Positions 1 to 64,000 of a stretch of 64,000 bases of DNA are shown piece after piece; within the stretch, counting starts at the first letter, position 1, and each line of letters begins with the position of its first letter. Source of the DNA: Lachnospiraceae bacterium C1.1 (GTDB lineage: Bacteria > Bacillota > Clostridia > Lachnospirales > Lachnospiraceae); the NCBI GenBank assembly GCA_030434875.1, contig JAUISW010000001.1, positions 1,065,501 to 1,129,500 of the forward strand, given 5' to 3'. A program made the position numbers and the translations under genes. Under the pieces are notes generated by a model that was given only the letters and a program-made list of their open reading frames with translations, did not search any database and was not told the origin of the DNA.

Positions 1-52
1 TACTGGAGCACGCTGAAAGCGTGTGAACCAATGTCAGTAAGTTAAGTTCAAA

Positions 53-223
53 GGGTTAGATTCCATAGGGGGTCTAACCCAGTTTTTTTGAAAAAATTCC
101 CCTAAAGGGGTTGACATAGAACCGAAATTGTGCGGCCGCTCTCGCTACTGATTGAATTATAAGAGGTAGCGAGAGCGGCCCTTGAAATTGGAAATATAAC
201 CGTTGTTCCAATTTCAAGGAGGT
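53..223 (+). promoter_or_regulatory. Three hairpins in the IS4 leader, the last one abutting the ribosome site
   Basis: Three inverted repeats follow one another. They are an 8 bp pair at 53-60/73-80, a perfect 15 bp pair at 134-148/166-180 (GGCCGCTCTCGCTAC), and a perfect 13 bp pair at 181-193/206-218 (CTTGAAATTGGAA). The 3' arm of the last overlaps the first bases of the Shine-Dalgarno AAGGAGG at 216-222. In IS10 and IS50, leader hairpins keep translation of outside transcripts low; a similar role here is an inference. Confidence 0.65.
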
Positions 224-227
224 TCTT

Positions 228-1559
228 ATGACCCACGACAAAATCAAAAATCTTTTAAATTCTGCAATCGACTCTGTCTCATCTTCTGTTTCTGATTACG
301 CTAAGAACCCTGCCAAGGATTTTTCACGTGATCGAAAACTTCCGCCCGGGAAGCTGATGCGCTTCTTGATTGCCGAAGGTTCTTCGGCTACAAAAAACGA
401 GCTGCTTGACTTCTTTGGTATGGATACGCAATCACCGTCTTCTTCCGCGTTCTTCCAGCAACGTGAAAAACTCAAACCAGAAGCAATGAAGAAAATATTT
501 GACAGTTTCACTGGATCAATTCCATCGTGCAATGGCAGTTACCCGGGATACCGGATTATTGCTGCAGACGGTTCCACCGCATCTTATTTCAGCCACGACA
601 AGTATTCTCCTCCGGATGAATATTTCATCTCTCCTGGCAAATCAATCAAGGGAGCATACAGCATCCATATCAATGCTTTTCAGGACCTGGACTCCAATCT
701 ATATACGGATGCCCTCCTGCAGCCGATCCGCCATAAAGATGAGTTCCGTGCTTTCTGCACCATCGTTGACCGTCATCCCGTTGTACCCGGCTCTAAAAAT
801 ATCTATATCGGCGACAGGGGCTACTGCTCTTATAACAACATGGCCCATGTCATCCAGAATGAGCAGTATTTTCTGTTCAGGGCAAAGGACATCCACCAAA
901 AAGGCCTCGTGGGGAAGTTTGACTTTCCTGATGATGAGACATTTGATATCACCGTAAATGTCACTCTTGTGAGGAGTCAGTCCTCGAAAGTCGACTGCGG
1001 TGATACTTATCGACGCTTCATTGATGCCGCAACTTCATTTGATTACCTTGAGTATGGTTCAAAAGACACATACCCGATCTCATTCCGTGTGGTTAGAATC
1101 AAACTCTCGGATGATAGTTATGAATGCCTTGTCACTAACCTGCCTGCTGATGAGTTTCCTCCCAAACGTCTAAAAAATCTTTATTATGCCAGATGGGGCA
1201 TAGAATCCTCCTTCAGGAAGCTGAAATACACCATCGGGCTGAGCAATTTCCATTCATACAAACCAGAACTTATTATGCAGGAAATCTGGAGCCGTCTTAT
1301 AGCTTATAACCTGACTGAGGCGATGATAAACAGCACTGTCATCAGGAAAGCCAAGAGGAAACATTCCTACAAGGTGAATTTCAGCGTTGCTGCCCACATA
1401 TGCAGGGTCTTCCTCCGCCTCTCCGCGGAGGAAAACCCAATTGATGTGATGGCGCTTCTCGCAAGAGAACTGATACCCATACGGGAGGACAGGAAATACA
1501 GCCGTCTGCAAACTGCGCATTTCCGAAAACCGCGATATTTTATTTATCGTGCCGCATAG
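228..1559 (+). CDS. IS4 family transposase
   Basis: This 443-residue protein is a DDE transposase of the IS4 type (DDE_Tnp_1 fold) and is the only gene of the surrounding element. The first Asp lies in IIAADGSTASYF near residue 113, the second in IYIGDRGYCSYNNM near residue 196, and the glutamate region is YYARWGIESSFRKLKYTIGL near residue 325. That last segment carries the Y-(2)-R-(3)-E-(6)-K signature of IS4 enzymes. The length is normal and the frame is open throughout, so the element could be active. The ATG follows AAGGAGG by five bases. The ribosome site sits against the arm of a strong hairpin, which suggests limited translation. Confidence 0.9.
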   Translation: MTHDKIKNLLNSAIDSVSSSVSDYAKNPAKDFSRDRKLPPGKLMRFLIAEGSSATKNELLDFFGMDTQSPSSSAFFQQREKLKPEAMKKIFDSFTGSIPSCNGSYPGYRIIAADGSTASYFSHDKYSPPDEYFISPGKSIKGAYSIHINAFQDLDSNLYTDALLQPIRHKDEFRAFCTIVDRHPVVPGSKNIYIGDRGYCSYNNMAHVIQNEQYFLFRAKDIHQKGLVGKFDFPDDETFDITVNVTLVRSQSSKVDCGDTYRRFIDAATSFDYLEYGSKDTYPISFRVVRIKLSDDSYECLVTNLPADEFPPKRLKNLYYARWGIESSFRKLKYTIGLSNFHSYKPELIMQEIWSRLIAYNLTEAMINSTVIRKAKRKHSYKVNFSVAAHICRVFLRLSAEENPIDVMALLARELIPIREDRKYSRLQTAHFRKPRYFIYRAA

Positions 1560-1828
1560 ATACAGACTAGCCATCAACTAATATAATACATCTCTTTGAG
1601 GCAGATATAAATCTGTCTGTTTGTCATGCTCTGAATTCCTATTTCTTGACCACTGCTCCTGCTTCTTTTGCTGAGAGCAGTATTTCTGTCTTATTGTAGC
1701 GAGCATATGATGCTGGCTGTAGTTATTTCATTAAATCCATATCTCTTAACTTACTGACATTGGCGTGTGAACAGTAACACAAATTGAGAAAAGGGCAGGC
1801 GTTATAAGCCTACCCTCTTGAATATTTT

Positions 1829-3535
1829 TTATGAAAAACTTGTGCTTGTTCCGAAATAGCTGTCGAAATCAGATCTATCAATGTAGTCTGAGGAAATTTC
1901 ATTTGTCTCGCCAGTTGTTACAGTTGTAGAATAATCGCCTTCTACAGTAACGGTTATATCGCTGTCGCCTTCAACAACGGTTTTACCATTAGCGACTATT
2001 GTAACGGTTTTGCCGCTTTCATCGACGATTTCGGCACCATCCTCGGCATTTAAGGCTGAGATTGTTGTATCCTCAGTAACTACCCATTTTGAATCTGCGC
2101 TGATATTTACAGTAATAGGTGCATCTGTTGCACTTGTATTTACGCTGTTTTCTGTAATCTTCATTGCTCCGGTGTAATTGCTGCCGTCGAGAAGAAAGAA
2201 ATCTAGACTGGATATTGTATCAACGCTGATATCACCCTCGAGTGTCTCACCGAGTGCAGTAAATGTAACTGTTCCTCCATTTGAACCGGCTGTTCCCCAG
2301 TTATTTGAATCGTTTCCTTCAATCTGAAGAAGATTAGCTTTATCGGAGTCATAGTTAAGCGTCGTTCCGGAAAGAAGTACATTTACGTTAGTATTTGTAA
2401 CATAAAACATTGAGCCTGACTCTATTTTACTTGTAAGAGTAGAGTCTACTGCCTGGAATGTTGCTGTATCACCTGTTGAAGCTTCAGCATCTCCTGAGGT
2501 TGACTGATAAAGAATTATTCCATTAGCTACAGGATCGGATGCAGTTGCCTTGGTAACCTCAGAAGTAAGATCTGAATTGCGAATAATGATCGTATTTAAG
2601 CCTTCCATACCTGCTATCTGGCTTCCACTGGCTGTTCCTGTTACATTATCAACTTCAATATCACCTGTTGAATAAAGAATAGGTGAACCGGAACCGCTTG
2701 TATTTAAGCTGCTGTTAGTTGCAGAAATGTTTCCGCCGCCTCTGTCTGTTGCGATAGATGCGCAGTGGTCACCCTTTGTAGTGATGTCCATGTCGTCAGC
2801 AATTATCGTTCCGTTATAAGTAGCATCAAGTCCTCTTGAGTTACCGGCAGTTGTATTGATTGTAGTTCCCTTAGCATAAACTGTACCGCTGTCTGTAGCA
2901 AAAATAGCATTTGAACCCTCAGAGCTTGCTTCGAGAGTTGAATCTGAAAGCTTCAGCAGAGAATTTTCTCCAAGGGAAAGAGCTATCGAATTGCAACCAT
3001 AGAAATTGCAGCGATCTCCATTGGTATCATCACCGGATTTGCTGACCTTTGCATTTGCTACTGTAAGTGTACCGGCATTTTCTGCAAGAAGTCCGTTCTG
3101 ATCTGCTTCTGTAGCTTCAACTGTCTCTCCGTCGGAGTCAACTTCTTCGCCATCAGCAACAAGCGCACCGCTATATGTACCGTCATAGTCAAATGTCATA
3201 GTATCGGCTCCGCCGCCAAAGCCCTGTCCGCCGCCATCAGGCATTGAAGGGGGCTGATTTCCGTCATTTCCTCCGGGACCTCCCTGTCCTTCGCCGGGAC
3301 CGCCTTCTTTATTTCCATCAGGGGCACCGCTCTTATCACCTTCAGAAGCACCTCCTGGAGCGGCCTCTGTTGCTTCGGTAGATGATGACTCTGCTGATGC
3401 AACTGCTTCCGTTGAAGCTTCTGTGGCAGCAGTGGTAGAAGCAGATGAGGCTGTTGATGAAGAACCGCAGCCTGTGGCACCGACTACAAAACAAAATGTA
3501 ATTCCTAAAGCTAATGCAATATACTTTCTTCTCAT
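1829..3535 (-). CDS. Secreted lipoprotein with predicted beta-helix repeats
   Basis: The protein has about 568 residues. It starts with a basic and hydrophobic signal peptide ending in the lipobox-like ATGC, so it should be lipid-anchored on the outer face of the membrane. A Ser/Thr/Ala/Glu linker and then a Gly/Pro/Asn-rich stretch (roughly residues 25-115) lead to a long region of short repeats rich in Asn, Thr, Ser and Gly (for example TLTVANAKVSKSGDD). That pattern is typical of right-handed beta-helix surface proteins. An ATG 18 bases upstream exists, but AAAGGA lies inside that version and suits this start. Related lipoproteins occur in Lachnospiraceae, but I know no assigned function; adhesion or polysaccharide binding is a guess. 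Confidence 0.72.
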   Translation of the reverse strand: MRRKYIALALGITFCFVVGATGCGSSSTASSASTTAATEASTEAVASAESSSTEATEAAPGGASEGDKSGAPDGNKEGGPGEGQGGPGGNDGNQPPSMPDGGGQGFGGGADTMTFDYDGTYSGALVADGEEVDSDGETVEATEADQNGLLAENAGTLTVANAKVSKSGDDTNGDRCNFYGCNSIALSLGENSLLKLSDSTLEASSEGSNAIFATDSGTVYAKGTTINTTAGNSRGLDATYNGTIIADDMDITTKGDHCASIATDRGGGNISATNSSLNTSGSGSPILYSTGDIEVDNVTGTASGSQIAGMEGLNTIIIRNSDLTSEVTKATASDPVANGIILYQSTSGDAEASTGDTATFQAVDSTLTSKIESGSMFYVTNTNVNVLLSGTTLNYDSDKANLLQIEGNDSNNWGTAGSNGGTVTFTALGETLEGDISVDTISSLDFFLLDGSNYTGAMKITENSVNTSATDAPITVNISADSKWVVTEDTTISALNAEDGAEIVDESGKTVTIVANGKTVVEGDSDITVTVEGDYSTTVTTGETNEISSDYIDRSDFDSYFGTSTSFS

Positions 3536-3740
3536 AATAATAAATCCTTTCATAAATAACAGTTTTTAATTTTTGCGAAATTGCAACAGATTTCTGTAAC
3601 AAATCTGGTCTATGACAAACGATTTAATAAGTCATCTGACAATTGCAATAATAGTTCTGAAATTTGGAAAGGTCAAACGAAATAAATGTGACGAAAATAA
3701 GGTGAAATTGTGAAATGCCGATTTTATAAGTAATTGAAAA

Positions 3741-3777
3741 GGGCATATTCAGAAGCTGAGTGCCTTAGAATATGCCC
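3741..3777 (-). terminator. Hairpin downstream of glgD
   Basis: A perfect 10 bp stem (GGGCATATTC with GAATATGCCC) lies 26 bases beyond the glgD stop. On the minus strand it is followed by CTTTTC, a weak U-rich tract. The rest of 3554-3802 shows no gene. Confidence 0.65.
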
Positions 3778-3802
3778 AAATGAAATGACGCAGATAATAA
3801 TA

Positions 3803-4924
3803 TTAAAGATTGTCTCTTCGCTTGATATAACCAGGTTCATAAGGCTTGCTTATAAGCTCCTTGATCTTGGATATATTTGCCCATTTGTCAACTATCTGAC
3901 AATCAAGAGTTACATTTTCACCAACCTTGGCATAAGCTAAAAGAATCGAATTTTTAACTACGGCACCCTTTGCAATGTGAACACCACGTCCGATCACACA
4001 GTTTTCAACTGTACCTTCTATAGTGCAGCCGTTGGAGATCAGGGAACCTTTAACCTTTGCGGTTTCTGTGATCTTTGAAGGACATGAATCAGTCGTTCTG
4101 GTATAAATTGTCCAGTCATGACGGAAAATATCCTTGGTTTCATCATTTTCAAGAAGTGACATATTTGCATCATAGTAGCTTGTAAGCTCGTCTATTGCTG
4201 CAAAATATCCCTTGTGTGCAAAGCCCTTTATCTTGAGCTTGCCTTCTTTACATTTAACATCGATCATCTGTGTAAGAGAATAAGCAGAAGAGTACTCAAC
4301 TGTTTTCTTTACAAGATCCATGAAAAGAGATTTCTTCATGATGCAGGTATCCATGTAAATGTTTTTTTCCTTGCTGTTGCCGTGATTTTCTTCTACGGAA
4401 AGAACATTACGTTCTTTATCCATTGTAAGATAACGGCAGTTCAGGAAATGGTCTCTGGCATTGTCAACTTTATGATAAAGCATAGTTATATCGACGCCGG
4501 ATTCGATATGAAGATCAAGAAGAGTTTCAAAATCCTGCTTAAATACCATGTAACTTGGCATGATAACAACATAATCCTGGATCATGCGGCGGATATAATC
4601 AATATTCGTAAGATATTCTGAAACATCAGTATCATAAATATCATTTATAAAGCCCTGCTTTCCGTAAAGAAGCTGAACCTTACCACGTTTCGAGTTGATA
4701 TTGTAATGACGTCCTGTGCCAAGATGCTCGGTAAGAGATCTTGGGTTGTCGTGCAGGTAAACCTGTATATTATCAATTCCGCTATTTGAAAGATTGGATA
4801 TAGGAAAGTCTATTACTCTGTATCTTCCACAGAAAGAGAAAGCTGCAGCAGGGCGATAATCCTGCAGGCCTCTTATATTTATTCTTCTTGGTGTTGAAGC
4901 TATAATGCCGAATGCTTTAGCCAT
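3803..4924 (-). CDS. glgD: Glucose-1-phosphate adenylyltransferase regulatory-type subunit GlgD
   Basis: This is the GlgD-type partner of ADP-glucose pyrophosphorylase (373 residues), which acts with GlgC to supply ADP-glucose for glycogen. The fold is clear from CGRYRVIDFPISNLSNSGI near residue 32 and from a C-terminal left-handed helix (VENCVIGRGVHIAKGAVVKNSIL). The glycine-rich substrate loop seen in GlgC is replaced by ASTPRRINIRGL. This is usual for GlgD and is why it is thought to be non-catalytic or regulatory. Its ATG begins one base after the glgC stop, and its ribosome site lies inside the glgC end, so the two are translated in step. Confidence 0.93.
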   Translation of the reverse strand: MAKAFGIIASTPRRINIRGLQDYRPAAAFSFCGRYRVIDFPISNLSNSGIDNIQVYLHDNPRSLTEHLGTGRHYNINSKRGKVQLLYGKQGFINDIYDTDVSEYLTNIDYIRRMIQDYVVIMPSYMVFKQDFETLLDLHIESGVDITMLYHKVDNARDHFLNCRYLTMDKERNVLSVEENHGNSKEKNIYMDTCIMKKSLFMDLVKKTVEYSSAYSLTQMIDVKCKEGKLKIKGFAHKGYFAAIDELTSYYDANMSLLENDETKDIFRHDWTIYTRTTDSCPSKITETAKVKGSLISNGCTIEGTVENCVIGRGVHIAKGAVVKNSILLAYAKVGENVTLDCQIVDKWANISKIKELISKPYEPGYIKRRDNL

Positions 4925-4925
4925 T

Positions 4926-6068
4926 TTACTCTGCTCCCTTCACATTTTTTGATACAAGCAGGATATTTTCGCTATCAGCAGATCCTACTTTTGCACCCTT
5001 ACCGATCTTAACTCCGTCCGCAACAAGTGCTCTGGTGACTGTTGCGCCTTCTTCGACAACAACACCTGGCATAAGAACCGAATCAACAACTTTTGCCTTT
5101 TCAGCAACTACGGTATCAGTAAAGAGGACAGAATTTTTAATGGTACCTTCTGCACGGCTTCCCTGTGTAAGATAAGCTTTTTCAACAAGTGCATTTTTAC
5201 CGATATAAGCAGGAGGGGCAGAAACATCTGCAGAATAAATTCTCCAGGTATGATCATCGAGATCGAGATCTTTCTTCTTATCATCAAGAAGATCCATATT
5301 TGCCTCCCAGAGAGAGTCGATGGTTCCGACATCTTTCCAGTAACCCTTGAACTGATAAGCTAAAAGATTTTTTCCGTCTGCAAGCATCTGAGGGATAATA
5401 TTTTTTCCGAAATCATGCTCTGATTCAGGATTTTTCATGTCTGCAACAAGCATCTTACGAAGAAGCTTCCAGTTGAATATATAAATACCCATTGAGGCAA
5501 GAGTGCTCTTTGGATGCTCGGGTTTTTCCTCAAATTCAACGATTCTGCCGTCTTCATCGGTATTCATTATTCCAAAACGGCTTGCTTCTTTGAGCGAAAC
5601 ACTTAAAACTGCGATAGTTGCATCAGCGTTTCTTTTTTTATGTTCATCGAGCATTTTATCATAATTCATTTTATAGATATGATCTCCGGAAAGAACCAGG
5701 AGATACTCGGGATTATACTGATCTATAAAATCAATATTCTGTGAAATAGCATCAGCAGTTCCACGATATACATCAAGACCCTGTTCGGCTTTTTCCCTGG
5801 GGGTAAGAACGAAAACACCACTGTCTCTTGTATCCAGACCCCAACGTCCGCCGGCTGCTACATAACTGTTCAGAAGAACTGATTCATACTGGGTGAGAAC
5901 ACCTACAATATCAACACCACTATTTGCACAGTTGCTGAGCGGAAAATCGATTATACGATATTTGCCGCCGTATGAAACAGCAGGCTTCGCAACCTTATTG
6001 GTAAGCTCTTTCAGTCTGCTTCCGCGACCGCCGGCAAGTATCATTGCCAGCATACTTATCTGCTTCAT
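4926..6068 (-). CDS. glgC: Glucose-1-phosphate adenylyltransferase catalytic subunit GlgC
   Basis: This enzyme makes ADP-glucose from ATP and glucose-1-phosphate, the committed step of bacterial glycogen synthesis. The 380-residue chain has the nucleotidyltransferase loop [15 protein letters not shown] at residues 9-23, then [33 protein letters not shown], and a C-terminal beta-helix domain with acyltransferase-like hexapeptides. The length suits the family. GGAGGG precedes the ATG by nine bases. It is the first gene of a two-gene operon with glgD; other glycogen genes are not in the window. Confidence 0.95.
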
Positions 6069-6283
6069 AATAAACTTCCCTCCAATTGTTTTATGGATAA
6101 AATTAAATACACATCTATAATATCACTAATTATTGAATATTTCCACAAAACAAATAACTTTTAAGAATAAAAATTATGCAAGTTGATGGTGACTTTTTAC
6201 GATCTTCGTAAGTCTTTTTATAGTAGATTAATTATAGAAAAAGAGCTATACTATTATTAAATACGAATTCGGAGGGTATGAAT

Positions 6284-6856
6284 ATGCAGCTATTAAAAGA
6301 CAAGATATTATCTGACGGTCGCGCAATTAATTCTGATGTTTTGAAGGTTGATAGCTTTATTACTCATCAGGTGGATATAGAACTGATGGAAGAAATGGCA
6401 AAGGATTTTGCGGAACATTTCAAAAATGCTGAAATTACAAAGGTTGTTACTATTGAAAGTTCCGGAATTGCTCCTGCAATGATGACAGCAAAGTTTCTGA
6501 ATGTTCCTTTGCTCATTTTTAAGAAACAGCCTTCAAAGATTCTTAACGGTAACCTTTTACAGACGGAAGTTACTTCATTTACTACAGCAAAAACCTATGA
6601 ACTTACGGCATCACCAAAATTCTTAAAGAGTGAAGATCATATCCTTATTGTTGATGATTTCCTTGCCAATGGTGAAGCTATTACCGGAGCAATAAGACTT
6701 ATCAGAATGGCTCATGCTACAGTTGCCGGAATTGGAATTCTTATCGAAAAATCTTTCCAGCCCGGAAGAAAGAAACTTGAAGATGCTGGTTTTGAAGTTT
6801 ATTCTCTTGCCAGGGTTAAGAGCATGAAGACAGGACAGGTTGAATTTCTTGACTGA
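6284..6856 (+). CDS. xpt: Xanthine phosphoribosyltransferase
   Basis: This type I phosphoribosyltransferase (about 190 residues) is predicted to convert xanthine and PRPP to XMP in purine salvage. It begins MQLLKDKI, contains the VTIESSGIAPAMMTA segment, and has the PRPP-binding motif ILIVDDFLANGEAITGA near residue 125. An ATG six bases upstream is possible, but GGAGG is only three bases from it and eight from the one used here. In Bacillus the gene is under a guanine riboswitch. I looked at 6121-6280 and could not identify one, so control is unknown. The gene stands alone, with a terminator at about 6896. Confidence 0.88.
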   Translation: MQLLKDKILSDGRAINSDVLKVDSFITHQVDIELMEEMAKDFAEHFKNAEITKVVTIESSGIAPAMMTAKFLNVPLLIFKKQPSKILNGNLLQTEVTSFTTAKTYELTASPKFLKSEDHILIVDDFLANGEAITGAIRLIRMAHATVAGIGILIEKSFQPGRKKLEDAGFEVYSLARVKSMKTGQVEFLD

Positions 6857-6889
6857 TTTTAAATTATAGATTATCTTATCATAATAGGA

Positions 6890-6935
6890 CGACAGGCTTA
6901 ACTGCTATTGCCGGTCGTTCTTTTTTTGCGGATTT
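6890..6935 (+). terminator. Intrinsic terminator after xpt
   Basis: An imperfect stem (GACGACAGGC with GCCGGTCGTT) is followed by a run of seven T residues. Confidence 0.75.
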
Positions 6936-7049
6936 TTTTTCTGTTTATGGACGGTTTAGCTGACATTCACAAAAATATCACATTAAAATAGTACACTATC
7001 ATGCAATGTCTGCATGACAAATAATTATAAGCAAAGAGAGGGAAAGATC

Positions 7050-8072
7050 TTGTTAGAAGTTATTAATCTGACCAAGCGCTATGGCAATAATACAGCTGTT
7101 GATCATCTTAGTTTTAAGATAGAAGCTGGCCGTATATATGGTTTTCTTGGTCCTAATGGTGCAGGTAAATCCACAACTATGAATATGATCACCGGTTATC
7201 TCGCTTCCAGTGAGGGAACGGTGCTGATTGATGGACACGATATATTAAAAGAGCCAATAGAAGCAAAAAAACATATTGGTTACCTTCCTGAGATACCGCC
7301 TCTTTATACAGATATGACTGTTGGAGAATATCTTGATTTTGCAGCAGATCTTAAAAAAATAGCTAAAGCACAGAAGTCTGCTATGATCAGTGAAGTAATG
7401 GAACGCACGAAAATAGCTGATATGAAAGGAAGGCTCATCCGCAATCTTTCAAAAGGTTACAGACAAAGAGTAGGTATTGCAGAAGCGATACTTGGAACTC
7501 CTGATATCATAATCCTTGACGAGCCTACGGTAGGTCTGGATCCAAAACAGATAATAGAAATACGTGAGCTTATCAAATCTCTTGGTGAAAAGCATACCGT
7601 AATTCTCAGCTCACATATTCTCCAGGAAATAAGTGCCGTCTGTGATCATATTATGGTAATTTCACACGGTCGTCTTGTTGCTTCGGATACTCCGGACAGA
7701 CTTGCAAATTCCATGAGTGATTCACATACGATGCATCTTCTGGTCAGATCTTCAGAAGATGAACTTAAAAAAGTCCTAAGTGGAATCAAAGAGATTAAAA
7801 ATATCAGATTTGAAGCCTCGGGCGAAAGAGGAACTGCTAAAGCTGTTGTTGAAAGCGATTCTTCAACGGATATTCGTGAAGCGGTATTCAGAAGACTTGC
7901 AGACAGTCATCTGCCGGTACTTGATATGCATTCCGATAATCTTTCTCTTGAAGATGTTTATCTTAAACTTACCGGAAATGATACAACTTCAGCATCTTAT
8001 AATGAAGATTTGGATGAAAAAAACAATAAAGATAATTCTGCTAATGAAGACAGTTCAAAGGAGGTTAAGTAA
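7050..8072 (+). CDS. ABC transporter ATP-binding protein, GldA-like
   Basis: This 340-residue ATPase is the energy-coupling part of an ABC-2 type system encoded with the next two genes. It shows Walker A GPNGAGKSTTM near residue 37, the Q-loop region, a signature motif in the variant form LSKGYRQRVG, Walker B IIILDEPTVGLD, and the switch histidine in ILSSHILQE. An acidic Asn/Asp/Glu-rich tail ends the protein. I chose the TTG at 7050 because GAGAGGGA precedes it by about six bases and the conserved family start LEVINLTKRYG follows directly. The substrate is not known; relatives are annotated as gliding-motility or lipid-related exporters. Confidence 0.85.
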   Translation: MLEVINLTKRYGNNTAVDHLSFKIEAGRIYGFLGPNGAGKSTTMNMITGYLASSEGTVLIDGHDILKEPIEAKKHIGYLPEIPPLYTDMTVGEYLDFAADLKKIAKAQKSAMISEVMERTKIADMKGRLIRNLSKGYRQRVGIAEAILGTPDIIILDEPTVGLDPKQIIEIRELIKSLGEKHTVILSSHILQEISAVCDHIMVISHGRLVASDTPDRLANSMSDSHTMHLLVRSSEDELKKVLSGIKEIKNIRFEASGERGTAKAVVESDSSTDIREAVFRRLADSHLPVLDMHSDNLSLEDVYLKLTGNDTTSASYNEDLDEKNNKDNSANEDSSKEVK

Positions 8073-8074
8073 AA

Positions 8075-10210
8075 ATGCTCGCTATATTTAAGAAAGAATT
8101 GAGGCAGTATTTTTATTCTGTGACCGGCTGCCTTTTTATTGCCGTTAATCTTTTTGTTATCGGTATTTATTTCATGGCAAATAACCTTTTGAGCATGAAT
8201 ACATCGATAGCAAATGTAATGAACAATGTCCTTTTTGTTTTGCTTATTATGATTCCCATTCTTACGATGAGAATCCTTGCTGAGGAGCAGAGACAGAAAA
8301 CAGACCAGCTGTTGCTGACATCGCCGGTATCAGTAGTAAAAATTGTAGTCGGCAAATATCTGGCTGTAGTTTCAATATTCCTCGTACCGGTTATTATTTC
8401 ATGCCTTTTCCCTCTGATACTTACTCCATTTGGAAAGGTAAATTATTCAGAATCCTATCTTTCGATTGCAGGATACTTTCTCTTTGGTGCAGCATGTATA
8501 GCTGTCGGAGTATTTATTTCCTCGATCACAGAAAGCCAGGTTATTGCAGCAGTAATATCATTTATTGTACTTTTCCTTACTTTCCTCATGAGTGGAATTG
8601 TAAGTATCCTTACAACTTCCGGAGATAATCCGGCCAAGCTGCTTAATGCTTTTGATTTTATCAGTCGTCTGGATAATTTCATGTCTGGGATTTTTGACAT
8701 AAAAGAGGCAGTTTATTTTATCACAGTTATTGTTCTGATGCTTTTCCTTACGTATCAGTCAATAATGAAGAGACGTTACAGTGTTTCAAGAAATACACTT
8801 TCGCTTTCAGTTTATTCAAATGCGGTTATTGTTATAGCGATAGCAATTTCTGTTGTAGTAAACCTTTTTGTAAATCAGATTCCTTCGGTTTATTCCGAGT
8901 TTGACCTTACAAGCAATGGTGTATTTACACTTACCCAGGATTCTAAGGATTTTATTGCAGCACTTGATCAGGATATAACAATTTATGTCCTCGGAACAAA
9001 AGAGCAGCTTGAAAATTATGATTATAAAGAAGTAACAAACACTCTTACTCAGTATAGCGAACTTTCAGATCATGTGAAGGTTGTCTATAAAGATCCTACA
9101 CTTGATCCGACTTTTGCTCAGCAGTTTACAAGTGAGAATGTCACGATCGGTTCACTTATTGTAGTTTGCGGCGAACATTCAAAGGTTGTCTCAACATCTG
9201 ATATTTACGAGACAGAAGTTGATTATTCGACCTATCAGCAGACTAGAACTGCTTACGATGGTGAAGGTCAGATAACATCAGCTATTTCATATGTAACAAG
9301 TGACGATCTTCCAAAGCTTTATGTGATCACAGGCCATAATGAAGCTTCGATTTCTGATTTCACAAGACTTAAGAGTGCTATTGAAAAGCAGAATATTGAG
9401 ATTGAGGAGCTTCAGCTTATTGCAGCAGATTCAATCCCTGAAGATGCTTCGGCCGTAATGATCCTTTCACCGGAAACTGATTATTCAAGGGATGATGCTG
9501 CTAAGATCAGTGATTATCTCAGCAATGGCGGAAATCTTATTATTTCTCTTAATTATACTGCAGAAGCAACACCTAATATCGATTCCGTGCTTGCAGCTTA
9601 TGGTGTAAATCACATAAATGGAATAGTATTTGAGACAGATCAGAGCAAGATGGTTCAGAATCCGATTTATCTGCTTCCTAACGTTGAAAGCACAACAATA
9701 ACTAATTCACTGCTTTCAGCTAATCTGCCGGCACTTGTACCTCAGGCATCTGCATTTACAGTAAGCAATGACGCTGTACCTGACACGACCGAGATGGAAG
9801 AAGCGCTTGTAACTTCTGACAGTTCTTATGTTAAGACGGACGTTAATAATGCTGAGAGCTCTGCAAAAGAAGCAGGTGATGTAGACGGTCCATTTGATAT
9901 TGCAGTTTATATCAAAGACACAGTTTCAGATAATGAAGCTAAAATAGCTGCTTTCTCTACAGATTATATATTTGAAGATGAAATCGATATGAATGTAGGC
10001 GGAGCAAATGTTTCTATAGCAACAAATGCATTGAATGATATGATCGATCAGACACTTAATGCAACAATTCCTTCAAAGAGCTATGATACGTCTTACCTTA
10101 CGGTAAACAGCGGAACAGCAATGCTTATTTCATTCCTGCTTATTATCTTCCTTCCAATAGCAACGCTTGCTGCAGGAATTGTAGTATGGTATAGAAGGAG
10201 GAAACGCTGA
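8075..10210 (+). CDS. Fused ABC-2 permease and GldG-type auxiliary domain
   Basis: The 711-residue protein joins two parts that are separate genes (gldF and gldG) in Bacteroidetes. Residues 1 to about 240 hold six hydrophobic segments of an ABC-2 permease. After another membrane segment near 250-270 there is a large extracytoplasmic part of the GldG (ABC_transp_aux) type, starting SVYSEFDLTSNGVFTLT, which includes KLYVITGHNEA. A final membrane helix and the basic tail WYRRRKR close it. It begins two bases after the ATPase gene and its stop shares one base with the next start. The transported substrate is unknown. Confidence 0.85.
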   Translation: MLAIFKKELRQYFYSVTGCLFIAVNLFVIGIYFMANNLLSMNTSIANVMNNVLFVLLIMIPILTMRILAEEQRQKTDQLLLTSPVSVVKIVVGKYLAVVSIFLVPVIISCLFPLILTPFGKVNYSESYLSIAGYFLFGAACIAVGVFISSITESQVIAAVISFIVLFLTFLMSGIVSILTTSGDNPAKLLNAFDFISRLDNFMSGIFDIKEAVYFITVIVLMLFLTYQSIMKRRYSVSRNTLSLSVYSNAVIVIAIAISVVVNLFVNQIPSVYSEFDLTSNGVFTLTQDSKDFIAALDQDITIYVLGTKEQLENYDYKEVTNTLTQYSELSDHVKVVYKDPTLDPTFAQQFTSENVTIGSLIVVCGEHSKVVSTSDIYETEVDYSTYQQTRTAYDGEGQITSAISYVTSDDLPKLYVITGHNEASISDFTRLKSAIEKQNIEIEELQLIAADSIPEDASAVMILSPETDYSRDDAAKISDYLSNGGNLIISLNYTAEATPNIDSVLAAYGVNHINGIVFETDQSKMVQNPIYLLPNVESTTITNSLLSANLPALVPQASAFTVSNDAVPDTTEMEEALVTSDSSYVKTDVNNAESSAKEAGDVDGPFDIAVYIKDTVSDNEAKIAAFSTDYIFEDEIDMNVGGANVSIATNALNDMIDQTLNATIPSKSYDTSYLTVNSGTAMLISFLLIIFLPIATLAAGIVVWYRRRKR

Positions 10211-10770
10211 TGGAAAAGAAGCAGATCAGAAACCTTGTGATACTTGCATGCGTACTTTTAATATGTATTGTCGGATATTTCTGCATGAAAAACTTTAACG
10301 AAGAACAGGAGGCAGCTTCTGAAGCTGCCTCTGAAGCAGAAGAAGAGGGAACATCTATCAGTTCAATAAGTGCCGATGAGATCGTATCCATGAGTTGGAA
10401 ATATGACGGTACAGATGTGACTATAGAGAAGGGTGATGATGACGTCTGGTTTTACGGTTCAACAAGCCTTAACGAAGCAAAGCCTTCAACAATGAAGCAT
10501 GACCTTGCAGATCTTTCTGCAAAGAACACCATAACCGGTGATGATGTTAATCTTGAAAGCTTTGGCTTAAATGATCCTTCAAATGTAATATCGGCAAAAA
10601 CTTCTTCAGGTGATTCTATTATTGTGACGATCGGTATTCAGAACGAAGTAACAAGTGAATATTATTGCTATATCAATGATGACAGCTCAACGGTATACAC
10701 GATATCCTCAACTCTTTATAATGACTTTAACACAGATCCTGAGGATATGGCCGCAGACAGCGGTGAATAA
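10210..10770 (+). CDS. DUF4340-type membrane-anchored protein
   Basis: This 186-residue protein has one N-terminal membrane anchor (residues 7-27), an Ala/Ser/Glu linker, then an extracytoplasmic domain like DUF4340 (SADEIVSMSWKYDGTDVTIEKGDDDVW). It overlaps the permease gene by one base (TGATG), so translational coupling is likely. DUF4340 proteins commonly follow GldG-type genes, which supports a three-gene membrane complex. It is shorter than many family members, which repeat the domain. Confidence 0.78.
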   Translation: MEKKQIRNLVILACVLLICIVGYFCMKNFNEEQEAASEAASEAEEEGTSISSISADEIVSMSWKYDGTDVTIEKGDDDVWFYGSTSLNEAKPSTMKHDLADLSAKNTITGDDVNLESFGLNDPSNVISAKTSSGDSIIVTIGIQNEVTSEYYCYINDDSSTVYTISSTLYNDFNTDPEDMAADSGE

Positions 10771-10805
10771 AAACTTGCAAAGACTTATTCATTGGTGGTA
10801 AAATA

Positions 10806-10847
10806 TTTTAGGTTATTGACTTTCAAAAGAAAATCAATAACCTAAAA
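10806..10847 (+). terminator. Hairpin after the Gld-like operon
   Basis: A perfect 14 bp stem (TTTTAGGTTATTGA with its complement) lies 36 bases after the stop and is followed by TTTGCGGTTTTTG. It probably ends the three-gene transcript. Confidence 0.7.
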
Positions 10848-10902
10848 TTTTGCGGTTTTTGTGGGAATGACCGCGATTTATGTGTAAAAGGAGGAGTTAA
10901 TT

Positions 10903-11475
10903 ATGGATGATTTTGAATTAATAGGTGCAATGATGGCAATTGGTTTCTTCGCATTTATAGCAATTTTTTTAACATTGATCGGTTATGTTATCTCATCTTT
11001 ACTCTTAATGAAAGTGTTCAAGATGGCAGGATATAATAAACCGGTTCATGCATGGATACCTTTTTATAATGCTTATATTTTGGCAAGCATACTTTCTGAA
11101 GGACTTGACAGTGTTCATGTTCTTTTCGTAGATATCCCCAGAGATCTTTATAAATGGTGTTTTCTTATTATTTATGCTGCTTCATTGATCATCAGCAACA
11201 TACCATTTATTGGTCCGTTCATCTCTCTGGCTTTGTCTGTTATCTTTTATGGTGATCAGAACGCACGTGTTTTTGCCTTTATGTCTGGTAAAAGTGTAGA
11301 GGATGAGACTGCTATTGGACTGATATCTGCATTTGTTTACATTGTTTATATTGTAATGGTTGTTTCTCATAGTACTGATGGAACTGAACGTATAAGATTC
11401 AGGGATAATGATGTGATTTCATACAGAGATGTTGACAACAATGGTTACAATAATTCAAATAGTGCTCAACTTTAA
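10903..11475 (+). CDS. Polytopic membrane protein, DUF5684-like
   Basis: The protein has 190 residues and three or four hydrophobic helices (about residues 10-38, 83-118 and 127-148), with the segment KMAGYNKPVHAWIPFYNAYILASI between the first two. That AGxxxxxAWIPxYN pattern is typical of DUF5684 and related small membrane proteins of unknown function. The C-terminus is polar and Asn-rich. AAAGGAGGAG precedes the ATG. It stands alone between two hairpins. Confidence 0.62.
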   Translation: MDDFELIGAMMAIGFFAFIAIFLTLIGYVISSLLLMKVFKMAGYNKPVHAWIPFYNAYILASILSEGLDSVHVLFVDIPRDLYKWCFLIIYAASLIISNIPFIGPFISLALSVIFYGDQNARVFAFMSGKSVEDETAIGLISAFVYIVYIVMVVSHSTDGTERIRFRDNDVISYRDVDNNGYNNSNSAQL

Positions 11476-11493
11476 TTATTGTAAAAAATTATT

Positions 11494-11518
11494 AAAGACC
11501 TGTATAAAACAGGTCTTT
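11494..11518 (+). terminator. Hairpin terminator
   Basis: A perfect 10 bp stem (AAAGACCTGT with ACAGGTCTTT) sits 18 bases after the upstream gene and just ahead of gltX. Confidence 0.7.
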
Positions 11519-11559
11519 AGTGAAATTTAAATAAAGAAATGAGGTTTCAAAGAATTTAA

Positions 11560-13023
11560 ATGGCAAAGGTAAGGACAAGATTTGCACCTTCACCGACAGG
11601 AAGGATGCACGTTGGTAATTTAAGAACTGCATTATATGCATATTTGATTTCAAAGCATGCAGATGGAGACTTTATTCTTCGTATCGAGGATACAGATCAG
11701 AATCGTGAGATGGAGGGTGCTGTTGATATTATAAACAGAACTCTTGAAAAGACAGGTCTTAAGCATGATGAAGGTCCGGATATTGATGGAGGTGTAGGTC
11801 CTTATGTTCAGTCAGAACGTGTAAAGAGCGGTCTTTACATGAAATATGCAAAAGAACTTGTTGAAAAAGGCGAAGCTTATTACTGCTTTTGTACCCAGGA
11901 ACGTCTCGATACATTAAGACATAAGGTTGAGGGAACAGACAAGGAAATTTCTGTATACGACAAGCACTGTCTCCACCTTTCAAAGGAAGAGGTAGAAGCA
12001 AATCTTGCTGCCGGAAAGCCTTTTGTTATCAGACAGAATAATCCTACAGAGGGAACAACAACATTTCACGATGATATTTATGGTGATATCACTGTAAATA
12101 ATGATGAGCTTGATGATATGATCCTTATCAAGTCAGATGGATTCCCTACATATAATTTTGCCAATGTTGTTGATGACCACCTTATGGGAATCACACATGT
12201 AGTACGTGGTAATGAGTATCTTTCTTCTTCTCCTAAATACAATCGTCTTTATGAGGCTTTTGGTTGGGAGATTCCGGAATATATCCATTGTCCGCTTATC
12301 ACTGATGAAGACCATAAAAAACTCTCCAAGAGAAGCGGACACTCATCTTTTGAAGATCTCCTCGAGCAGGGATTCCTTTCAGAGGCAATTGTTAATTTTG
12401 TTGCTTTGCTTGGATGGTCTCCTGAAGATAATGAAGAGATCATGTCTCTTGAAGAGCTTGTAAAGAAGTTTGATTATCACCACATTAACAAGAGCCCTGC
12501 TGTATTTGATTATGGTAAGCTCAAGTGGATGAATGGTGAGTATATCAAAAAGATGGACTTTGATAAATTCTATGAAATGGCTGAGCCTTATATTAAAGGG
12601 GTAATACACAGAGACCTTGATCTTAAGAAGATCGCTAAAATGGTACAGTCCAGAATAGAAATTTTCCCTGACATTGCAGGGCATATTGATTTCTTTGAGA
12701 ATGTTCCGGATTATGATATTTCAATGTATACTCATAAGAAAATGAAGACTACTCCGGAGATTTCACTTGAGATCTTAAAGGAGCTTCTTCCTGTTCTTGA
12801 ATCAACTGAAGATTACAGCAATGATGCTCTTTATGAGCTTATTAAGGATTTCGTAGCAAAGAAAGGCTGCAAGAATGGACAGGCTCTCTGGCCGGTACGT
12901 ACAGCTCTTTCAGGTAAGCAGATGACTCCCGGCGGAGCAACAGAGCTTATGGAGGTTCTTGGAAAAGAAGAGTCCCTTGTTCGTATCAAAGCAGCAATTG
13001 AAAAATTAGAGAAAGAAATATAA
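11560..13023 (+). CDS. gltX: Glutamyl-tRNA synthetase
   Basis: This enzyme charges tRNA-Glu (and in many Firmicutes tRNA-Gln). The 487-residue class I synthetase has the HIGH-type motif as MHVGN in [20 protein letters not shown] (residues 8-27), the KMSKS-type loop as KKLSKRSGH near residue 254, and [20 protein letters not shown] in the catalytic domain, followed by a helical anticodon-binding part. Length and frame are normal. The uvrD-like gene starts four bases after its stop, so the two may share a transcript. Confidence 0.96.
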
Positions 13024-13027
13024 TTTA

Positions 13028-14896
13028 ATGATTTTAACTTGCAATAACAATTATTCCTTTAATGAGGAACAGGAGCTTGCAAGAACTCATCTGAGGGGAC
13101 CCGCTTTAATTCTGGCGGGTCCCGGCTCAGGTAAAACAAGAGTTATAACAGGCAGGCTTTCATATCTTATCGGCGAATCAGCCGTATCTCCCTCATCTAT
13201 CTTAACAATAACATTTACAAAAGCAGCCGCTGAAGAAATGAAAAGCAGAGCTTTTTCTTTGATTGGAAACCCGGCTTCAGCAGTTAATTTCGGTACATTC
13301 CACAGCATTTTCCTATTAATTCTTCGTAATAGATATCGTTTTGGTCCGGAAAATATCATAAAATCCCGAATGCAATATGAAATTTCAAAAGAAATTATAG
13401 AATCAGAGAAAATAGAAATACGTGATTCAGACAGATTTTATTCAGATTTAATAAGTGAAATAAGCAGATATAAAACATTTCGTAAACCCGATGAGGAATT
13501 CAGATCGTCAGTTCTTGACAATGAAAGTTTCCATATATTTTATGAGCATTACAAAAAACGTCTAAATTCACTGAGGCTTATAGATTTCGATGATATGATA
13601 TTAAGATGCAATGAGCTATTTCATGAAAGAGATGATATAAGAAAAAAATGGTCGGAAAAGTATGAATACATAATGATCGATGAGTTTCAGGATATTGACA
13701 CTGTTCAATATGATACAATAAAAATGCTTTCCGGAGAAAAGAGAAATCTTTTTGTGGTAGGAGATGATGATCAGTCAATATATGGTTTCAGAGGTGCAGA
13801 TCCTTCAATAATGAAGAGATTTCTGGAAGATTATCCGGATACGAAATATATAAAGCTGTCAAAGAATTACAGATCTGCTCCGGATATAGTGAAAACGGCT
13901 GCAATCATAATTTCTGATAATAAAAACAGGTTGGAAAAGAATATTGTTTCGGCAAATGATACTACGCAGTCAGAATCAGTGGATATAAAAAGCTTTAAGG
14001 ATCATGAAGAAGAAATCAACTGCTTAAAAGATGAATTGATTAAATCAGGTCAAAAAAATAAATCAAAAGCTATAATCCTTAGAACTAATTCTTTAAGTTC
14101 ATATTTTGCTTCAGAACTTATGATGCGGGATATAAAAGTAATCTGTAAAGATAAACCTAATGACATATATAATCATTTCATAGTTAAAGATATTTTTGCA
14201 TATCTGGCGATTGCCGGCGGCAGTAAAAGCCGTTCGGATTTTTATAGGATCATGAATAAACCTTATAGATATATAAGCAGAAACAGCGTTCCCGGTAAAG
14301 AATTTGATTTTGATTACATGAAAAAGTTTCACAGAGAGGATATCCGGACATTTTCTGCCTTAATAAAGCTTGAAAACGATCTTAAACTTATAAGTAAAAT
14401 GAGACCGTATACTGCAATAAATTATCTGTTTAAGGGAGTTGGTTATCTTTCATATCTAAAAAATTATGCTTTCGATAAAAAGCTGGAGTATGAACAATTG
14501 AAAGAAAAAGCTTTATTTATAAAGGAAAAATCCAGAAATTTCAGAACTTATTCGGAATGGCTAGAAAATGTTGAGGATTACAGGAGTGGAATAAATGAAA
14601 ATAAAGCAGATATTAAGTCAACAGATAATAATGATGGAATTATAATTATGACAATGCATGCTTCTAAAGGGCTTGAATTTGATGAAGTTTTTCTTCCGGA
14701 TGTCAACGAAAAAATTATTCCGTACAAAAAAGCCGTTCTGCCTGCAGATCTAGAGGAGGAGAGACGCTTATTTTATGTAGCTGCAACAAGAGCAAAAGAA
14801 AAATTGCATATCTGGAATATTAAAGATAATTTTGGCAAGGAAATGACATCATCAAGGTTTATTGAAAAAGTATGCACGGATAAATCAGAGAAGTAG
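13028..14896 (+). CDS. UvrD/PcrA-type superfamily 1 DNA helicase
   Basis: This ATP-dependent 3'-5' helicase (622 residues) carries the full set of SF1 motifs. They are the Q-motif FNEEQELA, Walker A LAGPGSGKTRVI (about residue 32), TFTKAAAEEMKSR, Walker B IDEFQDID, GDDDQSIYGFRGA, KNYRS, TMHASKGLEFDEVF and VAATRAKEKL. It is about 100 residues shorter than PcrA or UvrD and lacks their long C-terminal extension, so it may be an accessory paralogue. The codon use is more AT-rich than in gltX. No clear ribosome site precedes the ATG, which lies four bases after gltX. Confidence 0.88.
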   Translation: MILTCNNNYSFNEEQELARTHLRGPALILAGPGSGKTRVITGRLSYLIGESAVSPSSILTITFTKAAAEEMKSRAFSLIGNPASAVNFGTFHSIFLLILRNRYRFGPENIIKSRMQYEISKEIIESEKIEIRDSDRFYSDLISEISRYKTFRKPDEEFRSSVLDNESFHIFYEHYKKRLNSLRLIDFDDMILRCNELFHERDDIRKKWSEKYEYIMIDEFQDIDTVQYDTIKMLSGEKRNLFVVGDDDQSIYGFRGADPSIMKRFLEDYPDTKYIKLSKNYRSAPDIVKTAAIIISDNKNRLEKNIVSANDTTQSESVDIKSFKDHEEEINCLKDELIKSGQKNKSKAIILRTNSLSSYFASELMMRDIKVICKDKPNDIYNHFIVKDIFAYLAIAGGSKSRSDFYRIMNKPYRYISRNSVPGKEFDFDYMKKFHREDIRTFSALIKLENDLKLISKMRPYTAINYLFKGVGYLSYLKNYAFDKKLEYEQLKEKALFIKEKSRNFRTYSEWLENVEDYRSGINENKADIKSTDNNDGIIIMTMHASKGLEFDEVFLPDVNEKIIPYKKAVLPADLEEERRLFYVAATRAKEKLHIWNIKDNFGKEMTSSRFIEKVCTDKSEK

Positions 14897-15042
14897 GATA
14901 CAGATAGCTTCCAGGTAAAAAAATACAAGGCAAAATACTTATATAGTTTAATATTTTATTATTACTCTTGGCGTGTTATCTGATACAATTGAAACATTAG
15001 ACTAGAAATTACAAATTCAAATAATTATGGAGGTTATAAAGA

Positions 15043-15576
15043 ATGAAAGAAAAAGTTGATATCACTGATTATGCAAATCTGATCACAAAGGCATTGCCTA
15101 AGGGGATTTTATTGAATACAGATGCTGACAAGTTTAATTCAATGGTCATAGGCTGGGGACATCTTGGTACATTATGGAATAAGCCTACTTTTCATGTTTA
15201 TGTCCGTCAGGGAAGATTCACCAAAAAGCAACTTGATAAATCAGGAGAATTTACTATCAGTATTCCTTTAGAAAATCCGGATCCGGAGATAACAAAAATA
15301 TGCGGCTGGCAGTCTGGATTTAATATTGATAAAGTTAAAGAAGCCGGACTTGTACTTGAAGATCCGGAAGTGATCAAAACACGTTCTGTAAAAAAATATC
15401 CTTTGACTATTGAATGCAAAGTTTTATATTCTCAGGATCAGGATCTTTCTAAGATTCCTGAAGATATCAGAGAAAAAGCATATCCTCAGGACGTTGACGG
15501 AACTTATCCTATGGCAAACAGGGATAATCACACCATGTATGTCGGCGAAATAGTTGCTGCATATATTATAAAATAA
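15043..15576 (+). CDS. Flavin reductase-like flavoprotein
   Basis: This 177-residue protein belongs to the flavin reductase-like FMN-binding family. The core signatures are FNSMVIGWGHLGTLWNKPTFHVYVRQGRFT (about residues 31-60, a substrate and FMN pocket) and the FTISIPLENP strand. Such proteins bind FMN and reduce flavins or small substrates; the true substrate cannot be read from sequence. GGAGG stands eight bases before the ATG. It has its own upstream region (14897-15042) and appears monocistronic. Confidence 0.82.
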   Translation: MKEKVDITDYANLITKALPKGILLNTDADKFNSMVIGWGHLGTLWNKPTFHVYVRQGRFTKKQLDKSGEFTISIPLENPDPEITKICGWQSGFNIDKVKEAGLVLEDPEVIKTRSVKKYPLTIECKVLYSQDQDLSKIPEDIREKAYPQDVDGTYPMANRDNHTMYVGEIVAAYIIK

Positions 15577-15640
15577 TTTAATGTTATAAATGGAATTATG
15601 CTATAATTAAAATAATTATAAATACAAGGGGAATCAAATT

Positions 15641-16399
15641 ATGAAAAATTATCTCAAAGCAATTCTATTCATGTCACTTTTTTTATCTACTGTAATTTGT
15701 TTTAAGAGTACAGGTTATGCAATGGTAAGCGATATTAGTGCTTATGCTGCCGGAACTGTATTACCTGCAACTGAAATTGATAATGGCAATCTGCCGCTTT
15801 ATTTCACTTCAAACACGATAAATGTCGGAGATAGTGTTTATAACAGAATTTATGGAAAGACTTATGTTGAAAACCCTCATGTAGCACTTTCTGATCTCAG
15901 ATATTTAAAAATGCTTCATTATAATTTTGATGGAAATGTTCAAGTTGGGGAGATGATAGTAAATAAGGAGATCGCCGATAGTACACTTTCTGTATTTAAG
16001 TCTTTATTTAGTTCAAAATATCAGATCAGACAGATGCATCTTGCAGATGATTTCTGGTATATAGACAGTCTGACAACAGATGATGTGTGCATGCTGGTTG
16101 ATAACACTTCATGCTTTAATTACAGGGTAGTTCAGGGAACAAGCAAAGTTTCCAACCATGCCAAGGGTCTTGCTATAGATATAAATCCTCATGAAAATCC
16201 CTATGCGAAGGCTGTTGGTGATGGTACATATTCAATCATTAAGCCACAGCTTTATGCAGAAGGTTATATGACTGACAGAGAATCAAAGGCTCACGCAATC
16301 ACTACAAATGATCTCGCTTATCAGTTGTTTACAACTAATGGTTTTACCTGGGGTGGAAGTTGGACATCAGTTAAGGATTATCAGCATTTTGAAAGGTAA
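15641..16399 (+). CDS. Secreted M15 family D-alanyl-D-alanine carboxypeptidase-like protein
   Basis: The 252-residue protein starts with a signal peptide (about residues 1-28). Its C-terminal half is an M15 peptidase domain with the zinc-binding signature SNHAKGLAIDINP near residue 177 and a second site in SVKDYQHFE near the end. Such enzymes trim peptidoglycan cross-links or stem peptides outside the cell. It lies only seven bases ahead of the first NHLM exporter gene, so co-transcription with peptide export is likely. The link may be remodelling of the wall for export, but this is inference. Confidence 0.82.
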   Translation: MKNYLKAILFMSLFLSTVICFKSTGYAMVSDISAYAAGTVLPATEIDNGNLPLYFTSNTINVGDSVYNRIYGKTYVENPHVALSDLRYLKMLHYNFDGNVQVGEMIVNKEIADSTLSVFKSLFSSKYQIRQMHLADDFWYIDSLTTDDVCMLVDNTSCFNYRVVQGTSKVSNHAKGLAIDINPHENPYAKAVGDGTYSIIKPQLYAEGYMTDRESKAHAITTNDLAYQLFTTNGFTWGGSWTSVKDYQHFER

Positions 16400-16406
16400 T
16401 TAAAAT

Positions 16407-18587
16407 ATGGGGAGAGATGGGAGCAGATCAAAAAAGAAAAAAGTTGTCAAAGTGCCTGTTGTTATGCAGATGGAAGCGACAGAATGCGGAGCAGCATGCC
16501 TTGACATGGTATTTGCATATTACGGTAAATGGATTCCATTAGAGGAAATGCGTGTAAAATGCGGAGTTTCCAGAAATGGATCCAATGCTAAAAATTTACT
16601 TCTTGCTGCCAGAAAAGAAAACTTTACAGCAAAAGGTTATCGATTTGAACCGGATGAATTACAAGAATATGGAACATTTCCATGTATTGTATTCTGGGAA
16701 TTTAACCATTTTGTTGTTGTTTGTGGTTTTAAGGGTAATTATGTCTATATTAACGACCCGGCCAGAGGAAATATAAAGATAAGTAGGGAAAGCTTTGATG
16801 AAGGCTTTACCGGCGTAACTTTAATGTTTGAGCCAACAGAAGATTTCGTACCTTCGGGCTCCAAAAAAAGTGTTCTTAAATTTGCTTTAAGTCGTCTTTC
16901 AGGAACTAAAGAAGCTATCGCTATAACAGCTATTTGTTCCATCTGTGCTTCAATATTTACAATAATCTTCCAGGCCTATGCAAGATTTTTTACAGATAAT
17001 CTTCTTACTGGGTTGAATACAGGGTATTTATTACCGTTTATCATTTCAATAAGCGTTTTTTCAATTTTAAATATTATTTTAGAATGGATAAATGCTATCT
17101 GCAGTTATCGTATTGAAGGTAAATTTGCAACTATAGGCGCATCTGCATATATTTGGAAAGTGCTTCATCTTCCAATGGATTTCTTTAATCAGCGTCTTGC
17201 AGGAGATATTCAGCAAAGAAAAAATACAAATGAATCTATTGCCGGCACGCTCATTAATACATTGTCACCTTTAGTACTTGATTCTATAATGATGCTGATC
17301 TATTTAGTAGTTATGATACGCTATAACATTATCCTGACTTTGATCGGCATAATTTCAGTTTGCATAAATATTTTTGTCGCTGCATATATTTCCCAAAAAA
17401 GAGTTAATATAACCAGAGTATTGATGAGGGACAACGGCAAACTTTATTCAGCAACTGTAAGCGGTGTTGAAATGATCGAATCAATTAAAGCCAGTGGCTC
17501 CGAAAATGGTTATTTTGAGCGTTGGTCCGGTTATCAGGCATCTGTTAATAATCAGAATGTAAAGGTTCTTAATATTTCACAAACTATAGGTATTCTGCCG
17601 TCGCTGATTTCGACTTTATCCAGTTCCGCTATACTATTTATTGGCGTTTATATGACTATGCACGGTGAATTTACGGTTGGTATGATTCTTGCTTTTCAAG
17701 GCTTTTTGTCATCGTTTACGGCTCCTGTAAGCAATCTTTTGTCAGCAGGACAGCTTATCCAGGAAATGAGAACTTCCATGGAAAGAATAGAAGATGTTGT
17801 TGAATATAAGAATGATCCGGTTTTTGAAAATGAGCGATCAATTGATGAGAACAACAACTATGAAAAATTATCCGGTAATATAGAAATCAAAAATTTAACA
17901 TTTGGCTATTCGATTTTGGAAGAACCCTTAATAAGTGATTTTAATCTTACCTTAAAGCAGGGACAAAGTATTGCATTTGTTGGTGCTACAGGTTGTGGCA
18001 AATCCACTCTCAGCAAGCTCATATCAGGATTATATAAGCCCTGGGGTGGAGAAATTCTTTTTGATGGTAAAAATATCAACGAAATAGACCGTAATGTGTT
18101 TACCGGCTCTGTTGCTGTAGTAGATCAGAATATAATTTTATTTGAAGATACTATCGCTAATAATATAAGAATGTGGGACAGTTCAATAGAAGACTTTGAA
18201 GTGATACTTGCCGCGAGAGATGCACAGATCCATGAAACAATCGTAAGCAGACGAGACGGATATGACAGTATGCTTAAAGAAGATGGAAGTAATTTATCCG
18301 GCGGTGAACGACAGAGACTGGAAATAGCGAGAGTTCTGGCTCAGGATCCTACTATTATGATAATGGATGAGGCAACAAGTGCCCTGGATGCTGATACAGA
18401 GAAATCTGTTGTAAATGCTGTAAGAGACCGCGGCATTACAACTATAGTTATCGCACACAGGCTTTCTACTGTTAGAAATTGTGACGAGATCATAGTTTTA
18501 GACAAGGGAAAGGTTATAGAGAGAGGAACACACGACGAATTAATGTCTGCAGGCGGAAAATACTGTGAATTGGTTTCAAGTGAGTGA
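16407..18587 (+). CDS. NHLM-type peptide exporter with C39 leader peptidase
   Basis: This 726-residue ABC protein should cleave a leader from a ribosomally made peptide and export the core. The N-terminal C39 peptidase has catalytic Cys27 (EATECGAACLDM), His101 (NHFVVVCGF) and Asp117 (YINDPARG), so the triad is complete. Six membrane helices follow (about 165-440), then the ATPase with Walker A GATGCGKSTLS, signature NLSGGERQRLE and Walker B IMIMDEATSALD. The pairing with a second ABC protein and the overall form match the NHLM bacteriocin exporters. No precursor or modification gene is adjacent. It starts seven bases after the M15 peptidase gene. Confidence 0.88.
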   Translation: MGRDGSRSKKKKVVKVPVVMQMEATECGAACLDMVFAYYGKWIPLEEMRVKCGVSRNGSNAKNLLLAARKENFTAKGYRFEPDELQEYGTFPCIVFWEFNHFVVVCGFKGNYVYINDPARGNIKISRESFDEGFTGVTLMFEPTEDFVPSGSKKSVLKFALSRLSGTKEAIAITAICSICASIFTIIFQAYARFFTDNLLTGLNTGYLLPFIISISVFSILNIILEWINAICSYRIEGKFATIGASAYIWKVLHLPMDFFNQRLAGDIQQRKNTNESIAGTLINTLSPLVLDSIMMLIYLVVMIRYNIILTLIGIISVCINIFVAAYISQKRVNITRVLMRDNGKLYSATVSGVEMIESIKASGSENGYFERWSGYQASVNNQNVKVLNISQTIGILPSLISTLSSSAILFIGVYMTMHGEFTVGMILAFQGFLSSFTAPVSNLLSAGQLIQEMRTSMERIEDVVEYKNDPVFENERSIDENNNYEKLSGNIEIKNLTFGYSILEEPLISDFNLTLKQGQSIAFVGATGCGKSTLSKLISGLYKPWGGEILFDGKNINEIDRNVFTGSVAVVDQNIILFEDTIANNIRMWDSSIEDFEVILAARDAQIHETIVSRRDGYDSMLKEDGSNLSGGERQRLEIARVLAQDPTIMIMDEATSALDADTEKSVVNAVRDRGITTIVIAHRLSTVRNCDEIIVLDKGKVIERGTHDELMSAGGKYCELVSSE

Positions 18588-18600
18588 GTAGGGGTAATGT

Positions 18601-20772
18601 ATGGGTTGGTTTGATGAACAGATAAAACAGCGCATAAAGTCTGATGATGAAATATTTGAAGATTCATTTTACAGACTTACCAGCGCTGTTACGGGAAAAA
18701 GACTTTCTGATCTAATGAATGATGACAGGCAGGCAACAAGGGAGGCTATTTTTGATGTCCTGCGTTTTTATCATGTAAGACATAAAGATATTCCGAATGT
18801 AGATAATGCAGAAGATGAACTGGAATTCTTTCTCAGACCTGCCGGCATAATGAGCAGAAATGTCGAACTTAGCGGCAAATGGTATAAAGATGCCAGCGGA
18901 GCAATGCTTTCATCAAGAACAGATGATAATAGTGTTATTGCTCTTATTCCGGGAAAATTTTCAGGCTATGTTTTTTTTGATTATAAGGCAGGTAAAAATG
19001 TTAGTATAAACAGCAAAAATGCAGAACTGATCTCTAAAGATGCTCTTGTATTCTATAAACCGCTGCCAATGAAAAAACTCAGCGCTAAAGACCTGCTTAT
19101 TTTCTCTATGGAGCATATTTATGGTTCTGACATAGGATTATGTATTTTAACACTGTTAATAACTGCTGTTTTAGGTATGATAATAACATCTTTAAACAAT
19201 CTGTTATTTGGTAAGGTTTTAATTAGCGGTAGTTATAAGTTACTTGGAGCTATGGCATGTTTTATGCTGTCAGTCAGTCTAAGCAATATACTTTTTGGTG
19301 CTATTAATTCACTTGTTATACAAAGAATTGCAACCCGGCTCGAGCTTGTAGTCAAATCAGCAACTATGATGCGGATATTGTCTTTGCCGGTAACTTTTTT
19401 TAAGCAATACAGTTCCGGCGAACTTGTAGGAAGAGCAGAGTATATTACAGATATTGTCGATAGTCTTATAAATACCGGAATATCATCTATTCTTGCACCT
19501 ATTGTATCAATTTTTTATTTGATTCAGATGAGTTTTTATGCTCCTTCACTTATGATCCCTTCTTTCGTGATAATTATTTTGATAACCGGAGTTTCTGTCA
19601 TAGCAACTTTGATGGAAATACCCATAGCAAGGCGCTATATGGAATCAGAAACGAAAGAACAGGGTATCAGTTATTCGATTATCAATGGAGTTCAAAAAAT
19701 ACGTCTTGCCGGGGCAGAAAAACGCGCCTTTGCACAGTGGGCAAAAAAATATTCAGATGCTGCAGAGAAATATCATCCTCCATTATTTGTCAGGGTATAC
19801 CCCGTGATCAGCAATGCTATAGTGTTGATCGGCTCAATAGTTATATATTTTACAGCAGTAAGAAATGATGTAAATGTTGCTGAATTTATGGCATTCAGTA
19901 CCGGACATGCAATGATAAATGCTGCATTTGGATCTCTTGTAAATGCAGTTGCTGTTTTAGCACAGTTGAAACCTGTAATTGAACTTGCAAAACCGATTTT
20001 AGAAGCGGAGCCTGAAATAAGCGAAGAAAAGGCAATTGTAACCAAGGTTTCAGGCAGAATAGAATTAAATAATGTAAGTTTTAGATATGATGAAAGTCAG
20101 CCGATGCTGATAGATAATCTTTCACTTAAGATCAAAGCAGGAGATTATATTGCGATAGTTGGTAAAACAGGTTCCGGAAAATCGACGCTGATGCGCCTGC
20201 TGCTTGGTTTTGAAAAGAGTGAAAAAGGTGCTATATACTATGACAATAAAGATATTCGAAATCTGGATCTGAAATCTCTTCGACGTAAAATTGGAGTTGT
20301 ACTTCAAAATGGAAATATTTTTACCGGAGATATTTTTGCCAATATTGCTGTAAATAACAATAAGCTTACTTTGGATGAAGCCTGGGAAGCTGCAGAAATT
20401 TCAGGTATTGCTGACGAAATCAGAGAAATGCCTATGGGAATGGCAACAATAATCAGTGATGGAAGCGGTGTTATCTCCGGAGGACAGAAACAGAGAATAA
20501 TGATCGCCAGAGCTATAGCTTCTAAGCCTAAGATTCTAATGATGGATGAAGCCACAAGTGCCCTTGATAATATTACGCAGAAAAAAATCTCAGATGCATT
20601 AGACAGGCTTGACTGTACAAGGATAATCATAGCTCACAGGCTTTCTACAATAAAACAATGTAATAGGATCATAGTATTATCAGAGGGAAAAATCGTTGAA
20701 GATGGAGATTACGAAAGTCTTATCGCAAGAGGAGGACTCTTTAGTAATCTTGTTAAAGAACAAATGGCATAG
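18601..20772 (+). CDS. NHLM-type ABC exporter, second subunit
   Basis: This 723-residue ABC protein is the partner of the preceding exporter. Its N-terminal 150 residues lack peptidase motifs and are instead a variable cytoplasmic domain (LRPAGIMSRNVELSGKWYKD). Six membrane helices follow, then the ATPase with Walker A GKTGSGKSTLMR, signature VISGGQKQRIM and Walker B ILMMDEATSALD. It begins 13 bases after the first exporter gene. The order peptidase-ABC then ABC matches the NHLM two-component arrangement, which probably works as a heterodimer. Confidence 0.85.
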   Translation: MGWFDEQIKQRIKSDDEIFEDSFYRLTSAVTGKRLSDLMNDDRQATREAIFDVLRFYHVRHKDIPNVDNAEDELEFFLRPAGIMSRNVELSGKWYKDASGAMLSSRTDDNSVIALIPGKFSGYVFFDYKAGKNVSINSKNAELISKDALVFYKPLPMKKLSAKDLLIFSMEHIYGSDIGLCILTLLITAVLGMIITSLNNLLFGKVLISGSYKLLGAMACFMLSVSLSNILFGAINSLVIQRIATRLELVVKSATMMRILSLPVTFFKQYSSGELVGRAEYITDIVDSLINTGISSILAPIVSIFYLIQMSFYAPSLMIPSFVIIILITGVSVIATLMEIPIARRYMESETKEQGISYSIINGVQKIRLAGAEKRAFAQWAKKYSDAAEKYHPPLFVRVYPVISNAIVLIGSIVIYFTAVRNDVNVAEFMAFSTGHAMINAAFGSLVNAVAVLAQLKPVIELAKPILEAEPEISEEKAIVTKVSGRIELNNVSFRYDESQPMLIDNLSLKIKAGDYIAIVGKTGSGKSTLMRLLLGFEKSEKGAIYYDNKDIRNLDLKSLRRKIGVVLQNGNIFTGDIFANIAVNNNKLTLDEAWEAAEISGIADEIREMPMGMATIISDGSGVISGGQKQRIMIARAIASKPKILMMDEATSALDNITQKKISDALDRLDCTRIIIAHRLSTIKQCNRIIVLSEGKIVEDGDYESLIARGGLFSNLVKEQMA

Positions 20773-20776
20773 CAGG

Positions 20777-20789
20777 GTTACTGTTCACA
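20777..20789 (+). repeat. Single copy of the dispersed end sequence GTTACTGTTCACA
   Basis: This 13 bp sequence follows the exporter stop by four bases and equals the left end of the palindromic element at 22512-22659. No matching right end was found nearby, so it is a solo or decayed copy. Confidence 0.5.
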
Positions 20790-20821
20790 GGCAAATATAT
20801 TCTAAAAAATTTTGATTATCA

Positions 20822-20851
20822 TTGACATGTCAGACAGATAAAAGTTAAAAT
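20822..20851 (+). promoter_or_regulatory. Candidate promoter for the amidase gene
   Basis: TTGACA at 20822-20827 and TAAAAT at 20846-20851 are separated by 18 bases, about 85 bases before the start codon. Confidence 0.5.
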
Positions 20852-20934
20852 ACATATGGAATATTTTATTATTTAAACATATATAATTTATTTTTATAAT
20901 AAATATTTCAAATATCATCAGAGGAGAGTATTAA

Positions 20935-21597
20935 ATGATTTCGCGTATTTTAAGAAAATCTGTCATTTGCTCTGTAATTTCATGTATTTTAGCAGTAGGA
21001 CTTACGACGAATGCGTTTGCAACTACTATAGTTCTGGATCCCGGACATGGAAATGCTACCAAAACAAATAAGGGTGCATACTATGAACCCTATAAAGAGG
21101 AAGAACTTACATTACAGCTTTCACAACAGATAAAAGAAGAACTTTCACAGGTTGATGGTCTTAAGGTTGAACTTACTAGAACTACAAATGACACAGACCT
21201 GACACTTCAGGAACGCGCTGATTATGCAAAGTCAGTTGGAGCTGATTATCTTATAAGTATTCATTTTAATGCCTGCGGTAATCATGACAAATATGGTACG
21301 GAGATCTGGACATCTGCATATGGAAAGAATTACACAACAGGGCTTTCACTTGGAAGTTATATTCTTCAGCAGACAACAGGTTTAGGTCTTAGTTGTAAAA
21401 GCATACGTACCAGACTCGGTTCTAACGGAGATTATTATGGAATCATAAGAAACGGCGTTGCTAATGGTATTCCAACAATTATTCTTGAGCAGTGCTATCT
21501 TGATAGTCCTATAGATCGTGCATTCCTTGAAAATGGAACTTCTGATATTGCACATGCTGATGCTGTTGGAATTTATAATTTCCTTTGTGCACAGTGA
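20935..21597 (+). CDS. Secreted N-acetylmuramoyl-L-alanine amidase (Amidase_3)
   Basis: This 220-residue zinc amidase cuts the bond between muramic acid and the stem peptide of peptidoglycan. A signal peptide covers about residues 1-29. The zinc ligands and catalytic Glu fit IVLDPGHGNA near residue 33, KEEELTLQL near 60, ISIHFNACGN near 109 and ILEQCYLDS near 182. No wall-binding domain is present. It follows the exporter pair after its own promoter region, so it is a neighbour rather than a clear operon member. Confidence 0.9.
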   Translation: MISRILRKSVICSVISCILAVGLTTNAFATTIVLDPGHGNATKTNKGAYYEPYKEEELTLQLSQQIKEELSQVDGLKVELTRTTNDTDLTLQERADYAKSVGADYLISIHFNACGNHDKYGTEIWTSAYGKNYTTGLSLGSYILQQTTGLGLSCKSIRTRLGSNGDYYGIIRNGVANGIPTIILEQCYLDSPIDRAFLENGTSDIAHADAVGIYNFLCAQ

Positions 21598-21628
21598 TCA
21601 TAAAAGTCTATATCTTATTTTTTATTTA

Positions 21629-21660
21629 TTACCCGAATGCATTTGCCTGTGTTCGGGTAA
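21629..21660 (+). terminator. Hairpin between the amidase and esterase genes
   Basis: A 9 bp stem (TTACCCGAA with TTCGGGTAA) lies 32 bases after the amidase stop. The following U-tract is poor. Confidence 0.5.
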
Positions 21661-21681
21661 AATTGTAGTTCTGGAGGAAAA

Positions 21682-22497
21682 ATGATTAAATTAGAATTCA
21701 ATCTTTGCGAAGAGGGCTCAACTGAACATGCTAAAATAGAGTTTTTTCTGCAGGATTATTCCCCTAAAATGCCAAAATCCGAAAAAAGAGGAATGGTCAT
21801 AATCTGTCCTGGAGGCGGCTATGATCATCTTTCGGTAAGAGAATCAGAACCACTTGCATTTAAGTTTATGGCTGCAGGTTACAGTACTGCAATTCTGAGT
21901 TATTCTGTTGCACCTGCTAAATATCCAACAGCTTTGTATGAGCTTGCCAGGATCATACTTATGGTCAGAAGAAATGCTGAAGAATGGCATGTAGATCCCG
22001 ATAATATCATTTTGCAGGGCTCATCAGCAGGCGGACATCTGACAGCTTTAATGGGATGCATGTGGAAAGAACAGTTCTTAAAGGACTATCTGTCTGTAGA
22101 TGATTCCGAACTTTTACGTCCAAACCGGCTTATTCTTTCATATCCGGTAACGACGTCAGGCAAACGTGGGCATGCTGCATCATTTCAGAATCTTCTTGGA
22201 AATAAGTTTGATGAGCTTAAGGATAAAGTATCTATAGAAAAGAATATAAATGCTGATTTCCCAAAAACATTTCTATGGCATACCTACAGTGATGAATCGG
22301 TTCCTGTTGAAGGATCTTTGCTTTTTGCCATAACTTTAAGGAAATATAAGATTAAATTTGAAATGCATATTTTTCCTGAAGGAGGACACGGTCTTGCTAC
22401 AGCAGATAGTATGACTGCAGATGCCGCCCCCGAGAATGTGCGACGTTCATGTTCGCAATGGATAGATCTTGCATTAAAATGGCTTGAATTATCTTAA
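21682..22497 (+). CDS. Alpha/beta hydrolase, esterase/lipase type
   Basis: This 271-residue cytoplasmic hydrolase has the oxyanion segment CPGGGYDHLSVRESEP near residue 45, the nucleophile Ser in LQGSSAGGHLTAL near residue 113, and the catalytic His in FPEGGHGLATAD near residue 236. The Asp is probably in HTYSDESVPVEGS. Relatives (the BD-FAE and Aes-like group) often remove acetyl groups from sugars or polysaccharides, which would suit a plant-polymer lifestyle. The specific substrate is not readable. No signal peptide is present. Confidence 0.8.
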   Translation: MIKLEFNLCEEGSTEHAKIEFFLQDYSPKMPKSEKRGMVIICPGGGYDHLSVRESEPLAFKFMAAGYSTAILSYSVAPAKYPTALYELARIILMVRRNAEEWHVDPDNIILQGSSAGGHLTALMGCMWKEQFLKDYLSVDDSELLRPNRLILSYPVTTSGKRGHAASFQNLLGNKFDELKDKVSIEKNINADFPKTFLWHTYSDESVPVEGSLLFAITLRKYKIKFEMHIFPEGGHGLATADSMTADAAPENVRRSCSQWIDLALKWLELS

Positions 22498-22511
22498 GCA
22501 AAAAAAATAAA

Positions 22512-22659
22512 TGTTACTGTTCACACCTTACAGGTGCTCACAGTAACTGGATTTGCCCATTTTAAGATTGCCTGCGGCAATAGGGCAAATCCATATTTCC
22601 TGTTTTATGCTGTCTTACGCTCAGCGCAGCAGGTGCGCAGAGCTGTGTGAACAGTAACA
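22512..22659. repeat. 148 bp palindromic intergenic element with 15 bp perfect inverted ends
   Basis: The ends are TGTTACTGTTCACAC (22512-22526) and its exact complement (22645-22659). Inside lies a second nested stem, GGATTTGCCC at 22549-22558 with GGGCAAATCC at 22583-22592, and within that ATTGCC/GGCAAT. The same end sequence occurs at 20777 and beside the IS4 element at position 1763. The form suggests a MITE-like or REP-like dispersed repeat that could also fold as RNA. No target duplication was found. Confidence 0.6.
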
Positions 22660-22697
22660 AATAAATACAAAATCTATGCATAAATATACATTTTTTC

Positions 22698-22728
22698 TTG
22701 ACGTATTTTGATTGATGAGTTTTAATAT
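22698..22728 (+). promoter_or_regulatory. Candidate promoter for the amino acid transporter operon
   Basis: TTGACG at 22698-22703 is followed after 17 to 19 bases by TTTAATAT at 22721-22728. The start codon of the binding protein is about 40 bases further on. Confidence 0.5.
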
Positions 22729-22766
22729 AGTAAGTGAATTAATTAATTACTGAGGAGGAAATTTAT

Positions 22767-23591
22767 ATGAAAAAGAAAATTATATCTGTTTTAATTGCAT
22801 CTGCAATGGCTTTATCACTTTCAGCCTGTGGTTCAGCTACTGCTTCAACAGCATCAACTGCAGCAGCTCCCTCTGCAAGCGCAGAAACTGAGGCTGCATC
22901 ATCAGAAGCAGCAGAGGCTCCGGCAGACGGTGGTAAACTTGTTATGGCTACAAATGCTGAGTTCCCGCCTTATGAATATCATGACAGTGATCAGATCGTT
23001 GGAATTGATGCTGAGATAGCTGCAGCAATAGCTAAGGAACTTGGATGTGAGCTTGAGATCGAGGATATCGCTTTTGATTCCATCATTCCTGAAGTAACCA
23101 GCGGTAAGGCTGATTTTGGTATGGCAGGAATGACAGTTACCGAAGAAAGAAAGCAGAGTGTTAATTTCTCTGATACATACGCAACAGCAAGACAGTCTGT
23201 AATTGTAAAGGAAGATTCAGATATTACTGATATTGATGGTCTTACAGGCAAGCTTATCGGTGTTCAGACAGGTACAACAGGCGATCTTTACGCTACAGAT
23301 GATTACGGCGATGAGAACATCGAGCGTTACAGCAAGGGTATGGAGGCTGTACAGGCACTTGCACAGGGTAAGATCGATGCAGTTATCATTGATAATGAGC
23401 CTGCAAAGGTTTATGTAGCTGAAAACGAAGGCCTTAAGATACTTGATACAGCTTATGCTGAGGAAGAGTATGCTATTTGTGTAGCACTTGACAATACTGA
23501 GCTTGTAGATAAGATAAACACAGCTCTTGCAAAGCTTAAAGAAGACGGAACCATTGACGGAATCGTTGCAAAATATATTAAGAGTGAATAA
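22767..23591 (+). CDS. Amino acid ABC transporter substrate-binding lipoprotein
   Basis: This 274-residue extracellular binding protein belongs to solute-binding family 3 (polar amino acids). It has a lipoprotein signal ending LSAC, an Ala/Ser/Thr/Glu-rich linker to about residue 52, then the family-3 fold with ATNAEFPPYEYHD, VGIDAEIAAAIAKELG and KADFGMAGMTVTEERK. The permease and ATPase genes follow directly. The ligand class is probably polar amino acids such as glutamine or cystine, but it cannot be fixed from sequence. Confidence 0.92.
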   Translation: MKKKIISVLIASAMALSLSACGSATASTASTAAAPSASAETEAASSEAAEAPADGGKLVMATNAEFPPYEYHDSDQIVGIDAEIAAAIAKELGCELEIEDIAFDSIIPEVTSGKADFGMAGMTVTEERKQSVNFSDTYATARQSVIVKEDSDITDIDGLTGKLIGVQTGTTGDLYATDDYGDENIERYSKGMEAVQALAQGKIDAVIIDNEPAKVYVAENEGLKILDTAYAEEEYAICVALDNTELVDKINTALAKLKEDGTIDGIVAKYIKSE

Positions 23592-23608
23592 AAAACAGGA
23601 AGTTTGAA

Positions 23609-24304
23609 ATGTTAGAAAACCTTAAAAGTCAGTTTATATTAAATTTCGTAGAAGATAATCGCTGGTCATATCTCTTAAATGGTCTTGGAGTGACGCTTAA
23701 AATCACATTTTTTGCGGCTCTCCTGGGCCTTTTAATTGGCTTTATCATTGCAATGATCAGGGGTGCATACCAGGGAACCGGTAAATATAAAATCCCAAAT
23801 GCCATCTGTAATCTTTATCTTACAGTAATAAGGGGAACTCCGGTAGTTGTTCAGCTTATGATAATCTATTTTGTTATTTTCGGAAGTGTCAGGATCGACA
23901 AATCACTTGTTGCTATCCTTGCATTTGGAATCAACTCCGGTGCATATCAGGCTGAAATATTCAGATCCGGTATACAGGCAATACCTAAGGGACAGTATGA
24001 GGCAGGACGTTCACTTGGCTTTTCCTATAAAGAGACCATGCTTACGGTTATTATGCCTCAGGCGATCAGAAATGTTATTCCTACACTTTTGAATGAATTT
24101 ATTGCTTTGCTTAAGGAAACTTCGGTTGCAGGTTATATTGCACTTGAAGATCTCACCAAGGGCGGAGATATCATAAGAAGCCGTACATATTCTGCATTTA
24201 TGCCTCTTATAGCAGTTGCAGTTATTTATCTTTTGATGGTGCTCCTTATGGAACAGCTTGTTAAATTTATTGAACGGAGGCTTAATAAAAATGGCAGAAA
24301 GTAA
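23609..24304 (+). CDS. Polar amino acid ABC transporter permease
   Basis: This 231-residue inner membrane permease (HisM/GlnP type) has about five helices. The coupling loop [25 protein letters not shown] near residue 131 contacts the ATPase. The [17 protein letters not shown] segment near residue 72 is typical of the family. It starts 17 bases after the binding protein and overlaps the ATPase start by 14 bases. Confidence 0.93.
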
Positions 24305-25040
24305 TGACAGAAAGCCTCTGATCGAGGTTAAAGGTCTCGAGAAGTGCTTTGATAAAAAAAATATCCTTGATGGTATTGATGCGAAGTTTTATACAGGCGA
24401 TGTTGTCTGTGTTATCGGTCCTTCCGGATCCGGCAAATCAACCTTCCTTCGCTGTCTCAACCGTTTGGAAGAACCAACGGGCGGACAAATTATTTTCGAA
24501 GGAACGGATATCTGTGATCCTAAGACAGATATAGATAAACACAGACAGAAAATGGGAATGGTTTTCCAGCAATTTAATCTTTTCCCTCACATGAGTATAA
24601 TGAATAATCTTACCTGTGCACCTATAAAACTTCAGGGTAAAACTAAAGAAGAAGCGCAGGCAAAAGCAATTGAGTTGTTAAATAAAGTAGGACTTGGCGA
24701 TAGAGCGAATGATTATCCTTCAAGTCTTTCAGGCGGACAGCAGCAGCGTATAGCAATTGTTCGTGCTTTATGTATGGAGCCTGATGTAATGTTATTTGAT
24801 GAACCGACTTCAGCTCTTGATCCTGAAATGGTTGGAGAAGTATTAAATGTTATGAAGGATCTGGCTTCTCAAAAAATGACGATGATCGTTGTAACTCATG
24901 AGATGGGATTTGCAAGAGAAGTTGCAAACAGAGTTATGTTTCTTGATGGTGGTAAATTTATTGAGGAGAATTCTCCGGAAGAATTCTTTACACATCCTGT
25001 AAATGAAAGAACCAAGCTCTTCCTGAGTAAAGTTTTATAA
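24291..25040 (+). CDS. Polar amino acid ABC transporter ATP-binding protein
   Basis: This 249-residue ATPase (GlnQ/HisP type) drives the importer formed with the two preceding genes. Walker A is [12 protein letters not shown], the signature is [11 protein letters not shown], Walker B is [12 protein letters not shown], and the switch region is [13 protein letters not shown] chose the ATG at 24291, inside the permease end, because GGAGG precedes it by about nine bases. A longer reading frame from 24258 lacks a ribosome site. Confidence 0.93.
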
Positions 25041-25054
25041 ATAATTAAAATTCC

Positions 25055-25100
25055 AAAGATACGTTTACATAAAAACATTATGTAAACGTATCTTTTTTTA
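25055..25100 (+). terminator. Strong intrinsic terminator after the amino acid transporter
   Basis: An 18 bp perfect stem (left arm 25055-25072, right arm 25078-25095, including ACGTTTACATAA) is followed by a run of T residues. Confidence 0.9.
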
Positions 25101-25161
25101 ACGATAAAAATATGTTAAAGTTAAAGATAAAATAACATCTTAAGCGGAGATTTAAGGATAA

Positions 25162-25863
25162 ATGATAAGAATAGCTGTAGTAGAAGATGATGAAAATTAC
25201 CGTAATGAATTGGGCTCATTTCTTCAAAAGCTTGAAAGTGAAAATAATTATAAATTTAAGATCAGTTATTTTACTGATGGTGATGAGATCGCAGGCGGTT
25301 ATAAGGCTGTATATGATATTATTCTTATGGATATTGAAATGCAGTTTATGGACGGTATGAGCACTGCTGAATATATAAGAAAGTTTGATAGCAACGTGAT
25401 CATCATATTTATAACGAATACTCCCCAGTATGCTATGAAAGGATATCAGGTTGATGCTTTGGATTATTGTCTGAAACCTCTTTCGTATTTTGCGTTCTCA
25501 CAACGGATGATAAAAGCTATAGCAAAGCTTGATAATAAAAAAGAAAAAACAATAGCTATTAGTTTAAGGAATGGAATACGCAAGATAGAGCTCTCAAAGC
25601 TTCTATACATAGAAGTCTTAAATCATGATCTGATTTATCATACAATTGATGAGAAAATTGAATCCAGAGGCACTATGCGTGAGATGGAGGAAGCATTGGC
25701 AAAAGAGCATTTTTTCAGATGTTCAAAATGTTATCTTGTCAATCTGGAGCACGTGAATAAAGTTGATGATCTTTCTGTTACAGTAGGTTCAGATATTTTA
25801 CAGATAAGCCGTCTCAAGAAAAAGCAATTTATGGATGAATTAAATAAATTTATGAATGAATAA
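25162..25863 (+). CDS. LytTR-family response regulator
   Basis: This 233-residue regulator pairs a receiver domain (about residues 1-120; acidic pocket EDDE, phosphoacceptor in IILMDIEMQFMDG near residue 56, Lys in YCLKPLSYF) with a C-terminal LytTR DNA-binding domain (AISLRNGIRKIELSKLLYIE, then FFRCSKCYLVNLEHVNKV). This AgrA/ComE form commonly controls peptide signalling, bacteriocin or surface genes. The kinase gene follows 17 bases later. Its target promoters are not evident. Confidence 0.92.
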   Translation: MIRIAVVEDDENYRNELGSFLQKLESENNYKFKISYFTDGDEIAGGYKAVYDIILMDIEMQFMDGMSTAEYIRKFDSNVIIIFITNTPQYAMKGYQVDALDYCLKPLSYFAFSQRMIKAIAKLDNKKEKTIAISLRNGIRKIELSKLLYIEVLNHDLIYHTIDEKIESRGTMREMEEALAKEHFFRCSKCYLVNLEHVNKVDDLSVTVGSDILQISRLKKKQFMDELNKFMNE

Positions 25864-25880
25864 GGGGATTATTTTCAGCA

Positions 25881-27203
25881 ATGAAAGAAATTATGACTAT
25901 TAATACACCCGGAATATATTATTCAATGGCATATTTCTGTGGAACTATTGGATTTCTCTGGCATAACAGTAAAGAAAAAGTTTCTTTCTGGTTTTTGAAA
26001 ATGGCTCTGTTTGCTCTTGCATTATCTGCTTTTATGGTTCTCACAGACGACAAACCAGCAATATTTTTTGTTCCTTTAATGCTTTGCTGTATTTTTTTTA
26101 TAACCGTTTTTATAAAATATATGTCTCAGGTTAAATGGATCGAAGCCTTATATCATACCGTCAGGGCATTTCTTTCAGGTGAATTTATGGCTTCTCTTGC
26201 CTGGCAGATCAATTTTTATCTTATAAAGAATGAAAAAATACCGATTGGATTTCTTCCGGAACTACCGGCTGCCCTTTTAATATATCTTCTGGTTACTATT
26301 TTCCTCTTAAAAATTGAAGGGCGTAGTAAAAAAGATAATTTAAGATTATATATTACAGAAAAAAATATAATTCCTGTCATAATAATTTCAATAATGGCAT
26401 TTTTTGTCAGTAACCTGGGATATATATATGGTGACACACCATTCAGCAGTGGATTCAGCGATGTGATGTTTATTATCAGAACTATGGTAGATCTGGCAGG
26501 TTTATCAATGCTTTATGCATACCATATGCAGCTTGTGGAAATCCAGATGGCATCCGACCTGCAGAAAACAGAAAATATGATGAGAATGCAGTATGAAAGC
26601 TATAAAAATTCAGAGGAAGCCGTGGCACTGATAAACCAGAAATATCACGATATTAAACATCAGATAGCAATTCTCCGTTCAGAAAGAGATAGTGCCGATT
26701 TTGCAGATTCTCTTGATAAAATAGAAAATGAGATAAAAAGTTATGAGGCACAGAATAAAACCGGAAATGAGATTCTGGATACAATACTCACAGGCAAAGT
26801 TCTCAGATGCCAGCAAAACAATATAGAATTTACAATCGTTGCTGATGGCGCGTTATTATCGTTTATGGATAAATTTGATATGGCATCTTTGTTTGGAAAC
26901 GCACTTGACAACGCCATAGAAGCATCCATGACTGTTGAAAATGAAAAAAAACGTCTTATACACCTGTCAATAGCCAGGCAGAAGGCTTTTATCAAAATTC
27001 AGATCGAGAACAGATTTGATGGGAATATAAGATTTGAAAACGGAATACCTTTAAGCAGGAAGGAGGATTCCAGATATCACGGTTTTGGAACAAAAAGCAT
27101 AAAAACTATTGTAGAAAAATACGGAGGGTCAGTAAATTTCACAGAAAAAGATAACTGGTTTAAGCTTAATATTCTTTTTAACATGAGGGTAAATGAGAGG
27201 TGA
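25881..27203 (+). CDS. GHKL sensor histidine kinase of the AgrC type
   Basis: The 440-residue kinase has several N-terminal hydrophobic helices (to about residue 225), a coiled linker, the phosphoacceptor region QKYHDIKHQIAILRS near residue 259, the N box FGNALDNAIEAS and the G box HGFGTKSIKTIVEKYGG. It should phosphorylate the LytTR regulator just upstream. The membrane part with no large extracellular domain matches sensors of small peptides or membrane signals. The ligand is unknown. Confidence 0.9.
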   Translation: MKEIMTINTPGIYYSMAYFCGTIGFLWHNSKEKVSFWFLKMALFALALSAFMVLTDDKPAIFFVPLMLCCIFFITVFIKYMSQVKWIEALYHTVRAFLSGEFMASLAWQINFYLIKNEKIPIGFLPELPAALLIYLLVTIFLLKIEGRSKKDNLRLYITEKNIIPVIIISIMAFFVSNLGYIYGDTPFSSGFSDVMFIIRTMVDLAGLSMLYAYHMQLVEIQMASDLQKTENMMRMQYESYKNSEEAVALINQKYHDIKHQIAILRSERDSADFADSLDKIENEIKSYEAQNKTGNEILDTILTGKVLRCQQNNIEFTIVADGALLSFMDKFDMASLFGNALDNAIEASMTVENEKKRLIHLSIARQKAFIKIQIENRFDGNIRFENGIPLSRKEDSRYHGFGTKSIKTIVEKYGGSVNFTEKDNWFKLNILFNMRVNER

Positions 27204-27206
27204 CGT

Positions 27207-27248
27207 ATGACAGGTCTACATAAATTAATTATGTTAATCAATTTTTAA
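27207..27248 (+). CDS. Possible 13-residue peptide after the kinase gene
   Basis: A short open frame (MTGLHKLIMLINF) starts three bases after the kinase stop, with GAGGTGA only two to four bases before its ATG. AgrC-type kinases often have small peptide genes nearby, which is why I list it. Its shortness, tight ribosome spacing and lack of a leader motif make chance quite possible. Confidence 0.2.
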   Translation: MTGLHKLIMLINF

Positions 27249-27312
27249 AAAAAGAAGCTTTATATTTCTCTTACAGAGGAAGCGAGGGAAATTATGCAGA
27301 ATAAAGATGTGT

Positions 27313-27350
27313 AAAAAAGGCGTTCTGAAAATTTCAGAATGCCTTTTTTA
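27313..27350 (+). terminator. Terminator after the two-component operon
   Basis: A stem with one mismatch (AGGCGTTCTGAAA with TTTCAGAATGCCT) is followed by six T residues. The rest of 27249-27552 holds no gene that I can support. Confidence 0.85.
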
Positions 27351-27552
27351 ATGACATTTAGTGATTGTATATAAAATAATGCATTGGTGTTTATGCAGAT
27401 TGTATAATAAGCAAAAAATTCACGTCATAAAATAGCACATTTGCGACAGAGCTGATATTTTTCCGACATAAAATGTTATCATTATTTGCAATGAAGTGGA
27501 ACTATAGTCAACATATAAACTTACGTTTATTGAGGAGCGTGGATTATAAATT

Positions 27553-30138
27553 ATGTTAAAGCTTTCAAAAATCACAGTCGAGGGAAGTGAAAATAAAATA
27601 GTCACTGATGTAGAGAGACCACATATTTCTTTTTCACTGGTCAGCGATAGAGAAAATGTGACGATCAAAGATGCCTGCATAAGCATAAACGGATGGGAAA
27701 CACATACGAAAGAACAGATCCGTATCGAATATGCAGGAGAGCCTCTTAAGAGCTGCCGGAGATATCCCGTAAAGATCAAAGTTACTGATAATACCGGAGA
27801 AACTGCTGAAGCTGAGACATTTTTTGAGACAGGCAAGCTTTCAGATGATTGGAAGGGAAATTTTATAACAGATGGAGATTTCCGTTTTAAGGAAAAGAAA
27901 ACTTCGCCTGTTCCCATGACTTTTAGAAAAAGGTTCAATTGCAGTAAAAAAATAAGAAGAGCCAGAATTTATTCCACCGCCATCGGAATTTATTTTATGA
28001 CTCTGAATGGCAGTAGGATAGGAGAGGATTATTTTACTCCGGGGTTAACATCATATAAGCATACGCTCCAATATGAAACATATGATATTGGCGACATTTT
28101 ATCCGAGAATAACGAGCTCATGGCTATCGTCGGGGGCGGCTGGGCTGTAGGAGCGTTTACATTTGGATGGAAAAACCGTATAACTGCACCCAGACAGGCA
28201 TTCAAGGCGGAAATCCACATCGAGTACGAAGATGATTCCATAGAGATCATTCCGACAGACGAAAGCTGGGATGTGACCGAAGAAGGACGTTACAGATACG
28301 GTGATTTCTATAACGGTGAAATTTACGATGCAAGAATAGATTATAACAAAATTAACTGGAAAAAAACGAGCTTTGAAAAAGTAAAGATAAATCCTGAGCT
28401 TTTGGCTGAATATGGTTCACCCGTAAGGGTTCATGAAATCTTAAAGCCCGTGAGCAGCTTTAAGGCAAAATCCGGAATGATAATATATGATTTCGGTCAG
28501 AATTTTGCAGGTGTGATAAATGCAAAAATAAACGGCAGAGACGGTCAGGAGATAGTATTCCGGCATACTGAAATACTGATGGATTCAGAGCTTTATACTG
28601 AGCCTTTGAGGTCGGCGAAGGCTGAAGCGCGTTATAAGTGTGTAAACGGAAAACAGGAATATTCACCTAAGTTAACCTATATGGGATTCAGATATGTAGG
28701 TGTCAGTGGCATAGATGAAAAAGACATTGAACTTGAAGCTTTTGTATTATATTCAGATATTAAATCTACCGGAACCTTTAAATGCTCTGATGAAAGGATC
28801 AACCGTCTGCAGAAGAATATCCGCTACAGTGCAAAATCAAACTTCATGGACATTCCCACTGACTGCCCGCAGCGTGATGAGAGAATGGGATGGACCGGTG
28901 ATATAGCTCTTTTTGCTCCTACAGCCTGTTACAATTTTGAGGTCAACAGATTTTTACGTAAATGGCTTAAGGATGTTAAAAACGAGCAGCGACCGGGAGG
29001 CGGGATAAATGTAGTTATCCCTGAACAGGGATTTAATTATCCCCCGGCTGTTGTGGCTTTCTGGGGAGACTGCTGTATTTTGGTTCCATGGGCTATGTAT
29101 ATGGCATATGGAGACAAGGATATTCTGTGGGAAATGTATCCTGTCATGAAAAAATATCTTGGAGCTGTTAAATTCTGGGCAGGTTTTGCGTGCATAGGAA
29201 GAACGAACAGACATACCTGGAGATGGTTCCATCAATATGGTGACTGGGTTGCTCCAAATGTAAAAATGTGGGCATGTATGAACAGAGGCCTGTGGACAGC
29301 AACTGCCGACTGGTCAAATTCCTGCTCGATAGTTTCACAGATTGCTGAGATTCTGGGAAATCACGAAGACGCTGAATACTATAAAAAGCTGAAATCAGAG
29401 ATCGACAGGGCTTACAGAAAAAGATTTCTCCGTGATGACGGACATATGAAACAGCAGCTGCATCCATTTTCAAGACATGGTCTGGGTAAAAAGGGAGAGT
29501 TTCAGACCGGATATGTTCTCCCTCTTGCATTTAACATGCTGGATGCTGATATGAAGGAAAAAGTCTTAAATCAGCTTATAAGAATGATCAAAGAAGCTGA
29601 TTATCATATTCAGACAGGTTTTCCGGGAACACCATTTATTCTTTTTGCCCTGGCAGATAATGGAAAGGCTGATGAAGCCTATAAAATGCTGATGACAGAT
29701 ACCTGCCCGTCATGGCTTTACGAGGTGAAGGCAGGTGGAACAACTATTTGGGAAAGATGGGATGCCTTAAGGGAAGATGGAACATGTAATACCGGAAATG
29801 ATGACGGAACAAATGGAATGACTTCCTTTAACCATTATGCCAGCGGTTCCATAGGGAACTTTTTCTATAAACGTATTGCCGGAATAGAGCCTTTAGATGC
29901 CGGTTATAAGAGGTTTTCGATCAGACCTGTTCCGGGCGGCGGATTAAGTTATGCCAGTGGGACTTTGGAAAGTCCATATGGACTCATAAAATCCGAATGG
30001 CATATAGAAAACGGGAAATTCAGGATCAATATAGAGGTTCCCGTTGGAACTGAATGTGAACTTACGCTTCCGGGTGGCAAGATGCAAAGATTCGGAAGCG
30101 GAAATTATGAAGTCTGTGAGGTTTATAAAGATGCTTGA
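27553..30138 (+). CDS. Family 78 alpha-L-rhamnosidase
   Basis: This 861-residue glycoside hydrolase removes terminal alpha-L-rhamnose from plant glycosides or pectin side chains. The domains run in the GH78 order: an N-terminal fibronectin-like part, Bac_rhamnosid_N (LNGSRIGEDYFTPGLTSYKH near residue 155), a linker sandwich, and the six-hairpin catalytic barrel. The barrel carries the acidic segment DIPTDCPQRDERMGWTGDI near residue 434. A C-terminal sandwich (GYKRFSIRPVPGGGLSYASG) ends it. No signal peptide is seen, so it acts on imported rhamnosides. The next gene, a sugar symporter, overlaps its end by eight bases. Confidence 0.92.
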   Translation: MLKLSKITVEGSENKIVTDVERPHISFSLVSDRENVTIKDACISINGWETHTKEQIRIEYAGEPLKSCRRYPVKIKVTDNTGETAEAETFFETGKLSDDWKGNFITDGDFRFKEKKTSPVPMTFRKRFNCSKKIRRARIYSTAIGIYFMTLNGSRIGEDYFTPGLTSYKHTLQYETYDIGDILSENNELMAIVGGGWAVGAFTFGWKNRITAPRQAFKAEIHIEYEDDSIEIIPTDESWDVTEEGRYRYGDFYNGEIYDARIDYNKINWKKTSFEKVKINPELLAEYGSPVRVHEILKPVSSFKAKSGMIIYDFGQNFAGVINAKINGRDGQEIVFRHTEILMDSELYTEPLRSAKAEARYKCVNGKQEYSPKLTYMGFRYVGVSGIDEKDIELEAFVLYSDIKSTGTFKCSDERINRLQKNIRYSAKSNFMDIPTDCPQRDERMGWTGDIALFAPTACYNFEVNRFLRKWLKDVKNEQRPGGGINVVIPEQGFNYPPAVVAFWGDCCILVPWAMYMAYGDKDILWEMYPVMKKYLGAVKFWAGFACIGRTNRHTWRWFHQYGDWVAPNVKMWACMNRGLWTATADWSNSCSIVSQIAEILGNHEDAEYYKKLKSEIDRAYRKRFLRDDGHMKQQLHPFSRHGLGKKGEFQTGYVLPLAFNMLDADMKEKVLNQLIRMIKEADYHIQTGFPGTPFILFALADNGKADEAYKMLMTDTCPSWLYEVKAGGTTIWERWDALREDGTCNTGNDDGTNGMTSFNHYASGSIGNFFYKRIAGIEPLDAGYKRFSIRPVPGGGLSYASGTLESPYGLIKSEWHIENGKFRINIEVPVGTECELTLPGGKMQRFGSGNYEVCEVYKDA

Positions 30139-31615
30139 AAAAATTTTGCCGAAAACAAAAATTGCTTCGGATGAAGTCAAAATGCCTGAATTGGCTCTTG
30201 GATATTTCCTTGGTCCTTTTCTTGCGTTTATCTCAAATGCAATTTTCGGATCATATCTCAACAGATATTATTCAGATGTCCTGGGATGGACTGATGCTGA
30301 AAGATTCGGGATATTTTCAGCAGTACTTCCGATGGTTTCTGTTTTGTGTGTTATAGCAGGGAATCTGATAGTCGGTCATTTTATTGACAATACCAGAACC
30401 CGTGAAGGAAAGGCAAGACCATTTATGTTTTTGTCTATCCCGCTCATCATTCTGGCGATAGCCATGCTTTTTATGACACCTGTAAAGCTGAGTCCGCTCA
30501 TACAGATGATATGGATCGCTGTTTCGTATAATCTTTACTATGCAGTTGCATATCCTTTGTTTTATACATCACACAGTTCCATGGTTGGTCTTTCTACCAG
30601 AAATTCTGACAAGAGGGGACTGCTTGCAACTCTTTCCAACGCTTCCGGTGTGGCAGCTGTAGGTGTTGGCGCAAGCATACTTGTACCCATACTTTTACAG
30701 AGTTTTCTCTTTGTAAGCAAAGACGGCATTATAGATACGGCAGCCAGTTATGATAACTGGAGAAAATGCATGATAGTCCTCTGCATAATATCTGCGCTCG
30801 GCATCCTTCTTGAATATTTTTTTACGAGAGAGAGAATTACTGAAGAAAACATGAAGCTTGGCATAAAAGAAGAAAAACTGCCTATGAAAAAGCAGATTTC
30901 GGTATGCATGAGTGATAAGTACTGGTGGCTGATAATTCTTTATTTTTTCCTTTTCCAGCTTGGGGGACTGATAAAAAACGGTTCCATGAGCTATTACTGC
31001 AGGTGGATGTTCGATGGTATTTCTACAGAAAGTGCTGCAGGAACAGCAATGGGAACCCTCGGACTTATCGGTGGTCTCCCTACTGCCGTCGGAATGGTCG
31101 CAGCCTGGCCTATTGCCAATAAGCTCGGTAAGACAAGAGCGGTTACATTCGGAATGATTTTTTCAGTTATAGGCGGTCTTATAAGCTTTATCGATATCCA
31201 TAATTTTGTAATTGTCTGTACAGGCGTGATCCTTAAAGGTATCGGTTCGATTCCTGCAATGTATGTAACTCTGGCAATACTTTCAGATGTGCTGGATCAT
31301 CTGGAGGCAAAGAACGGATTCAGAAGTGATGGTTTTACAATGTCAGTATATGGAGCGATCATGGTGGGACTCGCAGGGCTTGGAAACGGAATTATAAACG
31401 CCCTTTTATCTGTCAGCGGATATGACCCTTCAAGGACAATACAGAATGCTTCAGTGTCGAATACACTTACACTCTGTTATCTTGGAATGGAGCTTATATG
31501 CTACGCGATAATCATTGTCCTGATGATCTTCCTTGATGTCGAAAAGCATACAAAAGAGAATCAGGCAAAGATCGCAGCAAATCAGAAAGAAGCAATAAAT
31601 GCATCAAAGGCATGA
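30131..31615 (+). CDS. GPH-family sugar:cation symporter
   Basis: This 494-residue transporter of the glycoside-pentoside-hexuronide family (MFS superfamily) has about twelve helices. Its diagnostic segments are ALGYFLGPFLAFISNAIFGSY at the start and DNTRTREGKARPFMFLSIPL near residue 88. I start it at 30131, inside the rhamnosidase end, because a GTGAGG-type ribosome site lies about eight bases before it and the sequence begins the family core there. Its position implies uptake of the rhamnoside or other glycoside that the neighbouring hydrolases cut. Confidence 0.88.
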   Translation: MLEKILPKTKIASDEVKMPELALGYFLGPFLAFISNAIFGSYLNRYYSDVLGWTDAERFGIFSAVLPMVSVLCVIAGNLIVGHFIDNTRTREGKARPFMFLSIPLIILAIAMLFMTPVKLSPLIQMIWIAVSYNLYYAVAYPLFYTSHSSMVGLSTRNSDKRGLLATLSNASGVAAVGVGASILVPILLQSFLFVSKDGIIDTAASYDNWRKCMIVLCIISALGILLEYFFTRERITEENMKLGIKEEKLPMKKQISVCMSDKYWWLIILYFFLFQLGGLIKNGSMSYYCRWMFDGISTESAAGTAMGTLGLIGGLPTAVGMVAAWPIANKLGKTRAVTFGMIFSVIGGLISFIDIHNFVIVCTGVILKGIGSIPAMYVTLAILSDVLDHLEAKNGFRSDGFTMSVYGAIMVGLAGLGNGIINALLSVSGYDPSRTIQNASVSNTLTLCYLGMELICYAIIIVLMIFLDVEKHTKENQAKIAANQKEAINASKA

Positions 31616-31680
31616 AGTTAAAGTGTGGATAGTTATGGTGTAAGCCATATATGAAAGTTATCAGAGGAGGTATTATTAAA

Positions 31681-34600
31681 ATGAAAACTCGAAGATATAT
31701 GTGGAGGGGGCTTACGACGGTTTCTGCGTCGCTTCTGGCACTTACGGTAGCTGCCAGCCCGATCATAGAAAGCTCACGGACTGACATTGATAAATATCTC
31801 GGAACAAAAAGTTCCAGGATAATAACAGATGGGTCTGAGGATAAGTCAGCGATATATACTTATAAATCAGATTACAGCAGTACCGACGAGCTGCTGAAGG
31901 CTATTGCCGACCTCGGAGAAAGAATGAACGAAGAAGGCAGTGTTCTTTTGAAAAACAATAATTCAGCACTTCCTTTATCTAAAGCTGAAACAGAAAAAAT
32001 ATCCCTTCTTGGATATTCAAGCTATTATCCTGTTCAGGGTGGTGATATGGGAAGTACTCTTGCAGAAAATTCCGGAACAAGCGCTGATACTGTAGATTTT
32101 TTGACTGCTTTATCAGCAAAAGGTTTTAAGATCAATCCAACTCTTGAAAAAATATATACCGGGTTGAAAGAGGAGATCAAGGGCGAAAGCGTAATGCCCT
32201 GGGGACAGACCTTTTCATATTATCATGCAGTTGCTCCCGCGATCGGTGGTGTATTTTCAAATCCGGAACCTACAATTGACCGACTTAACAAAGAAGATTC
32301 CTCATGGAAAGATACTCTTTCTGATTACAACACCATGATCGTAACAATAGGAAGAGGTGCAGCAGAAAACGGAAATTACACCCCTGGAAAAGACGGAGTT
32401 GAGGCTGATTCCGGCCAGTCTGATCCTTTGGGACTTTCTGATTCAGAGCGTGAAATAATTGCTGCGGCTAAATCCGCTAAAGAGGCAAATGGTGGTAAAG
32501 TCATAGTTCTTCTTAACAATGCAAGTGCTATGGAGATTGAAGAACTCAAAGAAGATGACGGAGTTGATGCTATATTAGAGATCGGACTTCCCGGTGGATA
32601 TGGATTTTATGGGGTGTGTGATGTTCTCAGCGGTGCTGAAAATCCTTCCGGACGACTTTCTGATACTTACGCTGTAAATAATGCAAATTCTCCTGCAGCC
32701 CAGAATTACGGGAATTATGAGTATACAAACGCTGACAGCGAATATTCCATCAACTCAGAAATAGTTGAAGCTGAGGGAATTTATACCGGTTATAAATATT
32801 ATGAGACCAGATATGCGGATCTTGTAAATTCAGTGGGAAATGCTGACAGTACAAAAGGCAGCACAAGCGGAAAAGCATGGAATTATGATGATGAAGTTAC
32901 ATATCCCTTCGGATATGGCTTATCATATACCAGCTTCGAACAGACTCTCGACAAATTGGATGTCAATTTGGAAGACAGGACTGTAACGGCTACGGTAACA
33001 GTTAAGAATACAGGCAGTACAGCCGGAAAAGATGTTGTACAGTTATATGTATCCACTCCTTATACAGATTATGATAAAGAGCATCTGGTTGAAAAATCGG
33101 CAATTCAGCTCCTTGATTATGCCAAAACAAGCCTTTTGGAAAGCGGTGAATCGGAAACCCTGACAATAACAGCTGATGCACAGTATATGGCAAGTTATGA
33201 CAGTTCTTTTGAAAATGCAGACGGAAGTCTTGGAAATTATATTTTAGACCAGGGAGATTATTATTTCACCATTGGTTCTGACTCACATGATGCAGTTAAT
33301 AACGTGCTTTCCATGAGCACAGATATCAATAAGGCTGAATCCGCTTCAGATACGGAAATTGCGGAAGCTGATGTTGAGACCGAAACGGCTGCAAATGATA
33401 CAGATGGAACAGATACTGTAAAATGGACACTTGATAATTTTGATTCCGAAAGCTTCAGCACTACGAAGAACGGCACTAAAGTTTCTAACCAGTTAAGCGA
33501 TATGGATCTCAATTATTATATGCCGGGTACGGTAACTTATCTCAGCAGGAGCGACTGGGACGCAACATGGCCTGTAACCTACAATGATCTTACAGCTACT
33601 GACGATATGCTTGATGTAATGAAAAACGGCACGTACCAGATCACAGAAAATGGTGACAGCAATTCCGTTACCTTTGATGCTGACAATGGTCTGACTCTTG
33701 CAAGCCTCAAGGGTGTTACCGACATCAATGATGAAAGATATTCAAAGCTCATGGATCAGCTTTCGCTCAAGGAGGCTATGATCAGGACGGCTTTTGGCGG
33801 AACAAGCACAAAGACAATTGAGTCTATACTTTCACCTGAAACAATACAGAATGACGGACCGAACGGATTTGGTTCATATACTCTTGGACAATACGCAAAC
33901 ACAGATACTTCAAGCGGAGATCCTTATGTAATTGATAAAAATGATCCAAACATGAATTACAAGTTTGGAACTATGTGCTCTGAAACAGTTATAGGACAGA
34001 CCTTTAACAAAGATTTAGCTTACGAATACGGAAAAATCTGCGGAAATTACTCAATTTGGGCAAATACAACGATCCTCTGGGGAGCAGGAACAAACCTTCA
34101 TCGCGTGCCTTATAATGCAAGAAACCATGAATATTATTCAGAAGATCCAATTTTAACCGCATTTCAGGGTGCAGCTTTCGTTAAAGGCGGAAATGAATAT
34201 GGATGCATTATAGCCCAGAAACATTTTGCTTTTAATGACACAGAGATCAACCGTACAGGTATTTCAGTATTTATGACTGAGCAGAAAGCCCGGGAGGGTG
34301 AGCTCCGTGCAATGCAGTCAGCGGTTGAAGATGCCGGCGAGCTTGGAATCATGACTGCTTATAATCGTGTAGGTGTAACAGCTGATAACGCACATTATGG
34401 GCTTATGATGAATATTCTCCGCAAAGAATGGGGATTTAAGGGTCTTATGAGTGAAGACTTTATCCAGGATCCGTTCTATGCATCCCTTAAAGATGCTGTT
34501 CACTGCGGAATAACAATGACATGTAATACCGGTGATAATAAAATAGAGGCCGTTTCTTCTAAATGGAGTTACTGGACGGAAGAAAATGTAGGTAAAGACG

Positions 34601-34851
34601 CAACACTGATGAACGATCTGAAAACTGTAATGCTTTATCAGAATTATGCGCTTGCAAATTCAAATGCAATGGACGGACTCGGAATCAGCTCAAAGATTGT
34701 AAGTGTTAATACCTGGTATGACAATGCAGTTATTGCTGCTAAAATATTATTTGCATTATTGACGCTGCTTTTTGCGTATTTATATCTTAAGAGCAGCAAA
34801 AAAACAAATGTAATTATCGAAGAAATAAGGAAAGAAGAGGTACAGGTATGA
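31681..34851 (+). CDS. Family 3 beta-glucosidase with swapped domain order and membrane anchors
   Basis: This 1,056-residue protein is a glycoside hydrolase family 3 enzyme with its modules in reverse. The GH3 C-domain comes first (EEGSVLLKNNNSALPLSKA near residue 90), then a fibronectin-type module (DVVQLYVSTPYTDYDKEHL), and only then the barrel (near 690 to 960: QNDGPNGFGSY, QKHFAFNDTEINRTGIS, GFKGLMSEDF with the likely nucleophile Asp). Reversed GH3 enzymes are known from Butyrivibrio fibrisolvens and Ruminococcus albus. A hydrophobic N-terminus and a C-terminal helix (ILFALLTLLFAYLYLK) suggest membrane attachment, which those enzymes usually lack. The ATG at 31681 follows AGAGGAGG. Confidence 0.88.
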   Translation: MKTRRYMWRGLTTVSASLLALTVAASPIIESSRTDIDKYLGTKSSRIITDGSEDKSAIYTYKSDYSSTDELLKAIADLGERMNEEGSVLLKNNNSALPLSKAETEKISLLGYSSYYPVQGGDMGSTLAENSGTSADTVDFLTALSAKGFKINPTLEKIYTGLKEEIKGESVMPWGQTFSYYHAVAPAIGGVFSNPEPTIDRLNKEDSSWKDTLSDYNTMIVTIGRGAAENGNYTPGKDGVEADSGQSDPLGLSDSEREIIAAAKSAKEANGGKVIVLLNNASAMEIEELKEDDGVDAILEIGLPGGYGFYGVCDVLSGAENPSGRLSDTYAVNNANSPAAQNYGNYEYTNADSEYSINSEIVEAEGIYTGYKYYETRYADLVNSVGNADSTKGSTSGKAWNYDDEVTYPFGYGLSYTSFEQTLDKLDVNLEDRTVTATVTVKNTGSTAGKDVVQLYVSTPYTDYDKEHLVEKSAIQLLDYAKTSLLESGESETLTITADAQYMASYDSSFENADGSLGNYILDQGDYYFTIGSDSHDAVNNVLSMSTDINKAESASDTEIAEADVETETAANDTDGTDTVKWTLDNFDSESFSTTKNGTKVSNQLSDMDLNYYMPGTVTYLSRSDWDATWPVTYNDLTATDDMLDVMKNGTYQITENGDSNSVTFDADNGLTLASLKGVTDINDERYSKLMDQLSLKEAMIRTAFGGTSTKTIESILSPETIQNDGPNGFGSYTLGQYANTDTSSGDPYVIDKNDPNMNYKFGTMCSETVIGQTFNKDLAYEYGKICGNYSIWANTTILWGAGTNLHRVPYNARNHEYYSEDPILTAFQGAAFVKGGNEYGCIIAQKHFAFNDTEINRTGISVFMTEQKAREGELRAMQSAVEDAGELGIMTAYNRVGVTADNAHYGLMMNILRKEWGFKGLMSEDFIQDPFYASLKDAVHCGITMTCNTGDNKIEAVSSKWSYWTEENVGKDATLMNDLKTVMLYQNYALANSNAMDGLGISSKIVSVNTWYDNAVIAAKILFALLTLLFAYLYLKSSKKTNVIIEEIRKEEVQV

Positions 34852-35294
34852 AAAAAGCCGCAGGATTTTATCTGACAATAATTTCAGGGATAATGACTGT
34901 TGTTGCATTGATTGCATACATTATTAACTGTCAGACAGCATATTTTTCTAAAAGCGGACTAAATCCGCTGATAATTGCCGGAGGAATTCTGGCAGTTATC
35001 AGTGAGGCAATTTACCTTAAATATTCAGCTTATGATGAAAAAAGAAAGCTGGCTGATGCAGCTATTGTGATAAGCGGTGTATCAATTACGGTATGTCTGA
35101 TAACATTTATCGGAAGCAGGGTTTATGGAGCGGCATCTATAATGACATTCGAAATGAGTGAACAAAACCTTGCAGATTTGACAGGAGCATTTATCGGAAT
35201 AGGAATATGCTTTGCAGCATTTTTAATGACGATCATTTCATCATTCATGGCAAGTTATAAAAAAATAGAAATTAAAGAAGAAGCTGTTAACTGA
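34848..35294 (+). CDS. Small four-helix membrane protein
   Basis: The 148-residue protein has four hydrophobic helices (about residues 7-24, 38-56, 72-92 and 112-135) and a basic end. Its ATG overlaps the GH3 stop (ATGA-type overlap), so it belongs to the carbohydrate operon and is translationally coupled. I do not recognise a family. A partner role for the membrane-bound GH3 enzyme is plausible from position only. Confidence 0.7.
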   Translation: MKKAAGFYLTIISGIMTVVALIAYIINCQTAYFSKSGLNPLIIAGGILAVISEAIYLKYSAYDEKRKLADAAIVISGVSITVCLITFIGSRVYGAASIMTFEMSEQNLADLTGAFIGIGICFAAFLMTIISSFMASYKKIEIKEEAVN

Positions 35295-35306
35295 ATAAAA
35301 TAAATA

Positions 35307-35358
35307 AAAATCAGGCTTGGTTAACATAAAGAAATTATGTCGACCAAGTCTGATTTAT
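35307..35358. terminator. Terminator at the end of the carbohydrate operon
   Basis: AAATCAGGCTTGGT pairs with ACCAAGTCTGATTT (one G-T pair) and is followed by a T-rich stretch on the plus strand. It lies between convergent genes. Confidence 0.75.
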
Positions 35359-35447
35359 TTACGTATATATTATTATATATTGTTTTTTATATATAAATAT
35401 TCGTAAAATTTATATTATGCGAACAAATAGATATATACTCTCACAAG

Positions 35448-37994
35448 TTACTTTTTGCTGCGTGCATTTGTCATTGACTCCAACATGGCCTGATAACGAT
35501 CCTGCTGTGAAGCTTTTATTGTCTCTTCAATATTCATGAATTTGGAGTATATGGCTTTGCCGGCTACGGGATAAAGCGTACATGAATTACCATTGGCTGA
35601 ATGAATTCCGGAAATTCTTTCGAGAATATTGTTTTTCGTTTTTTCAACCTCAATTTCATCAGTAAATTGAAAAACAATTATAAATTCATCACCTGTAAAT
35701 CTTCCGATTGTTGCCGAATTTCCAAATGACTTGATCAAGACGTTTGCCATTTTCTGAACAATAATCTTTGATATATTCTTTCCCAGATATTTTTTTACTT
35801 CATCAAAATTACTGACCTTTAATGAAATAATCGCAAAATCCTGCTCGTGGAATTCAAAGGCATCGCTGAATCTAAGTAATTCAAGCATCATACCTCTCAC
35901 GTTCAATAATCCGGTCAGATTATCAATAATATTAGCCTCTCTTTTCTTTTTCTCTTCATTAAGATCTGTAACATCCTTAAAATATCCAACCAGACCAACT
36001 ATAGAGCCATTTTTGTAAACAGGCATTTTACTGGCAATAATACTTCGCTCAATACCTCTGATTATACAATGTCCGGGAACTTCATGCGTTACAAAGCCCT
36101 CCTTGATCACTCTTTCTTCATCTTCTTTATAAGGCCCCGGCTCTACATGCCAGCCAACTTCCTCGTCATTCTTATTTAGGATGCGGTCAATATTGTCCAT
36201 ACCATAGTAATCAAGAAATGTTCTGTTTGCTCCGAGGAATTTTCTGTCTTTATCTTTCCAGAAGATTCCAATAGATGAGTTTTCAATAAGACTCTGCCAT
36301 AAGATACTATTGCTTATCTCGGAGGAATTTTCCAATTCCGATTTATCTTTATTCTGATTAAGCAATGATACAACATTTGAATCAGCATTTCTTAAAAGGA
36401 TCAAAATCTCATCTTTTCCCGCAATTGTTGCTATACAGATCTTCCATTGATACTCTCCTTTAATATCAATGACTCTGACGTATTTATTGAGAAAATTTCT
36501 ACCGCTATTATGAATTCGCGAACGTATATCCTTAAAATCCAAAAATTCTATAAGATCATGATAATCATTCGGATAAATCTGATTTTTTATAAAAGTATCT
36601 GTAAATTCTTCGATAGTGTCTATCGTTTTTACACTCGTATGCTGCAGACTGGCTCCGTTATTTGCAAGATAAGGAATCTCAACTATATTTTTTGCCAGAT
36701 CAAATATGTATACGCTATCATAAATAGAATAAATATTTCTTAAAAGAGAATCCAGTCTGTCATGTCTGCTTGCATCGCTCCTTGTAAGATTCTGGAAAGA
36801 AAAAAGAACGGCATATTTTGTCTCTCCATTGGCTATTAGCTGTGTTCTCAGGATAAAATACTGCCCGTTTTCAGCAAAAGTTATTTCTTCATGACCGGTA
36901 ACCCTGGTTTTGGCAAACAAAGTCGCAACTCTGTTGCCAACTATCAGATTCTTTTTTATAAATTCAATTATTTCTTCTTTTTGATATGCTAATCCTATGG
37001 TTTTAATTTCTGCCTTAAAAGCATCATTTTCATATAATATATCGAAGCCATGTTCGCTGATCTCTATGATTGTAAGCGGTATGGAATCAAGCTCTTTCAA
37101 GCCATAAGAATTATCATCCTTGTAAAATGTAAATGGAGCGGAACTTAATACATTTACATTACCAATCGAATCATAATATTTTCTTTCCCATAGCCCTTCT
37201 GACAATGAAGGATCATCAAGTAATTCTTTCAGTAGTTCATTGAAAGGTCTTGGTCTTGAAAACAAATATCCCTGAACTTTTTCACAGCCAATATATTTTA
37301 AAAATTCATACTGCTCTTCTGTTTCTACTCCTTCAGCCAGAGTTTTCATTCCTATATTTTTAGACATTTCCACAACAGCGCGTATTATAGCACGTGATCT
37401 GGGCCTTAGATCTGATAAAAACTTCATATCAATCTTTAAGGTATCAAAATTAAAGTCTTTTAAGGCGTTAAGTGAAGAATACCCATTTCCAAAATCATCC
37501 ATCCAAACCTGATAACCAGCACTCTTAAATTTATCAATTATAGCAATAACAAGCTGGTTATCAGCATTTATAGCTGTTTCAGTTATTTCAATATTAATAA
37601 GATCCTTTGGTATTGCATACTTATTTACAGCATCATCTACAGTTGAAAACATATCACAAGATTCAAAATCAAGTCTGGAGATATTAAAAGAAACAGGTAA
37701 GATCGGATGAGAATTGTTGATTATATAACGAAGATCATGACAGATTTCGTTGATAATATAACTATCCAATAAATGTATAAGGTTGTTATTCTCGAGCACA
37801 CCAATAAAAGAAGCCGGACTTAATAAACCTTTATCCGGATCCACCCATCTTGCCAGCGCTTCAAATCCGCAAAATTTTCTGGAAATTGTGCGTACAACAG
37901 GCTGATAATATACTTTTATATAATGATCGTTGAGTGCTTTGTCAAAATTCTCAAGTATGTATGAATCTTCAATTAAGCCATTGGCCATAACCAA
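35448..37994 (-). CDS. EAL-PAS-GGDEF cyclic-di-GMP signalling protein
   Basis: This 848-residue protein has an EAL phosphodiesterase domain first (residues about 10-250). All key elements are present: FEALARW, NIEITETAI, MDDFGNGYSSLNAL, LKIDMKFL, TLAEGVETEEQ and VQGYLFSRP. A long PAS-like middle follows (IFWKDKDRKFLGANRTFLDYYG near residue 580). The C-terminal diguanylate cyclase-type domain has DNLTGLLN but reads TGDEF in place of GGDEF. It is probably an active phosphodiesterase with a degenerate or regulatory cyclase domain. The EAL-first order is the reverse of the usual GGDEF-EAL tandem. No membrane segment is seen. Confidence 0.9.
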   Translation of the reverse strand: MVMANGLIEDSYILENFDKALNDHYIKVYYQPVVRTISRKFCGFEALARWVDPDKGLLSPASFIGVLENNNLIHLLDSYIINEICHDLRYIINNSHPILPVSFNISRLDFESCDMFSTVDDAVNKYAIPKDLINIEITETAINADNQLVIAIIDKFKSAGYQVWMDDFGNGYSSLNALKDFNFDTLKIDMKFLSDLRPRSRAIIRAVVEMSKNIGMKTLAEGVETEEQYEFLKYIGCEKVQGYLFSRPRPFNELLKELLDDPSLSEGLWERKYYDSIGNVNVLSSAPFTFYKDDNSYGLKELDSIPLTIIEISEHGFDILYENDAFKAEIKTIGLAYQKEEIIEFIKKNLIVGNRVATLFAKTRVTGHEEITFAENGQYFILRTQLIANGETKYAVLFSFQNLTRSDASRHDRLDSLLRNIYSIYDSVYIFDLAKNIVEIPYLANNGASLQHTSVKTIDTIEEFTDTFIKNQIYPNDYHDLIEFLDFKDIRSRIHNSGRNFLNKYVRVIDIKGEYQWKICIATIAGKDEILILLRNADSNVVSLLNQNKDKSELENSSEISNSILWQSLIENSSIGIFWKDKDRKFLGANRTFLDYYGMDNIDRILNKNDEEVGWHVEPGPYKEDEERVIKEGFVTHEVPGHCIIRGIERSIIASKMPVYKNGSIVGLVGYFKDVTDLNEEKKKREANIIDNLTGLLNVRGMMLELLRFSDAFEFHEQDFAIISLKVSNFDEVKKYLGKNISKIIVQKMANVLIKSFGNSATIGRFTGDEFIIVFQFTDEIEVEKTKNNILERISGIHSANGNSCTLYPVAGKAIYSKFMNIEETIKASQQDRYQAMLESMTNARSKK

Positions 37995-38357
37995 TCTCCT
38001 TGCAAATTATTGTTTAAATCGTAGCATAAATGATTGATTCTAACAATTATTTTTGTTAATGATTCAAAAAAAATACAAGATATTTCTTTCTGACTGCACT
38101 GTGAAACTGCAAATATTTATTTTATTACAAGCTGTGAAAATCCCGGTAAATATATATAACTATGATTATAAGATAAAAATTTATAAAAGTTTTCGAAAAT
38201 ACGCAAATAGTGTATACAATATTCGAAATTATATGGATTTTTTCTCTTATTTAGTATACAATAGATATAGATTATATAGTTTGAAACAAACATTCTTATA
38301 TAAATTTATAAAATATTGATCTGGCTGAATAAGCTTTTTATAGTAAAGGAGTATGTT
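37995..38357. other. AT-rich intergenic region between divergent genes
   Basis: This 363-base stretch is very AT-rich and contains no supported gene. It must hold the promoters of the EAL-PAS-GGDEF gene (leftward) and of the following hypothetical gene (rightward). I cannot place either with confidence. Confidence 0.5.
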
Positions 38358-39089
38358 ATGGATAATATTCAAATTAATAGCGTGACGAATACCACTGATT
38401 CTGCAACATTTCCTGCTTATTCACCTGTTGAAAAAATAAGCAGTAGTAATGATTCTTCTTCGTCAAAAATTACTGAGGCAATCACTAATAAAGAAAATAA
38501 TATCTCAAAAACAGAAACAACTGTTTCGGACATCATTGCTGAAAAAATAGAAGAAAATAAAGATAATAAAGATGATAAGCTATCTAATTTATCTGATAGA
38601 TCAGAAGATGGAGATACACTTGAAATAAGTCCGGAAGGCAGCAGTGATCTGAATGATGGTTATGTAGTACGGATCAAAATAAGCTCTGAGAGTTCGGATA
38701 ACAGTGAGACTCAAGCTTCAGAAGAAACCACTTCAGCGCTTGATAGTTTCGAATCCAGGCTTACCAGTTTTAAGGGAATAAGTAATCAGGAACTTAGACG
38801 GATGTACCTGAATGGAATAATAAGTCCTTATGATTACAACGAAGAAATGGATGCCAGAGGTGAGCGCGCTGCAGCGATAAGAGATAATTCAGTTAAGACA
38901 AGCCATACTATAACAGCAGTTGTCTCATCTTCCAATGAAATTTCAGAAACTGCCAACCAGATAAAGAGTGCTTATGGTGGTGAGGCAAAAAATTCAGAAA
39001 TTTCAACAGAGTTTATAAAAGCAATGGATTCAGTAGGAAAAACACACCAAAATGATATGGAATCCCAATTAAATATTGATATTGGATAA
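38358..39089 (+). CDS. Hypothetical acidic Ser/Glu-rich protein
   Basis: The 243-residue protein is rich in Ser, Glu, Asp and Asn, with low-complexity segments (KIEENKDNKDDKLSNLSDRSEDGDTLEISPEGSS is the region around residues 70-103, described here by position and composition only where longer). It has no signal peptide or membrane helix. A more ordered part lies near residues 140-185 (FESRLTSFKGISNQEL). The ATG follows AAAGGAG. I do not recognise the family. The DTLEIS motif occurs in some uncharacterised Lachnospiraceae proteins. It stands alone with its own terminator. Confidence 0.6.
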   Translation: MDNIQINSVTNTTDSATFPAYSPVEKISSSNDSSSSKITEAITNKENNISKTETTVSDIIAEKIEENKDNKDDKLSNLSDRSEDGDTLEISPEGSSDLNDGYVVRIKISSESSDNSETQASEETTSALDSFESRLTSFKGISNQELRRMYLNGIISPYDYNEEMDARGERAAAIRDNSVKTSHTITAVVSSSNEISETANQIKSAYGGEAKNSEISTEFIKAMDSVGKTHQNDMESQLNIDIG

Positions 39090-39097
39090 AAATAAGT

Positions 39098-39145
39098 AAG
39101 AGGAAGCTTTAATTTTTCATAATTTTTAATGCTTCCTCTTTTTTT
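39098..39145 (+). terminator. Intrinsic terminator
   Basis: AAGAGGAAGC pairs with GCTTCCTCTT over a 23-base loop and runs into a T tract. Confidence 0.85.
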
Positions 39146-39307
39146 ATAGACAGATAATTGCTGAGAAATTTTATTATATGGATGAAATTTAATAAAAATT
39201 TAAGAAATCTATTTAGAATATTGTCAAATTTTGCTATAATTAGATTATGAAAAAGGGAACGTCACTATTTATTTATGATAATAAATAAAGAAACGGGGGT
39301 GTTCTTA

Positions 39308-39778
39308 ATGCTTAAGATCATAAAATGTGCTAAATGCGGACACTGGCAGGAACTTGATGATGAACTTACTTGTCATGAATGCGACGCAGATTTTCATCAG
39401 GCAAACAGCTATTATACCGCCTCAAATAAGCAGGAAGAATTGGAAAACAGAAAGAAATTTGATCGACTTGGAGAAAATGAATTCAATGATGTAATGCATA
39501 ATCTCCAGGAACGTATTGATGAATATCAGTTTAAGACCTGTCCGCATTGCGGGACACAGGTTCTAAAAACTGAGATGAAATGCCAGCAATGCGGTCATAA
39601 ATTTAAAAATGCAGATGAATCTGTTGGCGGCGCCCAGCAGAGATTTAATATCATTGTTTCTGCAGCATGTATTGTTCTGATAATTACTCTTGCAATGTAT
39701 ATGGCAAAAAATTTTAACGAAAGTCTAGAAGAAATTAATAATCCTACTGTGGAATCTACTGAAACAGTTGACAGCTGA
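39308..39778 (+). CDS. Double zinc-ribbon protein with a C-terminal membrane helix
   Basis: The 156-residue protein has two CxxC pairs near the start (CAKCGHWQELDDELTCHECD) and two more in the middle (CPHCGTQVLKTEMKCQQCG), each forming a likely zinc ribbon. A single membrane helix (IVSAACIVLIITLAMYMA) lies near residue 130, followed by a short acidic tail outside. Such tail-anchored zinc-ribbon proteins are common and mostly uncharacterised. The ATG follows a GGGGGT site; an in-frame start 33 bases earlier is less likely. Confidence 0.7.
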   Translation: MLKIIKCAKCGHWQELDDELTCHECDADFHQANSYYTASNKQEELENRKKFDRLGENEFNDVMHNLQERIDEYQFKTCPHCGTQVLKTEMKCQQCGHKFKNADESVGGAQQRFNIIVSAACIVLIITLAMYMAKNFNESLEEINNPTVESTETVDS

Positions 39779-39816
39779 ATTTAACGCAATAAATGGCACA
39801 AACTGCCCTGCATAAT

Positions 39817-39860
39817 AAAAGCTCATCTTCCTCTACTATCATAGATGGAGATGAGCTTTT
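39817..39860. terminator. Bidirectional terminator between convergent genes
   Basis: A perfect 12 bp stem (AAAAGCTCATCT with AGATGAGCTTTT) has A/T runs on both sides and serves the zinc-ribbon gene and mazG. Confidence 0.85.
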
Positions 39861-39864
39861 ATTA

Positions 39865-40341
39865 TTAATTCTTAAATCCCTTGCGTATTTTTGCCTTTTC
39901 AATAAGCTCGGATGCTTCATTCATTGCATCTTCTAAATAAGCCTCTTCCCATTCACGTCCGGCTTTTTCTTCTTTCTTTATTGCTTTCCATGAATCATGC
40001 AATTCTGCTTCAGAGTCATATTTTACTCCGGAGAAAACATGAGGGTGTCTCCTGACCATTTTATCACTGACTGTTTTTGCAACATCATCAAAATTAAAAA
40101 GACCTTCTTCCTCTGCAATTACTGCATGTAACATTACTTGAAGAAGTAAATCTCCCAGTTCTTCCCTTAAATTTACAAAGTCGCCTGTCTTTTCAAGTAT
40201 ATTGATCCCGCCGATAACTTCCGCAGCTTCTTCTATGCATGCACCTTTGAGACTTGTATGAGTCTGCACTTTATCCCAGCTGCATCCGTTTTCACTTCTG
40301 AGCTTTTCAACAATTGTTTTAAGTCTTTCAATTTCTGTCAT
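39865..40341 (-). CDS. mazG: MazG-type nucleotide pyrophosphohydrolase
   Basis: This 158-residue enzyme hydrolyses nucleoside triphosphates to monophosphates and pyrophosphate, clearing abnormal nucleotides. It shows the MazG pattern LRSENGCSWDKVQTHTSL, EEAAEVIGGI and LREELGDLLLQVMLHA, with the acidic ExxE and ExxD metal ligands, then RRHPHVF. It is a single-domain form, about half the length of E. coli MazG. AAGGG lies nine bases before this ATG. Confidence 0.92.
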   Translation of the reverse strand: MTEIERLKTIVEKLRSENGCSWDKVQTHTSLKGACIEEAAEVIGGINILEKTGDFVNLREELGDLLLQVMLHAVIAEEEGLFNFDDVAKTVSDKMVRRHPHVFSGVKYDSEAELHDSWKAIKKEEKAGREWEEAYLEDAMNEASELIEKAKIRKGFKN

Positions 40342-40346
40342 AATGA

Positions 40347-40615
40347 TCAACCCTTATTATTATTTGGAAAGATATATTTTCTGATTTCGCAGTTCTTTAT
40401 TCCAAATGAAGAAAACTCTTCATTTGTCATTTCTCTAAAATAGGATTCGACGATCCTCGCAATTCCATTATGCGCTACAAGAATATAAGTCTTTTCATCA
40501 TTTTTGATATCTGCCAAAGTTCTGCTCAATAAGTCTCTCTTCGACTTTCATAGGTATTTTTGTAATTTCAGAAATATGACGTGCAGTTTCTGAAGCTCTG
40601 TAACCAGTCTGCCGG
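40347..40615 (-). pseudogene. Remnant of a histidine phosphatase (phosphoglycerate mutase family)
   Basis: Two pieces of a histidine phosphatase remain. The upstream piece (about 40530-40602) reads YRASETARHISEITKIPMK and continues to ERLIEQNFGRY. The downstream piece reads DEKTYILVAHNGIARIVESYF and runs to the stop at 40347, in a different frame. The N-terminal RHG motif and the middle of the protein are missing, so there has been an internal deletion and an upstream truncation. It is non-functional. Its stop lies next to the mazG start, so it was probably once in the same operon. Confidence 0.8.
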
Positions 40616-40638
40616 AAATCTATAGTCCGGCAGATTGG
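40603..40638. terminator. Hairpin between the peptide gene and the phosphatase remnant
   Basis: CCAGTCTGCCGGA pairs with TCCGGCAGATTGG (one G-T pair). It lies 12 bases after the peptide gene stop, and only a weak U tract follows on the minus strand. Confidence 0.6.
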
Positions 40639-40650
40639 GAAACTTATAGT

Positions 40651-40836
40651 TTATTGGAAGAAGTTACCATAATTATGATTTTTACTATTAAGTCGTAGGT
40701 CAGTTGATTTGCCGCCGCTGACAATGTCCATCTCTTCATCGGTAAGCTCCATACCTGCTTCTTCTATGAGCCTTTTCTTTTCTTCTCTGCTATCTGCTTT
40801 CTCAACGTGTTTCTTTAATTCACCTGTAAGCTTCAT
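40651..40836 (-). CDS. Double-glycine leader peptide, putative exported bacteriocin or signal peptide
   Basis: The 61-residue product has a charged N-terminal part and then LTDEEMDIVSGG (residues 31-42), the classical double-glycine signal cut by C39 peptidases. The predicted core is 19 residues (KSTDLRLNSKNHNYGNFFQ), polar and without cysteine, so no lanthionine or disulfide is expected. An excellent ribosome site (AAGGAGG, eight bases before ATG) and a TATAAT at 40882-40887 on this strand support expression. No transporter, modification or immunity gene is adjacent. The nearest C39 exporter in the window is the NHLM pair about 20 kb away. Leader identity is strong; function is inferred. Confidence 0.75.
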   Translation of the reverse strand: MKLTGELKKHVEKADSREEKKRLIEEAGMELTDEEMDIVSGGKSTDLRLNSKNHNYGNFFQ

Positions 40837-40910
40837 ACCTTTTACCTCCTTGACGATGTTAGCAACTTAACTGTTTCTGTTATTATATACGATTGACAAT
40901 GCAAAAAAGT

Positions 40911-41107
40911 ATATGTTTTGGTCACTTCATAGCAGGAACCCGCATTTACTGCGGGTTCCGTGTGATAAGTTAAAACAAGTGCCAAACAGGCCCGCAGCGC
41001 AGCTGCATTTAAATGGCCTGTTTGCATGACTTTGAGGCACGAAGTGGCGAAAAGTCATATGTTTTGGTCACTTCATAGCAGGAACCCGCATTTACTGCGG
41101 GTTCCGT
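40911..41107. repeat. Pair of 51 bp direct repeats, each with a hairpin, upstream of the peptide gene
   Basis: The two copies are at 40911-40961 and 41057-41107 and are identical over 51 bases. Each contains the perfect stem GGAACCCGC/GCGGGTTCC. Between them lies another stem, CAAACAGGCC near 40992 with GGCCTGTTTG near 41021. No gene is supported from 40837 to 41161. The region looks like a structured intergenic repeat rather than a simple promoter. Confidence 0.8.
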
Positions 41108-41161
41108 ATGATTAAGCAAGTCAAGTTTCTATAGTAATAGCTTTGAGGAGAAGAAATCTCG

Positions 41162-41731
41162 CTATTTTTTGTTTAAATCTCTATAATCACAATCTGAAAG
41201 ATGATCATTTACCATACCAATTGACTGCATAAAAGAATATGTGATCACCGGACCGACAAATGACATACCTGCTTTCTTAAAGTCTTTGCTCATTTTTGTG
41301 GATATTTCTGTCACTGTAGGAATATCAGAACTTTTTTCCCAGTTTCCGACTATCTGCTTTCCATCAGTATACGACCATACAAAAGCATCGAGGGATCCAT
41401 GAATTTTGATCAGTTTCTGTACTGCTAATGCATTTTTCCTGACACTGTATATTTTATTTTTATTTCTTATAAGATCCGGATTTTCTAATTGCTTATTCAA
41501 ATATTCATCTGTCATAGATGCGCATTTATCAATTTCAAAGTTATAGAAGGTCTTTTTGTATGCCTCTCTTTTGTTTATGATCGTTCTCCATGACAGTCCT
41601 ACGCTCTGCCCCTCTAAACAAAGCATTTCAAATATATATCTGTCATCATGGGAAATATGACACCACTCATGATCATGATATTCTGTTAAAAGCGGATCTT
41701 TTATAGCCCATAGTCTGCATTCACTATCCAT
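41162..41731 (-). CDS. tag: DNA-3-methyladenine glycosylase I
   Basis: This 189-residue base-excision repair enzyme removes 3-methyladenine from alkylated DNA. It matches the TagI family from CRLWAIKDPLLTEYHDHEWC (the Cys and His help bind zinc) through FEMLCLEGQSVGLSWRTIINKREAY to the C-terminal zinc ligands near HLSDCDY. GGAGGG precedes the ATG at 41731. A longer frame from 41806 overlaps cobU and lacks a ribosome site. Confidence 0.93.
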   Translation of the reverse strand: MDSECRLWAIKDPLLTEYHDHEWCHISHDDRYIFEMLCLEGQSVGLSWRTIINKREAYKKTFYNFEIDKCASMTDEYLNKQLENPDLIRNKNKIYSVRKNALAVQKLIKIHGSLDAFVWSYTDGKQIVGNWEKSSDIPTVTEISTKMSKDFKKAGMSFVGPVITYSFMQSIGMVNDHLSDCDYRDLNKK

Positions 41732-41768
41732 AATATAATCCCTCCATTTATTATTTTTTTTCAAATGG

Positions 41769-42293
41769 TTATTTATGATATATCGGGATTCCGCATACCA
41801 GCTCAAGCACTTTATCAGCCTTTTCAGCCAGGCATTGATTGATTTTCCCCATATTGGATATGTATTTTCTTGTCATTTCATCGTAAATATTTCCATCTGA
41901 AAAAATGTCATTTGAAACAATTACAAGATTTTCAGCTTTGTCCAATAAGTGATCTATGCCATTTCTGATCTCTTCAACAGCATTTTCACCTGATCCATTT
42001 GAGGCGAACATTTCATTTGCCAGGAGATTAGACAGACAATCCAGAAGAATCGTGCAATTATCCGGAATATCCGTTTCTTTTAAATTCAAATAAGCTTCAA
42101 TAGTCTTAAAGCCTTTGTTTTTTCGCATTTCACGATGCCGCATGATTTTTTTCTTGGCCTCTTCATCAGCTGCCATCATTGTAGCTATATATATAAACGG
42201 ATCATTTGCGCTGTTTTTATGTAACTCAACTGCAATTTTTTCCGCATATTCCGATTTTCCGCTTCCACTTCCACCGCAAACAAGATAAAACAT
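41769..42293 (-). CDS. cobU: Adenosylcobinamide kinase/guanylyltransferase CobU
   Basis: This 174-residue enzyme phosphorylates adenosylcobinamide and attaches GMP in the late lower-ligand part of cobalamin synthesis. It starts MFYLVCGGSGSGKSEYAE, with the P-loop GGSGSGKS, and has IYIATMMAADEEAKKKIMRHREMR (the guanylylated His region), LLDCLSNLLANEMF and VIVSNDIFSDG. The gene lies 36 bases downstream of cobI on the same strand. No cobalamin riboswitch was found upstream of the pair. Confidence 0.9.
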   Translation of the reverse strand: MFYLVCGGSGSGKSEYAEKIAVELHKNSANDPFIYIATMMAADEEAKKKIMRHREMRKNKGFKTIEAYLNLKETDIPDNCTILLDCLSNLLANEMFASNGSGENAVEEIRNGIDHLLDKAENLVIVSNDIFSDGNIYDEMTRKYISNMGKINQCLAEKADKVLELVCGIPIYHK

Positions 42294-42329
42294 ATTTATC
42301 ACCTTTGTATTTTTATCGTTATTAAATAA

Positions 42330-43067
42330 TCATTTCAAGATAACAAGTGAAAAATAACTTGTTTCATTGGGAATCTGACTAATATCAGTATATTTCTTTT
42401 CATCAGCCATTCCGCAATTTTCTATCATATAAAATTTCTGTTCTGTCTTCTCTATTTCATTTTTTATTTCTGACATTTTTTTCCCGGCTTTCATAAGGAT
42501 TTTTGTTCCGGATAACTGCAAAGCATTCTCAACCCCATATGAGGACGGGATAATATGAATTTCATCTTTATTTTCTGCCAGACCGATTCCAAAAGCAGAA
42601 GCTGCTGAACAAAATGAAGGTATTCCGTTTATAATTTCTGCAGAATATCCCATTTGCTCAATTCTTTTATGAATATAAAGATATGTAGAATAAACTGTTG
42701 GATCACCAATAGTCAGAAATGATATATTTTTACCCTTTTTAAGCAGTTCTATGATTGCCTGAGCCCCTTCATCATGAATTTTTTTTAGCTCAGCTTTATC
42801 CTTTATCATTGGCATTGGGACTGCAAGAACAGGCTTATCTTTCATTTCCGGAATGTTTGGAAGTGCGATCTGGTATGCTTTTGCGCCTGCAAGCAATTCT
42901 TTTATATTTGCATCCTGTCTATTAGAAATCAAAGGCTTTCTTATTATTTCTATATTTGAGACCGGTATTGCGATCACGTCAGATTCCCTGACTATACGAA
43001 TTGCTTTTAATGTCATAAGTTCCGGATCGCCGGGACCTGTACCGACTCCATATAATTTTCCGGTCAT
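42330..43067 (-). CDS. Precorrin-2/cobalt-factor II C20-methyltransferase
   Basis: This 245-residue SAM-dependent methyltransferase of corrin ring synthesis (CobI/CbiL) starts with LYGVGTGPGDPELMTLKAI. It contains AQAIIELLKKGKNISFLTIGDPTVYSTYLYI, the SAM-binding GDP segment, and IINGIPSFCSAASAFGIGLAE. Whether it acts in the aerobic or anaerobic route cannot be read from the sequence; an anaerobe would use the CbiL route. The rest of the corrin pathway is outside the window. Confidence 0.9.
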   Translation of the reverse strand: MTGKLYGVGTGPGDPELMTLKAIRIVRESDVIAIPVSNIEIIRKPLISNRQDANIKELLAGAKAYQIALPNIPEMKDKPVLAVPMPMIKDKAELKKIHDEGAQAIIELLKKGKNISFLTIGDPTVYSTYLYIHKRIEQMGYSAEIINGIPSFCSAASAFGIGLAENKDEIHIIPSSYGVENALQLSGTKILMKAGKKMSEIKNEIEKTEQKFYMIENCGMADEKKYTDISQIPNETSYFSLVILK

Positions 43068-43192
43068 TTGAAATGATTCCTTTCAATACTAAATATTTTC
43101 AAATTTGTTTTAATTGAAGATTTCCTTCATTATTATTTTACAGCAAATAGAAGGATTTTCCTAATATTAGATAAAAAGATATTAAATAAAAA

Positions 43193-43241
43193 AGGACGCA
43201 CAATAAGATTCAGTTTTGCCCTTTTCTTATTGTGCATCCTA
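43193..43241. terminator. Hairpin between the ATPase gene and the corrin genes
   Basis: AGGACGCACAATAAG pairs with CTTATTGTGCATCCT (one mismatch). It lies seven bases beyond the DUF4143 ATPase stop and is followed by a T-rich tract on the minus strand. Confidence 0.75.
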
Positions 43242-43247
43242 AAAATA

Positions 43248-44543
43248 TCATTTCAAAAGTTCTTCATTCAGAAGAAATTGTTCTATTCCTACATATGTGA
43301 TCCCGTTTTCATCCTGCCACGGTTTAAGATAATCCCGAACTACAACCATCTTGCTGAAGGAATCAGGTATCCTTTTCAATGATTCAATCTCCTGCTCCTT
43401 TTTGTCCGGGTCGGCTATAGATAAGGCAGATTGGATATAAAACCGCTTGCCGCCTTGGTTTACGACGAAATCCACCTCCAGCTGCTTTCGGATCTTCTTA
43501 CCGTCAGCATCTTTCGTATTGTATTCCACCACACCCACATCAACATTCATTCCTCTCCGGATGAGATCATTGTACAATATATTTTCCATGATGTGAGTCT
43601 CTTCCAGTTGCCTAAACCCGAGCCTTGCATTGCGAAGCCCAAGATCGGTGTAATAGTATTTAGCGGGAGTTCTGATATACTTTCTGCCTTTTACATCATA
43701 ACGTACAGCCTTCTCTATAAGGAATGACTCCTCAAAATATCCGATATATTTTTCAATCGTCTCAGAGCCTATGCCAATCTGCCGTTCACTTTTAAACGTA
43801 TTGGCCAGCTTGCTTGGATTGGTAAGTGATCCGATCCCCGATGCAAGGACATCAAGCAATATATCCAGCACCTCTGTATCATTCTTGATTTCATGTCTTT
43901 CAAGTACGTCTTTTATATAAGTCCGGTCGAAGAGATCCTTTAAATACCTGCTTTTCTCCTCGTGTGATTCAAGTGAAGTTGCAAGCGGCATTCCGCCATA
44001 AGTGTAATAATCCTGCCAGGCTCCTCTCTTATCCCCTTCATATTCGTTATAAAATTCCGCAAATGACAACGGATATACCCGGATCTCATCACCCCGATCT
44101 CTAAACTGAGTCAATATATCCGAAGACAACATTTTGGAATTACTGCCGGTTACATACACATCGGCATTATCCATATGCATGAATCCGAGAATAACATCGA
44201 TAAACGTTATCTTGGCGTCCTCATTATCCACGTAAGGATTTTGAATCTCGGATACAAACTGGATCTCATCAATGAAAATGTAATACCTCTTCTTAGGATC
44301 GACCATATGATCACGAACATACTTATCCAATTCCAAAGGATTACGATATCTGGCATTTTCCAATATGTCCAAAGCCAAAGCGATGATCTGGTCTTCCTTC
44401 ACCCCTTCTCCCAGAAGCCATTCTCGATACAGCTGAAACAATAGTACCGATTTGCCGCTTCTGCGCAGTCCCGTAATGATCTTAATACGTCCGTTATCTT
44501 TCTTTGAGATGATCTCTTTCAAATACTGTTCCCTCGGATACAT
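43248..44543 (-). CDS. AAA ATPase with DUF4143 domain
   Basis: This 431-residue protein belongs to a widespread group of AAA_14/DUF4143 ATPases. The N-terminal half has Walker A ITGLRRSGKSVLLFQL near residue 24, Walker B YIFIDEIQFV and the sensor DVYVTGSNSKML. The C-terminal DUF4143 part carries EVDFVVNQGGKRFYIQSAL, with an Asp/Gln pattern like PD-(D/E)XK folds. The biological role of the family is not established. The ATG is preceded by GCGAGGTG. It is monocistronic and lies between unrelated genes. Confidence 0.87.
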   Translation of the reverse strand: MYPREQYLKEIISKKDNGRIKIITGLRRSGKSVLLFQLYREWLLGEGVKEDQIIALALDILENARYRNPLELDKYVRDHMVDPKKRYYIFIDEIQFVSEIQNPYVDNEDAKITFIDVILGFMHMDNADVYVTGSNSKMLSSDILTQFRDRGDEIRVYPLSFAEFYNEYEGDKRGAWQDYYTYGGMPLATSLESHEEKSRYLKDLFDRTYIKDVLERHEIKNDTEVLDILLDVLASGIGSLTNPSKLANTFKSERQIGIGSETIEKYIGYFEESFLIEKAVRYDVKGRKYIRTPAKYYYTDLGLRNARLGFRQLEETHIMENILYNDLIRRGMNVDVGVVEYNTKDADGKKIRKQLEVDFVVNQGGKRFYIQSALSIADPDKKEQEIESLKRIPDSFSKMVVVRDYLKPWQDENGITYVGIEQFLLNEELLK

Positions 44544-44677
44544 CCAAACACCTCGCATGATTTATTTGCGGTTATCCGCAATTATTTCATGTGTAATATA
44601 GCATTCTCTCCTCTTATAAGTCAATGATGTTCATGAAATTTTTGCGGATATCTGCATTTTTTATCAAAGTTCCGGGC

Positions 44678-45271
44678 TCATAGTGCTACGAACTTTTCAC
44701 CAAGCTCGAAGATCTTTGCCTGACTGTCATAGTGGTAAACGCTGTCAGTAAGCTTATCCGCAGGAGCAACATGAGTTGCATTGACTTCCTTAACCATCGC
44801 CTCAAGATCCTTAAGCCCCATCTCCCCGTTATCAGGAACGATGAGGACCTCATGCAGACTTGAAGGTAAGATGTAGAAATCACCACCGGCTCTTTCAGCC
44901 GCCTGTTCCATGAAATCCTGGTAAGCAAGAACTCCGGCACCGTGTACCTTGTCAGGTACCGTTGCCACGTAGATCTTCTCGTCTTCATAGAGGAAAGGCA
45001 CCGCATGTCCACTCATTGACATTCCACAGAAAGCTGTAAGTGCGAAGGCTAGAAGAAGTGCTTTGTTCACTACAGTCGTTACTATCCGGTATGGGTTGTA
45101 TTTTTCCTTAAAAATCGCACCATACCATTTTCGATTAAGGATCTGATGGATGATGACAAGCACAGTCATTCCTATCCCGATCCACTCGTGTAATGCTTCA
45201 CCTGTCACCTGATATGCCATCAGACATAATAAGAGGACGGTCATACAGACATCCACTATTCTTTTTATCAT
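44678..45271 (-). CDS. Chimeric DUF4405 membrane protein fused to a DUF5688 C-terminus
   Basis: The first part (about 105 residues) is a truncated DUF4405 membrane domain with three helices and HEWIGIGMTVLVIIHQIL. Right after HAVPFLY it becomes a typical DUF5688 C-terminus (GGDFYILPSSLHEVLIVPD, EVNATHVAPADKLTDSVYHYD). These two families are normally separate, so the gene probably arose by deletion between two genes. No good ribosome site precedes the ATG, and the region upstream is a broken reductase. It may not be expressed. Confidence 0.6.
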   Translation of the reverse strand: MIKRIVDVCMTVLLLCLMAYQVTGEALHEWIGIGMTVLVIIHQILNRKWYGAIFKEKYNPYRIVTTVVNKALLLAFALTAFCGMSMSGHAVPFLYEDEKIYVATVPDKVHGAGVLAYQDFMEQAAERAGGDFYILPSSLHEVLIVPDNGEMGLKDLEAMVKEVNATHVAPADKLTDSVYHYDSQAKIFELGEKFVAL

Positions 45272-45339
45272 TGTATTATGGTTGCATTCTGAAGGTGATA
45301 TGAAAGCGATGAGTCTGTGATGCCTGATGCCATAAGTGA

Positions 45340-46081
<742 letters not shown>

Positions 46082-46086
46082 TCAAC

Positions 46087-46929
46087 TCAGCCCTTTTCAA
46101 AATCAGGTCTCCAGCCTGCGAACTGTTTAAGCTGCTCATCTGTCCTGTGATAATATCTCTCATTCTTATCAAGCTCTGCAATCTTAGCCATCTCTTCGTC
46201 CGTCAGCTTAAAATCGAGAATGTTGAGATTATCTTTGATATGGTCCACGTTCTTACTGCCGGGGATCACCACAAATCCCATCTGGGTATGCCAGCGGAGA
46301 ATGATCTGTGCGGGAGATTTTCCGTACTTCTTTCCAAGCTCGGCAAATACCGGTTCATTTATAAGGCTCTTGTCCCCGTGACCCAAGGGATACCAGCTCA
46401 TAAGCTTGATGTCATACTTATCGAGAATTTTCCTAAGTTCCTTCTGGGTAAAATAAGGATGCGCCTCCACCTGGATAAATTGCGGTGCGATCTCCCACTT
46501 CGTCTCCAGTTCCTCGATGTACTTCCCTTCAAAGTTTGATATACCGATGTTCTTTGCCTTGCCTTCCTTATAAGCCTTCTCAAGCTGTCTGTATCCTTCA
46601 AGCCAGTTGCCTGCAGGCTGATGGATATATAGAAGGTCTACGTAGTCAACCCCAAGGCGCTCCAAAGTCTCATCTATAGCATTCGGATTCTCATATTCAC
46701 TGGGCCAGAGTTTGGTGGAAAGAAAGATCTCATCTCTCTTTACTCCGCTATCCTTCATGCCTCTTCCAACGGCCCGCTCGTTTACATATGCATTGGCAGT
46801 ATCAATGAGGCGATATCCCATCTTAAGCGCTTCTCTTACACTGTTCTCTGCATCGGCAGGCGAAAGCATAAAGGTTCCGATCCCGACTGCGGGACATTCC
46901 AGTTTATTATTAAGTGTTACATATTCCAT
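46087..46929 (-). CDS. Aldo/keto reductase, diketogluconate reductase type
   Basis: This 280-residue NADPH-dependent oxidoreductase has the AKR catalytic tetrad: Asp and Tyr in YRLIDTANAYVNERAVG, Lys in IFLSTKLWPS and His in LLYIHQPAG. The cofactor loop VIPGSKNVDHIKDNL is near the end. It reduces aldehydes or ketones; the substrate is not known. The ATG at 46929 follows GGAGG by eight bases. It lies just upstream of the broken reductase in the same orientation. Confidence 0.9.
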   Translation of the reverse strand: MEYVTLNNKLECPAVGIGTFMLSPADAENSVREALKMGYRLIDTANAYVNERAVGRGMKDSGVKRDEIFLSTKLWPSEYENPNAIDETLERLGVDYVDLLYIHQPAGNWLEGYRQLEKAYKEGKAKNIGISNFEGKYIEELETKWEIAPQFIQVEAHPYFTQKELRKILDKYDIKLMSWYPLGHGDKSLINEPVFAELGKKYGKSPAQIILRWHTQMGFVVIPGSKNVDHIKDNLNILDFKLTDEEMAKIAELDKNERYYHRTDEQLKQFAGWRPDFEKG

Positions 46930-47000
46930 TGCATAATCCTCCATTCATTAATATGTTGACGCCTTTGAACTCGTCAATTTCCATGTTCCGTTTTGTATAT

Positions 47001-47585
47001 TCATTCCCTCTGTTCAGACGGATCCTGCATTCTGATCACTTTGGCAGGTACGCCACCGACTACGGCATAGTCAGGTACATCCTTGGTAACTACAGCACCT
47101 GCAGCTACAACTGCATATTCTCCGATGGTCACGCCCGGGCAGATCGTCACGTTCATCCCGATCCAGGCATTCTTTCTAACTGTTACTTTTCCATAGGTAT
47201 AGATTGCATGACGTTCATTCATATCATGATTGATGGTTGCGATCCGAAGCCCGGGGGCTGCCATGGATCCATCTTCAAATTCAATACCGCCGGATGCTGA
47301 CAGTATCGCTGAATGATTTATGAAAACGCCCTTACCAAATTTCACCCTGTTTCCGAAATCACAGATGAAAGGTGTCAGGATCCTCACATCATCAAGTTTT
47401 CTCCCGAAGAGTTCTTCCAGATCTTCCACATAAGTAGGATCATCCGGCATCCTTGCATTTGCCCTGGCACAGAGTACTCTTGCTCTCATCATTTCATCTA
47501 CAGCTTCCCTAAAATACGGCTCCCTCACATCAGTAGGTCCGCCCTGTTCCATCAGATTAAAAACATATCCCTTTTCGTAATCCAT
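47001..47585 (-). CDS. Sugar O-acetyltransferase, maltose/galactoside type
   Basis: This 194-residue hexapeptide-repeat acyltransferase transfers acetyl from acetyl-CoA to a sugar hydroxyl. It has the N-terminal MAC-type helical part (MMRARVLCARANARMPDD), then the left-handed beta-helix with INHSAILSASGGIEFEDG, the catalytic His in ATINHDMNERH, and IGMNVTICPGVTIGEYAVVAAGAVVTKD. It is the second gene of a leftward cluster after the flavodoxin. The physiological substrate is unknown. Confidence 0.88.
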   Translation of the reverse strand: MDYEKGYVFNLMEQGGPTDVREPYFREAVDEMMRARVLCARANARMPDDPTYVEDLEELFGRKLDDVRILTPFICDFGNRVKFGKGVFINHSAILSASGGIEFEDGSMAAPGLRIATINHDMNERHAIYTYGKVTVRKNAWIGMNVTICPGVTIGEYAVVAAGAVVTKDVPDYAVVGGVPAKVIRMQDPSEQRE

Positions 47586-47603
47586 CTCTGTCACCATCCT
47601 TTT

Positions 47604-48125
47604 TTAGATCAAACCGTTAGCTGCAAACCAATTCTTTACCGCATCCTTGGAATCTGCCGCTTTAGAACCGGTGATCGCAAGTCCGTTCTTTACTGTTGCT
47701 CCTTTGGCAGACTTTTTAATATCACTCTCACTGGATCCCATTCCGCTTCCTTCATTGGTGCAAAGTGGAAGGATGGTCTTTCCGGTGAAATCATATCTTT
47801 CCAGGAAAGTTGCGACTGCCATCGGGAAAGTCCCCCAGTAGTTCGGGTAACCAAGAACGATTGTGTCATACTCATCGATACTGTCTAAGTATCCGGTAAG
47901 CTCGGGTCTTGCATTATCCTGTTTGTCCTTTTTCGCTTCATCGATACAGGTCATGTAAACCGGTGAATAAGGATCCTTCATCTCGATCTTAAATGTATCC
48001 GCACCTGTCAGCTCCTTCATGATCCCTGCTACGATCTCGGTGTTCCCGATCTTTACGTATCTCATTGCTCCGCCAAAATAGTTCTCATCTGCTCTTGAAA
48101 AGAATGCTATCAGTGTTTTAGCCAT
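47604..48125 (-). CDS. Flavodoxin-like protein
   Basis: This 173-residue protein has a flavodoxin fold for FMN binding. It starts KTLIAFFSRADENYFGG, has the strand and loop DTIVLGYPNYWGTFPMAVATFLERYDF, and the end loop PLCTNEGSGMGSSESDI. Relatives act as quinone or nitro reductase-like electron carriers. It is the first gene of the leftward redox cluster and diverges from the LysR regulator, which probably controls it. Confidence 0.88.
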   Translation of the reverse strand: MAKTLIAFFSRADENYFGGAMRYVKIGNTEIVAGIMKELTGADTFKIEMKDPYSPVYMTCIDEAKKDKQDNARPELTGYLDSIDEYDTIVLGYPNYWGTFPMAVATFLERYDFTGKTILPLCTNEGSGMGSSESDIKKSAKGATVKNGLAITGSKAADSKDAVKNWFAANGLI

Positions 48126-48268
48126 CGTGTTATCCTCCGTTATAGTTTTCGTGAACTGTGTTTATTCGCTTCGTTGATAAAATTATCACACAGAACACTT
48201 GAAATATCCAATTCAAATATCCTATAATTGATTTAAATTTTAAATAACTATTTCCGGGGGATTTTTCG
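48126..48268. promoter_or_regulatory. Divergent control region between the flavodoxin and LysR genes
   Basis: The 143-base gap must carry both promoters. LysR regulators usually bind such gaps. It is AT-rich on the LysR side (CTATAATTGATTTAAATTTTAAATAAC includes a TATAAT at 48220-48225). I cannot define the operator. Confidence 0.45.
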
Positions 48269-49156
48269 ATGACCACCAAACAGATCGATTACTGTATAGA
48301 ACTGGCGCGAACACTTAACTTCAGTCGCGCTGCAGAGAATGCCTTTGTAAGCCAGCCCACATTTTCCTATCAGGTAAAACTGCTGGAAGATGAGATCGGC
48401 TTTAAGATATTTGAAAGGAACGGCAAGGGAGCCGCACTCACTCCTGCCGGTCAGCAGTTCGTAACGTACCTTTCCGGTATGCGAGAGGATATGAAGAGAG
48501 CTATAGAACAGGGACAGAATTTCAGCGCCAGGTATACTGACAACATAACGGTTTCCATGATGGTCAGACAGGCTATATACTTCCTGCCTGAGGCGATCCG
48601 CATATTTGAAAAGGAGCAACCCGGTGTCCAGGTTACTCCTCTATTTCAGTACGATAACGGTGTGGAAAGTTTTTTAAAGGATGAGTCTGATGTCCTCTTT
48701 GCGCTCATCGAACAAACGAAACATATCCCGGGGATCAACGTCCACAAGCTTTTTGACTCCGGAATCTATCTTATTGTCCATAAAAACGATCCTCTGGCAA
48801 AAAAGAATATCATCACAGATGAAGATATCTACGGACGCACCCTCATGGTTGGAGGTGGCTCTCCGAACGCTTTACGTAGTGTCCAGCAGAAGCTCATCTC
48901 CTCCGGTAAGATCGAATATTTTAACAGTCCCGATCACGACTCTACTCTTGTGAATGTTGCATCCGGCAAAGGCATCTGCCTTGCTCCCGGATTCTTAAAC
49001 GACCACAGCGGACAATTTGCGTGGATCCCTTATGACAGTAGGGAATGTTTTCACTGTGTTCTCTGCACCCACAAAACGGATAGTCGCGAGAGCCTTGCTG
49101 CATTTATACAAACACTTCAGAAGCTGTACAAAGATGCAGTGGCTTTTCCGCTTTAA
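48269..49156 (+). CDS. LysR-family transcriptional regulator
   Basis: The 295-residue regulator has an N-terminal winged helix (ELARTLNFSRAAENAFVSQPTFSYQVKLLEDEIGFKIFERNG is spread over residues 10-51) and a C-terminal periplasmic-binding-type effector domain (ITVSMMVRQAIYFLPEAIRIF onward). It faces away from the flavodoxin, acetyltransferase and reductase genes, so it probably controls that leftward group. The effector is not known. Confidence 0.92.
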   Translation: MTTKQIDYCIELARTLNFSRAAENAFVSQPTFSYQVKLLEDEIGFKIFERNGKGAALTPAGQQFVTYLSGMREDMKRAIEQGQNFSARYTDNITVSMMVRQAIYFLPEAIRIFEKEQPGVQVTPLFQYDNGVESFLKDESDVLFALIEQTKHIPGINVHKLFDSGIYLIVHKNDPLAKKNIITDEDIYGRTLMVGGGSPNALRSVQQKLISSGKIEYFNSPDHDSTLVNVASGKGICLAPGFLNDHSGQFAWIPYDSRECFHCVLCTHKTDSRESLAAFIQTLQKLYKDAVAFPL

Positions 49157-49205
49157 CTTTAGATGCAGTAACAGCCCCCAGCTCATTTACTTTGCTACAC
49201 TAAAA

Positions 49206-50201
49206 TCACACCTGAACAAATGCAGGCGTATCAGCCGGAGCGTCGAGATATTTCTTAAGATCATCATCCAACTTTAAGAGAGTTATTGAAAAGCCCTCCA
49301 TATCAAGAGATGTCATATAATTTCCTACAAGCGTTTTGTAAATCTTTATATTTTTCTTTTCAAGTTCTTCTTTTACATGTTTATTTGCAACAAAGAGCTC
49401 CATCAGTGGTGTTCCGCCCATACCATTGATCATAACTGCAACTTCATCACCTGAATTATAAATACCCTCTTCAAGAATCTTATTGAGCAGCTTATCAGCG
49501 ATATCATTTACAGGACCGATCTTCTCTCTGTTAACACCCGGTTCACCATGTATACCTATTCCAATCTCAATTTCATCCTCAGCAAGGTCAAAGCTTGGTC
49601 TGCCTGCAGCGGGTACAGTGCAGGCATTAACAGCCATACCCATAGAACGAACATTGGCAATAACTTTCTCAGCCACTGCCTTTACCTCTGCAAGGTTACC
49701 ACCTGCCTCTGCGCAGGCACCTGCAAGTTTATGAACAAATATCGTGCCGGCAATTCCTCTTCGTCCGGTTGTCCATGTACTGTTTTCAACAGCAACATCA
49801 TCGGCAGTTATCACCTGTTCAACTTCAATCCCTTCATCTCTGGCCATATCAGCAGCCATCTCAAAATTCATTACATCGCCTGTATAATTTTTTATTACAA
49901 GAAGTACACCTTTTCCACCATCAGCAGCCTTGATAGCTTCAAAAACCTGATCCGGAGTAGGTGAAGTAAACACTGCACCGGCGATTGCTGCATCCAGCAT
50001 TCCTTTTCCGACATATCCGCCATGAGCCGGTTCATGACCACTTCCACCACCTGAAACAAGTGCAACCTTTCCTTTCGAACCTCCGGCTCTTACGACCACA
50101 TCAAAGCCTTCCAGTCTCTTAATATATTGCGGATATGCCATAGTCATGCCTTCAAGCATCTCATCTACAATATTATCTACCCCATTGATCAGTTTTTTCA
50201 T
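49206..50201 (-). CDS. dhaK: Dihydroxyacetone kinase subunit DhaK
   Basis: This 331-residue subunit binds dihydroxyacetone covalently so that DhaL-ADP can phosphorylate it. It has LVSGGGSGHEPAHGGYVGKGMLDAAIAG-type glycine loops near residues 49-76 (GGGSGHEPAHGGYVGKG) and the substrate His in EIGIGIHGEPGVNR near residue 217. It is the last gene of a dhaL-dhaM-dhaK operon read leftward, with 11 bases after dhaM. The kinase uses phosphoenolpyruvate through the PTS. Confidence 0.95.
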   Translation of the reverse strand: MKKLINGVDNIVDEMLEGMTMAYPQYIKRLEGFDVVVRAGGSKGKVALVSGGGSGHEPAHGGYVGKGMLDAAIAGAVFTSPTPDQVFEAIKAADGGKGVLLVIKNYTGDVMNFEMAADMARDEGIEVEQVITADDVAVENSTWTTGRRGIAGTIFVHKLAGACAEAGGNLAEVKAVAEKVIANVRSMGMAVNACTVPAAGRPSFDLAEDEIEIGIGIHGEPGVNREKIGPVNDIADKLLNKILEEGIYNSGDEVAVMINGMGGTPLMELFVANKHVKEELEKKNIKIYKTLVGNYMTSLDMEGFSITLLKLDDDLKKYLDAPADTPAFVQV

Positions 50202-50212
50202 CCTACGCCTCC

Positions 50213-50608
50213 TTATTTATTGATCTTTTCTACAGTCCGCGTCTCTTCAGCGGCTTGTATAACCTCATCAATATTACCTCCGCTAACTGCGGTAATAGCA
50301 GCCGTAATTGCACCCTCAACCAAAGGTGCATCTGCAATACGAACGTCGATATTTTCTCCCTCAAGCAGTTCAATGGCTGTCTCAGAACTCATTATGCCGC
50401 TTCCGAGGTCTGCAAGTATTACTACGCCATCTCCATCATCAGCTTTTCTTACTGCTTCTGAGATCATTACTGAATCAGTGCCTATCCTCTTATCTTCGAG
50501 TCCTGCTGCGCATATTATCCCGTTGTGACCGGATGCTACCTGATCAATAAGATCCTTAAGTCCTTCAGCTATTTTATAACTGTGAGAAACAATTACTATT
50601 CCGACCAT
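50213..50608 (-). CDS. dhaM: Dihydroxyacetone kinase phosphotransfer subunit DhaM
   Basis: This 131-residue EIIA-like protein passes phosphate from HPr to DhaL-ADP. The phosphorylated His is His9 in MVGIVIVSHSYKIAEGL, and ILADLGSGIMSSETAIELL is conserved. It is the short form with no fused HPr or EI domain. It lies between dhaL and dhaK, four bases after dhaL. Confidence 0.93.
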   Translation of the reverse strand: MVGIVIVSHSYKIAEGLKDLIDQVASGHNGIICAAGLEDKRIGTDSVMISEAVRKADDGDGVVILADLGSGIMSSETAIELLEGENIDVRIADAPLVEGAITAAITAVSGGNIDEVIQAAEETRTVEKINK

Positions 50609-50612
50609 ATTT

Positions 50613-51233
50613 TTACCCCTTTAAGAAATCTCTTATAGCTTCAAGTATTATCGTAAATGATGTAGCACCCGGATCCTGATGTCCTATGCTCCTGTCACCC
50701 AGATAACTTGCACGTCCCTTTGTTGCTGCAATGGTCTTTGTAAATTCAACACCTTCTTTGGCTGCGTCACAGGCAGCATCCAAAGCTGCGATCAGATCCT
50801 TTCCTTCACTGATCTTCTCACAATAAGTATCATAGGCAGGAATAAGGGCATCAAGCATTGTCTTTTCTCCCTTTACTGCTTTCCCCCTCTTCTGTATGCC
50901 GGCAATGGCAGCTTCAAATATGAGTTTACCGTCATCGCCGTCAATCGTCTTTTTACCTGCGAGCACCTTGGCAATTTCCAGGTGAGCTGTGCCGTATAAT
51001 GGACCGGAAGCTCCCCCAACTGTTGATAAAAGAGTCATTCCTGTTTTCTTAAGGACAGCGCCAATATCTTCTTCATCCTGCGGAACTTTTTCAATCACCG
51101 CCTGAAAGCCCTTTGCCATATTGACACCGTGATCTGCATCTCCAATTTCCCTATCCAGCTCAGTTAAAAAATCTTTATTATCAATAATTCTTTCCCCAAT
51201 GCATTTCAAACAGTCATAAACCCTGGTTGCCAT
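50613..51233 (-). CDS. dhaL: Dihydroxyacetone kinase ADP-binding subunit DhaL
   Basis: This 206-residue subunit carries a tightly bound ADP that is re-phosphorylated by DhaM. It has LDREIGDADHGVNMAKGF near residue 26 (metal-binding Asp residues), TVGGASGPLYGT near 77 and GRASYLGDRSIGHQDPGATS near the end. It is the first gene of the operon. The ATG at 51233 follows GGAGGG by ten bases; a TTG six bases upstream is less likely. Confidence 0.94.
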   Translation of the reverse strand: MATRVYDCLKCIGERIIDNKDFLTELDREIGDADHGVNMAKGFQAVIEKVPQDEEDIGAVLKKTGMTLLSTVGGASGPLYGTAHLEIAKVLAGKKTIDGDDGKLIFEAAIAGIQKRGKAVKGEKTMLDALIPAYDTYCEKISEGKDLIAALDAACDAAKEGVEFTKTIAATKGRASYLGDRSIGHQDPGATSFTIILEAIRDFLKG

Positions 51234-51374
51234 ATGCAATTCGCCCTCCGATCTTATTATTTATAAGTCATTTAGAATATTATAACAAATATTTTATATT
51301 TTTCTACATTTTTTATGACATTATTGGCAGTAACTTTTCTTAATCTATTCAAAACATCAGTAATTATTAACAAA

Positions 51375-52134
51375 TTATAATTCCTTCCAGATATCAAATA
51401 AACTAATCTGATTATCTATATATGACTCCATTTTGACATCATGTATGATATCTCCCTCTTCATAATCTCCGATCAAAAAAGGTGAATCAGGATCATGCAT
51501 TTTCATATTTCTCTTTACTGCATCTATATCATTATTTGCATAACAGTATCTGCATAAGTGTCCACAACTGTCATAAGCTCCGATATCTCCCGAAAGATAG
51601 CAGGCACATTCTTTTCTACTTGGCTTTTTATAGGGAACGATCAGCTTTTTGCCAATAGCCTTCTCATACGCCTCAATTGTCATACAGCCTCTGCAGTCTG
51701 CTCCATATTCTGCTAAAAACTGTCCCTCTCCGCAAGGTTTGACCGTCATTCCATATGAAGATGCAATCTTAATGATCTTCTTTCCTAAAAAGATCATATC
51801 CTGACCTGATACGGAACGGACTTCCGGAAAATTTCTTTTAACTTTTTCGTATAGATCAATAAAACTGATAACAACTGTCTGAACATATCCTTTAAGCGAT
51901 GATGCGATAGATTCAAAGGCTTTTAAATGGTAATCTACAGTATATCTGTCATTAATAAAGATCGGATCGTATCTCCAGCCTATGCAATTAATCCCTACTT
52001 TATTGGAAAGAAGCTTAAAATCCTCTATGATCTTGTGCTTATCAGGAACTCCGGGTTCTATATCCTTTCCATAAGGCGTGATAGTTACAAACCAATATTG
52101 TCCATAATCCTTAAGCAGATCCATATATTTAAAA
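51375..52134 (-). pseudogene. C-terminal part of a DUF1848 gene split by the lnu(C) element
   Basis: This piece begins YMDLLKDYGQYWFVTITPYGKD and runs through the cysteine-rich C-terminus (CRGCMTIEAYEKAIG, CACYLSGDIGAYDSCGHLCRYCYAN) to the stop. It lacks the first 64 or so residues, which lie at 53860-54052 beyond the inserted element. Excising 52135-53859 and one copy of the 8 bp duplication gives a single 314-residue frame. DUF1848 proteins are uncharacterised and may bind an iron-sulfur cluster through their cysteines. Confidence 0.92.
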
Positions 52135-52174
52135 GGCTATGTCACAACAAACAGTTGATAAATAGCCATTTTTA

Positions 52175-52199
52175 TAGGGGAGTATCAGAACTCCCCTAC
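52175..52199 (-). terminator. Terminator of lnu(C)
   Basis: TAGGGGAGT pairs with ACTCCCCTA over a six-base loop, 17 bases after the lnu(C) stop, and is followed by a T-rich tract on the minus strand. Confidence 0.85.
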
Positions 52200-52215
52200 A
52201 AACTGTTATTTGCAG

Positions 52216-52710
52216 TTATCTATACTCATTTGGAATTTCGATATGAAGTGTCTCACACAATAACTTCACATCATGTGCATCATTTTCATCAAACTCGTAT
52301 CCCAGATGGAACATTACTTGACTATATGGTTCAATACAGGAAACCTCTATTTCCTCAATTCTTCCTTTACCCGAAAAAGTTTCTACCGGAAAACAATCCC
52401 CATCATAAAGAATTTCACCTTCGTCCGTATATTCAAAACAATGCAAATCAATAATTCTGTTTTTCAAATCTTCCCATACAGTATGGTTCAATGTTGTATA
52501 TTCCATCTTAATCTCATAAAAGCCATTAGCTTTCATTATTTCTATAAAGTTCTGATAATCGTTCTTTTCTACAAAAATGTCAATATCATTATGGGCTCTT
52601 GACTGATATCCAAGAAGAGCATCTACACCCCAGCCACCATCAAGAAAGACTTTAATCTCCGCATCTATTGCAAATTGAAGAATCTGTTTTACATCTGTTA
52701 TATTGACCAT
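52216..52710 (-). CDS. lnu(C): Lincosamide nucleotidyltransferase Lnu(C)
   Basis: This 164-residue protein adenylylates lincosamides such as lincomycin and clindamycin and so inactivates them. It shows the nucleotidyltransferase core FLDGGWGVDALLGYQSRAHND (GG-W motif, then the Asp-x-Asp pair in HNDIDIFVE) and a C-terminal helical part. The length and whole sequence match my recollection of Lnu(C). It is the passenger gene of an IS1595-family element. GGAGATGATAAG precedes the ATG. It could instead be a close Lnu(C) homologue; a direct alignment would decide. Confidence 0.88.
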   Translation of the reverse strand: MVNITDVKQILQFAIDAEIKVFLDGGWGVDALLGYQSRAHNDIDIFVEKNDYQNFIEIMKANGFYEIKMEYTTLNHTVWEDLKNRIIDLHCFEYTDEGEILYDGDCFPVETFSGKGRIEEIEVSCIEPYSQVMFHLGYEFDENDAHDVKLLCETLHIEIPNEYR

Positions 52711-52733
52711 CTTATCATCTCCACAAATTCTAA

Positions 52734-53771
52734 TTAGGCGACCAGAGGAACTGCTGGTCTGTTTGATAAATCTCTGCATTTAGCAGTTTTCAATGTTGCC
52801 AAAACGAAAGTTAAGAAGATGTTCCTTTTCTCCATGTCGCTTTCTTTGGCGTAATTTACAAGGTTATTCCACACAAGATAGTTGTTCAGATACTTGGTAG
52901 AAACACCGTTAAAGCCACGCATAAACCTCTTTAGCTGGCTATGGTAGCTATTGATATGTTGGATATTATAAATGCCTTTCTTGGCTTTGCCAGTCTTTAA
53001 CTGCACAAGGTCAATGCCATTGGCATTTGTAAATCTCACATAGGAGTTCATCTTGTCCGTAACAAGAGTGGAATTGGTCTTAATCCTACCATCATAAATA
53101 TGATGTAAATCTCTTGTAGAAACTCTACCAGTATTCGTAATCTTGGAGATAGACAAGCCATTCCTATTAACCGCACAAGGAACACATACCTTTTCTTGGG
53201 ACAAGCCTCTGATATGTGTAGAATGACCACGCTTATGAGCCTTGCGTGGCATAGCAAATGTCTTACTCTTGCTATGATTGCCCTTGTACGAGATGGCGAA
53301 AAAAGTTTCGTCAGCCTCAATAATACCGTCAAGGGTAACATCGTCTGCCATATTCTGAAGTGCATCCAAAATCTTGTGTCTCCAAAGGAATGCGGTGTTT
53401 CTGTGAATCCCACAAGCAACAGCAGTCTTACGAATGGATAAGCCATTCATCATACAATCAATGTACTGCTCCCACACGGACAAGTCTTTTCTTGTACCAG
53501 ACACAATGGAGTTCGTAGCAATCACGAAGGACTTGCCACAATCCTTACATACATATCGCTGTGTGCCATCTTTACGATGACCATTGCGAACCACATGGAT
53601 ACAGCCACAAAGAGGGCATACACGACCATTTGCAAAGCGTTCCTTTGCTACGAAATCTTCAATATTCAAAGACTTTACAAAGGCAGGACTTAAAAGCATT
53701 GTTTTAAGGCTTTCCTGCTCTGCGACAGTCAACTTACCGATAATATCTAATGCGTCTTTGATAGTAGGCAT
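52734..53771 (-). CDS. IS1595-family transposase
   Basis: This 345-residue transposase has an N-terminal zinc ribbon (CPLCGCIHVVRNGHRKDGTQRY then CKDCGKSF), a helix-turn-helix (GLSIRKTAVACGIHRNTAFLWRHKI), and the ISXO2-like DDE domain. That domain has EADETFFAISYKGN for the first Asp and LVTDKMNSYV for the second. YHSQLKRFMRGFNGVSTKYLNNYLVW is near the third acidic site, which in this family can be Asn or His. The ATG at 53771 follows AAGGAGG by nine bases. It is intact and could move the element. Confidence 0.93.
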   Translation of the reverse strand: MPTIKDALDIIGKLTVAEQESLKTMLLSPAFVKSLNIEDFVAKERFANGRVCPLCGCIHVVRNGHRKDGTQRYVCKDCGKSFVIATNSIVSGTRKDLSVWEQYIDCMMNGLSIRKTAVACGIHRNTAFLWRHKILDALQNMADDVTLDGIIEADETFFAISYKGNHSKSKTFAMPRKAHKRGHSTHIRGLSQEKVCVPCAVNRNGLSISKITNTGRVSTRDLHHIYDGRIKTNSTLVTDKMNSYVRFTNANGIDLVQLKTGKAKKGIYNIQHINSYHSQLKRFMRGFNGVSTKYLNNYLVWNNLVNYAKESDMEKRNIFLTFVLATLKTAKCRDLSNRPAVPLVA

Positions 53772-53859
53772 ATCCAATTACCTCCTTCGGTGGTACTGTT
53801 TCTTACTATTATTATACGCTATTTCTCGTCAAAAACCAACCATTTGTTGTGACAGAGCC

Positions 53860-54052
53860 ATTTAAAAAACGGAGCCGGATTTTTTGAGCAAAAACCAATA
53901 ACATCTACCGTTTCAGGGCTAAGCCTATACCTGCTTACACTTTCATGATTAAAGGGATTGCGTACACATATTATTCCTTCTTTAAATCTATTAGCCAGCC
54001 AGTCCGGATAAAAGGCCGGAATATCGGTTCTCTGTCCCGTATTAATTATCAC
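53860..54052 (-). pseudogene. N-terminal part of the split DUF1848 gene
   Basis: This fragment reads IINTGQRTDIPAFYPDWLAN and on to NPAPFF, a typical DUF1848 start. It stops making sense at the IS1595 end (53859), where the frame continues into the element for 13 codons. The start codon is GTG and has no good ribosome site; the IS607 element nearby may have displaced the native control region. The rest of the gene lies at 51375-52126. Confidence 0.9.
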
Positions 54053-54080
54053 CTTACTACCGTTACTGAAAACTTATAAA

Positions 54081-54280
54081 AAGTTATAAACTTTTATGTT
54101 TCATTCCTACTTCATTGTGTCTGCTTTTGTGGTATTGTTACACACTACTTACATTTGATGTGACACTACCCTTTCGGGTATAACTTCGACAACGTAAATC
54201 ATAGATTTACTGTCTCAGTTATCCGTAGGCGTAAATTCCGAATTAACGCATCCGTACACATTTACATCCACGTTTAAGTG
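54081..54280 (-). ncRNA. Candidate omega/guide RNA region of the IS607 tnpB
   Basis: TnpB nucleases use an RNA transcribed from the 3' end of tnpB to the element end. This 200-base gene-free stretch lies in the right place and orientation. No fold has been computed, so extent and guide are unknown. Confidence 0.4.
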
Positions 54281-55516
54281 TTAAGATGCAAATTGTTCTC
54301 CATAAGCTTTTAGATTCAATGCAGCCTGAAAATCCCTGTCAATAGCATTCCCACATCTGCATTTATAAATCCTGTCAGATAATTTCAGGTCTTTTTTGAT
54401 GTTTCCACAACAGCTACAAAGTTTTGAGGATGGATAAAATCTATCAGCTACAATAAGTTGAATGCCCTTATCATTACATTTATATTCAAGCTGCTTTCTA
54501 AATTCAAAAAACCCCTGATTTTGAACTGCTTTGGATAAGTGTCTGTTCTTCATCATTCCACTAACATTCAGATCCTCGATACAGATAAATCTTGGTTTTC
54601 GATTTACTATCTCAGATGTGGTCTGATTCAGATAGTTCTTACGGATATTTGTTAATCTGTGATTTACTTTGAGTAAAAGTTTTTCATTTTTAACTATATT
54701 ATTCGTTTTGCAGTATTTTCCTTTCTTTTTATTCTTGTTACTAAGTTTCACAAATCCATTTTTTATATTTCTCTCATTGTTTTTATTTATAGTATCTTTG
54801 TTATTCATAAGATACTTACGAGACACGCTCCTCTGTAATCTGCGTTTGCGTCTCTCCAATTTTCTGACTTTAGCAGATTTGTTGATGTTCTTATACTTGT
54901 TAGTATCAGAACATATCGCTAAATCTTTAATTCCTAAGTCTATACCGATTCCATCATCAGATAACTTTTCCTTGCAATCTGGCAATTCCACACATACACT
55001 GATCCACCAGTTCAACCCATCAAAGGATATTCTTGGGTTCATATACTTTGTATCTGTTGGAATACGCCCATGCTCTGCAATCCTCACCCAATTAAGTTTT
55101 TGCTTGTTGGCTTTTTTACTTGAAGAAAAGCCTTCAAACTTGACATGGGTTTCGCTGAACTTAATCTTAATGTTGTCCTGATAGAATTTAGGCATGGATC
55201 TCTTTTTGGACTTAAACCTTGGAAATTCCTGTAAGCCTTTGAAAAAGTTCTTGTACGCAGTACAGGCATCTTTAATAGCCTGTTTGGTTACATTGTTTGA
55301 TATTTTAAGCAACCATACATATTCATCAGAATTTCTGAGTCTTGTAAATTCTTTCCTAAGCTCCGAATCTGATATAAACTTGCCACCTTTTTCGTAGTTG
55401 TCTCTTTCCCTGACTAAAGCCCAATTATAAGCAAACCTTGCAGCACCAGCATACTGAAACATCTTAGTGTTTTGCACGTTGTTTGGTACGAGCATTACTT
55501 TTATGGCTTTTACCAT
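54281..55516 (-). CDS. tnpB: TnpB RNA-guided nuclease of the IS607 element
   Basis: This 411-residue protein is a TnpB, a compact RNA-guided DNA nuclease and relative of Cas12. The RuvC residues are all present: Asp193 in GIGIDLGIKDLAI, Glu314 in FICIEDLNVSG and Asp395 in AIDRDFQAALN. Zinc-finger cysteines are in LCSCCGN and YKCRCGN. The start overlaps the tnpA end by 53 bases, and AGGAGG lies nine bases before its ATG. With all key residues kept it is probably active. Confidence 0.93.
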   Translation of the reverse strand: MVKAIKVMLVPNNVQNTKMFQYAGAARFAYNWALVRERDNYEKGGKFISDSELRKEFTRLRNSDEYVWLLKISNNVTKQAIKDACTAYKNFFKGLQEFPRFKSKKRSMPKFYQDNIKIKFSETHVKFEGFSSSKKANKQKLNWVRIAEHGRIPTDTKYMNPRISFDGLNWWISVCVELPDCKEKLSDDGIGIDLGIKDLAICSDTNKYKNINKSAKVRKLERRKRRLQRSVSRKYLMNNKDTINKNNERNIKNGFVKLSNKNKKKGKYCKTNNIVKNEKLLLKVNHRLTNIRKNYLNQTTSEIVNRKPRFICIEDLNVSGMMKNRHLSKAVQNQGFFEFRKQLEYKCNDKGIQLIVADRFYPSSKLCSCCGNIKKDLKLSDRIYKCRCGNAIDRDFQAALNLKAYGEQFAS

Positions 55517-56126
55517 TTGTTTCTTCCTCCTGTATCAGTTCTTCAACAAGTTTCTTAGCTTTATCAGCCCGTTTACCCTGTAATTTGCAACTGAACACCG
55601 TGATTATTTGTACTAAATCCTCAACAAGCTCCTGCTGTTCGGATTTTTCAGTATTATCAATTATCTCAATGTCACAGTTATAAAGCGAAGCCATATATTC
55701 CACTAACTCAAAACCAAATCGTAAAAGCCTGTCTTTATCCAAAACGACAACCTTTTCAACCTGATTCTGAGAAATCCGTTTAATCAGCTCCTGAAGTCCT
55801 TTTTTCTTGTAATTAATACCGGAACCAATATCACTTATTATCTCAAATGGTTGCCCTTTTGCTATGAGATATGTTTTTACATTATCAATCTGCCGTTCCA
55901 AATCATCTTTCTGCTTATTACTTGAAACACGACAATATCCTATTGTAATGCGATTTTTGGATTTTACATTCATTACTTGGTTAAGTTGTTCATCGGAATA
56001 ATATCTGTATCCACTTGTTGTAGTATGATGTGGATGAAGTTTTCCATTGGCATCCCAATTGCGTAATGTCTGTGCAGATACGCCTAATATTTTCGAAAAT
56101 TCATGTATAGAATAATATTTACTCAA
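55464..56126 (-). CDS. tnpA: IS607-family serine recombinase TnpA
   Basis: This 220-residue transposase has an N-terminal MerR-like helix-turn-helix (YSIHEFSKILGVSAQTLRNWDANGKLHPH) and a serine recombinase domain with the catalytic Ser in IGYCRVSSNKQKDDLERQ, then VVVLDKDRLLRFGFELVEY. The start is TTG at 56126, with AAAGGAG eight bases before it. The longer frame to 56180 has no ribosome site. It cuts and joins the element ends. Confidence 0.92.
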   Translation of the reverse strand: MSKYYSIHEFSKILGVSAQTLRNWDANGKLHPHHTTTSGYRYYSDEQLNQVMNVKSKNRITIGYCRVSSNKQKDDLERQIDNVKTYLIAKGQPFEIISDIGSGINYKKKGLQELIKRISQNQVEKVVVLDKDRLLRFGFELVEYMASLYNCDIEIIDNTEKSEQQELVEDLVQIITVFSCKLQGKRADKAKKLVEELIQEEETNGKSHKSNARTKQRAKH

Positions 56127-56315
56127 AGTATCAACTCCTTTCAATATTATCCTATACCAATAACTTATAAAACACAACATTTGTTTACATAGTCTTATAA
56201 GTTTAGCTCAACAGTTGTCACCCTCTTTTCTAATTCCCGACATAGATATATTCGGTAACTATTAAACCGGATACTATCATATAAATCATAAAATATTCTT
56301 GTATTTTTTGCATTA

Positions 56316-56357
56316 AAAAGGTTCAGTACCTAAAATAAAATGAGTACTGAACCTTTT
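56316..56357 (-). terminator. Terminator after the decayed amidohydrolase
   Basis: A perfect 14 bp stem (AAAAGGTTCAGTAC with GTACTGAACCTTTT) is followed by T residues on the minus strand. Between it and the IS607 end (56204-56315) I see nothing. Confidence 0.8.
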
Positions 56358-56374
56358 GATCAAGTCATCTGTAT

Positions 56375-56718
56375 TTAGACTTTGTAAACCTGCTTCCCAT
56401 CTACAAATGTTGCAAGGCATTTTGCATTTTCAACCTCTTCAAATTCATCATTTAAGAAGTCTTTATCAAATACTGCTATATTGGCCAATTTGCCGATTTC
56501 AAGAGATCACATCCGGTTCTCCTCGTGCCAACTGTATGCCACGTTAGTGGTTATTGATTTTAAGGTATCAAGCCGGCTGATACACTGATCTGCATGTCTT
56601 AGCATTTTCTCGCCATTGGACGGTAAGTAACCAAGCGCACCAAGACATTTTCCACCCACATGATTCCGCATACTGCCATAATATTGTACTCAGCTATACG
56701 TCTGATTTCTCTGGGTGT
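56375..56718 (-). pseudogene. Decayed amidohydrolase (YtcJ type)
   Basis: Fragments of a YtcJ-like amidohydrolase read leftward. TPREIRRIAEYNIMAV is followed by a frame change and a deletion, then GYLPSNGEKMLRHADQ and NVAYSWHEENRM. An in-frame TGA comes next, then the C-terminus SLEIGKLANIAVFDKDFLND and VDGKQVYKV. The metal-binding N-terminal part is gone. No function remains. Confidence 0.85.
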
Positions 56719-56802
56719 AATTTAATAAAGATGTAAAGAACCTTGCCTTACTAATGATAAACCGGTTGTATATGCTCTAAAAAAACTCTTATATCAATTT
56801 TA

Positions 56803-57207
56803 TTATTTATCCTCTTTTGAATCATAAATTTCCTTCTCATGCTTAAAGCCCCAATTCATGATCGCATAAAAAATAGGATACATATCCATTCCCATATCTG
56901 ATAACGAATACTCGACATGTGGAGGCACCTCATTGAACTGTATTCTGTTAATAAGTCCATCTTCCTCAAGTTCTCTAAGGCTTTTTGTCAGCATTGTATT
57001 AGTAACACCGGGAAGATTTTTCTTCAGCTGCCCGAAGCGAATGCTGTCATTTATGCAAAGTTCATATATGATCTGCGATTTCCATCTTCCCGCAAGCATC
57101 TCCAGCAGAGGAGTTACCGGACAATTTCCACCTCTTGTTACAATTCCCTTTTTAAGCTGAACCAGATATTCATCATATGACATATAGTCTTCGTTCTTCT
57201 CTGACAT
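56803..57207 (-). CDS. HxlR-family transcriptional regulator
   Basis: This 134-residue regulator has the winged-helix pattern of the HxlR family: CPVTPLLEMLAGRWKSQIIYEL near residue 29, FGQLKKNLPGVTNTMLTKSLRELEEDGLI, and VEYSLSDMGMDMYPIFYAIMNWG. A single Cys near the start of the domain (CPV) is typical and may sense redox or aldehydes. AGGAGG precedes the ATG. Its target may be the decayed amidohydrolase gene or a gene displaced by the ISLre2 element. Confidence 0.9.
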   Translation of the reverse strand: MSEKNEDYMSYDEYLVQLKKGIVTRGGNCPVTPLLEMLAGRWKSQIIYELCINDSIRFGQLKKNLPGVTNTMLTKSLRELEEDGLINRIQFNEVPPHVEYSLSDMGMDMYPIFYAIMNWGFKHEKEIYDSKEDK

Positions 57208-57425
57208 GCAAAAAACCTCCTGCTAAAATTTATTTTATATGATTATTTTATATTATTTAATTTCATGTATCCATCCATATTTTCAAATCGGCAGCGTAAA
57301 TTTGTACTCGGAAATTTGAAAATAGAAAATCCTTATGCACTCAGATATGATATTAGATGCATATAGATTGTATCATGTTTTTCTTGTTTTAAAAAGCCCT
57401 TTATGACAAATATTTTAAATTTGAC

Positions 57426-57622
57426 GGGGAAAGGTCGGAACGTATCCAACGAAACACAAGAACCCGACTTTCCGTCGAACTCCGCTTTAACTCCGACATA
57501 GTGCCACAGGCGATTCGTTCAAGACTAAGAGCTCTTCGCCTGTGGCACAAGTCTGCGTAAAAAGCTGATTTCGCCGGGCGGGTTCAAATGATGTTTCTTT
57601 TGGATACGTTCCACCTTTCCCC
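57426..57622. repeat. 197 bp nested palindrome inside the ISLre2 tail
   Basis: The outer arms (about 30 bases, near 57426-57456 and 57592-57622) pair GGGGAAAGGT and GGAACGTATCC with their complements, with one indel and a few mismatches. GAACCCG (57460) pairs with CGGGTTC further in. The centre is the perfect 13 bp stem GTGCCACAGGCGA (57501-57513) with its complement (57536-57548). Such nesting suggests a structured RNA or a MITE that entered the element. Confidence 0.7.
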
Positions 57623-57813
57623 TGGCTTTTTCTATTTCAGGGTTCAATAAATAAGCCCTCGCAGTTTTGAAGGGTAATGTAACCTTTACCGCATGTCTTT
57701 AGTTCTAAAACCTTGATTTTAAGGAAGTCAAAATAGATAAAAATTCCATGAAGCTGTCTTAAGCCTTAGGAAATTCGGCAACGACATATACAGTACAAGT
57801 GCTGTCACATCCA

Positions 57814-57894
57814 CAGAGCCACTTTGAGCTGGGGTGGGGCAGTTGCATTTCGCTTACCATCAAAAGTAAACGGGGTGGGCGAAAAGTGGCTCTG
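57814..57894. repeat. 12 bp perfect inverted repeat in the ISLre2 tail
   Basis: CAGAGCCACTTT at 57814-57825 pairs with AAAGTGGCTCTG at 57883-57894. The loop contains G-rich stretches (GGGGTGGGGC and CGGGGTGGGC). No gene is seen from 57623 to 58038. Confidence 0.65.
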
Positions 57895-58038
57895 CAATGT
57901 TAAACCTACATCTTCAGTTTTTCATTTCAAGGTTCATCTGAGACTTTTCCATGGATCATGTTTTCATACCTCACCTGGCACTATATTTTGCTGATACGTG
58001 ACGATCATCCCTGGCTCAAATAGCTCAAACTATCACTA

Positions 58039-59541
58039 TCAAAATTTCAATTTGCCATTAAGTTGGAAACTTAGTCTTTTACTGCTTTGTACTGATATAC
58101 TTGAGCGGATACTTTCAGCATATTTGCCATATTCGATCAGTGATTTACTCCTGTCAGTTCGCTCTGAATTTAGCATTGCCCGTGCACTAAGAACTACTTC
58201 TTCGGCTCCTGCAGCCATGGGGATTTCTTTCCTCTGAAACCTTGCCAGTTCCAGCATATCTCCACCATTATAATAATACTCACGCAAGCGAGCCATCTTG
58301 GATCCGCCTAACCTGCACCATCCCATCGGCAACGTACTCATCCTCTTGGACAGTACATGGCAGACATGTCCCTCTGCACTGCAGGCTACAACTCCTTCTG
58401 ATTTTTTTAACCGGTACTTTGCCGCAGTCCAGTTTGAAGAAATATATGACGCTGCAGAATCAATCCTCTGAACTACTGCTTCCGAAGTGGTACAGTTTTT
58501 AAGCTTTTCTACTACCTCAAAGAAATCAGATTTTTTTCCATCCCGTATGGCTGCCATTACTTCTGATCTTGCATCATCTTCAGAATCTTTTGTATGCTGA
58601 ATAAGTTTGCTAACGTACTTTGATATATGGAATTCATCAAGAACAAATGTAACATCCGCAAGCCCTCTGTAACCTGACTTGATCCATGTTCCTCCATCAG
58701 AGTTGACATATATTTTCTTTATTGCACTTGTATCATACTTGTTTTCTATGTAATCAAATACCTCTTTCCAGAGCTGCTTATTATCCTCTTCACTGCCACG
58801 ACAGAAATAGTGGGTATTTATTAAATGATTCCGTTTGCTTTTAGGACTAACAGGCTCTATACCCTCAAATACATATATGATCTTATTGATTGCACCGTTC
58901 AGTTTTCTTCCAACAGAATTATATTTCAGGTCTCCCCGACTGGACTGGAACTGAAGATGATAATGGTCTTCGTCTGCATCAATATAGAGGTATTCTACTA
59001 TACGCTTTTGCTCCGGTATCTGGAAGTTTTTCGGAAAGCGTGTACTGTGCAGTATATTTTTTACTGCAGCTTTTGTAACACCTTCTCTGGCAGTTGCTTC
59101 CTCACCTGCTTTTTGATACGAGGTGAGCGCTGCTTCTTTGTATATTTTTGCTGTGACATCTTCTGTCATGGCTTGATTTGGACTCAGCCCGAGAACCTTA
59201 TCCAAAAGATAGCATTCCAGATATTTCCCGTTTTCATCTGTTTCAAATTTTGATGTATAAAGGGTCTTGTTTACAATGACCTCTCCTAATGACGTAAGGA
59301 TCTTTTTGGAATCTCCTTTATGCTCAACATACCAGTTGTTTTTGCGCTCAGGCATATCCTTAATCAGCTGGTTCATTTCCTGCAGAGTATCCTGTATGAA
59401 CCGTCTTCCAAGCTCCTGGACTTCTTCCTGCACGTTTAATACAAAGTATGCCAGGTCAGTTGTATCTTTGTAAAGATTGAGTTTGGTGTTGAAAAGATTT
59501 TTGATGCAGTCATACATAAAATAGCGTATAATGTTTTCCAT
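58039..59541 (-). CDS. ISLre2-family transposase
   Basis: This 500-residue protein belongs to the ISLre2 (UPF0236) transposase family. Key segments are TSLGEVIVNKTLYTSKFE near residue 80, LYIDADEDHYHLQFQ near 190 (an acidic site), IYVNSDGGTWIKSGY near 277, VLDEFHISKYVSKLI and CSAEGHVCHVLSKRMSTLPMGW near the end. Length and frame are normal. The ATG at 59541 follows AAGGAGG by about eight bases. It appears intact. Confidence 0.92.
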   Translation of the reverse strand: MENIIRYFMYDCIKNLFNTKLNLYKDTTDLAYFVLNVQEEVQELGRRFIQDTLQEMNQLIKDMPERKNNWYVEHKGDSKKILTSLGEVIVNKTLYTSKFETDENGKYLECYLLDKVLGLSPNQAMTEDVTAKIYKEAALTSYQKAGEEATAREGVTKAAVKNILHSTRFPKNFQIPEQKRIVEYLYIDADEDHYHLQFQSSRGDLKYNSVGRKLNGAINKIIYVFEGIEPVSPKSKRNHLINTHYFCRGSEEDNKQLWKEVFDYIENKYDTSAIKKIYVNSDGGTWIKSGYRGLADVTFVLDEFHISKYVSKLIQHTKDSEDDARSEVMAAIRDGKKSDFFEVVEKLKNCTTSEAVVQRIDSAASYISSNWTAAKYRLKKSEGVVACSAEGHVCHVLSKRMSTLPMGWCRLGGSKMARLREYYYNGGDMLELARFQRKEIPMAAGAEEVVLSARAMLNSERTDRSKSLIEYGKYAESIRSSISVQSSKRLSFQLNGKLKF

Positions 59542-59648
59542 AAAGAGAACATCCTCCTTAATGATATTTGTGTCACAAGCTAATATCATATCACACGTCA
59601 GGATGTTCTTTTTTCTTTTCTATTCAATTTTCCGAGGGAAATTTTACG

Positions 59649-60107
59649 CTAACTTTCAAATCCGATGGATTGATATAATCCTACGGCCATAGTTGAACTC
59701 TCAAGATAAATTTTATCCGCACCTCTATTTCTTGCTTTATTTATCAGATGATTGCAAATTTCTTTGGCAAGCCCCTGCCTTCTATATTTTTTTCTCACAT
59801 ATATGTTCATAAGATAAGCACATTTACCGCTGTAATTGTCAGGAGACGGCATCTCTCTATATAGGCAGACCCCGCCGCATCCTGCCAGTTCTCCTGACAG
59901 ATATATTGCACAAGCAATATGACTGCCTTTTTCAATTTCTTCATTGTAATATTTTTCATTTTCTTTCCTTATATCTTCCCACTCTTTATCAGAAATCATT
60001 TTTCTTTCCGCAGAAAATACATTGGACAGTACTTCCATTCTCATCGAAATTAACAGTTCCAGATCATCCATATGGAGTTCTTTTATTTCTATATTCTTAT
60101 CCGTCAT
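59649..60107 (-). pseudogene. GNAT acetyltransferase with its end removed by ISLre2
   Basis: The 152-residue product is a GNAT N-acetyltransferase with the acetyl-CoA loop NIYVRKKYRRQGLAKEICNHL near residue 105. It ends at GFES in the element border instead of the usual final strand. Joining across the element (minus 57290-59653 and one TTTCAAATC) gives a 163-residue protein whose natural end is NMDGYMKLNNIK, with the stop at 57243-57245. The protein may still fold partly. It overlaps the adenylation gene stop by ATGA, so the two were translated together. Confidence 0.85.
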
Positions 60108-61570
60108 GCAGCCACCTTTCTTAACAGGTTTGGAAGCATCGTCTTATCAACTTTGCCATTGGCATTTAGCGGAAGCTTTTTCAGCTCTACAAAATACTCA
60201 GGGATCATGAAATCTGTAAGATAATCACTCATATATTCCGTTATGTCAGAAAGAACTACATCATCATTCTTTTTTACGATATAAGCAACCATGTAAGAGA
60301 GATTACTATCATCCATTTTTGGAGCAACGTATGCCTGTTTAACATATCCCGACTTTGCAAGCACATTTTCAACTTCGCTGACTTCTACACGCTTTCCCTT
60401 GATCATTATCTGTGTGTCTTTTCTGTGCAAAAAAGCAATATTTCCGTCAGGAAGATAATATCCAAGATCTCCGCTCCTATACATTCTTCCTTTTGGAGTA
60501 TCCACAAAGGCTTTATTTTCTAATCGCCTGTCTCCGATATATCCGTTGGAAACACCGTTTCCGAAAATACAAAGTTCTCCTATTTCTCCATCCGGAAGTT
60601 CATTTCCTTCTTCATCCATTATTTTTATTTCTGTTCCAAGCACAGGTTTTCCAACCGGAAAAGTTCCATCTTCCAAAATGTTTTCTTTTGTACATCTGAG
60701 ATATGAGGCACATACTGTAGTCTCAGAAGGACCGTAAGTATTATAAACTTCGACTTTTCCAAGAAGATTCGTAACGTAAGATGCTCTGATAACATCACCA
60801 CCGCTTATAAGAAGGCGAATGCTGTCAGGAATAGTTTCAAGCTCATTTATTTCCTGCAAAAGATACGGAAATCCGCTAAGCATAGTTACTTTCTTTTCTT
60901 TGATAAAGTCGATCAGCTTTTTAACATCCTTTCTCTCTTCATCTGAAGGGATTGCAAGCGCTGCCCCGGCAAGAACTGTCGTAAATACTTCTTCTACAAA
61001 TATGTCAAAAGAACATACAGAATGCTGAAGCATTATATCTCCCTTATGCGGATGAAATTCGTTCGCAAATGCCCTGACATAATGACAAACGTTTGCATTT
61101 GTTACAGCAACTCCCTTAGGCTTACCTGTTGTTCCAGATGTATAAAGTATATACGCAAGGTCATTCTCATTATAGTCAGCTTTGATCAAAGCAGTTTTAT
61201 CTATTGGGAATCCTTTGTCAACAATGATATTTGTCATTTCCGGAAAACGATCCGAATACTCGCTGTTTGTTATCAATGCTGTAACTCCTGCTTCTTCCAT
61301 CATGTATCTTATTCTTTCTTTCGGAAAAAAAGGCTCAACCGGTATATATGCAGCGCCGATCCTTAAAGCAGCAAAAATCGATGCGATCATCTCTACTGAA
61401 TGATTCATCATTATAGTCACTTTCTTAGATCCGGCAGGTATTTTTCTTGCTATTGTATCCGCCAGAAGCAAAAGTTCCTTTCTGCTCAATACTCTATCAT
61501 TATCAAAAACAGCAACTGCTTTTTCGTTTTCATTTACCTTTAATAAAAATCCCTCTACTATCGTATTCAT
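60104..61570 (-). CDS. Stand-alone amino acid adenylation enzyme
   Basis: This 488-residue AMP-forming enzyme activates an amino or other carboxylic acid. The core motifs are present: LAYILYTSGTTGKPKGV near residue 137, NTYGPSETTVCAS, MYRSGDLGYYLPDGNI and the final Lys in PLNANGKVDKTMLP. It has no carrier or condensation domain, so it resembles DltA or free NRPS adenylation proteins. A GNAT gene overlaps its stop. A carrier protein partner is not in the window. The ATG at 61570 follows GGAGACG. Confidence 0.87.
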   Translation of the reverse strand: MNTIVEGFLLKVNENEKAVAVFDNDRVLSRKELLLLADTIARKIPAGSKKVTIMMNHSVEMIASIFAALRIGAAYIPVEPFFPKERIRYMMEEAGVTALITNSEYSDRFPEMTNIIVDKGFPIDKTALIKADYNENDLAYILYTSGTTGKPKGVAVTNANVCHYVRAFANEFHPHKGDIMLQHSVCSFDIFVEEVFTTVLAGAALAIPSDEERKDVKKLIDFIKEKKVTMLSGFPYLLQEINELETIPDSIRLLISGGDVIRASYVTNLLGKVEVYNTYGPSETTVCASYLRCTKENILEDGTFPVGKPVLGTEIKIMDEEGNELPDGEIGELCIFGNGVSNGYIGDRRLENKAFVDTPKGRMYRSGDLGYYLPDGNIAFLHRKDTQIMIKGKRVEVSEVENVLAKSGYVKQAYVAPKMDDSNLSYMVAYIVKKNDDVVLSDITEYMSDYLTDFMIPEYFVELKKLPLNANGKVDKTMLPNLLRKVAA

Positions 61571-61718
61571 TTTTCGTCTCCTGAATCTCATGCATATCTC
61601 TTCGTTACAAGATGTATGATATACGCTTTAGGGGAACCTTAACAAGTACGCAGTTTTTTGAAACATAGTATCACCGATGATACTTTTGTGTGATATTGGA
61701 CATTGGCGGAAATAAAAA

Positions 61719-61749
61719 AACAGGGATTACTTTAGATATAATCCCTGTT
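61719..61749 (-). terminator. Terminator of the Fic gene
   Basis: AACAGGGATTA pairs perfectly with TAATCCCTGTT over nine bases, followed by seven T residues on the minus strand. It lies 114 bases after the Fic stop. From here to the adenylation gene start (61571-61718) only AT-rich promoter-like sequence is seen. Confidence 0.9.
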
Positions 61750-61862
61750 GTACTGATTGTTCATATAATTACTATTGAATTTTTAGATAATCCTCTTTTG
61801 CCTCCGACACATATAAGTATCTGTCCATAAAATAAAATCACTAATTCACCTATATGATTTTC

Positions 61863-62936
61863 TTAAATATACTCATGGGCGTCATACGCTCGTGCATAAA
61901 GAGTTTTGCGCCCCGCTCCAATTCTCACTAAAGTTCCGTCTTCAACAAGTTTCTTCAACGCTGACTCTACAGAAGAACTTCCCAAACTTGGGCACCCTGC
62001 AAGAACTTCTTGTTTTGAAAACTTACCTATACGCTCGTTGACATATGTCTTAACAACATCATATGACGTGCTCTTAGACCCGGATATATAGGCTATAGAT
62101 ACTCTGGCTTCAAATTCCTTATAGCAAGATAAAATTATACTAAGCATATATTTTATAAATGGCTTAGGGTCATTAGTTCCTTCATACCATCCTTGGTCTG
62201 CCTTTTGAAGAGCGTCATAATATGCCTCTTTGGTATCTGCAATAGCTTTTTCAATACTGATATACTGCCCAACCATATATCCACTACGATAAAGCAATAA
62301 TAATGTCATCAATCTGCTCATACGACCATTACCGTTATTAAACGGATGGATGCACAGGATATCAAGCAAGAAACAGGGTATGAGAATAAGCTCATCAACC
62401 AGCTCTTTATCTAATGTCTCTTGGTATTTTTCACAAATAGCATCGATTGCAGATGGCGTCTCGTATGGCTCAAGTGGCTTAAACAAAACTATTTTCTCAC
62501 CTGTTTCAAGCACCATATCAATTTCATTAGGTGTAGTTTTAAACTGTCCACCATAATTCAGAGTCGTATACTTCAACAAATCTCTGTGCATTTGAAGAAT
62601 ATAATTACTACGTACCGGTATTACATCATAGTTTTCATGAACAAGATTCAACACATTACGATAACCAAGGATTTCTTCCTCATCCCTATTCTTTGGTGTT
62701 GTCTTATCAGCCACAAGCTGTTTCAGTCTGGCATTCGTAGTAATAATACCTTCGATTCTATTGGAAGCTTCGGTACTCTGTATCTTAGCAATTTCAATAA
62801 GCCTATTAAGCTCAACATGCTTTTGGCGTAAGTATAACTCCTGCTTTCCCTTATTCTCATGAATCTTTGAAATATAAGATATTATTTCATTGTCCCAAGT
62901 CCTATTTGCAAGATAAGAATAATCAAATTGTCTCAT
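61863..62936 (-). CDS. Fic-domain protein with its own inhibitory helix
   Basis: The 357-residue protein contains a Fic domain, which usually transfers AMP from ATP to a hydroxyl of a target protein. The active loop HPFNNGNGRMSRL starts at His197. Near the start, S58-N-R-I-E62-G63 fits the inhibitory (S/T)xxxE(G/N) motif, so this is a class II, self-inhibited Fic protein. The C-terminal 90 residues look like a winged helix (KTYVNERIGKFSKQEVLAGCPSLGSSSVESALKKLVEDGTLV is residues 300-341 by position). It lies 128 bases after the small membrane protein gene. The target is unknown. Confidence 0.92.
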   Translation of the reverse strand: MRQFDYSYLANRTWDNEIISYISKIHENKGKQELYLRQKHVELNRLIEIAKIQSTEASNRIEGIITTNARLKQLVADKTTPKNRDEEEILGYRNVLNLVHENYDVIPVRSNYILQMHRDLLKYTTLNYGGQFKTTPNEIDMVLETGEKIVLFKPLEPYETPSAIDAICEKYQETLDKELVDELILIPCFLLDILCIHPFNNGNGRMSRLMTLLLLYRSGYMVGQYISIEKAIADTKEAYYDALQKADQGWYEGTNDPKPFIKYMLSIILSCYKEFEARVSIAYISGSKSTSYDVVKTYVNERIGKFSKQEVLAGCPSLGSSSVESALKKLVEDGTLVRIGAGRKTLYARAYDAHEYI

Positions 62937-63075
62937 TGGCTAATACTTCTTTCTCCCAAGGAATATTATTATCGCCCAATCTTACATCTATTTTGGGAGA
63001 TATTTGTAAGTGTTGGGAGAATAATTCTACTCCAAATTATAATATTCTTTCTCCCAAATCACAATCAATTTTGGG
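62937..63075 (-). promoter_or_regulatory. Cluster of TTGGGAG motifs ahead of the Fic gene
   Basis: This gene-free gap holds several copies of a short motif in both orientations: TCTCCCAA near 62950, TTTTGGGAGA near 62992, GTTGGGAGA near 63013, TCTCCCAAA near 63049 and TTTTGGGAC near 63070. Their spacing (about 20 to 42 bases) looks like binding sites for a regulator, perhaps the Fic protein's own winged helix. Binding is inference. Confidence 0.55.
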
Positions 63076-63304
63076 ACTTATCGGTCAAAAAATCTTTTTC
63101 AATATCCGCTGTCTTGGCTATAGATTTTTGCTGCAAAACATCAAAAATCCCGCAAACAAGCCATTTAAATGTGGCTGCGACAAGGGCTGCTACATTCTCA
63201 TAAATGCTTGCTACTATCGTGATTATCAGGCTTAATAAGCTCATTACAATTATCATTGGAAGAATTATCGGTGCCAATAGGATTTTTACTAATACTCTAC
63301 TCAT
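63065..63304 (-). CDS. Small hydrophobic membrane protein of mobile-element type
   Basis: This 79-residue protein starts MSRVLVKILLAPIILPMIIVM and has one or two long hydrophobic helices (residues 5-33 and 45-60), then a charged tail. The opening is like that of small proteins seen in conjugative elements of Clostridia. GGGAGG lies ahead of the ATG. It begins one base after the XRE gene stop, so both are on one transcript. Function unknown. Confidence 0.65.
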   Translation of the reverse strand: MSRVLVKILLAPIILPMIIVMSLLSLIITIVASIYENVAALVAATFKWLVCGIFDVLQQKSIAKTADIEKDFLTDKSQN

Positions 63305-63305
63305 G

Positions 63306-63578
63306 TCAGATCCTCCCCTCACGCTTTTCATTTGCTACCTTATAGGCAATCAAACGAAGTACATAGTCAGGCATCTGTCTACGTCCAAGCTCCCACTCCT
63401 GCATAGTTCTATAAGGAACTCCAAGCCACTTGGCAAATTCTGTACGATTCATACCTGACTGTTCCCTGATTACTTTAAACATGTAAGCTGTCTTACGACG
63501 CTCAGCGTCTTTGTCATCCTTGTCAGTTCTTTCAACTTCAATCTGGATGCCTTCTACATCATAAATATCTTTCTTCAT
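63306..63578 (-). CDS. XRE-type helix-turn-helix regulator
   Basis: This 90-residue protein has a C-terminal helix-turn-helix (MFKVIREQSGMNRTEFAKWLGVPYRTMQEWELGRRQMPDYVLRL is residues 33-76 by position) with the TEFAKWLGVPYRTMQEWE recognition part, and a charged N-terminus (VEGIQIEVERTDKDDKDAE). It is the first gene of a group with the small membrane protein and perhaps Fic. Two near-identical 17 bp repeats lie in its promoter, which fits self-repression. Confidence 0.85.
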   Translation of the reverse strand: MKKDIYDVEGIQIEVERTDKDDKDAERRKTAYMFKVIREQSGMNRTEFAKWLGVPYRTMQEWELGRRQMPDYVLRLIAYKVANEKREGRI

Positions 63579-63592
63579 AGGCTACCTCCATC

Positions 63593-63654
63593 AATGTAGT
63601 CAATGCGTGTATTTATCTACCCTCATTTTAATGTAGTCATTGCGTGCATGTCAA
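63593..63654 (-). promoter_or_regulatory. Promoter and twin operators of the XRE gene
   Basis: On the minus strand TTGACA (63654-63649) is 17 to 18 bases from TTAAAAT (63631-63625). AATGTAGTCAATGCGTG at 63593-63609 and AATGTAGTCATTGCGTG at 63630-63646 differ at one base. The second fills the gap between the two promoter boxes, and the first lies just downstream. This is the layout of an autoregulated repressor. Confidence 0.7.
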
Positions 63655-64000
63655 TGCAAAAAATAAAGCTGACTGCTAAACCGGTTCGAAAGTCAAGGAC
63701 TTTTTTGTGACAGATTTTAAGGTTGAATGGAATCATAATAGACAGTGCAAAAATATATATGACAGTGATGGATTTTAAGTAGTACTACGATAGGCTTTAG
63801 GTTGACAGTAGTACTTTTTTATAGCTTTTTGTAGGGGATAATGATAGAGGGTACAACAAATAGGCCAGAGGATTCCCTGGCAATCAAAAAGCTGTACCGT
63901 CAGAGAGTGAGGTGAACTCGCATTTGCGATAAGCCAGACCCTTACTGCCACGATACAGCTGCGTTTATTATACAGCTGTAAAGTATTTAAAAATATAAGA
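63655..64000. other. Gene-free right edge with a long imperfect hairpin
   Basis: No gene is supported in these 346 bases. AGCTGTACCGT (63890-63900) pairs with ACGATACAGCT (63950-63960) with one mismatch, and the loop contains the short palindrome TCGCATTTGCGA. Two copies of AGTAGTACT (near 63780 and 63806) lie upstream. The function may be regulatory or part of an element end, such as a transfer origin, but nothing here decides it. Confidence 0.5.

Follow-up and report, generated by a model that had tools for sequence, protein, structure and literature searches.

How did a lincosamide resistance gene come to lie in the chromosome of a Lachnospiraceae-type anaerobe, and how recently? The question is raised by a locus of Lachnospiraceae bacterium C1.1 (contig JAUISW010000001.1), within a stretch of 64,000 nucleotides hereafter called the window. 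An earlier note, made from the letters of the window alone, had described a complete IS1595-family unit carrying lnu(C) and proposed that it had arrived recently. We followed up this description by comparing the unit, its insertion site and its host with profile models, with genomes, plasmids and phages, and with published systems.

Boundaries and genes of the element

The limits given in the earlier note proved exact to the base. The 8-bp sequence ATTTAAAA lies on both flanks as a target-site duplication (52127-52134 on the left, 53860-53867 on the right), enclosing an element of 1,725 bp at positions 52135-53859. Its ends match, as had been claimed: the terminal inverted repeat on the lnu(C) side, GGCTATGTCACAACAAACAGTTG (52135-52157, plus strand), and the one on the tnpA side, GGCTCTGTCACAACAAATGGTTG (53837-53859, read on the minus strand), are alike at 20 of 23 positions.

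Both genes of the element lie on the minus strand. The transposase gene tnpA (52734-53771, with its stop codon ending at 52734) has an open frame of 345 aa from ATG and scores 196.5 bits against NF033547, the IS1595 model, for which the cut-off is 75; the zinc-binding domain NF050000, PF12762 and PF12760 are also matched. The family and the intactness of the transposase were therefore rightly named. In an alignment of six transposases (A1), D239, N274 and K281 are invariant and D154 is found in five of the six, which we take to be the D-D-N-K catalytic type seen in part of the IS1595 family. The passenger gene (52216-52710) has an open frame of 164 aa, matches PF10706 with 87.2 bits and scores 380.8 bits against NF000141 (cut-off 300) over model positions 1-164 of 164, while staying below the cut-off on all five other Lnu models listed. 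It is hence identified as lnu(C), a lincosamide nucleotidyltransferase gene, over its full length and above the curated cut-off, and the low identity that the earlier note had named as contrary evidence was not found. Only 23 bases separate the tnpA stop from lnu(C), and the two genes are probably co-transcribed. A region with a 13-bp hairpin (52160-52215, minus strand) separates the stop codon of lnu(C) from the neighbouring inverted repeat and folds with -21.3 kcal/mol (z -4.94). We rejected it as a standard intrinsic terminator because no U-run follows the hairpin in either direction by eye; it is also absent from the terminator scan.

Relation to MTnSag1 and other known elements

With a probability of about 0.97, we read the element as a complete copy of MTnSag1, also called tISSag10, that is, an IS1595-family insertion sequence with lnu(C) as its single passenger. 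MTnSag1 was described in Streptococcus agalactiae as an IS1595 DDE transposase and lnu(C) between 25-bp inverted repeats and 8-bp repeats; it is reported to enter A+T-rich targets, to be mobilised by Tn916 and to form a circular intermediate, having no relaxase and an origin of transfer inside the resistance gene (PMC5704250). The window element shares with it the IS1595-family transposase, lnu(C), the 8-bp duplication, A+T-rich targets and the lack of a relaxase, and also resembles it in length (1.7 kb) and in the size of the inverted repeats, about 25 bp (PMC5704250); the host and the insertion site differ. The identity was set by this published description together with annotated plasmid copies, of which the ten fullest bear the labels 'ISSag10 family transposase' and lnu(C) and are 99.4-99.8% identical to the window element.

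Other relatives share parts of this organization. An element of the same name, ISSag10-lnu(C), is present in the lincomycin-resistant strain Streptococcus pluranimalium TH11417, where the duplication is TTCTTATT; that copy lies inside a Tn1207.1-like transposon in a prophage (PMC6233522), whereas the window copy stands alone in a chromosomal DUF1848 gene. tISCpe8 of Clostridium perfringens is likewise an IS1595-family element with one lincosamide nucleotidyltransferase gene, but it carries lnu(P) and measures 2.0 kb (PMC5704250); the Lnu(P) model gives the window protein 194.8 bits, against a cut-off of 300. Elements of ISCco2 type and ISSag10 type on Campylobacter plasmids encode TnpA proteins 98.3% and 99.7% identical to that of the window, yet differ in the genes after tnpA (a P-loop kinase in L010 and a GNAT acetyltransferase in L007). 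Finally, Lnu(C) of S. salivarius is identical to the window protein, and is 98.17% identical to the resistance database reference. The system as such is already known: published work covers the element with its passenger gene, its mobilisation, its sharing in the gut and lnuC in Lachnospiraceae.

Host and insertion site

The host 16S was compared with 20 genomes, the host's among them; matches came from 16, and several of these were short. The gene is 88% identical to that of Lachnoclostridium sp. MSJ-17 (positions 1-1528) and 90% to that of Clostridium vitabionis (546-1528), falling to 82% for Angelakisella and 76-78% for Collinsella, Fusobacterium and Streptococcus. Against expectation, a genome named Faecalicatena absiana gave only 78% (411-1528). 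Another link to the order comes from G598, a genome of the host's order: its transposase on contig C24 (124413-125447) is the same place as locus L023 of Anaerotignum lactatifermentans. We take Anaerotignum to belong to the order Lachnospirales. From these comparisons we conclude that the host order is Lachnospirales. The Lachnospiraceae-type host of the earlier note thus stands at the order level; at the family level, Lachnospiraceae is likely.

The element splits a host DUF1848 gene, and its two genes read in the direction of that gene. The C-terminal piece (51375-52124, minus strand) covers PF08902 profile positions 69-262 of 262 and the N-terminal piece (53879-54052, minus strand) positions 1-57. 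Used as a query, the C-terminal piece found matches in 12 of 48 same-genus genomes (own genome included), one of them G1226, which is of the same species and holds the gene uninterrupted as an open frame of 319 aa. This locus, L125, aligns with the window at 99.0% over 2,257 bp up to position 52134 and at 98.0% over 202 bp from position 53860; it has a single ATTTAAAA and lacks the element, and is therefore an empty site. A search of the G1226 genome for the element found none; as this assembly is split into 540 contigs with a completeness of 86%, the evidence lies in the site itself. The host's own genome (4,229,373 bases in 3 contigs) has one copy of the element and no second copy was found in it; likewise, no full-length copy was found in the 36 other same-genus genomes, many of them incomplete. 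The empty site in the same species, the single copy in the own genome and the lack of full-length copies in the same-genus genomes together show that the insertion is recent, in agreement with the recent arrival proposed at the outset.

Another same-genus genome, G021, has a solo 23-base end (L003:1501-1523) identical to the tnpA-side inverted repeat, and none of the frames listed around it is transposase-like.

Additional mobile DNA lies close by in the window. An IS607-family element (54062-56218, ends placed within about 5 bases) encodes a serine transposase (55464-56180) and TnpB (54281-55516). It is also absent from L125, where the match jumps from 54061 to 56219, so that by this comparison it, too, inserted recently, at a distance of 200 bp from the lnu(C) element. 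An ISLre2-family transposase (58039-59589; NF033529, 209.1 bits against a cut-off of 200) marks a third mobile element within 6 kb. Conversely, about 153 bases of the same-species genome (L125:2876-3028) are missing from the window at 56648. Elsewhere in the window, the sign of the GC skew changes from plus to minus at about 36000-40000, resembling a replication terminus or an inversion point.

Distribution among bacteria, plasmids and phages

Comparison of 67 loci yielded 41 full-length copies: the window copy itself, three at 100% identity in Acetitomaculum ruminis DSM 5522 and 37 at 99.2-99.9%. Each of the 40 other copies thus diverges from the window at between 0 and about 14 positions, mismatches and gaps taken together. 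All three A. ruminis copies lie at contig ends, which makes the real copy number in that genome uncertain. In a transposase scan with one genome per species, 37 of 57 loci were full-length lnu(C) elements, by record title mostly from gut anaerobes; the titles include Selenomonas, Veillonella, Collinsella, Fusobacterium gastrosuis, Streptococcus, Enterococcus cecorum, Anaerostipes, Flavonifractor and uncultured gut bacteria. The earlier note had called such elements known from streptococci. This is true of MTnSag1 in S. agalactiae, but the element is not essentially streptococcal, its full-length copies being found mostly in gut anaerobes.

Matches were seen in 14 of 72,556 plasmid records, ten of which hold at least 80% of the query, including five from Glaesserella parasuis and two from Cetobacterium; one of the near-identical copies is on a Gram-negative plasmid. 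A set of 50,697 phage records gave four matches, with 99% of the query present in two Streptococcus phages and 69% in two satellite phages. No match was returned by megablast from 20,395 E. coli records. Within samples of the host's own groups the element is rare. Of 392 genomes from the order, 2 have a near-identical transposase and five more have one at 39-45%; among 391 from the class, the own genome alone has a near-identical one (two others at 44%). In the phylum sample full-length DNA was present in 2 of 398 genomes and some match in 14; G324, G154 and G416 hold pieces of the ends of 74-361 bases.

The coding content is highly uniform. In 51 full-length copies, a count that includes the same place fetched more than once, both frames keep their length; TnpA is identical to that of the window in 41, and Lnu(C) is identical in 36, the variants being L155F (10 copies), N50I (4) and M59I (1).

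Several loci place the element in a shared context. In different species, L041, L042, L043, L044, L045 and L046 have it at the same site within 3.0-5.8 kb at 99.6-100% identity. The two frames before the element in L041 are by eye nucleoside phosphorylase-like and nucleotidyltransferase-like, resembling genes 941-944 of PMC10782964. In L009, the 110-kb record of the Streptococcus phage phi-SgaBSJ27_rum (Streptococcus gallolyticus, pig), the element lies beside tet(O). Sharing of ISSag10 with lnuC by Gram-positive and Gram-negative bacteria of the chicken and pig gut has been reported (PMC10782964), as has lnuC in a pig Lachnospiraceae isolate (PMC12175345); the spread through commensals suggested in the earlier note was thus already in print.

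Target choice

An exact 8-bp duplication was found in 34 of the 41 full-length copies. Of the other seven, five (L014, L018, L021, L026 and L052) stop at a contig edge or close to one, and in L031 and L012 none was seen. Across the 34 distinct sites, taken as raw shares with no background model, A or T makes up 100% at duplication positions 1-2, 97% at positions 7-8 and 68-85% at positions 3-6, and 94-97% at the bases just outside. This A+T-rich preference agrees with the published one (PMC5704250).

A possible cargo slot after tnpA

Four loci (L007, L010, L048 and L060) have tnpA end DNA 95-100% identical to that of the window, but a different gene next. The cargo is a GNAT acetyltransferase in L007 and a P-loop kinase in L010; that of L048 has a lipoprotein-like start, no Pfam family and only NCBIfam matches under the cut-offs, and that of L060 is a 67-aa protein with no Pfam family. 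All five cargoes, lnu(C) included, start 23-26 bases past the tnpA stop, behind GAATTTGTGGAGG or a close variant. On the right side, 68-79 bases of the window end, hairpin included, are retained in L007, L060, L050 and L114 at 90-97% identity. In L048 the retained part is 48 bases long and has no hairpin (z -0.02), and the right end of L010 was not found. In L061 and L056, whose similarity is much lower, the corresponding place is occupied by different hairpins (z -4.0 and -7.0). L060 is without most of tnpA and L048 carries a frame break, so that some copies would be unable to move on their own.

Four cargoes other than lnu(C) at a near-constant tnpA end suggest a cargo slot. The loci are few and not a random sample, and the count leaves out L049, L051, L054, L056, L061 and L062, with transposases 35-82% identical. 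Passenger genes known in such elements include lnu(P) and, in a relative, cat (PMC5704250). A more specific model, to which we give even odds, is that in ISSag10-type elements the constant tnpA end would supply the ribosome-binding site of the next gene, the hairpin by the right inverted repeat would close the slot, and single genes, resistance genes among them, would be exchanged as units between fixed left and right parts.

Two further candidates were not counted. In L114 no plus-strand frame of 60 aa is listed between tnpA and the right end, and one frame there is full of stops. L050 is homologous to the window element only as far as position 771, which lies inside tnpA. Where the window element has the final third of tnpA and then lnu(C), this related element from an uncultured Clostridium (L050:2913-5077) has an APH(2'')-If/Ih gene (658.4 bits, cut-off 600); its duplication is TACTAAAA.

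Movement, function and alternative readings

The literature and the locus together allow a mechanism to be proposed. Replicative excision by the DDE-type transposase would yield a circular, double-stranded copy, which would then integrate elsewhere, both steps being drawn from the literature; the sequence itself shows a base-exact insertion, with its 8-bp duplication, at an A+T-rich spot of the DUF1848 gene. As the literature has it, an element with no relaxase of its own would pass from cell to cell when mobilised by a conjugative element, for example Tn916. The solved structures nearest to Lnu(C) are named as lincosamide resistance proteins (E 1.3e-14), and we infer that the protein adenylylates lincomycin, by which the host would be protected. 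In S. pluranimalium TH11417, which has lnu(C) together with mef(A) and msr(D), the MIC of lincomycin is 64 ug/mL and that of clindamycin 0.25 ug/mL (PMC6233522). Clindamycin may therefore fail to reveal the lnu(C) phenotype.

Could the element instead be an old resident of the lineage, inherited vertically? Its inverted repeats do differ at 3 of 23 positions, though both end sequences recur in other copies, and its absence from the genus counts for little because many genus genomes are incomplete. However, the 36 other same-genus genomes offer no more than the solo end of G021, the same species has an empty site (barring a perfect excision of the element from G1226), and the 40 other copies show so few differences while the 16S of the host is 76-78% identical to that of some of their hosts; we consider long vertical residence very improbable. 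Still less credible is an assembly artefact or contamination with DNA of another organism. Misassembly is conceivable since the same DNA is found in many gut bacteria, but the element is internal to a contig exceeding 3.18 Mb, the assembly consists of 3 contigs with contamination put at 1.43%, both flanks of the element run into DNA 98-99% identical in the same-species genome, and the target duplication falls exactly at the junctions.

A third alternative is that the element is real while its lnu(C) is silent in this host and confers no resistance. We regard such silence as unlikely, though less so than the two preceding alternatives. A promoter scan yielded 7 sites where shuffled sequences averaged 5.8, so that no promoter stands out, and lnu(C) has a G+C content of 0.335, compared with 0.380 in the window. 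On the other hand, read-through from the host gene is possible, the element being inserted with its genes in the same orientation, the length of both frames and most of the TnpA and Lnu(C) sequences are conserved among the full-length copies, and a streptococcus with lnu(C) reaches the lincomycin MIC given above (PMC6233522).

Overall, near-unchanged DNA of this element circulates between distant bacteria, and the window adds a base-exact, recent insertion in a commensal-type anaerobe. In surveillance, flanking sequence is needed before lnu(C) detected in a gut metagenome can be attributed to a host. Should the cargo slot prove real, elements of this 1.7-kb size would offer a simple system for asking how insertion sequences acquire and exchange genes.
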